A DNA stretch of 33,969 nucleotides from an uncultured Clostridia bacterium (GTDB taxonomy: Bacteria; Bacillota; Clostridia; Oscillospirales; Oscillospiraceae): contig CALYTB010000008.1 in assembly GCA_945486035.1 (NCBI GenBank), positions 1-33,969 of the forward strand, read 5' to 3'. The notes under the pieces are model-generated. The model searched no databases and was not told the origin of the DNA. It worked only from the letters and a program-made list of their open reading frames with translations. Every line of letters begins with the position of its first letter. The stretch's first letter is position 1. Both the position numbers and the translations under genes were made by a program. Below are positions 1-33,969 of the stretch, one piece after another.

Positions 1-1488
1 GATGGCGTTTACTTCTTCCTCGGTAACCGCGTCACTCTGTTCAAATCCTTCGCCAATGGAACCCCCCTGTGTGTGGTACCATACCTCTTCATAACATGCA
101 ACGGATTCCACCATGGTACCGTCCATTGCAAAATAGTAATGACTGTCCGTGTACGCCTGTTCAATCACACCGCCCTGGCAGAGGTAATAATTACTGCCTC
201 GAAGACTGCCTCGAACAATCGTCTTGATCTCGCTATTCTCTATGGTAAACAGACCAAAAAAGCTGTTTTTATCCCCATTGTATCGCTCCAAGTGCTCGCA
301 CTGAAGCAGCAGCTCTTCCACACCGTCCCCATCCACATCGACCAGGGCATATTTCAGATCCTTGTATTTCATCTCATCGACCATATAATCGATCCAGCCC
401 GCATAGCTGCTGAGATATTCAGAGCCGATCAGGCCTCCGGTAACATGAAGGTGATCCTCGCCGGCTTCCCGTTCCAACTGGGCCTGATACAATGCGTCCG
501 CCTTCGCGGGATCTACCGGCTGTGTTTGGAATGTGAAATCAAATTCCTCACAGACCTCCTCCAGAAATGCCCGTTCCTGCGGAACATTGCCAAGGAAGCC
601 TCCGTTGGCAAAAACATCGATGCCCACAGTCACAAAGCAGTCCTGCTTGTCAACAATCATCAGGCCCACTTCTTCCCTCGATGCCAGAAGCACCGTTGTT
701 CCGTCTGCCATGGTGTAGTTCCACTGGTCATAGGCATCCACATCGCCAATATTTCGGGACCCCCCATCAAAGGATGTTTTCTGGACGCTTCGTAAACTGT
801 AAGACACCAGCTCGTTCCACTTACCCCTTAGTTCCAGCGTCCCCTCAATGTCAAAAGTGCCGTCGGCGTAGCAGTAGCCAGAAGAACTTTCAAGCCCAGT
901 CCGTGCTTTTTCAGAAAGCACGCTTTCAATGCCCACCGAATTAAATACATCCTCTCCCCGGTCAAAAAACCAGGGCTTTCCCAGGGGCTGCAAATGATAC
1001 TTTTCGCAGATTTCATCGATCTTGTCTATCATTTCCTGAGAATAACAGCTGTACGAAAAGTACGCATCCGGCGTCTGAAAATCATTATTGGCATACAAAA
1101 TACTCTTATCCAGATCATAGGTACTCAAGAAATCCTGCCATTCCTGAAACGCCGCGTAGGAGTCCGTCCCCATAAACCCCTGAAGGGATATGATGTTGAT
1201 TGGTTCGCCGCTAAAGCTCGTTTCGGAAGGTATGCCGGAGGCTTCCTCCTGGATGGTCAGGTGCTGCAGCCGCATGACTATCACCGCACAGCCCACCAGA
1301 AGCAGCATCAGCGCGATGATGGCCGCAATCAGCAGATGTCCGCGCAGGCGGACGTGCTTCCCGGAATCATGGCTGCTGTATTTTCCAGGAGACGCCTTTG
1401 CGTTGCCGGAAACGGTATCCGTTTCCGCCTCATCAATGTATTTTCGGCTGATATAAGACAGTCCCAAGAACAGTTCCTTTCCATTCAT
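1..1488 (-). CDS. Membrane-anchored protein of unknown function, probable anti-sigma/sigma-partner; truncated by left window edge
   Basis: Open minus-strand frame running off the left edge (absent from ORF track because it is not closed). Starts MNGKELFLGLSYISRKYIDEAE, then a hydrophobic segment (LLIAAIIALMLLLVGCAVIVM). Its ATG overlaps the stop of the sigma factor (ATGA). Confidence 0.75.
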   Translation of the reverse strand, partial: MNGKELFLGLSYISRKYIDEAETDTVSGNAKASPGKYSSHDSGKHVRLRGHLLIAAIIALMLLLVGCAVIVMRLQHLTIQEEASGIPSETSFSGEPINIISLQGFMGTDSYAAFQEWQDFLSTYDLDKSILYANNDFQTPDAYFSYSCYSQEMIDKIDEICEKYHLQPLGKPWFFDRGEDVFNSVGIESVLSEKARTGLESSSGYCYADGTFDIEGTLELRGKWNELVSYSLRSVQKTSFDGGSRNIGDVDAYDQWNYTMADGTTVLLASREEVGLMIVDKQDCFVTVGIDVFANGGFLGNVPQERAFLEEVCEEFDFTFQTQPVDPAKADALYQAQLEREAGEDHLHVTGGLIGSEYLSSYAGWIDYMVDEMKYKDLKYALVDVDGDGVEELLLQCEHLERYNGDKNSFFGLFTIENSEIKTIVRGSLRGSNYYLCQGGVIEQAYTDSHYYFAMDGTMVESVACYEEVWYHTQGGSIGEGFEQSDAVTEEEVNAI

Positions 1489-2039
1489 ACAAAAACACCC
1501 TCCTTTTCCAGATAGGCGGCGAGCTTCCCTTTTGTTCTGCTGAGCTGCATTTTTACCTTGCTCTCTGTCATGCCGTACCGCTGTGCTATTTCTGCTATGG
1601 TATCTACATACCAGTACCTCCGCAGAAAAATCAAACGACTTTCCTTGGGGAGGCTTTCCAGGAACGCGTCCAGGATTTTGCCCAGCTCCCTGGCTTCCAT
1701 CGTCCGGTCGTGGCTGGTGTCCGGAATGCACCGCTCCATCTCCTCCGTCAGCGAGACAACCTCCGCGTTTCGTCTGGCAGCCATTTTCCAGTCCAGCTTG
1801 TTCAGGGAAAGGTGGCGGCAAATGGAGGCAAGAAAAGCGAAGAAGTATTTGGGACGATGGGGTGGAATCGTATTCCAGGTCTGCATGTAGGTATCACTCA
1901 CACTTTCTTCCGCATCCTCCTGGTTCCGAAGAATATTGTTTGCCAGTGTGTTCAGCTTTTTTCCGTAAACCACATCCGTCTGCGCAATTGCATCTTCACT
2001 TCTGGCCCAGAACAAGTCGATTATTTTGGCGTCTTCCAC
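1485..2039 (-). CDS. RNA polymerase sigma-70 family (ECF-type) sigma factor
   Basis: 184 aa; region 2-like LANNILRNQEDAEESVSDTYMQTWN and region 4-like LPKESRLIFLRRYWYVDTIAEIAQRYGMTESKVKMQLSRTKGKL. Confidence 0.9.
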   Translation of the reverse strand: MEDAKIIDLFWARSEDAIAQTDVVYGKKLNTLANNILRNQEDAEESVSDTYMQTWNTIPPHRPKYFFAFLASICRHLSLNKLDWKMAARRNAEVVSLTEEMERCIPDTSHDRTMEARELGKILDAFLESLPKESRLIFLRRYWYVDTIAEIAQRYGMTESKVKMQLSRTKGKLAAYLEKEGVFV

Positions 2040-2172
2040 TGAGGTTCCCTTCCTTTCTTTTTGTTCCTCACCCTGATAGTAAGTTTTTGGCCGGGAAAAG
2101 TCACATTTTTGGGAATAAAATCTTTTTGAGCAGCCGAGCGCATCCTTGTTTTCCTTCGTGCGGGCAAGTTCA

Positions 2173-2201
2173 TTGAAATTCCATGCTGAATATGCTAAAA
2201 T
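2173..2201 (+). promoter_or_regulatory. Putative sigma-A promoter for alpha/beta hydrolase gene
   Basis: TTGAAA (2173-2178), 17-bp spacer, TAAAAT (2196-2201). Confidence 0.5.
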
Positions 2202-2257
2202 AGATAAAACGCATCTTACCCCGGTGCATTGCTGAATTCAAAGAAAGGATGGTACCT

Positions 2258-3226
2258 ATGAACCGAAAGCTGAAAAAAGCATTGAAATATTCCGCGGTTG
2301 CCGCGTGCGCAGCCTCGGCGGCATCTCTGAGCGCCTATGTCACCACAAAGGGAATGATCAAGATGGCCCTGGACCGGGAAAAGCCCAATATGGGTCCAAA
2401 GCATTCAAAGGTATCCGGTGCGAAAGCCAACAACGCCTTTACTCACGCCCGGCAGGAAGCAGCCGAGGCGCTGGAAAAAGCAGAAAACGAAGTGGTGGAA
2501 ATTGTCAGTCATGACGGTGTCTCGTTGGTAGGTCACTGGATTCCTCAGGAAAATGCCCGTCGGGTAATCATCGCCATGCATGGCTGGCGCTCCTCCTGGG
2601 GATATGATTTCGGTCTGATCCGCAGCTTCTGGGAGCAAAACGGCTGCAGTGTCCTTTATGCGGACCAGCGGGGTCAGGGAGAAAGCGGCGGCGACTACAT
2701 CGGCTTCGGCCCCGTTGAACGCTACGACTGCCTGGATTGGGTCAATTGGGTCACCGGCCGATGCGGAAACGAGATTCCCATCTATCTGTGGGGTGTATCC
2801 ATGGGTGCATCCACCGTGTTAATGGCATCGGATCTTCCGATGCCAGGGAATGTCCGCGGCATCGTAGGGGACTGCGGCTTCACCTCCCCCCACGCCATCT
2901 GGAAGCATGTGGCAACCAACAACCTGCACATGCGCTTTCAACTGCGTGGCACCATGGCAAACACCATGTACCGCCGCAAAACCCGGATGGATGCCGCTGC
3001 CTTCTCCACAACGGATGCCCTGAGTAAGACCACCATCCCTGTACTGTTTATCCACGGAACCGACGACCGCTTTGTCCCGGTAGAGATGACCTTTGAGAAT
3101 TACAAAGCCTGCCATTCTCCCAAGAAACTTCTGGTCGTCCCCGGTGCGGGCCACTGTATGAGCCATTTCCTGGAACCGAACCGATACGAAGCCATCGTAA
3201 AGGAATTCTGGTCAGAAAACGATTGA
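2258..3226 (+). CDS. Alpha/beta hydrolase with N-terminal signal/anchor
   Basis: HGWRSSWGYDFG, nucleophile elbow GVSMGAST, HGTDDRFVP, GAGHCMS. ORF opens at 2249; MNRKLKK start at 2258 is an alternative in-frame ATG. Confidence 0.85.
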   Translation: MNRKLKKALKYSAVAACAASAASLSAYVTTKGMIKMALDREKPNMGPKHSKVSGAKANNAFTHARQEAAEALEKAENEVVEIVSHDGVSLVGHWIPQENARRVIIAMHGWRSSWGYDFGLIRSFWEQNGCSVLYADQRGQGESGGDYIGFGPVERYDCLDWVNWVTGRCGNEIPIYLWGVSMGASTVLMASDLPMPGNVRGIVGDCGFTSPHAIWKHVATNNLHMRFQLRGTMANTMYRRKTRMDAAAFSTTDALSKTTIPVLFIHGTDDRFVPVEMTFENYKACHSPKKLLVVPGAGHCMSHFLEPNRYEAIVKEFWSEND

Positions 3227-3238
3227 TACCCCTATTTC

Positions 3239-3272
3239 AAAAGGCTGTCCGTTTTTCGCGGACAGCCTTTTG
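3239..3272. terminator. Bidirectional rho-independent terminator
   Basis: AAAAGGCTGTCCG-tttttcg-CGGACAGCCTTTT between convergent genes. Confidence 0.85.
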
Positions 3273-3277
3273 TGTAT

Positions 3278-3961
3278 TCAGGTATAGAACTCAGCCCGAT
3301 CTTCCAGGCGAAGACATGCCAGCGCCCGAAAGGGAATGCCATGCCCACAGCCACAGTCCAGATCCAGGAACCCGGGCGCATGAAGAATCCTCAGATGATC
3401 CCCGCTGCGCATCAAGGCTTCTCCATAAAGCTGCTGCGCCTGTGCATCCCGTCCGAGCAGAAGAACCGGCGTATGCCCGATGATCAGTGTGCGACCCGGG
3501 ATGGGATTAGGATCCTCCAAGCCAGGTCTTCCCCATACCTCGTCATGGAGATTCTCTCCCGGGAAACCATGTACCAGGTAGAAGCGCTCACCGGGAAGCT
3601 CCAGCAGGATATGAGGCTTTCTGGTTTGAAGGTAAGACAGAATCTCCTCGCGTTCTCTGGGTGTCAAGCGCAGAAATGCCGCCAGGGTCGGAGAATTGCC
3701 ATTGCGGTTCCATCGCCTAATCTCCACTTCGGCAGCTTCCGGGGCAAAATACCGGGTCATCATGTACTCATGGTTCCCCAGAAGCAGCTCCATATTGGAT
3801 GATGCCATGATTTCCCGCAGCAACGCAATCCCGGCAGGTCCCCGGTCGATCACATCCCCCAGAATATAGAGCTTGTCCTCCCGGGAAAACCGAATCTTCT
3901 CCAGCATCCGGTGGAACCGCTCCCCTTCTCCGTGGATATCGGACAAAACATAATGCGCCAT
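3278..3961 (-). CDS. Metallophosphoesterase (Ser/Thr protein phosphatase-like)
   Basis: SDIHGE, LGDVIDRGP, LLGNHEYM, LVHGFPGE, IGHTPV motifs. Confidence 0.9.
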   Translation of the reverse strand: MAHYVLSDIHGEGERFHRMLEKIRFSREDKLYILGDVIDRGPAGIALLREIMASSNMELLLGNHEYMMTRYFAPEAAEVEIRRWNRNGNSPTLAAFLRLTPREREEILSYLQTRKPHILLELPGERFYLVHGFPGENLHDEVWGRPGLEDPNPIPGRTLIIGHTPVLLLGRDAQAQQLYGEALMRSGDHLRILHAPGFLDLDCGCGHGIPFRALACLRLEDRAEFYT

Positions 3962-3979
3962 GGTGAAAAATCCTTTGGC

Positions 3980-6142
3980 TTACGCCATCCACCGAATCTC
4001 CAGAACATCGGGACCGGGGTAGCCGTCGGCGATTACCTTCTGCTCAAGCTGATGTCCCTGAACGCGAATCTCAATCCGGCGGACACCACCGTCCAGATAA
4101 TCCATGCTCTCCCCGTCGTCCATCGTATGAACATAGCGGCCATTGCCCGGGAAAACCTCCAGAACCACCCGGGTAATCTCTTCCACACACTGGGGCTTTC
4201 CGGCGGAAACCGGGATTACTGCACCGGCTTTGGCAAACAGAGGCATCCTGTCGGCGGGAGCCTCCGCCAAGACGTACTTGCCGCCTGTGTACCGTTTCCC
4301 GGTATAGTAATCGAACCACACACCCTTGGGTAGATACACCGCTCTTGCGGACACACCGGGGGTCATCACGGGTGCGGCCAGCAGCCGGTCACCCAGCATA
4401 CACTGATCCGTCAGCTCCCGGCAGACAGGATCCTCCGGGTATTCCAGCACCAGCGGACGGAGAATCGGCATATCCTCATGGGCCAGATCGTAGATGTACG
4501 GCAGCAGGTGGTAGCGGAGATCCAGCGCCTTCCGGCAGCCATCCATGGTAGCCTGATCGAAGGCATAGGCCTCCTGATTCCGGGTGCCCTTGGCATAGTG
4601 ATCCCGGAAGAAGGGGCTGATGGCCCCCAACTGGAACCAGCGCACCAGAAGCTCCGGAGTGGCATCCGAGCCAAAGCCGCCCACATCGGAGCCCACCATA
4701 TTCATTCCGGACAGCCCCAGATTCATCATCTGGGTCAGGCTCAGCTGCAAATGCTGCCACATGGAGTGGTTGTCTCCGGTCCAGCCGGAGCAATACCGCT
4801 GGGACCCTGCGCAGCAGGCCCGGGTCAGGACGAAGGGGCGGCGGCCATCCGCCTTAAGCAGTCCGTCATAGGTAGCCTTGGCCATCAGATGACCGAATAC
4901 ATTGTGGATTTCCTTGTGGTTTCCTTCTGAGAATTTTACATCATCCGGCAGCGGACCCGTGAAATTGGCAGGCTCGTTCATATCGTTCCAGATTCCGCGA
5001 ATACCGGCGTCGGTCATGATTTTGACCTTCTCGCCCCACCAGATTCTGGTTTTCTCCTGCGTGTAGTCCGGGAAAACCGCGGGCCCGGGCCATACGGCCC
5101 CTTCGTAGATGCTGCCGTCCGGATTTCTGGCAAAGTGTCCCTGCTCTACGCCCTCATCATAGACAAAATAACCGGGGTCCAGTTTCACACCGGGATCAAT
5201 GATGGTAATTGCCTTCACGTTCTGCTCCGCCAGCTTTGCTGTCATTGCTTTGGGGTCTGAAAAGCGTGCGGAATTGAAAGTAAAGACCCGGAATCCCTCC
5301 ATATAGTCGATATCCATATGCACCGCGTCAATTGGCAGCTTGTTTTCCCGCATGGTGGAAACCATTCCCAGTACTTCCCCGTCGGTATAGTAACTCCATT
5401 TGCTCTGGTGGAATCCATACACCCACTTCTGCTGGAGCATACTTCTTCCGGTCAGGCTCTGATAGCGCCTGAGCACCTCCTTGGGTGTCTTTCCCGGGAT
5501 CATGTAGTAATCCAGTGCGCCACCCGCGTGGGACCAGAAATAGTAGTCCTCCTGCTCCTTGCCAAAGTCAAACCGGGTACGGTAGGAGTTGTCCGCAAGG
5601 ATTCCCAGGCATCCGTTTTCGGAGTAAACCATGAAGAAGTTGATGGACTTGTACAGGCTCTTATAATTGTCGCAGTGCGGGGTAGGATCATCGGTATTCC
5701 AATTTTCATAGGCATAGTGCCGCTTGTTCAGAAAGCCCGTCTTATCGCCCAGGCCGTACACAACGGCATCCGGTGCCAGGGTTTTGACAACCTCCACTTT
5801 CCACTCGCCGGCCTCTGCCAGTGCCTCCGATGGGACATGACCCTCAGAGCTGAGCTGGGCGACCTCCTCCGGGGACAGGGAGGTTCTGAGTCTGCGGGAT
5901 CCGGGATAATCCACGCACAGAAGCTTTCCGTCATAGAAAAGCGCCATGCCGTTTTCTGGTTCCACCGTAATCTTTCCCCAGGTGAGTGCTTCTCCCGACA
6001 CCTTGGGCGCGGTTCTGCGGGTAGGGGCGCTCACCATGTAACTGCCCTTGTGCATACCATCCGTCACACGGACAATTCCGGGAACGGGCATGGATACCCG
6101 CAGCCCGGATGCAGTGATGAATTCGTTGTGTTTCCGCTCCAT
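3980..6142 (-). CDS. Glycoside hydrolase family 31 (alpha-glucosidase-like)
   Basis: GIWNDMNEPANF catalytic motif, WTGDNHSMWQHL, GSDVGGFG. ATG at 6142 preceded by AAGGAG; longer ORF start at 6163 is less likely. Confidence 0.92.
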   Translation of the reverse strand: MERKHNEFITASGLRVSMPVPGIVRVTDGMHKGSYMVSAPTRRTAPKVSGEALTWGKITVEPENGMALFYDGKLLCVDYPGSRRLRTSLSPEEVAQLSSEGHVPSEALAEAGEWKVEVVKTLAPDAVVYGLGDKTGFLNKRHYAYENWNTDDPTPHCDNYKSLYKSINFFMVYSENGCLGILADNSYRTRFDFGKEQEDYYFWSHAGGALDYYMIPGKTPKEVLRRYQSLTGRSMLQQKWVYGFHQSKWSYYTDGEVLGMVSTMRENKLPIDAVHMDIDYMEGFRVFTFNSARFSDPKAMTAKLAEQNVKAITIIDPGVKLDPGYFVYDEGVEQGHFARNPDGSIYEGAVWPGPAVFPDYTQEKTRIWWGEKVKIMTDAGIRGIWNDMNEPANFTGPLPDDVKFSEGNHKEIHNVFGHLMAKATYDGLLKADGRRPFVLTRACCAGSQRYCSGWTGDNHSMWQHLQLSLTQMMNLGLSGMNMVGSDVGGFGSDATPELLVRWFQLGAISPFFRDHYAKGTRNQEAYAFDQATMDGCRKALDLRYHLLPYIYDLAHEDMPILRPLVLEYPEDPVCRELTDQCMLGDRLLAAPVMTPGVSARAVYLPKGVWFDYYTGKRYTGGKYVLAEAPADRMPLFAKAGAVIPVSAGKPQCVEEITRVVLEVFPGNGRYVHTMDDGESMDYLDGGVRRIEIRVQGHQLEQKVIADGYPGPDVLEIRWMA

Positions 6143-6156
6143 GTTTATTCTCCTTC

Positions 6157-6623
6157 TTACCATCCTTTACAGACATTCACCCAGTCTGTGTAATTGGAAT
6201 ATCGCTCCAGCTCTCCAACGGACAATTCTATGGCGCTGTTGCTGCTCCCGCAGGCGGGAAAAACGGTTTCAAACCGCTTCAGGGACTCATCCAGATAAAC
6301 CTTCACGCCTGCCTTCACCGCGAAGGGACAAACGCCTCCACCGAGTGGCCAATCATGGCTTCGGTGTTCTCACGGCTCAGCATAGCGGCTTTGACCGCGA
6401 ACCTGGATTTGAATTTCGTGTTATCCACTTTTACATCTCCGGCAGCCACCACCGGAATCGGAACACCGGAAACGGAAAAGGATAAGGTTTTCGCAATCCT
6501 GCACGGTTCACAGCCCAGCGCCTGGGCAGCCAGCTGCACAGTAGCGCTGGAAACCGGGAATTCCAGAATGCGGTCCGCAATCCCATACTCCGCAAAGCAG
6601 GCTCTCGCTTTTTCAATGGACAC
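6157..6623 (-). pseudogene. YbaK/EbsC-type aminoacyl-tRNA deacylase, frameshifted
   Basis: MSIEKARACFAEYG...PCRIAKTLSF...DNTKFKSRF...MIGHSV continues only after a +1 correction as GGVCPFAVKAGVKVYLDESLKRFETVFPACGSSNSAIELS. Consistent with one missing base near 6336-6343. Confidence 0.75.
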
Positions 6624-6806
6624 TTTTCATTCCCCTATATGCGCGGTTTCCCTGGTGGGTCCACCGTCTATGATACCATATCACAATTCCCTGTATTTTG
6701 CAATGGGGACCATGAATTACTGTTGATCTTCAACGGATGATTCTGAGTATCAAAAACCACGAGCATTATCCGCAAGCCGGAATGTGTCTTCTGGAAAAGT
6801 CAAGAC

Positions 6807-6835
6807 TTGTTCTTCTCTTTTTTTCGTGCTATAAT
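6807..6835 (+). promoter_or_regulatory. Putative sigma-A promoter
   Basis: TTGTTC (6807-6812), 17-bp spacer, TATAAT (6830-6835). Confidence 0.5.
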
Positions 6836-6871
6836 GCCGCCCAGCGTATGCACCGCAAAGGAGGATTTTTC

Positions 6872-7195
6872 ATGAACACAATCAATGCTTTGAATCCGGT
6901 TCACAACCGGCGGCGCGATCTGATAGAGCGGGAACAAACCGCATTTGACAGCATCCCCGGGATGGCTGTTTTGCGCGGCTGTACCCCGGAGCATATTCCC
7001 GAGTTGGAAGCGCAATACCCGGATGCTTCCTTCGCGCTTATGATAACCCAAAACCTTTTTGCGGGGGATCGGGAACAAAATGAGATTCATCAGCGGGCTT
7101 ATGCCGCAATTCTTAACGGAGAACCTATCAATGGGGTCCGTTTCAAATACGACTATGATCTGGAATCCTATCTGCTGAAACACATGTGGGATTGA
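6872..7195 (+). CDS. Hypothetical protein (107 aa)
   Basis: MNTINALNPVHNRRRDLIERE... ATG preceded by AAAGGAGG; ORF track start at 6737 has no comparable RBS. Confidence 0.7.
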   Translation: MNTINALNPVHNRRRDLIEREQTAFDSIPGMAVLRGCTPEHIPELEAQYPDASFALMITQNLFAGDREQNEIHQRAYAAILNGEPINGVRFKYDYDLESYLLKHMWD

Positions 7196-7224
7196 TTCGC
7201 AAGCCATTTCCTGAAAATCACGGC

Positions 7225-7255
7225 TTGAAATCAACATCAGAATATGTTATTCTGA
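7225..7255 (+). promoter_or_regulatory. Promoter overlapped by perfect dyad TCAGAATA-TGT-TATTCTGA
   Basis: TTGAAA (7225-7230), 17 bp, TATTCT (7248-7253); 8+3+8 dyad at 7237-7255 covers the -10. Confidence 0.6.
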
Positions 7256-7285
7256 CAGGAAGAACACGAAAAGGGGTGTTTCCCT

Positions 7286-7660
7286 GTGAATCTTCAGGAA
7301 TCCGGCGAAATGTATCTGGAAACAATCTATATTCTCTCCAAGCAAAAGCCCTATGTCCGTTCCGTTGATGTGGGGGAATATATGGGATACTCCAAGCCCA
7401 GTGTCAGCCGTGCCATGGGGCTTCTCAAGGAGAGCGGCTATGTGGTTGCCGATAAAAACGGTTTTCTCACGCTCACCGAACGCGGGCAGGAAACCGCATC
7501 AAAAATCTATGAACGGCATACCGTTCTGCGGGACATGCTTCTGCGCCTGGGAGTGGACGAACAGACCGCCTCCAAAGATGCCTGCCGTATTGAGCATGTA
7601 ATCAGCGATACATCTTTCCTGGCAATCCAAAAGCACCTGAAAGAAACCATGAAGGAATAA
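7286..7660 (+). CDS. Metal-dependent transcriptional regulator, DtxR/MntR-like
   Basis: NLQESGEMYLETIYILSKQKPYVRSVDVGEYMGYSKPSVSRAMGLLKESGYV (wHTH), then RHTVLRDMLLRLGVDEQTASKDACRIEHVIS. GTG start after AAAAGGGG. Confidence 0.88.
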   Translation: MNLQESGEMYLETIYILSKQKPYVRSVDVGEYMGYSKPSVSRAMGLLKESGYVVADKNGFLTLTERGQETASKIYERHTVLRDMLLRLGVDEQTASKDACRIEHVISDTSFLAIQKHLKETMKE

Positions 7661-7751
7661 AAACCTACAATACCGCGCTTTCCTTTGAAGTAACTCCTGA
7701 TTTCCTTTTGACAGCAGCCATCCCAGGTGTACCCGGAAACCTCCGAAAATT

Positions 7752-7796
7752 CATCCCCCCAGGGGGCTTACAATCAGAAACGTCTGCTGATATAAT
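7752..7796 (+). promoter_or_regulatory. Promoter with C/G-tract dyad upstream of cbiM
   Basis: CATCCCCCCAGGGGGCTTA (about 7752-7770) abuts TTACAA (7768-7773), 17 bp, TATAAT (7791-7796). Confidence 0.5.
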
Positions 7797-7827
7797 GAAC
7801 CCATCTTGAAATATGAGGTGGTTCACA

Positions 7828-8889
7828 ATGCATATGGCAGACGCGCTGCTTTCTCCCGCGGTAGCCGCAACCATGTACGCGGCTACCGCGGTTACAGTTG
7901 GCACTTCCGTAAAAACCCTTCGAAACGATGAGAATCTGGCAAAGCTGCCCACCATGGCGGTGACTTCCGCTCTGGTTTTCGCAGGTCAGATGATTAACTA
8001 CACCATTCCCGGCACCGGCTCCTCCGGCCATCTTTGCGGCGGTATGATGCTCTCCGCCCTGCTGGGCCCTCAGGCAGGCTTTTTGTCCATGGTGGTGATT
8101 CTTACCATTCAAAGTCTGTTCTTCGCAGACGGCGGTCTGCTGGCTCTGGGGGCAAACTGTTGGAACATGGCGTTCTACGGTTGCTTTGTGGGGTATTATC
8201 TGCTGTGGAAACCAATCATGGGAAGCAAGCTGTTCGCGAAACTTGGCACAAAGGCCACCGGACGGGCCAAAATCATCCTGGCCTGTGTCCTTGGCTGCGT
8301 TGTTACCTTGCAGCTTGGCGCGTTTTCTGTGGTCCTTGAAACCACCGTTTCCGGTATCAGCGAGCTGCCCTTCCAGGCCTTTGTCGGCATCATGCAGCCG
8401 ATTCATCTGGCCATCGGATTGGTAGAAGGCTTGATTACCTCCGCGGTGCTGGTTTTTGTCTATGAAGCCCGCCCCGAGCTGGTGATGGATGCCCCCATTG
8501 GCGAAGCTGGTCTACCGAGCAAGTGTTCTCTGAAAACAACTCTGATCATTCTGGCCGTTGTGGTTGCCATCGTCGGCGGCGGCCTGAGCCTGGCAGCCAG
8601 CTCCAACCCCGACGGTCTGGAATGGTCTATGTTTGGAAATACCGAAGCAGGCTACAGCGAAAACATGGGTCTGGACGAAGAACACTACGGCCTTTCCAGC
8701 GGTGCTGCTGAGATTGCCGGTTCCATCCAGGAAAAGACCGCGTTTCTGCCGGATTACGCTTTCGTAAACAGCGAAAGCGCCGCAGGTACCACGGTTTCCG
8801 GTTTGGTCGGATCCGTCCTGGTTGGAGGGGCCGCGGCTCTGATCTGTGTACTTGGCGGCTTCTTCCGCAGAAGAAAAGCAACAGTCTAA
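7828..8889 (+). CDS. cbiM: Energy-coupling factor Ni/Co transporter, CbiM-type S component with C-terminal PDGLE/CbiN-like domain
   Basis: MHMADALLSPAVAATMY N-terminus; C-terminal SSNPDGLEWSMFGN followed by a terminal TM segment. Confidence 0.9.
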   Translation: MHMADALLSPAVAATMYAATAVTVGTSVKTLRNDENLAKLPTMAVTSALVFAGQMINYTIPGTGSSGHLCGGMMLSALLGPQAGFLSMVVILTIQSLFFADGGLLALGANCWNMAFYGCFVGYYLLWKPIMGSKLFAKLGTKATGRAKIILACVLGCVVTLQLGAFSVVLETTVSGISELPFQAFVGIMQPIHLAIGLVEGLITSAVLVFVYEARPELVMDAPIGEAGLPSKCSLKTTLIILAVVVAIVGGGLSLAASSNPDGLEWSMFGNTEAGYSENMGLDEEHYGLSSGAAEIAGSIQEKTAFLPDYAFVNSESAAGTTVSGLVGSVLVGGAAALICVLGGFFRRRKATV

Positions 8890-8900
8890 TCATATCACAA

Positions 8901-8935
8901 TATCAGAGGCACCTGATCAGTGCCTCTGATACCTT
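8901..8935 (+). terminator. Intercistronic hairpin between cbiM and cbiQ (attenuator or 3'-end stabiliser)
   Basis: TATCAGAGGCAC-ctgatcag-TGCCTCTGATA followed by CCTTTTT. Confidence 0.5.
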
Positions 8936-8952
8936 TTTCCGAGGTGTGCGCA

Positions 8953-9756
8953 ATGGATAAACTGCCTCAAGCCCAGTCAGAGCTGCGGGAAATGGACACG
9001 TTGGCAGCAGCAGATTCCCCCGTTCACCGGCTGCACCCCATCTGCAAGCTGTCCGTAACCCTTCTTTATATTGTTATCGTGGTTTCTTTTCCGAAATATG
9101 ACCTTTCGGGACTGACTGCCATGGTTTTATACCCCGTAATTGCATACCAGATGGCGGGAATTCCAATCCGGCTTTGCTTCCGAAAGCTTCGTTATGTGCT
9201 TCCGCTGGTTTGCGCGGTGGGTCTTGTGAATCCCTTTCTGGATCACACTCCCTTTGTGACCTTGGGCTCTTTCACCGTTACCGGCGGAATCATATCCATG
9301 CTCACACTGCTTTTCAAGGGCTGCTTCTCCTTAATGGCATCCTTCCTTCTGATTGCCACCACTTCCATAGATTCCATCTGCGCCGCTTTGCGGAAACTGC
9401 ACGTCCCGGAGCTTCTTGTCACCCTGCTCCTGCTTACCTATCGGTACATCGGTGTTATGCTGGAGGAAGTGGGCATCATGTCCCAGTCCTACCGTCTGCG
9501 CTCTCCCGGGCAGAAAGGCATTCATATATCCGCTTGGGGTTCCTTCCTGGGGCAGCTGCTGCTGCGAAGCATGGACCGTGCTCAGGAACTGTACAGCAGC
9601 ATGCTGCTTCGGGGCTTTCGCGGAGAATTCTTCTATGCCCAGGGTTCGCCATTTGGATTTGGGGACGCGGTTTTCCTTCTGGGCTGGGGAATTGCGTTTC
9701 TGTGTGCCAGGCGCTGGAATCTTCCAGCCGTTGCAGGCAGTATATTTGTGAGGTAG
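8953..9756 (+). CDS. cbiQ: ECF transporter transmembrane protein CbiQ
   Basis: SPVHRLHPICKLSVTLLYIV start, multiple TM segments, GIMSQSYRLRSPGQ and DRAQELYSSMLLRGFRGEF coupling motifs. Confidence 0.88.
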   Translation: MDKLPQAQSELREMDTLAAADSPVHRLHPICKLSVTLLYIVIVVSFPKYDLSGLTAMVLYPVIAYQMAGIPIRLCFRKLRYVLPLVCAVGLVNPFLDHTPFVTLGSFTVTGGIISMLTLLFKGCFSLMASFLLIATTSIDSICAALRKLHVPELLVTLLLLTYRYIGVMLEEVGIMSQSYRLRSPGQKGIHISAWGSFLGQLLLRSMDRAQELYSSMLLRGFRGEFFYAQGSPFGFGDAVFLLGWGIAFLCARRWNLPAVAGSIFVR

Positions 9757-9760
9757 TCCG

Positions 9761-10483
9761 ATGATTCAATTCAAGAATGTGTCCTTTTCTTACGCGCCTG
9801 AGCATCCCGTGGTAGAGAATCTGAGCTTTTCCATTCAAGCAGGAGAATCCGTTGGCCTCATCGGTGCCAATGGTGCCGGCAAATCCACCATTATGAAGCT
9901 GATGCTGGGGCTTCTGCAGGGAACCGGGGAAATCTCTGTGGGAAATATCCCCGTAAACCGGCAAAACCTTTCCGAAATCCGTAAAAAGGTCGGCTTTGTA
10001 CTGCAGGATTCCGACAATCAGATGTTCATGCCCACCGTATATCAGGACATGATCTTCGGTCCCAGAAACTATGGGCTGAGCCCCGAAGAAACGGAGCGAC
10101 GGGTGGATAAGGTTCTGAGCCGTCTTGGGTTGATGGAGCTGAAGTTCCGCCATAACCATAAAATTTCCGGCGGTGAAAAACGCATGGCTGCCATTGCCAC
10201 CATTCTCGCCATGGAGCCGGAAGTGATTCTCATGGATGAGCCCTCCACTGCTCTGGACCCGGTAAACCGCCGCACAGTCATCAACACCATCCGTACCCTC
10301 CCCCAGACCAAACTGATTGCCTCCCATGACCTGGACATGATTCTGGATACCTGTCAACGGGTAATCCTGCTCTCCCACGGTAATATTGCCGCGGACGGGG
10401 ATACGAAGGACATTCTTCGGAATCAATCGCTCCTGGAAAAACACCGCATGGAGCTCCCTCTGTGCTTTCAGCGCAGGGTATAA
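9761..10483 (+). CDS. cbiO: ECF transporter ATP-binding protein CbiO
   Basis: Walker A GANGAGKST, ISGGEKRMAAIA, Walker B VILMDEPSTALDP. Confidence 0.9.
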   Translation: MIQFKNVSFSYAPEHPVVENLSFSIQAGESVGLIGANGAGKSTIMKLMLGLLQGTGEISVGNIPVNRQNLSEIRKKVGFVLQDSDNQMFMPTVYQDMIFGPRNYGLSPEETERRVDKVLSRLGLMELKFRHNHKISGGEKRMAAIATILAMEPEVILMDEPSTALDPVNRRTVINTIRTLPQTKLIASHDLDMILDTCQRVILLSHGNIAADGDTKDILRNQSLLEKHRMELPLCFQRRV

Positions 10484-10486
10484 AAT

Positions 10487-10530
10487 ACATGACGGATGCC
10501 GGCAATTGTGCCGCATCCGTCATGTTTTTT
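10487..10530. terminator. Rho-independent terminator after cbiO
   Basis: ACATGACGGATGC...GCATCCGTCATGTTTTTT. Confidence 0.85.
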
Positions 10531-12791
10531 CAGTTGCCGGGGAAAATGGATTTTCTTAGAAACTCTGCGGTGATGGTATTGCCCTTCTCCAGCATCTGCC
10601 TGGGCGTTCCGGTAAACACGATTTCTCCCCCGGAGGTTCCCCCATCCGGGCCTACATCGATGAGGTAGTCCGCCCGTTTCATCACATCCAGATTGTGCTC
10701 GATGACGATCACCGTATTTCCCCGGGCCACCAGTGAATCCAGCAGCTTCATCACCTTCTCCACATCCGATGCGTGGAGTCCGGTGGTTGGCTCATCCAGC
10801 ACATAGATATTCCCCTTACCATCCAGGTATTTTGCCAGCTTTACCCGCTGCCGTTCCCCGCCTGACAGTGTGGACAGAGGTTGTCCCAGAGACAGATACG
10901 CAACCCCCACCTCAATCATGGCATCCAGCGCCTTGCAGATTTTTTGATTCCCCGCGAAGAACTCCCGGGCATCCCCAGCGGACATTTCCAGGATCTCCAC
11001 AATGGTCTTTCCCCGGTAGCGGAACGACAGCGCTTCGTCGCTGTATCGCTTCCCATCGCAGGCCTCACAGACGGTAGTCACCGGATCCATGAACACAAGC
11101 TCGGTTACAATGAACCCCCTTCCTCCGCACACCGGACAGCCGCCCCGGCTGTTGAAGGAAAACAGGGATGCATCCACCCCATTTTCCGATGCCATCACCT
11201 TTCGGATTTCATCAAAGAACCCCAGGAAGGTAGCCGGTGTGGAGCGGCCCGTTGCGGTCACCGGGGACTGATCCACCAGGACCACCCGATCGGAATACTG
11301 CTTCGCGAATACATCCCGAATCAGGGAACTTTTCCCGGAGCCAGCCACTCCGGTCACCACTGTCAGGACATTCAGCGGGATATCCACCGAAACATTCTTC
11401 AGGTTGTGGATGCTTGCGTTTCTGACCGGGAGGTACTCTCGGGGAGTCCTGGGCCGCTCCTTCACGGAAACCAAATGCCGCATAGCCTCCCCGGTACGGG
11501 TACCGGAAAGCAAAAGCGATTCATAACTGCCCTGGAACAGAATTTGTCCCCCCTGTTTCCCCGCCAGAGGGCCCACATCAATCACCTCATCGGCAATTGA
11601 GATCACGTCCTTGTCGTGCTCCACAACAAGTACGGTATTCCCCTTGTCCCTTAGCTTTTTCAAAAGCTCCGTCATCCGGTAAACATCTCTCGGATGCATC
11701 CCGGTGCTCGGCTCATCAAAAATATAGGTCATGCCGGTAAGGCTGCTTCCCATATACCGCACCAGCTTCAGTCTTTGGGCCTCCCCGCCGGACAATGTGG
11801 AGGATTCTCTGTCCATGGACAGATAGTGAAGTCCAATGTCAATCATTCTGTTGAGGGAAGCGGTCAGCGCATCCACAATGGTAGCCGCTCTGGGATCCTC
11901 AATGGTCCCCAGCACCTTCACCAGCTCGCCAAATTCCATGGCGCACATCTGGTCAATGCTGTAGCCCGCCACCTTGCAGGAAAGCGTCTTGGGATTCAGT
12001 CTCCTTCCGCCGCAGTCAGGACACACCTTTTCCTCCATAAACTGATTCAGTCTTTTCAGTGTCATGTCGGTCTGTTCCTCCGGTCCCTTCATCAGGCAGA
12101 GGCGCTGAAACTGATTCTTGATGCCCTCCACCCGCTTATTCTCCCGGGGGCCTCCCTTTTCAGCGCTTCCGTAGAGCAGCAGATTCCGCTCCCGGGGGGA
12201 ATAATCCCTGTATTTCTTGTCCAAGTCAAACAATCCCGCGCCCGTATACTGCTTCCAATAGTAATTTCCAACCCGAAACGCCGGGAGATTCAGCATATTC
12301 TCATTCCAGGATTTATCCGGGTCAATGGCCCGTTCGATGTCCAGATCCAGGATTTTTCCGATGCCGGAACAGGCTTTGCACATTCCGTTGGGGTCATTGA
12401 AGGAGAAATAGGAAGCCGTCCCCGCATAGGGCATCCCAATCCGGGAATACAGCAGCCGAAGCGCGGCATACAAATCGCTGATGGTTCCCACGGTGGATCG
12501 GGCATTGCCTCCCAGTCGGGTCTGGTCCACAATGACGGAGGCAGAAAGATTGTCAATCAGATCCACCTTTGGTTTTTCATACTTGGGCAGCCTTCCCCGC
12601 ATAAACGCGGTATAGGTTTCGTTCATCTGCCGTTGGCTCTCCGCGGCGATGGTATCGAATACAATGCTGGATTTTCCCGAACCGGATACACCTGTGAACA
12701 CAACAATCTTTCCTTTTGGAACATCCAGTGATACATTCTTCAGATTGTTCTGCCGAAGCCCGCGGATAATGATTTTATCTTCCTGGTTCAT
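10530..12791 (-). CDS. UvrA-like ABC excinuclease subunit, short (753 aa) form
   Basis: Two ABC modules: GVSGSGKSSIVFDT / STLSGGEAQRLKL / FDEPSTGMHPRD and GVAGSGKSSLIRDV / STLSGGERQRVKLAKYL / VLDEPTTGLHASD; CxxC pairs (CKAC, CPDCGG, CPVCGG, CEAC). Confidence 0.9.
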   Translation of the reverse strand: MNQEDKIIIRGLRQNNLKNVSLDVPKGKIVVFTGVSGSGKSSIVFDTIAAESQRQMNETYTAFMRGRLPKYEKPKVDLIDNLSASVIVDQTRLGGNARSTVGTISDLYAALRLLYSRIGMPYAGTASYFSFNDPNGMCKACSGIGKILDLDIERAIDPDKSWNENMLNLPAFRVGNYYWKQYTGAGLFDLDKKYRDYSPRERNLLLYGSAEKGGPRENKRVEGIKNQFQRLCLMKGPEEQTDMTLKRLNQFMEEKVCPDCGGRRLNPKTLSCKVAGYSIDQMCAMEFGELVKVLGTIEDPRAATIVDALTASLNRMIDIGLHYLSMDRESSTLSGGEAQRLKLVRYMGSSLTGMTYIFDEPSTGMHPRDVYRMTELLKKLRDKGNTVLVVEHDKDVISIADEVIDVGPLAGKQGGQILFQGSYESLLLSGTRTGEAMRHLVSVKERPRTPREYLPVRNASIHNLKNVSVDIPLNVLTVVTGVAGSGKSSLIRDVFAKQYSDRVVLVDQSPVTATGRSTPATFLGFFDEIRKVMASENGVDASLFSFNSRGGCPVCGGRGFIVTELVFMDPVTTVCEACDGKRYSDEALSFRYRGKTIVEILEMSAGDAREFFAGNQKICKALDAMIEVGVAYLSLGQPLSTLSGGERQRVKLAKYLDGKGNIYVLDEPTTGLHASDVEKVMKLLDSLVARGNTVIVIEHNLDVMKRADYLIDVGPDGGTSGGEIVFTGTPRQMLEKGNTITAEFLRKSIFPGN

Positions 12792-13118
12792 CTTCCCCGC
12801 CTCCCTTTTCCACTTATTCTACAAAAACCCGGAAAGGTTTTCTCGACTTTCTTTGCACAATTCCTTTTGCCGCATGCGGTTCCTGATCCTATCTTCCCCC
12901 ATCTCTGCTTACTCTTTCGAAGCAAACCCGCTGACACATCGCGCAGAATTTTACGCCTCAATGTAAAAGTTTTGTGTGTTTGAGCGCTCCATTCTCTTGT
13001 CTGCATTCCAACGGGGCGCAGGATGTAAGTTGTTTGACAGTGTCTTCTGTAGGGTGCGCTATTTCCTTCAGATTTCCAGAAAAAAACAAATCACAAAAGT
13101 CTTTTCATTGAACCATTT

Positions 13119-13631
13119 TTACTGTGCCTTGTGATACCAGTCCACAATCTCTGTAAGATATTCCTCCCGGACACGGCTGCCTCCATGGACCATCAGCTCC
13201 AGCATCTCATCCTCCTCAGGGGTACGTACCTTCTTTTCCGCCAGCTTTTTGCCCACGGTCTTGGCCATAACCTTCATCATCAGCTTGTAGACACCTCTCA
13301 GCTTTGCCATGTCAAAACCGCCCTGCAGCGTAAATACCGGCAGCTCTGAACCGATGGCGTTGGTCTTGCGGACATCCTCAATCTGGGAGCCTGTGGCGCC
13401 CATGCACACCCCACAAACCGCTGCCACATGGTAACGGGCCGATGCCTTGGCGTAGCCCTGCACTTTGCCGGCCATCAGCCATCCCAGATAGACAATGGTG
13501 TTTCCCGGTGCCAGCCTTTGTCCGGCCTCCTCCAGAGAATACACCGGAAGGCCCGTTTTCTCCCCCAGAAGCATTGCGTACTGCCTGGTAAACCCGGTAT
13601 TGGACGTATATACAATAGAATTTGGTTTCAT
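13119..13631 (-). CDS. Flavodoxin-domain protein
   Basis: N-terminal VYTSNTGFTRQYAMLLGEKTGLPVYSLEEA phosphate-loop-like pattern, then IVYLGWLMAGKVQGY. Confidence 0.7.
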   Translation of the reverse strand: MKPNSIVYTSNTGFTRQYAMLLGEKTGLPVYSLEEAGQRLAPGNTIVYLGWLMAGKVQGYAKASARYHVAAVCGVCMGATGSQIEDVRKTNAIGSELPVFTLQGGFDMAKLRGVYKLMMKVMAKTVGKKLAEKKVRTPEEDEMLELMVHGGSRVREEYLTEIVDWYHKAQ

Positions 13632-13641
13632 CAGTATTCCC

Positions 13642-14121
13642 TCACTTGTTCATTGCTTTCTTCACCAATTGGACAACCCGGACTTTTCCGTCCATTTCTT
13701 CCCCCGCAAGCGCGAATCCGCAGCACTGGGTGTAGAATCGAATGTTCTCCGTTTTGTCCGCCGGAGTAATCAATTCGATCCGCTTCCAGTTCGGGTACAT
13801 CCGTTCCAGCTGCTCCATAGCCAGCGTTCCGATTCCTTTTCCCTGGTATTCGGGAATCACGCAAAGGCACCCCAAAGAAACCACATCATCCGCAAGCTCC
13901 CGGGCAGAAAGCACACCCACCGGCTTCTCATGATAGAGAAGGATTTGTTTCGGATAGCGCGCAATGGATTTTTCCATTTGCTGCAGCGTCCTTCCATATC
14001 CCGGACACTGCCCATAGCGCAGATAATCCGCCCGAAAGGCAGCATTGTAAATCTGAACCAGCAGCGCGGCATCCTCATGTCTGGCAGAGCGGAACGCAAC
14101 GCTCCCCTTATCTGCTCTCAT
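13642..14121 (-). CDS. GNAT family N-acetyltransferase
   Basis: LGCLCVIPEYQGKGIGTLAMEQLE (acetyl-CoA binding motif), NIRFYTQCCGF. Confidence 0.9.
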   Translation of the reverse strand: MRADKGSVAFRSARHEDAALLVQIYNAAFRADYLRYGQCPGYGRTLQQMEKSIARYPKQILLYHEKPVGVLSARELADDVVSLGCLCVIPEYQGKGIGTLAMEQLERMYPNWKRIELITPADKTENIRFYTQCCGFALAGEEMDGKVRVVQLVKKAMNK

Positions 14122-14124
14122 GAA

Positions 14125-14832
14125 TCATTCCTCCCTGAAAGCTTCATCAGAAATCCATTTCTGCAATGCGGCCAGCTGCTCCTGCGTATGCAGAAAATGC
14201 CCGGCATCCGGCATCACCGTCAAACGTGCCCCGAAGCGATTGGAAAAACGCTCCGCAGTCTCCCGTTCGGTCAGATGATCCCGCTGGGGGTACAGAACAG
14301 CTGTAGGACCCAGGGAATGGGAAACAGGATGCTCCCGGGCATACTGATAGTATCGCCATGAGAGCGGATCCCCGAAATCCACCGGGATCTCCCCTTCCGA
14401 TTCCAGCTGTTTCGGTGTCACCGATGCCCACTCCATCATACGGCATATCAACCGCTCCATATCCAAAACAGGCGCCGCCAGCAGTACGCGCCGGAATGCG
14501 CCTTCCGGAAATCCCAGCAAGGAAAAATAGGCGCCAATGCTGCCCGCATAAAGGGAGACTGCCTCGTAGTTTTCCCTGATCGTGTCATAAATCCTTCCCA
14601 GCTCCGGAGCAACCTCCCAGGGTACAAACCGTTCTGCTTCCGCTTTTCTGTTTCCGTGACCGGGCAAGTCCATTGCCAGCACCTGGTATCCCCGGGATGT
14701 GACATTTCCGGCGAACGCTTCCGCTTCTTCCTTACACCCGCATTTCCCATGAACATACACAAACACCCGTTTCGCGGGCGCTCCGTACAGCACACAGGGG
14801 ATTTGCCGGATTGTCAGTTCTTTCTTATCCAT
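14125..14832 (-). CDS. Alpha/beta hydrolase
   Basis: VYVHGKCGCKEEAEAFA, LAMDLPGHGNR, YAGSIGAYFSL, YPQRDHLTE, DAGHFLHT. Confidence 0.82.
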   Translation of the reverse strand: MDKKELTIRQIPCVLYGAPAKRVFVYVHGKCGCKEEAEAFAGNVTSRGYQVLAMDLPGHGNRKAEAERFVPWEVAPELGRIYDTIRENYEAVSLYAGSIGAYFSLLGFPEGAFRRVLLAAPVLDMERLICRMMEWASVTPKQLESEGEIPVDFGDPLSWRYYQYAREHPVSHSLGPTAVLYPQRDHLTERETAERFSNRFGARLTVMPDAGHFLHTQEQLAALQKWISDEAFREE

Positions 14833-14849
14833 AGCGTCATTACCTCAGA

Positions 14850-14895
14850 CAAAGCCGCAATGCCCCTCAAAAAGAGGAGCCATTGCAGCTTTGCG
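14850..14895 (-). terminator. Putative terminator after ABC permease gene
   Basis: AAAGCcGCAATGcCCCTC-aaaaa-GAGGaGCCATTGCaGCTTT. Confidence 0.6.
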
Positions 14896-14921
14896 TTTCC
14901 ATTCACTTTTGAAAACAGGAG

Positions 14922-15821
14922 TTACTGTTTTCGAGCCTTCCATACATTCATACCAATGTACAGTCCGATTGCGAGAACAATCGCGCCGATCAGCACCACG
15001 TACATAGCACTAAGTCCTACCCTATCCCCAAAGAAGTACAGGTTGCAGTCCACGCTGTCGCGGATGGCTTCCATAACCGGCTCAGGAAATCCCAGGCTCC
15101 TCATTTCCTCAAACACACCACGCATGGCGTGATTGCGCAGCAGGCTGGTTCCGTATGTACCCGGCAGGAAGGACAGTGCCTTCTGAAGGCCCTCGGAGAA
15201 ATTCGAAATTGGCATGTAGGCTCCGCAAACGAAGCCATATCCGGCGCTGACAACCGTTCCTACCGCACTGGCCTGCCCATTGGTGGTCAGCGGGAAATTG
15301 ACACAGGAGGACAGCGCCGTACCAAACAGCACCAGCAGTGTCACATCCAGCGCCAGCGCAAGCACATCCCCCACTGTCAAAAACCAACCAACCGCTGCCA
15401 GGTATCCCAGGTAAATCCCCAACGCGACATAATTAATCAGCAGCGTGGAACCCAGGGTTGCCAGATAGTAGCTCAATCCCAGCGTGCCGGGTTTTACGGG
15501 GGCAATGGTCAGATCTCCTCTTGCCCCGGTGATTTTGTCCTGGACCATCAACAGGTTTGCGCAGAAGGCCACCGTCACACAGCTTACCGCCAGCAGGGAC
15601 GACACCAGCTGTCCTCCCACACAGCCCCAAATCACCTCGTCGGATACACTGGCTCCCGCTGCCTCCAACGCTCCCCGGAAGGAATCCTCATAGACATTTC
15701 CCAGGAAAGTGCCGTACAGTACCAGCAGAATCACGGGCGTAATCAGGGACGTGAAGAACATCCCCTTATCCTTGAAATACAACTTCATATTGCGCTGAAT
15801 CAGCGCCCCTAGACCTGTCAT
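14922..15821 (-). CDS. ABC-2 type transporter permease
   Basis: MTGLGALIQRNMKLYFKDKGMFFTSLITPVILLVLYGTFLG; six hydrophobic segments. ATG at 15821 overlaps the upstream stop. Confidence 0.88.
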   Translation of the reverse strand: MTGLGALIQRNMKLYFKDKGMFFTSLITPVILLVLYGTFLGNVYEDSFRGALEAAGASVSDEVIWGCVGGQLVSSLLAVSCVTVAFCANLLMVQDKITGARGDLTIAPVKPGTLGLSYYLATLGSTLLINYVALGIYLGYLAAVGWFLTVGDVLALALDVTLLVLFGTALSSCVNFPLTTNGQASAVGTVVSAGYGFVCGAYMPISNFSEGLQKALSFLPGTYGTSLLRNHAMRGVFEEMRSLGFPEPVMEAIRDSVDCNLYFFGDRVGLSAMYVVLIGAIVLAIGLYIGMNVWKARKQ

Positions 15822-16003
15822 TTCTCCTCCCTCCTGCCATTTCCCCGGTTGTCGGAAAAAACGTTGATACCGTTTCCCACCGCACTCAGGCAAAGCGCCA
15901 GCGGTAAATACAGCCCGTCATTCCAATCCGTAAAAATGCAAACCGCAATGGCGGCAAGGGAAGCAAGGCAGAAAACCAGCGCGGTGATTTTTGCAAATCT
16001 CAT
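15818..16003 (-). CDS. Small membrane protein (61 aa)
   Basis: MRFAKITALVFCLASLAAIAVCIF...; start 2 bp after the ABC ATPase stop and ATGA overlap with the permease. Confidence 0.65.
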   Translation of the reverse strand: MRFAKITALVFCLASLAAIAVCIFTDWNDGLYLPLALCLSAVGNGINVFSDNRGNGRREEK

Positions 16004-16005
16004 TT

Positions 16006-16914
16006 TTACATGCCTCCCGTCAGCTTCTTTCCCGTCACCGCAAGGAATACATCATCCATCTTTCCCTTGGTGATTTCATAGTCGCGGAAAATTTCCGGAA
16101 ACCTCAGAATCAATTCCGTCGCGGCAGCGGTATTGGGTACCAATACCCGGAAAGCATCCCGTATGGCTTCATAGGGTGTATCCAGCTTCCGAACCTCCCC
16201 TTCTTCCACACCATACAGGGTGATATAATCTCCGGTATAGGTGTTTTTCAAGCTAAGCGGCGTTCCCTCCGCCGCAATCTGGCCGTGATCCAGGATCACT
16301 ACGAAGTCCGCGTCAGCCGCTTCCTCCATGTAGTGAGTGGTCAGAAACACCGTCATTCCCTCCCGGGCGCGGAGCTCGCCAATCGCCCGCCAGAGGGTGT
16401 TTCTGGTCTGGGGGTCCAGCCCTGTGGTGGGTTCATCCAGTATCAGAATCCGCGGCCTGTGCAGCAGTGCCCGCGCAATATCGATTCTGCGCCGCTGACC
16501 GCCGGAGAGCTTCCCCAGCGGACGCTTCACCAGATCTTTAAAATCCAACAGCTCCGCCAGCTCTGTCAGCCGTTCCCGGAAATCCTTTCCACAGATGCCG
16601 TAGAGCGCCGCCCGGCTCAGAAGATTCTCCCTTACGGTCAGATCCTTATCCAGCGCGGAATTCTGGAAAACGACTCCCAAACTCCGCTTGATGGCATCCG
16701 GCTCCTCGTCAAGAGATTTCCCGTCAATCCTGACACTGCCGGCATCCTTGGGCAGCTGGCCGCAGAGGATGTTGATGGTGGTGGATTTTCCGGCGCCGTT
16801 AACCCCCAGAAACGCGAACAGCTCCCCTTCCTTCACCCGGAAGCTCAGATCCTTCACCGCCTGAACCTCTCCGAAGCGCTTGCTCAGGTGGTCAATTTCA
16901 ATGATACTGTTCAT
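16006..16914 (-). CDS. ABC transporter ATP-binding protein (drug/peptide efflux type)
   Basis: GVNGAGKSTTINIL, LSGGQRRRIDIARALLHRPRILILDEPTTGLDPQTR. MNSIIEIDHLSKRFG start at 16914; the longer ORF N-terminus overlaps PspC out of frame. Confidence 0.92.
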   Translation of the reverse strand: MNSIIEIDHLSKRFGEVQAVKDLSFRVKEGELFAFLGVNGAGKSTTINILCGQLPKDAGSVRIDGKSLDEEPDAIKRSLGVVFQNSALDKDLTVRENLLSRAALYGICGKDFRERLTELAELLDFKDLVKRPLGKLSGGQRRRIDIARALLHRPRILILDEPTTGLDPQTRNTLWRAIGELRAREGMTVFLTTHYMEEAADADFVVILDHGQIAAEGTPLSLKNTYTGDYITLYGVEEGEVRKLDTPYEAIRDAFRVLVPNTAAATELILRFPEIFRDYEITKGKMDDVFLAVTGKKLTGGM

Positions 16915-16927
16915 GGAATGCTTCCTT

Positions 16928-17116
16928 TCAGCAAGGCTTTCTGGGAATAATAATCGCAGCAATAATATAGGCCAGGAAACCGCTGCCGCCGAGGGCGCAG
17001 AAAAGCACCCAGCCCAGCCGAACCATGGTGGGATCAATGTCAAAATACTCCGCGATTCCGCCGCAGACACCGTCGATCATCTTGTTGTCATTGGATTTAT
17101 AAAGCTTCTTACTCAT
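16928..17116 (-). CDS. PspC domain protein
   Basis: MSKKLYKSNDNKMIDGVCGGIAEYFDIDPTMVRLGWVLFCALGGSGFLAYIIAAIIIPRKP. Confidence 0.9.
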   Translation of the reverse strand: MSKKLYKSNDNKMIDGVCGGIAEYFDIDPTMVRLGWVLFCALGGSGFLAYIIAAIIIPRKPC

Positions 17117-17315
17117 TTTCCGTTTTCTCCTTTTCCATATTTTTGTTTTCCGCCAGGCGGAAATTGTAGGCCGCAAAGAACATACAGCTTGCTGCCGCCC
17201 AAAAGATCCCCCCGTAAGCCAGCCTTCCGCATACCGCCATCAGCAGGCCCGAAACCGTTAACAATCCTCCCGCAATGGCAAACAGCCTTGAGGATTTGCC
17301 TTGATCGTGCTGCAT
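17109..17315 (-). CDS. Small membrane protein (68 aa)
   Basis: Two hydrophobic segments; stop overlaps the PspC start; AGGAGG-like RBS upstream. Confidence 0.6.
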   Translation of the reverse strand: MQHDQGKSSRLFAIAGGLLTVSGLLMAVCGRLAYGGIFWAAASCMFFAAYNFRLAENKNMEKEKTENE

Positions 17316-17328
17316 TGCAGCTTCCTCC

Positions 17329-18041
17329 TTATCCTTCTATTTCCCCGGATTCCGTAATCCTGAGATACATCTTTTCCATTTCTGCTTCAAACAGGAATTC
17401 CCGGCTTGCAGTCACGGACCCATCCGTCTTTTTTACCGCCACCGCAACGCCAATCGGTGCCCCTGCATTCTTGGCCTCCATCATGATATCACAGTCAAAA
17501 TAACAGAATTCTCCGTTTTCACAGGCAAGTGTATCATGCTCCACTGTTTTACCACAGTAGGAAACCGAAATCGATTCCGCATCCCGGTAATCCAATCGAA
17601 TGTAGATTCCATTCCATATTGGTCAGCACCCACAAGCCGTCCAGTATCCTCTGTCCATAAGATGCGCTCTCCCATAGAGGTCTTCATAATCACTTCGCTG
17701 ATTTCTCCGCGCACCGGAACGCTGATGGAAAAGTCACCGGTTTCAAAGAATCCAAACACCGCGCTGAACCGGAACCCCACATAGAGCTTTCCGTTTTCTT
17801 CTGCCGAATAGCATCCGATGAAGCCCTCCGGGAAGGAACCGGGATAGAAGCCTGTAATTCGTACACACCCGTCTGTAACCGCAACCGATTCAATCCCCGC
17901 GCCCTCACAGGCCTGAAATCCGCCGAGTTTCCAGCCATATCGTCCGATCAGAAAAATCAGTACCAAACTCACAGAAAAGCATACAAAGACAGCCAAGGAA
18001 ACCAGCAAAGCCTTTTTCCCTTTCGAAAGGCACATACCCAT
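17329..18041 (-). pseudogene. Hypothetical membrane-anchored protein, split by a 5-bp tandem duplication
   Basis: ORFs 17481..18041 and 17329..17595 join if one copy of TGGAA (plus-strand TTCCATTCCA, 17607-17616) is removed: ...GADQYGIYIRLDYRDAESISVSYCGKTVEHD... Confidence 0.65.
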
Positions 18042-18160
18042 CCTCCTTCCTCACTTCGTGTTTACTCCAGCAATTATACCATGTACCGGTCCTGATGAAT
18101 AGGAGGATTTTTCAGTGGAATGTGTTCAAAATCTAGATTCGGAATTTTTCTTCCGAAAAT

Positions 18161-18195
18161 GAAACCGGCCAATCCTCTCTGACTGACCGGTTTCG
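18161..18195 (-). terminator. Putative terminator of DUF2974-like gene
   Basis: GAAACCGG...CCGGTTTC followed on minus strand by ATTTTC. Confidence 0.5.
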
Positions 18196-18199
18196 CGAA

Positions 18200-19303
18200 T
18201 TATTCTTCTGATTCCATTCGTTTGGTTTGGTCAAACTGCTCCCTGGCTTTTTTCGCGGCAGCCATCAGGCTTTTGAGTTCACCGGACAGGAGCTTCCGGA
18301 TGCCATCATCGCTGCTCACTGCCCGAATGTACCGGCGGATATTTCTCGGGTGAAAAATATCCGCCGCGGTTTTCACATCCCCGCTGTTAAGCAACGCGTA
18401 CAGCGTATCCACGACCTGGTTTCGTTCCTCAACCGTCATCTGGTTTGCCCAGTTCTTAATGGTGAGGTTCAGGAATCGGGAATCCACAGTAATCTCTTCC
18501 ATAGGAACAAAGCTCTTTCCCACCACTTCCCAGGAGTAGATTTCATGCTGCAGGATGCTGACCTGATTGCTTCTGATGATGGTGTAGGGCTCCTCATGCT
18601 CCAGAAGCATCCCAATCACCGAAGACTGGGGCACAAATGTTCTGATTCTGGGCACAATTTCCCGGTAGCCTTGATCTCCCATCAGAAACTCCGAAAACCC
18701 GGGACCGTCGTTGTTGTATACCTCAACAATTCGCTGCTGAACCTCCTGGGGGCTTCTCGCCGCACCGAACACCGCCAGGTTACCGCCCTTGGAATGTCCG
18801 CAGATCCGCATGGACATGCTGCATTGCCGGGCAAAGCCTTCGATGTATTGCTGAGCCAGCTTCTGGGAGGGAATGACCTCCTGGAAGCTCATGTTAAAGT
18901 CCTCTTTCCAGCCCACCAGAGTTTCATCCGTTCCCCGGAAGGCAAGGAAAGCGCTCCCGTCATCCAGCAGGAAGCTCATGGCCGCGAACTGGGTTTCCTC
19001 CTCAGGAATATACCGATCCGTATATCCGCAGATTTTGGATAAACCAAACCGAATGCTCTGGCCTGCCGTGCGAAGCAGTTCCAGGTCATTCTTCGTTCTG
19101 ATCCGTCCAGCGTAGTCTTCCCGTTCCAAAAAAGCATTGGCAGCCTCTCGAAGCGTCACAGGCTCCTCCGGTTTTTCTTCCACCTCCCCTCCATAACGGA
19201 TATACGCCAGCGCGGAAAAAATCAATGCATCCACCTCATTGGGACCATCCTGAGAAAAGGTCAAATCTCCCCGCCATTTTATATAATCCAGTACATTGGT
19301 CAC
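18200..19303 (-). CDS. DUF2974/Mbeg1-like lipase-fold protein
   Basis: TNVLDYIKWRGDLTF N-terminus, FLAFRGTDETLVGWKEDFNM, GHSKGGNLAVF. GTG at 19303 with AGGAGG 8 nt upstream; ORF-track start at 19477 extends into a repeat. Confidence 0.85.
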   Translation of the reverse strand: MTNVLDYIKWRGDLTFSQDGPNEVDALIFSALAYIRYGGEVEEKPEEPVTLREAANAFLEREDYAGRIRTKNDLELLRTAGQSIRFGLSKICGYTDRYIPEEETQFAAMSFLLDDGSAFLAFRGTDETLVGWKEDFNMSFQEVIPSQKLAQQYIEGFARQCSMSMRICGHSKGGNLAVFGAARSPQEVQQRIVEVYNNDGPGFSEFLMGDQGYREIVPRIRTFVPQSSVIGMLLEHEEPYTIIRSNQVSILQHEIYSWEVVGKSFVPMEEITVDSRFLNLTIKNWANQMTVEERNQVVDTLYALLNSGDVKTAADIFHPRNIRRYIRAVSSDDGIRKLLSGELKSLMAAAKKAREQFDQTKRMESEE

Positions 19304-19384
19304 AACCCATTCCTCCTTTTCGGAATACTCTATCATGAAAATATGTATTTTTCTACCGATTCCTGAAAATTCAAGAAAAAGTAT

Positions 19385-19660
19385 ATTCGCCAACTCAACA
19401 AACGGTAAAGTGTTGTTTACAGCGATGTGCCCCAGATTACCTGTCATTGCGAACCAGCGCGCCGGCTTCAGTGGCAATCCCCCGGTTAGAGGGAAAATGT
19501 ATCGACAATTGCCCTACAGGAAGGGGAACATTGTGATTTTTGGTGGTAATTGTTAGCCGGTTCCATTCAACCGGGGGATTGCCACGGAAGTCCTGCGCAC
19601 TGGCTCGCAATGACAGCAAAATCGTATAAACAACAATTTGTGGCACTGATACGTTATCCA
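19385..19660. repeat. Modular intergenic repeat R1 (outer ends + 176-bp type-I core)
   Basis: Left end CAACTCAACAAACGGTAAAGTGTTGTTTACA, core 19441-19616 (CTGTCATTGCGAACCAGCGCGC...GCGCACTGGCTCGCAATGACAG), right end TAAACAACAATTTGTGGC. Confidence 0.85.
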
Positions 19661-19729
19661 TTTATTCATCTTCGCAATTAATGTTTCGGAAAATGTCCCG
19701 CGGAATGATCAGCCACAGTATACTCTGTG

Positions 19730-19758
19730 TTGACTTTTTTCTCTCCAAATCGTACAAT
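19730..19758 (+). promoter_or_regulatory. Putative sigma-A promoter for HD hydrolase
   Basis: TTGACT (19730-19735), 17 bp, TACAAT (19753-19758). Confidence 0.6.
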
Positions 19759-19787
19759 AGAGAAAATTCTGTTTTGGAGGGAAACCC

Positions 19788-20378
19788 ATGAACCTGACCG
19801 TCACCCGGCAGCAGGCCCTGGAGCTGCTGCGCAAATACAATAAAGAACCTTTCCACATTCTCCATGCTCTTACGGTGGAAGGTGTCATGCGCTGGTACGC
19901 AAACGAACTTGGCTTCAGCCAGGATGCGGATTTCTGGGCCCTGTGCGGACTGCTCCACGACGTGGATTTTGAAAACTACCCGGAGCAGCACTGCAAAAAG
20001 GCCCCGGAGCTCCTTGCGGAAATCAATGCCGGCGATGAAATGATTCATGCCATCTGCTCCCATGGTTTTGGGCTCTGCTGCGATGTGGAGCCGGTTCACC
20101 AGATGGAGAAGGTCATGTTCGCCGTGGACGAGCTGACGGGCCTCATCGGTGCCGCCGCCCGGATGCGCCCCAGCAAGAGCGTCATGGACATGGAGCTTTC
20201 CAGTCTGAAGAAGAAGTTCAAGGATAAGAAGTTCGCCGCAGGCTGCTCCCGGGAGGTCATCCAGGACGGCGCGGCCCGGCTGGGCTGGAGCCTGGATGAG
20301 GTACTGGAAAAGACCATCCTTGCCATGCGCAGCTGTGAAGCCTCCGTCGCCCAGGAATGCGCCGCCCTCTGCGGTTGA
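19788..20378 (+). CDS. HD domain-containing hydrolase
   Basis: HALTVEGVMRWYA, GLLHDVDFENYPEQH, AICSHGFG, AVDELTGLIGA. RBS TTGGAGGG. Confidence 0.88.
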   Translation: MNLTVTRQQALELLRKYNKEPFHILHALTVEGVMRWYANELGFSQDADFWALCGLLHDVDFENYPEQHCKKAPELLAEINAGDEMIHAICSHGFGLCCDVEPVHQMEKVMFAVDELTGLIGAAARMRPSKSVMDMELSSLKKKFKDKKFAAGCSREVIQDGAARLGWSLDEVLEKTILAMRSCEASVAQECAALCG

Positions 20379-20384
20379 TCTGAA

Positions 20385-20631
20385 TATAATTATGTGCTTA
20401 TCGGCTTAACTCAGCAAAACGACAAATTGTTATCAACCGCGCTTTCCTGTAGGGTGCGGTCATGACCGCACTGCTCACGTTCGATGTGGAAAATGTTGGG
20501 TTTAACCGCAAAACGATACCGCTCTATCCCGTAAGGTTTTCGGGGCGGTCATGACCGCCCCCTACAGAGGCCAGAGAAAACAACAAATGTTCTGAGAAGC
20601 TGAGGAAAGCCAATAAGAACATAAAACTATA
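20385..20631. repeat. Modular intergenic repeat R2 (outer ends + type-II core)
   Basis: ATGTGCTTATCGGCTTAACTCAGCAAAACGACAAATTGTT ... CTGTAGGGTGCGGTCATGACCGCA ... GGGGCGGTCATGACCGCCCCCTACAG ... AAACAACAAATGTTCTGAGAAGCTGAGGAAAGCCAATAAGAACAT. Confidence 0.85.
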
Positions 20632-20669
20632 ATCCCCCCGATGACCTGGCAGGTTATCCGGGGGGATTA
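20630..20669 (-). terminator. Terminator of malY/patB-like gene
   Basis: TAATCCCCCCG...CGGGGGGATTA. Confidence 0.75.
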
Positions 20670-20671
20670 CA

Positions 20672-21838
20672 TTATTGTGCCTTCCAGGCCTCGATTCCTT
20701 CCTTCAGTCTGGAAAGCCCGTCCACCAGAACAGACCGGGGGCAGGCTGCATTCAGTCTCAGAAAGCACCCGCCATCCCCGCCAAAAGGATTCCCGGCAGA
20801 GAGGTAAAGCCCGGTTTTTTTGCGGATAAACTCTGCTGCATCCTCTGCGGAAGTCTCCCCGCTTCCCAGGTTCACCCACAGCAGGTAGGTAGCCTCCGAA
20901 GGAACCACATGAAGCCCGGGCAGCTCCCGCCTCACAAAATCCTTTACAAGGGTCTTGTTATCCTCAAGGTAAGCCCGGAGGGCATCCAGCCAATCTCCGC
21001 CCTTGGTAAAGGCAGCGATGGCTGCATCCACCGCGAAGGCGTTGGGCTCCGCAACCTCATCCGTGTTCAGCCCCCGCCATACCTTGTGCCGCAGAACAGG
21101 GTTGGGAACACAGACGGCAGCGGTCTGGAGCCCCGCGATGTTGAAGGCCTTGGTAGGCGCGATACAGGTGATGCTGTTGTCCCGGCAATCCTCCGATACC
21201 GAGGCAAAGGGTACATAATCCCGGCCGGGAGCCGTCAGGTCGCAGTGGATCTCATCGGAAATCACCACCACATGGTGCTTCCGACAAAGCGCGCCGATCC
21301 GCTCCAGGGTTTCCCGGTCCCAGATTTTCCCGATGGGATTATGGGGGTTGCACAGAAGCATCAGTGTTGTTTGGGGGTCGGCCAGCTTCCGCTCCAGGTC
21401 CTCAAAATCAATCCGGTATTCCGTCCCGTCGTAGACGAGCCTGCTTTCCAGCGCCTGGCGGCCGTTGTTCAGAATGGAATTGAAGAAGATGTTGTAAACC
21501 GGTGTCATCAGAAGAACCTTTTCCGCAGGTGTTGTCAGCTTTCTCACCATACTGGAAATCGCAGGCACCACACCTGTGCAGAAGATCAGCCAATCACGCT
21601 CCATAGAAAAGCCATGTCGGTCTCGCCACCAAGAGATATAGGCTTCATACCACCCATCCGGCACAATGGAATAGCCGAATACGCCATGCTCCGCCCGGGC
21701 CCGGATAGCCTCCCGGACAGCGGGAGCAGTCCGGAAGTCCATATCCGCCACCCACATGGGAAGTTCTCCCTCCGCCACATCCCATTTCAGGGAACCGGTA
21801 TTTCGTCTGTCCACCGGCCGGTCAAAACAAAAATCCAT
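20672..21838 (-). CDS. MalY/PatB-type PLP-dependent C-S lyase / aminotransferase
   Basis: LPMWVADMDFRTAPAVREAI, LLCNPHNPIGKIW, ISDEIHCDLT, APTKAFNIAGLQ. ATG at 21838 preceded by AGGAGGAAACAGG. Confidence 0.92.
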   Translation of the reverse strand: MDFCFDRPVDRRNTGSLKWDVAEGELPMWVADMDFRTAPAVREAIRARAEHGVFGYSIVPDGWYEAYISWWRDRHGFSMERDWLIFCTGVVPAISSMVRKLTTPAEKVLLMTPVYNIFFNSILNNGRQALESRLVYDGTEYRIDFEDLERKLADPQTTLMLLCNPHNPIGKIWDRETLERIGALCRKHHVVVISDEIHCDLTAPGRDYVPFASVSEDCRDNSITCIAPTKAFNIAGLQTAAVCVPNPVLRHKVWRGLNTDEVAEPNAFAVDAAIAAFTKGGDWLDALRAYLEDNKTLVKDFVRRELPGLHVVPSEATYLLWVNLGSGETSAEDAAEFIRKKTGLYLSAGNPFGGDGGCFLRLNAACPRSVLVDGLSRLKEGIEAWKAQ

Positions 21839-21860
21839 CCTGTTTCCTCCTGTACAGCAA

Positions 21861-22733
21861 TCAGACACCGGGATTCCGGGAGCTTCTGCAAAGCACCCTG
21901 GGGCACTGGATCAGGGTCTTCGAGAGATCCACCCTGTCCTCCTGGAGAATCAGCTCCCCGATTTCCTCTGCGCGGATGATGCCGCCGGCGGGATTCAGCA
22001 CACTGTCCACCCTGCTTACAATATCCGCGTCCACCGTGGAGTATTCAAAAGCCAGGGTGGTATTCAGCAGGCGGCAGTTTTTCAGCACCAGGTTTTCAAT
22101 GTAGCACATACCCTGCAGGCTTTCGATGGTGCAGTTCACCAGTGTCAGATTCCTGGAATTCCAGCCAAGATACTCCCCGGAGAGGAAGGAATCATAAACC
22201 GTCACATTCTCACTGTTCCAGAACGCGTCCTTGCTCAGAAGTCTGGAATTGTGAACTTCCACGTTTTTTACCCCGTCAAAGGAGTAATTTCCGTAGAGCG
22301 TCAGATCCCGCACAGCCATATCCCGGCAGTTCATGGCAAAGTAATCGCCCTTGGCGGTAACATGCTCCATGGTCACCCTCTCGCAGTTCCAGAGGGTTTC
22401 CGCGGCGTTGGAAAAGGAGACATTGCGTAGTGTCACATCCTTGCAGCGCCGGAAATTCTTGGGTGCTTCAATGGCGCAGTCCTCCACGGCAATCCGCTCT
22501 GTATACCAAACGCCCGCCCGGCCCATTTCAAACCAGGCGCTGTCCCGGACGGTAATATCCTTTGCGTACCACAAGGGGTATTTCCACTTGAACATGCTCC
22601 CCTCCAGGGAAATGTTCCGACTTTCCTTCAGCGGCGACTCCCCATCGTCAAATATGGTATTCGTAATCTGAAGCTCCCGCCCCTGAAACAGCGCGCGTTC
22701 ACCGGTTAGGTATGCCTGCTTGATCTCATTCAT
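21861..22733 (-). CDS. DUF3737 family protein (repetitive right-handed beta-helix-like)
   Basis: FQGRELQITNTIFDDGESPLKESRNISLEGSMFKWKYPLWYAKDITVRDSAWFEMGRAGVWYT; repeated short N/V/C ladders. Start MNEIKQAYLTGERALF. Confidence 0.88.
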   Translation of the reverse strand: MNEIKQAYLTGERALFQGRELQITNTIFDDGESPLKESRNISLEGSMFKWKYPLWYAKDITVRDSAWFEMGRAGVWYTERIAVEDCAIEAPKNFRRCKDVTLRNVSFSNAAETLWNCERVTMEHVTAKGDYFAMNCRDMAVRDLTLYGNYSFDGVKNVEVHNSRLLSKDAFWNSENVTVYDSFLSGEYLGWNSRNLTLVNCTIESLQGMCYIENLVLKNCRLLNTTLAFEYSTVDADIVSRVDSVLNPAGGIIRAEEIGELILQEDRVDLSKTLIQCPRVLCRSSRNPGV

Positions 22734-22860
22734 GATCTTTGCTCCTTTTTTCTGTTTCGCCGCATCAAACGGCTTTCTCATGTTGCATCCCATTATACAG
22801 TATTCCGTCAAGAATATCAAATACCCACACAGCATTTTTCCGAAATATTTCTCCGCCCCA

Positions 22861-23167
22861 GCTTAACGGAACAGAAAATTGTTGTTTACAGTTTTCAAAC
22901 GCACTTCGTCCTTACTGTAGGGGAGCCATTCATGGCTCCCGTAGAGCAGTACGTTTTTGCCGAAGTGCGGAGCAATATCGGAAGATTTCACTGCTGGGAG
23001 TGGTGAAATGCGCAGCGAATCAGAATTACAATGATTGCCAGTGGCGATCATTCCATAATTCAAATGAATGGCTCCCCTACAGCAGGATTTAGGCGTTTTT
23101 GATCATTCTGAAATGGTACCAAAATTGTCAATTGTTAATTGTCAATTCAAAACAACAATTTATCATT
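22861..23167. repeat. Modular intergenic repeat R3 (outer ends + type-III core)
   Basis: AAATTGTTGTTTACAGTTTTCAAACGCACTTCGTCCTTACTGTAGGGGAGCCATTCATGGCTCCC ... GAATGGCTCCCCTACAGCAGG ... CAAAACAACAATTTATC. Confidence 0.75.
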
Positions 23168-23217
23168 GCTCTGTTATTCTGATATTCTTTTCCGAATCGT
23201 CACAGTTTTTCATATTA

Positions 23218-23381
23218 GGGAAGCTCTGATTAAATCGGCAAGAGCTGACAGCGAGAGATTTTGCTTCCTCAGAAAGTTTGGAAAATCGAGGAATACTGTA
23301 TGTATTTCCGATTTTCCAAACTGCACTGAGGGAGCAAAAGATCCGCTGCTCAGCCGTAGACGATTTATTCAGAGGTTCCTT
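23218..23381. repeat. About 164-bp long imperfect palindrome
   Basis: GGAAGCTCTGATTAAATCG pairs with CGATTTATTCAGAGGTTCC (17/19); AGTTTGGAAAATCG (23275-23288) pairs perfectly with CGATTTTCCAAACT (23309-23322); GATTTTGCTTCCTCAG pairs with CTGAGGGAGCAAAAGATC. Confidence 0.8.
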
Positions 23382-23384
23382 AGA

Positions 23385-23424
23385 ATACAGCGCTTCCGGG
23401 CAGCCTGCCGCGGAAGCGCTGTAT
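23385..23424 (-). terminator. GC-rich hairpin downstream of glutamine synthetase
   Basis: ATACAGCGCTTCCG-...-CGGAAGCGCTGTAT; weak U-tract. Confidence 0.5.
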
Positions 23425-23432
23425 CACAAAGA

Positions 23433-25517
23433 TCAATAGAACAACAGATCGGAATATGTCGGATAGGGCCAGCAGCTCTTGTCCGTCAGCTCCTCCAGCG
23501 CATCGGCCTCCGCACGGACCGTCTGCATAGCCGGGATTACACGGTTACGGTATCCGGCGGCAGCAGCCTGAACCTCCTTTGGAAGCACAGCCAACGCTTT
23601 TTTCAGGACTTCTACCGCATCCCACAGCTTCTCCGTATGGGCGGAAAGCTGCCGGATCAGGGCTGTTTCTCCCTTACAGGATACACCCACATCCTGCTTC
23701 AGCTTTACGGTTTCGCACAGCACCTTGGAATATCGGATGGCCGCAGGCAGAATTTGATGAACAGCCATGTCCACCATGGTTCTCGCCTCGATGTTCACCA
23801 TTTTGTTGTAGGATTCCAAATGAATGGCAAACCGGGCACGGAATTCGTTTTCCGTAAAAATTCCATGCCGAACCACCAGATCAATGTTTTTGGGGCTAAC
23901 GTAGGTGGGCAGCGCTTCCGCGGTGGAGGGCAGATTGCTCAGGCCTCTGCGGGCTGCCTCTTCTTTCCAGGCATCGGAATAGCCATTGCCCTCAAAAATG
24001 ATTCGTCTGTGCTCCGTAAACGCTCTGGATACGATGGTCTGAAGGGTTCCCTCAAAATCCTCCGCTTTCTCCAGACTGTCGGCAAATCGGCTGAGCTGCT
24101 CTGCCATGATGGTATTCAGGGCAATGTTCGGCCCCGCGATGGACTGGGAAGACCCCAACATTCTCAGCTCAAATTTGTTTCCGGTAAATGCCAGGGGGCT
24201 GGTTCGGTTGCGGTCCGTGGTATCCTTGGGAATGGCAGGCAGCACATCCACACCGATTCGCAGCAGGCTCTTTTCAGGATCCTTGTAATTCGTTCCTTGG
24301 ATGATGGAATCCACCACCGCGCTCAGTTCATCTCCCAGGAAAATGGACACGATGGCAGGGGGCGCTTCCCCGCCGCCCAAACGATGGTCATTTCCCGCGG
24401 AGGCTACGGTGCACCGCAGAAAATCCTGATATTCATCCACCCCCTGGATAAATGCGGCCAGGAAAACCAGGAATCGGGCATTCTGCCTGGGCGTTTTCCC
24501 CGGGCTGAACAGATTCTTTCCTGTGTCTGTGGAAAGGGACCAGTTGTTGTGCTTGCCGGAGCCGTTCACCCCGGCGAAGGGCTTCTCGTGGAGAAGGCAC
24601 ACCAGATTGTGCTTGGCGGCGCACTTCTTCATAATTTCCATAATCAGCTGATTATCGTCGCAGGCAGTATTGGCATCCGTGTAGATGGGAGCCAGCTCAT
24701 GCTGACAGGGCGCGCCTTCATTGTGCTTGGTCTTGCTCAGGATGCCAAGCCTCCACAGCTGCTCGTCCAGGTCTTTCATGAAGGAGGATACCCGGGTCCG
24801 AATGGTTCCGAAATAGTGATCGTCCAGCTCCTGACCCTTTGGCGGCTGGGCGCCGAAGAGGGTTCTTCCCGTAAGGCGAAGATCCTCCCGCTGGGCATAG
24901 AGATCTTTCGGCAGCAGAAAATACTCCTGCTCCGCACCGACGCAGGGAATCACCCTACGGGTTTCCTCGTCCCCAAACAGGCGCAGGATTCGAACGGCCT
25001 CTCTGGAAACCTCCTCCATGGAACGAAGCAGCGGTGTTTTCTTGTCCAGCGATTCCCCATTGTAGGAAAAGAAACAGGTGGGAATGTACAAACTGCCGTC
25101 CTTCACAAAAGCGCAGGAGGTAGGATCCCAGGCCGTATACCCCCGGGCCTCAAAGGTAGCCCGAAGTCCACCCGACGGGAACGAACTGGCATCCGGCTCT
25201 CCGCGAACCAGTTCCTTACCGGAGAACTCCATAATCACCCGGCCGTCCCCGGTGGGACTGATGAAGGAATCGTGCTTTTCCGCGGTGATTCCCGTCATAG
25301 GCTGGAACCAGTGGGTGTAGTGCGTCGCGCCCTTTTCAATTGCCCAAACCTTCATGGCCTCGGCAATTTCATTGGCGGTATCCAGCGGAAGCTGAGAACC
25401 GTTAATTTTGCAGTCCTTCCAAGCAAGAAAAATGCGCTGGGGGAGTCTTTCCTGCATAACCGACTCATTGAAAACGTCGCTTCCAAAGATTTCGGGCACA
25501 TTCAAAAATTCACCCAT
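23433..25517 (-). CDS. glnN: Glutamine synthetase type III
   Basis: 694 aa; GTHYTHWFQPMTG-like ATHYTHWFQPMTGITAEKHDSF, GAEQEYFLLP, GVNGSGKHNNWSLSTDTGKNL, RLGGGEAPPAIVSIFLG, NRTSPLAFTGNKFELR. Confidence 0.95.
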   Translation of the reverse strand: MGEFLNVPEIFGSDVFNESVMQERLPQRIFLAWKDCKINGSQLPLDTANEIAEAMKVWAIEKGATHYTHWFQPMTGITAEKHDSFISPTGDGRVIMEFSGKELVRGEPDASSFPSGGLRATFEARGYTAWDPTSCAFVKDGSLYIPTCFFSYNGESLDKKTPLLRSMEEVSREAVRILRLFGDEETRRVIPCVGAEQEYFLLPKDLYAQREDLRLTGRTLFGAQPPKGQELDDHYFGTIRTRVSSFMKDLDEQLWRLGILSKTKHNEGAPCQHELAPIYTDANTACDDNQLIMEIMKKCAAKHNLVCLLHEKPFAGVNGSGKHNNWSLSTDTGKNLFSPGKTPRQNARFLVFLAAFIQGVDEYQDFLRCTVASAGNDHRLGGGEAPPAIVSIFLGDELSAVVDSIIQGTNYKDPEKSLLRIGVDVLPAIPKDTTDRNRTSPLAFTGNKFELRMLGSSQSIAGPNIALNTIMAEQLSRFADSLEKAEDFEGTLQTIVSRAFTEHRRIIFEGNGYSDAWKEEAARRGLSNLPSTAEALPTYVSPKNIDLVVRHGIFTENEFRARFAIHLESYNKMVNIEARTMVDMAVHQILPAAIRYSKVLCETVKLKQDVGVSCKGETALIRQLSAHTEKLWDAVEVLKKALAVLPKEVQAAAAGYRNRVIPAMQTVRAEADALEELTDKSCWPYPTYSDLLFY

Positions 25518-25765
25518 TCCCTTACGTCCTTTCCCATAAATCCCACAAACCGGCAACATATACACGTCTTTTTGTGGATGTTTGAAAAAATATACCGGAA
25601 TAATCCAAGGAATTACCCACATTACGGTATGATTGTATTCTACCTCCTTCTAAAATGCAAGCAGTGAAACTGTTCAAAAAAAGCACCCGGTAATAATTGG
25701 TTTTGTATATTTCTCCGAATTATTCAAATATGTTTTCCTGAAATGAATTATCCGACAATAAAAAC

Positions 25766-25794
25766 TTGCATTTTGCTTCCATAAAGCGTATAAT
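25766..25794 (+). promoter_or_regulatory. Putative sigma-A promoter
   Basis: TTGCAT (25766-25771), 17 bp, TATAAT (25789-25794). Confidence 0.6.
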
Positions 25795-25826
25795 AGGCCC
25801 ATCAAACATGACAAAACCCCGAAAGG

Positions 25827-27113
25827 ATGATGGATGTGACCCCCTATTCTTGCATGAGCAAATCCGAATTGGAGCAGCAGTACGCTGCTGTGCTGGAATC
25901 CTACCGCCGCTGTCAGGCCCAGGGGCTGAAGCTGAATATGGCCCGTGGAAAGCCCGCCAAGGCTCAGCTGGATCTGGTCAGCGGTATTTTGACAACTCTG
26001 CAGACTCCCGAGGACTGCTTCGACGGGGATATTGACTCCCGAAACTACGGCGAACTGGCGGGGCTTCCCTGCGCCCGGGTCTATTGGGCAGATGTGCTTG
26101 GCTGCAAGCCGGAGGAGATTTTTGTGGGAGGCGCCGCCTCTCTGAATATGATGTGCGACATTGTATCCCGTGCCTTCACTCATGGCCTGCTCCACAGTGA
26201 TCGCCCCTGGTGCCGGGAGGAGAAGGTCAAGTTCCTCTGCCCCTCCCCCGGCTATGACCGGCATTTCCAGATCGGTCAGTTTTACGGCGCGGAATTGATT
26301 ACCATTCCCATGACCCCCACGGGCCCGGACATGGACATGATTGAAGAATATGTCAAAGATCCCGCTGTGAAAATGGTTTGGGTCGTCCCCAAGTATTCCA
26401 ACCCCGACGGAATCATCTTCAGTGACGAAACCATCCGCCGTTTTGCGAATCTGAAGCCTGCCGCACCGGATTTTGCTATCATCTGGGACAACGCCTATTC
26501 CGTCCACGAATTTGAGGGCGAGTACGTGCCTTTCCCCGACATCATCTCCATGTGTCGGGACGCCGGCAACCCGGATATGGTTTATGAATTCGCTTCCACC
26601 TCCAAGATCACCTTTGCTGGCGGCGGCATCAGCTGCATGGCCGCCTCCGCAGCCAATATTCAGTATTTCACAGGAATCTTCGGCGTTCAGATGATTTCCT
26701 ATGATAAGGTAAATCAGATCCGTCATGTGAAGTTTTTGAAGGATAAGGCTCACACGCTGGAAATTATGAAACTCCATGCCTCCATCATGGCGCCCAAATT
26801 CCGGGTGGTGTCGGAGTATCTGAACCGGGAAATCGCACCCCTGGGTTTTGCGCATTGGGTAGATCCCAAAGGCGGCTACTTCGTCAGCCTGAACACCATG
26901 CCCGGAACCGCCAAGCGGACCTGGCAGCTTTGCAAGGAGGCCGGCGTTGTCCTGACCAACGCCGGTGCCACCTTCCCCTATGGCATCGACCCCAACGATT
27001 CCAACCTTCGCATTGCCCCCAGCCTCCCTCCCGTGGAGGAGCTGGAGAAGGCCATGGAAGTTCTGTGCATCAGCCTGAAGCTTGCCGCCTTGGAAAAGCT
27101 TCTGAATCCGTAA
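25827..27113 (+). CDS. Class I/II-fold PLP-dependent aminotransferase
   Basis: LNMARGKPAKAQLDL, DIDSRNYGELAGLPCARVYWADVLG, VPKYSNPDGI, FASTSKITFAGGGISCMAAS. Confidence 0.9.
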   Translation: MMDVTPYSCMSKSELEQQYAAVLESYRRCQAQGLKLNMARGKPAKAQLDLVSGILTTLQTPEDCFDGDIDSRNYGELAGLPCARVYWADVLGCKPEEIFVGGAASLNMMCDIVSRAFTHGLLHSDRPWCREEKVKFLCPSPGYDRHFQIGQFYGAELITIPMTPTGPDMDMIEEYVKDPAVKMVWVVPKYSNPDGIIFSDETIRRFANLKPAAPDFAIIWDNAYSVHEFEGEYVPFPDIISMCRDAGNPDMVYEFASTSKITFAGGGISCMAASAANIQYFTGIFGVQMISYDKVNQIRHVKFLKDKAHTLEIMKLHASIMAPKFRVVSEYLNREIAPLGFAHWVDPKGGYFVSLNTMPGTAKRTWQLCKEAGVVLTNAGATFPYGIDPNDSNLRIAPSLPPVEELEKAMEVLCISLKLAALEKLLNP

Positions 27114-27118
27114 GCCAG

Positions 27119-27153
27119 CATCGCACCGGTTGAAAACCGGTGCGATTTTGTCA
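27119..27153 (+). terminator. Rho-independent terminator
   Basis: ATCGCACCGGTT-gaaa-AACCGGTGCGATTTTGTC. Confidence 0.85.
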
Positions 27154-27171
27154 AATTGTGAAAAAACGCTC

Positions 27172-27200
27172 TTTCATTTTTTCTTTCTTTATGCTATACT
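27172..27200 (+). promoter_or_regulatory. Putative promoter of GH2 gene
   Basis: TTTCAT (27172-27177), 17 bp, TATACT (27195-27200). Confidence 0.4.
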
Positions 27201-27237
27201 GACTAAGTACACTAATAAGGATAGGAGCGTGTCTCTA

Positions 27238-29487
27238 TTGCGAACGATTGTAAATTTGAACAGAAAATGGGCCTTCGCAAAGGGCGTTGCACAGCCCCCC
27301 GTTGAAATCCCTGAGCTTTGGAATCTTGTCAATCTTCCTCATACCTGGAACGCGATCGACGGTCAGGACGGCGGCGGAGACTACTACCGGGGAACCTGCT
27401 GTTACATGAAGCCGATTCAGAAGCAGGAGCTTCCCCAGACCGATCGGTATTACCTGGAGATTCGTGGAGCCAATTCCTCTGCGGATGTCTACATGAACGG
27501 CAAGCACCTTGCGCATCATGACGGCGGTTATTCCACCTGGCGTGTAGATTTGACCGATGCCCTGGAAAATGAGAATGTGCTGGCCATCACCGTGGACAAC
27601 TCCCCCAACCAGCAGGTCTATCCTCAGATGGCGGACTTTACCTTCTACGGCGGCCTCTACCGGGATGTGAATCTGATCTGTGTCAACGAGAGCCATTTTG
27701 ACCTGGACTACTATGGCGGCCCAGGCATTATGGTCACCCCCACCGTCAACGGCGCCGATGCCCAGGTGGAGGTTTCCGTATTCCTGTCCAATGCCCGCCT
27801 CGGTCAGAGTGTTCGTTTTACCCTTCTGGATGCCGAAGGTGCACAAATCGCGCAGCAGGAATGCAAGGATACCAAGGCTTCCTTCCTCATTCCCGGCGTT
27901 CACATGTGGAATGGCCGAAAGGATCCCTACCTCTACACCTGCCGGGCACAGCTGGTGGAGGATGACAAGGTTCTTGACGAAATCTCCACGCCCTTTGGCT
28001 GCCGCTTCTTCTCCATTGATCCCGATCGAGGCTTCCTGCTGAATGGGCAGGAGTACCCCCTCCGGGGTGTATCCCGTCATCAGGACCGCTGGGACGTCGG
28101 TAACGCCCTGCTGCCGGAGCATCACATAGAGGATATGGATCTGATCTGTGAAATGGGTGCTACCACCATCCGGCTGGCCCACTATCAGCACGACCAGTTC
28201 TTCTACGACCTGTGTGACCAGCGCGGCCAGGTGATTTGGGCCGAGATCCCCTACATTTCCCAGCATATGCCCACCGGCCGGGAAAACACCGTCAGTCAGA
28301 TGAAGGAACTCATTGTCCAGAATTACAACCACCCCTCCATCGTGGTCTGGGGCCTGAGCAATGAGATCACCATGAAGGGCGCGGAGGACCCGGATCTTCT
28401 GGAGAATCACCGGATTCTTAATGAGCTTTGCCATGAGCTGGACAAAACCCGTCTGACCACCATGGCCTGTGTCTCCCCCTGCCCCATCGACAGCAGCATT
28501 CTGGAAATCCCGGATGTGCTGTCTTATAACCACTATTTCGGCTGGTACGGCGGTGACACCTCCATGAACGGCCCCTGGTTTGATAAGTTCCACGCCAAAC
28601 ACCCCAAGCTCCCCATCGGCTGCTCTGAGTACGGCTGCGAGGCTCTGAACTGGCACACCTCCAACCCTCAGCAGGGTGACTACACCGAGGAATACCAGGC
28701 TTACTACCATGAGGAATTGATCCGCCAGTTGTTCTCCCGGAAATATCTTTGGGCCACCCATGTGTGGAACATGTTTGACTTTGGCTGCGATGCCCGCAAT
28801 GAGGGCGGCGAAAACGGCCAGAACCACAAGGGACTGGTTACCATCGACCGCAAGTATAAGAAGGACTCCTTCTACGCCTACAAGGCCTGGCTGTCCGACG
28901 AGCCCTTTGTCCATCTTTGCGGCAAGCGCTACGTGGATCGTGTGGAGGATGTGACCAAGGTCACCGTCTACTCGAACCTACCCTCCGTGGAGCTCTTTGC
29001 AAATGGTGTGTCCCTGGGTGTCCAGGAGGCCCCGGATCACTTCTTCTACTTCCAGGTGCCCAATTCCGGCTCGACCCATCTCACCGCCGTCAGCGGGGAC
29101 TGCCGGGACGAGAGCGTCATCCGCAAGGTGGATACCTTTAACGAGGCCTACCGCCTGCGGGAAAAGAATGCCATACTCAACTGGTTTGACATCACCGAAG
29201 TGGAAGGACATCTGTCCCTGAATTCCAAGTTCGGTGACATCATGGCAACCCTTCAGGGAAAAATGGTACTCATGGGCCTGTTTGCCAAGCTGGCCCCCAA
29301 GCTGGGCGGCGGCGCCAAAGGCGGCGGCTTTGACCTGGGCGGAATGAGTGGTATAATGGAGATGCTCTCCGGCTTCACCCTGATCCGCCTGACCGGTATG
29401 ATGGGCACCATGAATGTTTCCTTCACCAAGGAAGAGCTTCTGGACCTGAATGCCAAGCTCAATAAGATCAAAGCTCCCAAAGCCTGA
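27238..29487 (+). CDS. Glycoside hydrolase family 2 (beta-galactosidase/beta-glucuronidase-like) with C-terminal extension
   Basis: NLPHTWNAIDGQDGGGDYYRGTCCY, LRGVSRHQD, ATTIRLAHYQHDQFFYDLCDQRGQVIWAEIPY, VWGLSNEI, GCSEYGCEAL. TTG start at 27238 inferred from GGAG spacing. Confidence 0.9.
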   Translation: MRTIVNLNRKWAFAKGVAQPPVEIPELWNLVNLPHTWNAIDGQDGGGDYYRGTCCYMKPIQKQELPQTDRYYLEIRGANSSADVYMNGKHLAHHDGGYSTWRVDLTDALENENVLAITVDNSPNQQVYPQMADFTFYGGLYRDVNLICVNESHFDLDYYGGPGIMVTPTVNGADAQVEVSVFLSNARLGQSVRFTLLDAEGAQIAQQECKDTKASFLIPGVHMWNGRKDPYLYTCRAQLVEDDKVLDEISTPFGCRFFSIDPDRGFLLNGQEYPLRGVSRHQDRWDVGNALLPEHHIEDMDLICEMGATTIRLAHYQHDQFFYDLCDQRGQVIWAEIPYISQHMPTGRENTVSQMKELIVQNYNHPSIVVWGLSNEITMKGAEDPDLLENHRILNELCHELDKTRLTTMACVSPCPIDSSILEIPDVLSYNHYFGWYGGDTSMNGPWFDKFHAKHPKLPIGCSEYGCEALNWHTSNPQQGDYTEEYQAYYHEELIRQLFSRKYLWATHVWNMFDFGCDARNEGGENGQNHKGLVTIDRKYKKDSFYAYKAWLSDEPFVHLCGKRYVDRVEDVTKVTVYSNLPSVELFANGVSLGVQEAPDHFFYFQVPNSGSTHLTAVSGDCRDESVIRKVDTFNEAYRLREKNAILNWFDITEVEGHLSLNSKFGDIMATLQGKMVLMGLFAKLAPKLGGGAKGGGFDLGGMSGIMEMLSGFTLIRLTGMMGTMNVSFTKEELLDLNAKLNKIKAPKA

Positions 29488-29503
29488 TTCCTTCCATCAA
29501 AGC

Positions 29504-29556
29504 ACCGCTCTGTCAAGGCTGCCGTAATCATCCGGCAGCCCTGACAGAGCGGTTTT
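29504..29556 (+). terminator. Rho-independent terminator after GH2
   Basis: ACCGCTCTGTCAaGGCTGCCG-taatcatc-CGGCAGCCcTGACAGAGCGGTTTT. Confidence 0.9.
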
Positions 29557-29561
29557 CATGT

Positions 29562-29606
29562 AAAGCTTATCGGGTTAACTCAGCAGCACAACATATTGTT
29601 GTTTCG
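29562..29606 (+). repeat. Solo end of the modular repeat family (R4)
   Basis: AAGCTTATCGGGTTAACTCAGCAGCACAACATATTGTTGTTT matches left ends at 20393, 33371 and 33675; no matching right end seen. Confidence 0.7.
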
Positions 29607-29678
29607 ATCATCGGTATTAATCCAGATCTGCACCTGGGCACTTCCTTATCAGCCCCATAGCCATTCGATAGAAAGACG

Positions 29679-29740
29679 TGACATTTTTCAATTTTTGTGC
29701 TATTGTGTGCATAGGGCATTATCCCCCCGGGGGATAATGC
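29679..29740 (+). promoter_or_regulatory. Promoter followed by CsoR/RcnR-like C/G-tract palindrome
   Basis: TGACAT (29679-29684), 16 bp, TATTGT (29701-29706), then GCATTATCCCCCCGGGGGATAATGC (29716-29740). Confidence 0.5.
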
Positions 29741-29787
29741 ATTTTACCCGATGTTCTGTTCTTTTCAGGAAACAAGGAGAGACCATC

Positions 29788-30843
29788 ATGAATGCGAAAA
29801 CGAAAGCCACAGCCTTTGCCATATTGGCAGCCGCCTTATACGCGGTCAACATTCCTCTTTCGAAACTACTACTGACGCGGGTATCTCCAACCATGCTTGC
29901 CGCGTTTTTGTACCTTGGAGCTGGTTTTGGTCTTCTCTTGTACAGGCTGTTTGCCGGGCAAACGCTGCCGTCCAACCGTTTGACACGTTCGGAGCTACCC
30001 TATACCATCGGCATGGTGCTTCTGGATATCGCAGCACCGATTCTGCTGATGCTGGGACTGCAGCGCACCAATTCTGCCAACGCAGCGCTTCTGAACAATT
30101 TTGAGATCGTGGCAACATCCCTACTTGCCTTTGGGATATTCCGGGAAGTTCTGTCCAAACGTCTTTGGCTTGCCATTGTACTTGTCACTGTTGCCAGCAT
30201 TCTTTTGAGCTTCGAGGGAAGCGGTAGCTTTGAATTCAACTCCGGATCTGTTCTGGTGCTTGGCGCATCCTGCTGTTGGGGATTGGAAAACAACTCTACC
30301 CGGATGCTCAGTTCCAAGAGCTCTGTCCAGATCACCACCATCAAGGGTATCTGTTCCGGCTTCGGCAGCCTGCTCATTGCGCTGACTGTTGGGGAAAAGT
30401 TACCAAGCCCGATATGGATTCTTCCCATGCTTCTGTTGGGCTTCGTATCCTACGGACTCAGCATCAATTCCTACATCAAAGCACAAAAGGATTTAGGGGC
30501 TGCCAAAACCAGCGCCTACTATTCCATCGCCCCATTCCTGGGTGCCGCATTGGGTATGCTTCTTTTGCGGGAACGGCCCACTCTTCCATTCTGGCTTGGC
30601 CTTGCCGTCATGCTTGCAGCTGCTGCCCTTCTCGTCAAAGACACGGTTTCCCTCCAGCATACCCATGAGCACACCCACATTCATACCCATGCACACGCCC
30701 ATGGGAATCTCATCCATACCCATGCCCACAGCCACAGTCATACCCACGCCCATATTCACGGTCAGGAGGAAACCAATCACACCCATTCCCACGAAAAGCT
30801 GGAAGGTCACAACCATTCCCACATTTCCCCCGCGGAGCCATAA
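29788..30843 (+). CDS. EamA/DMT family transporter with His-rich C-terminal tail
   Basis: Ten hydrophobic segments (ALYAVNIPLSKLLL..., LLDIAAPILLMLGLQRTNSANAALLNNFEIVATSLLA); tail LQHTHEHTHIHTHAHAHGNLIHTHAHSHSHTHAHIHG...HNHSH. Confidence 0.9.
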   Translation: MNAKTKATAFAILAAALYAVNIPLSKLLLTRVSPTMLAAFLYLGAGFGLLLYRLFAGQTLPSNRLTRSELPYTIGMVLLDIAAPILLMLGLQRTNSANAALLNNFEIVATSLLAFGIFREVLSKRLWLAIVLVTVASILLSFEGSGSFEFNSGSVLVLGASCCWGLENNSTRMLSSKSSVQITTIKGICSGFGSLLIALTVGEKLPSPIWILPMLLLGFVSYGLSINSYIKAQKDLGAAKTSAYYSIAPFLGAALGMLLLRERPTLPFWLGLAVMLAAAALLVKDTVSLQHTHEHTHIHTHAHAHGNLIHTHAHSHSHTHAHIHGQEETNHTHSHEKLEGHNHSHISPAEP

Positions 30844-30881
30844 ACACACATACAGGCGCCTTGATTTTACCTGCCCCGTGT

Positions 30882-30924
30882 CAAAAACAGGATCCCGTCG
30901 GTTTCCGATGGGATCCTGTTTTTG
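30882..30924. terminator. Bidirectional rho-independent terminator
   Basis: CAAAAACAGGATCCC...GGGATCCTGTTTTTG. Confidence 0.9.
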
Positions 30925-30933
30925 AGGGAGGGC

Positions 30934-31797
30934 TCAAGCTTCAACCAGGGTATACTCCCGGGAACCGTAGCCCAGAGCAGCCGCGGCCTCGATGGTATGG
31001 ATTCCGTTCCGGCTCTCGATGCGTTCCACCAGCTTCTCCTTCCCCGGGTCGGAGGAGGTATACACCAGATCCACGCAGGCCTGGTCGATGGCAACGGGGT
31101 CTGTGGACACCAGAATACCGATATCTGCCATACAAGGATTCTTCGCAATGGAACAGCAGTCGCAGTCCACACTCATATTCTTCATTACATTCACATAGAC
31201 CAGATTCCCGTGGAAATACTCCACCACGGAACCTGCCGCTTCCGCCATGGCCTCCAGGAAGGAATCGTGATCGGAAGTCCAGATTTTTTTCGGATTCCCG
31301 GCACCATGGATATAGGCTTTCCCGTAGGAGGAGGCGACTCCGATGGAAATCTGCTTCAGTGCTCCGCCATAACCTCCCATAGGATGTCCCTTAAAATGGG
31401 ACAGCACCAGCATGGAATCATAAGCAGCCATGTCCTTCCCAACATAATTCTTGTGAATCACCTTCCCGTTGGGAATCTCCAGCTCCAGATCCGGCCCTTC
31501 CGCATCCAGAAGATCCACTGGGAAGCTGGTATCCCAGCCGTGTGATGTCAGCAGCTTTCTGTGCCTTTTCGTCGTATTCCGTGCGCCGGGATAAGCGGTG
31601 TTGCACTCCACGACTGTTCCGCCCACCGCGTCGATCATCGGCTTCCAGAAATCAGGGCGAATAAAATTCTGATTTCCTTTCTCTCCCGAATGAACCTTTA
31701 CAGCCACCTTACCCGGCAGGGCTTTTCCAACCAAATTGTAAAGCTCCAAAACCTTTTCCGGGGTAATCTCACGGGTAAAATATACGGTTGCTCCCAT
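30934..31797 (-). CDS. DUF362 domain-containing protein
   Basis: MGATVYFTREITPEKVLELYN, VAVKVHSGEKGN, NTAYPGARNTTKRH, VLSHFKGHPMGGYGGALKQISIG, DPVAIDQACVDLV. Confidence 0.85.
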   Translation of the reverse strand: MGATVYFTREITPEKVLELYNLVGKALPGKVAVKVHSGEKGNQNFIRPDFWKPMIDAVGGTVVECNTAYPGARNTTKRHRKLLTSHGWDTSFPVDLLDAEGPDLELEIPNGKVIHKNYVGKDMAAYDSMLVLSHFKGHPMGGYGGALKQISIGVASSYGKAYIHGAGNPKKIWTSDHDSFLEAMAEAAGSVVEYFHGNLVYVNVMKNMSVDCDCCSIAKNPCMADIGILVSTDPVAIDQACVDLVYTSSDPGKEKLVERIESRNGIHTIEAAAALGYGSREYTLVEA

Positions 31798-31960
31798 AGT
31801 TATCCTCCTTAGCATTTCACAGTGCCCAGATGCTACCGCCGCGACAGAATTCCGGTTTATTCTGAACATTCCTGTAAATAGGTATATCCCACCGTGCGCG
31901 CAATGTCAAGTCATTATTTCAAACTGTTTCAGGATTTTTCGAAAAACAAACCCGGAACGC

Positions 31961-32659
31961 TCACACGCTTCGCCATGGTCTGTTTCCGCCGTGCCAACCT
32001 CGCTTTTCCCAGTAGCTGTAGTCCGGTTCCATGGGCGGAAAATGCTTGTGCGCAAAGCGCATCAGGGTAAACCATGTTTTTGCGCGTCCGTTGCAGCCCC
32101 GTTTTCCATCGTTTGCGCGAATCCTTTTTGCCAGACGATCCGTTTTCCGGTGAATGCTTTTCAGGATTCTCTGAGGAATCTCATCCGGCTTCAGCGCCTG
32201 AACACCAAAGCCCAGCCTGTATACCTTGCGAATGCCCCACATCTCCAGACTGTCAGCCATGTCCCGGGCAGTGCTTTTCATCCCTCCGCCGGCGGCAGTG
32301 GATATGGCAACGGCCTGCTTTCGGCTCATTTCCGCAAGAGGCCGGTGGACCACCCACCAGGTTCCGAAATGATCCAAAAAGCTCATCATCTGCCCTGTGG
32401 CATGGTACACATAGACAGGGCTTTCCAGGATCAGCAAATCCGCTTCCAGGATCGCCTCCACCAGCGGCTTAAGTTCTTTGTAATGCGGGCAGTGTGTAAG
32501 ATCGGTTTTGAAGCAGGTATAGCAACCAAGACAGGGCATACTAAAATCTCTGGGCAGAAAAAACTCCCGGATCTCCCCGCCAACCTTATCGGCAAGCTCC
32601 CTGGCCACCATACAGGTACTTCCCTCATGGCTTTGCCCATGAATAATCGTAATTTTCAT
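31961..32659 (-). CDS. Flavodoxin / NADPH-dependent FMN reductase family protein
   Basis: IIHGQSHEGSTCMVARELADKVG, CLGCYTCFK, LLILESPVYVYHATGQMMSFLDHFG. Confidence 0.88.
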   Translation of the reverse strand: MKITIIHGQSHEGSTCMVARELADKVGGEIREFFLPRDFSMPCLGCYTCFKTDLTHCPHYKELKPLVEAILEADLLILESPVYVYHATGQMMSFLDHFGTWWVVHRPLAEMSRKQAVAISTAAGGGMKSTARDMADSLEMWGIRKVYRLGFGVQALKPDEIPQRILKSIHRKTDRLAKRIRANDGKRGCNGRAKTWFTLMRFAHKHFPPMEPDYSYWEKRGWHGGNRPWRSV

Positions 32660-32853
32660 AACAGCATACTTCCCCCGTTTTTCTCCTGTTTTTCTTTTTT
32701 CCGCTGTGCTTTCCGCTCCAGCTTTTCGCAGCGGGTCAGCAACTTGCGTTTGGATGTATGATGGTATTCACTGCAAGACTCACAGTCACCATATCTGGGG
32801 CAATTCACCCGCGTGCATGGACAGGGTTTCCGCTCCGTTGCCTGCTTTTCCAT
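32656..32853 (-). CDS. Small Cys-rich basic protein (65 aa)
   Basis: KPCPCTRVNCPRYGDCESCSEYHHTSKRKLLTRCEKLERKAQRKKEKQEKN; ATGA overlap with the downstream reductase. Confidence 0.75.
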   Translation of the reverse strand: MEKQATERKPCPCTRVNCPRYGDCESCSEYHHTSKRKLLTRCEKLERKAQRKKEKQEKNGGSMLL

Positions 32854-32949
32854 ATTCGTTTTCCTTTCCGCGTTCCACCTCTAAGTTAATAAGTATTGTG
32901 CACCTTTTTATGCTTTCCCGATAGTCATTAAATTTAGAGAAATGTGTCA

Positions 32950-33131
32950 AAAATATAGATATAAGGCAGAGAAGTCCATCTTTCCAACAGACTCCTCAGC
33001 TTTCTAGTGCCAGTATGCCATCGTATGTGCCAAATGGCCCCGAAAGCTGCCTTTTTGGCCCCTTCCGGCACATGTTATCTGAGGAAAAGGGACTGCGGCG
33101 TAGCTCTCATTACGCTGCAGTCCCTTTAATA
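32950..33131 (+). ncRNA. Candidate structured RNA ending in an intrinsic terminator
   Basis: Nested complementary segments CCTCAG (32994-32999)/CTGAGG (33079-33084), ATGTGCC (33025-33031)/GGCACAT (33067-33073), inner GGCC/GGCC; then AAAGGGACTGC...GCAGTCCCTTTAATAAAT. Confidence 0.35.
33086..33131. terminator. Intrinsic terminator hairpin
   Basis: AAAGGGACTGCgGCGTA-gctctcat-TACGCtGCAGTCCCTTT. Confidence 0.75.
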
Positions 33132-33204
33132 AATTCTTGTTCAATACAGAATGCGAATATCCGCTTGATGAAGCTAACGGACAAATTATTGTTCATACAA
33201 TCGG

Positions 33205-33372
33205 TTTTAGTAAGCTGAACAAATTGGCGTTTGAATATTTCAAATGCGTTTCGTCCTTGCTGTAGGGGAGCCATGAATGGCTCTCCTACAGCAAGGACGA
33301 AGTGCGTCTGAAAACTGTAAACACCAATTTACCGAACAACTGAGTAAAGTCAATATGCACATAATATAATAT
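33205..33372. repeat. Modular intergenic repeat R5 (type-III core as a compact palindrome)
   Basis: CGTCCTTGCTGTAGGGGAGCCAT-ga-ATGGCTCTCCTACAGCAAGGACG (33252-33299, one mismatch in 23-bp arms); right end ACTGAGTAAAGTCAATATGCACATAATAT. Confidence 0.85.
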
Positions 33373-33672
33373 GCTTATCAGGTTAACTCAGCTTCCCGAT
33401 AAATTGTTGTTTGTAAAGATATGCTGTCATTGCGAACCAGTGCGCACACTGGTGTGGCAATCCCCCAGATGAATGGAACCAGGTAACGATTTCTACCAAA
33501 AAACGCAGTGTTTCCCATTCCTGTAGGGCAATTGTCGATACATTTCCCCACTAACCGGGGGATTGCCACACCAGCGTGCGCGCTGGCTCGCAATGACAGC
33601 GTATATTTGGTGTGCACTTTCAAACACCAATTTGTCGGCTTGCTGACTTAAGCCGATATGCACATAATATAA
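33362..33672. repeat. Modular intergenic repeat R6 (outer ends + type-I core, inverted relative to R1)
   Basis: GCTTATCAGGTTAACTCAGCTTCCCGATAAATTGTTGTTTG; core 33424-33599 (176 bp); right end ACACCAATTTGTCGGCTTGCTGACTTAAGCCGATATGCACATAATAT. Confidence 0.9.
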
Positions 33673-33910
33673 TGTGCTTATCGGGTTAACTCAGCAAGGC
33701 GGAAAAGCGGAGCTTGCCGGAATGCTTTCGTAGGGGCGGCTATTAGCCGCCCGCAGCCTTCCGGTTCTGATAGCACTGCGTTCTAATGGAAATACGTAAG
33801 AATTGGAACGTATCAGGCGGCTGATAGCCGCCCCTACGGTGGTGTTTGCAATCCTTCAAGCACCAGTTGATCGGGAAGCTGAGTTAAGCCGATATGCATT
33901 TAATATAAAG
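33660..33910. repeat. Modular intergenic repeat R7 (outer ends + type-II-like core)
   Basis: GTGCTTATCGGGTTAACTCAGC ... CGTAGGGGCGGCTATTAGCCGCCC ... GGCGGCTGATAGCCGCCCCTACG ... GGGAAGCTGAGTTAAGCCGATATGCATTTAATAT. Confidence 0.88.
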
Positions 33911-33913
33911 TAA

Positions 33914-33941
33914 AACCGCATCCGTTTGGATGCGGTCTTGT
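33914..33941. terminator. Hairpin, probable terminator of a gene beyond the right edge or of upstream transcript
   Basis: AACCGCATCC-gttt-GGATGCGGTcttgttg. Confidence 0.5.
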
Positions 33942-33969
33942 TGTGTTGGCATTATCTATCTTCCCGGCA

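Follow-up and report, generated by a model that had tools for sequence, protein, structure and literature searches.

Tandem MITE-like repeats with IS1595-type ends and varying hairpin cores in a genome of the Oscillospiraceae

Introduction

In bacteria, the ends and the interior of a MITE family are generally assumed to share one line of descent. The repeats described here resemble MITEs such as Nezha, Correia/NEMIS and RUP in being short, non-coding and strongly folding, with inverted terminal repeats, a target duplication and a putative helper insertion sequence, but they differ in that one end pair carries several unrelated cores and that the cores vary between species at a fixed position. 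With the IS1595 insertion sequences they share the ends, the 8-bp AT-rich duplications and, in several relatives, a transposase between matching ends; unlike these, the elements of the array encode nothing and hairpin cores replace the transposase gene. IS1595-family elements are reported to produce AT-rich 8-bp duplications with the strictest AT at both edges (PMC8101967; PMC7835479), and the AT-rich 8-bp duplications found here agree with these hallmarks.

A modular organization is known in the streptococcal BOX elements, made of boxA, boxB and boxC; in S. suis the same boxB occurs between boxA-C or boxE-F ends (PMC3049150). Compared by architecture only (PMC3049150), they are similar to the present repeats in that end and inner modules vary separately; however, BOX elements differ from one another mainly in how many copies of a single inner repeat they contain, whereas here unrelated hairpins interchange within a fixed inverted box. 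REP/BIME and Rickettsia palindromic elements are numerous palindromic intergenic repeats, as are the box-only elements considered below, but the ended elements differ from them in their IS1595 ends and 8-bp duplications. The literature searched, largely open-access papers, gave no description of such a repeat system. The ends, the inner boxes and the hairpin cores of the present repeats each vary on their own, and a pair of related species differs in the core at a kept position, so that the way in which small repeats gain and exchange their interiors can be tested directly.

Organization of the R5-R6-R7 Array

The window, that is the whole stretch of 33,969 nucleotides under analysis, is contig C8 of the draft genome G000 (2.46 Mb, 273 contigs, 78% complete). 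As an earlier note on this DNA had reported, it contains three short repeats, R5, R6 and R7, arranged head to tail; the array spans 33142-33908, encodes no proteins and includes four copies of a 20-bp end box, two on the + and two on the - strand. Its features are the following:

33142-33149 (no strand): possible left target duplication of R5, CAATACAG, 5/8 against TAATATAA; decayed or unrelated
33153-33358 (+): R5, composite element, decayed and nested
33153-33174: outer left end of R5, a decayed relative of the 20-bp box
33183-33193: partial AAATT(A)TTGTT box of R5
33196-33215: nested E-type end of R5 (E = GACTATCGGTTTTAGTAAGC, 2 mismatches), adjoining the broken AAATTG box
33221-33232: inner box of R5, AAATTGGCGTTT
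about 33250-33302: hairpin core of R5, GGGGAGCC
33319-33330: right inner box of R5, AAACACCAATTT
33339-33358: C-type right end of R5, 4 mismatches to the 20-bp box
33362-33369 (no strand): target duplication common to R5 and R6, TAATATAA
33370-33664 (+): R6 including 3-nt tips, with an 8/8 target duplication
33373-33392 (+): left end box of R6, followed by linker TTCCCGAT
33401-33412: left inner box of R6, AAATTGTTGTTT
33415-33608: hairpin core of R6, CATTGCGA
33622-33633: right inner box of R6, AAACACCAATTT
33642-33661 (-): right end box of R6
33665-33672 (no strand): target duplication common to R6 and R7, TAATATAA
33673-33900 (+): R7 including 3-nt tips, with family copies in G000:C17 and G031
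33676-33695 (+): left end box of R7
about 33728-33840: hairpin core of R7, GGGGCGGC
between core and right end: decayed CACCAGTTG box of R7
33878-33897 (-): right end box of R7
33901-33908 (no strand): right target duplication of R7, TAATATAA

The terminal inverted repeats of R6 and R7 match the box at 17-20 of 20 positions on both sides, and the description of each repeat as bounded by the box and its inverse is correct for these two elements; it does not apply to R5, in which the left end is decayed, a second end type is nested and the right end has 4 mismatches. As previously noticed, the three cores are different hairpins (GGGGAGCCAT in R5, CATTGCGA in R6 and GGGGCGGC in R7); the core of R5 is about 90% identical to dozens of copies in G000, and an intact AAATTGTTGTTT box is present in R5 and R6 but not in R7. 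When folded as single-stranded DNA, all three are far better than shuffled sequence, with z values of -7.6 for R5, -12.9 for R6 and -8.7 for R7. No open frame of at least 90 codons overlaps the array, in agreement with the transposase-free appearance noted before, and Rfam and tRNA searches of the window gave no matches. Allowing up to 3 mismatches, the window has six copies of the 20-bp box, the four of the array included (expected 0.01; none of 100 shuffles reached six).

The R6/R7 junction quoted earlier is found without a single difference at 33642-33695; its palindromic form, also described there, simply follows from two ends in inverted orientation meeting across an AT-rich 8-mer. The identical 8-mer, TAATATAA, is found at R5/R6, at R6/R7 and on the right side of R7, and the facing boxes are exactly 14 bp apart at both junctions and in G000:C20; a similar junction between an R6-like and an R7-type element in G031:C143 has boxes 13-14 bp apart, depending on the alignment. 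The single copy of TAATATAA between neighbours is the expected remainder of repeated insertion into a target duplication, and the array would have been built by successive insertions into one 8-bp target copy. Insertion into one another's target duplication would explain the junctions that had been read as fused ends, but the unit lying between the elements is the 8-bp duplication itself.

Outer Ends and Their Relation to IS1595

The earlier note had left room for ends confined to this locus; in fact, the 20-bp box has 84 matches in G000 (up to 3 mismatches). At up to 2 mismatches, 11 of 60 relatives contain it, every one a member of the same genus, and 24 genomes outside the genus, other families included, have no match. 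A scan of named genomes recovered the box mostly in Oscillospiraceae-type metagenome assemblies and additionally in isolates such as Pseudoflavonifractor phocaeensis. The ends measure about 23 bp (TRTGCTTATCGGSTTAASTCAGC). The target duplication was evaluated on 48 pairs of facing ends, from G000 stretches and relatives, by comparing the 8 bp that start 3 nt outside the box: 30 pairs are identical at 8/8 positions and 35 at 7/8 or more, against about 2.5% with shuffled partners, and the positions adjoining the 8 bp match about as often as the biased composition predicts. A 10-bp duplication, indicated by the first alignments, was rejected, only the central 8 positions exceeding the matching predicted from composition; the impression of 10 bp is due to a conserved A...T flanking the 8 bp.

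Related ends flank full IS1595-family elements (L032 in G018, L199 in G012, L195 in G031, L210 in Pseudoflavonifractor, L213 in Avoscillospira and L193 in G026), and the transposases enclosed by these ends have the IS1595 zinc ribbon and/or DDE domain (Zn_ribbon_IS1595, DDE_Tnp_IS1595; Pfam and NCBIfam matches). The ends of L032, L199 and L210 are 1-2 mismatches from the box of the array and those of L195 are D-type; L199, L210 and L195 have 8/8 target duplications. The IS1595 transposase (PF12762) is present in G031 (L195) and had no match in G000, a genome 78% complete in 273 contigs, so that its absence may be due to loss or to incompleteness.

Of the target duplications and empty sites that the earlier note had suggested looking for, duplications and one empty site were found. 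An R6-like element with a perfect duplication lies at G000:C5:16602-16889, and the collinear sequence of G031 (L215) runs through without the element; the flanks are 84-90% identical between the two genomes, the spacer itself being diverged. Three spacers of G000:C49 hold ended elements and their G031 counterparts hold different repeats; for one of them, a diverged second G031 copy holds no repeat. This gene region of G000:C49 has two versions in G031 (C47 and C124), about 93% and about 80-87% identical to G000, which differ in spacer contents, reflecting paralogy or a mixed assembly.

R6 and R7 combine inverted ends, an 8/8 duplication and no coding capacity, such ends are present in multiple copies, and a filled and an empty site are known for the copy at G000:C5; the assignment of R6 and R7, with R5 as a decayed member, to MITE-like non-autonomous elements with IS1595-type ends is strongly supported. 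From these sequence comparisons we strongly infer that the ended elements have moved and, because of the end identity, the 8-bp duplications and the empty site, we infer that a related IS1595-family transposase would move them in trans, duplicating 8 bp of AT-rich target. Since no transposase was found in G000, for this strain the claim is limited to elements that work like IS1595-mobilised ones.

Independence of Cores and Ends

When boxes are sorted by the hairpin inside them, each of the end variants A, B and C is found with several cores, and end variant and core show no association (n=59, permutation P=0.48). The R7 type is instead a coherent family that keeps ends and core together: a second G000 copy is 98% identical, and G031 has about a dozen full or near-full-length copies, most of them 86-92% identical. 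The interpretation as a modular non-autonomous family, proposed earlier, is supported; cores that always co-vary with their own ends, named there as what would speak against it, are found in the R7 type and are refuted for the main class both by this test and by unrelated cores at the same position in G031. The mix of cores differs between ended and box-only elements (P=0.006), and further hairpins, different again, lie between the ends in other species of the genus. The boundary of the swap is sharp at the AAATTG box, and the linkers outside the box are near-constant. At G000:C97:6619-6914 and at L035 (G002) the cores look like joins of two hairpin kinds, which suggests that recombination may occur inside the stems as well.

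The AAATTG Box Layer

The GAYAAATTGKTGTTTR box sits inside most ends, and in R6-type elements an inverted pair of it bounds the cassette. The end-bounded elements had been described by the earlier note, which missed this far more numerous AAATTG-bounded layer. Exact copies of GAYAAATTGKTGTTTR number 479 in the 2.46-Mb draft G000, 432 in the sister species G031 and 20 in another species, G033, with zero in the other genomes searched, and offer a natural comparison of repeat expansion within a genus. In the stretches read, about 330 kb chosen for holding matches and not a genome-wide random sample, 191 of 287 boxes have no outer end. No target duplication of these box-only elements was detected at any offset in 58 pairs, the best offset being at chance level, and IS1595 transposition therefore does not explain them. 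The flanks of the 191 box ends without outer ends show a weak symmetric motif, GCRGNNNGAY, with conservation dropping sharply at the box, and the inner linkers of ended elements (CCCGAY) fit this motif. Insertion of box-only elements into pre-existing hairpins found no support, the complementarity of the flanks being no more than the common motif gives. D-type ended elements insert into the box itself, as at G000:C85:4110-4286, where the 8-bp duplication ATTGTTGT comes from the box. AAATTG-box elements also occur at L250-L268 of G033, the species with only 20 exact boxes; their cores are of other kinds and their lengths range from about 74 to 190 bp.

Same-Position Elements in Two Species

Six positions were compared in detail between G000 and G031, both metagenome assemblies or drafts, and at each of them the two genomes have a box-bounded element in roughly the same place. 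Four of the six contain unrelated cores, a fraction that is not a rate since the sites were found by inspecting loci to hand and not in a blind survey. At G000:C159:3973-4149 both junctions align without offset and the core is unrelated to that of G031. A collinear region of about 17 kb in G000:C1 includes four same-position elements in single contigs: in spacers 1, 2 and 4 the elements lie at nearly the same place, have cores unrelated to those of G031 and differ by 2-3 nt in the distance to the anchor where one exists (spacers 2 and 4 have no right anchor), and in spacer 3 the cores are related, with the right anchor at equal distance and no near left anchor. In C68 (against L247) the cores are also related; only the left junction corresponds, as the right ends do not align.

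At G000:C231 the right junction matches G031 and the cores differ. G000:C168 and L223 of G031 are almost the same over flank, end, linker and box, after which the interior changes abruptly; the G031 contig breaks off inside this element. Two further comparisons, G000:C49:5138 with G031:C102 (different core, similar ends) and G000:C44 with L244, were not counted as exchange because independent insertion into the same spacer is equally likely.

The existence of cassettes with and without ends, together with cores that differ between species at a given position, leads to the proposal that cassettes with several hairpin cores, ended or not, would trade cores from one dispersed box to another, homologous recombination or gene conversion at the common boxes being the most likely route. 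The same-position sites are best read as exchange in place; its live rival is that elements inserted separately at a target they favour.

Alternative Explanations

We consider it probable that ended MITE-like elements are moved in trans by an IS1595-type transposase and that their cores are swapped by recombination at the boxes. Several points weigh against this account: no IS1595 transposase was found in G000, box-only elements lack a target duplication, both key genomes are metagenome assemblies or drafts, in R7-type copies the core stays with its ends, core make-up differs between ended and box-only elements, and different cores at the same position could have arrived by separate insertions at a favoured site. 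The last is at the heart of a reading that we regard as quite possible, even if we lean the other way, in which the AAATTG cassettes are themselves mobile, make no target duplication and prefer the site GCRGNNNGAY, composites being cassettes landed inside a short IS1595-type mini-element; it is compatible with the account above, or would replace its exchange step by repeated insertion at one spot. The flank consensus with its conservation drop at the box, the 58 box-only pairs without duplication, the fit of the CCCGAY linkers to the motif and the presence of the elements in three species and their absence from the other genomes tested are consistent with mobile cassettes; however, no empty 56-bp host mini-element without cassette is found among the 84 end matches, no autonomous relative with these boxes was found, and flank complementarity does not exceed what the motif gives. 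A more tentative and rather doubtful extension is that the AAATTG units could form a cassette system, with hairpin modules swapped in place at several hundred sites by dedicated or recombination-driven exchange and the IS1595-type ends acting as an optional outer vehicle that spreads the cassette it holds.

Elements with only terminal repeats in common with a helper element are an established pattern among MITEs, and the array could accordingly consist of several independent MITE families that have IS1595-type ends in common only because one transposase moves them, without any core exchange. The R7 type behaves in this way, and across the genus end-bounded elements contain many unrelated cores; nevertheless, independent families appear unlikely, as core type does not track end variant, the swap stops abruptly at the AAATTG box and the linkers beyond it hardly vary, G000:C168 and L223 have the same site, end and left flank with a different interior, and same-position box elements have unrelated cores. 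The strong folding of R5, R6 and R7 and the location of several box elements about 10-30 nt downstream of apparent stop codons, in a position that the two species share, would fit repeats kept for a hairpin role in RNA (terminators, 3-prime ends), their fixed positions being due to selection and not to common insertion; the lack of Rfam matches, the unrelated core sequences in the same place and the fall of box copies from about 450 to zero within one genus make this improbable. Many contigs end inside these repeats and G031 has a second, diverged version of one region, as would occur if collapsed or mis-joined repeats mimicked modularity, but such an assembly or binning artefact is very hard to reconcile with the dozens of copies that have perfect 8-bp duplications and site-specific flanks, with the four same-position elements of the roughly 17-kb collinear region in single contigs and with the recurrence of this end architecture in other species that were assembled independently.

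Other Repeats in the Window and Nearby

Three further elements of the same kinds are present in the window:

20396-20618 (+): end-bounded element whose core differs again, GGTGCGGTCATGACC; 6/8 target duplication, TATAATTA/TAAAACTA
22876-23161 (+): box-only element without outer ends, GGGGAGCC core; the corresponding G031 spacer is without the element
29565-29604 (+): solo left end (box and ATATTGTTGTTT) with no partner, not seen in the G031 counterpart

Another imperfect palindromic repeat (GGAAGCTCTGATTAAATC ... GATTTATTCAGAGGTTCC) is located at 23229-23378 of the window and is missing from the matching G031 spacer; the stretch around it has dozens of matches in genomes of the same genus. A repeat of about 169 bp (AAGGCAACACCGC ... 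GCGGTGCTGCC) at L318:13453-13621 (G000:C1) has many copies in G031, mostly 91-98% identical, and is missing from the collinear G031 spacer C2:55356-55452. Finally, short AATTGACAATTGACAATT runs occur beside or inside elements in many spacers of G000 and G031 (e.g., L296:5080-5110), possibly representing a further small repeat module.
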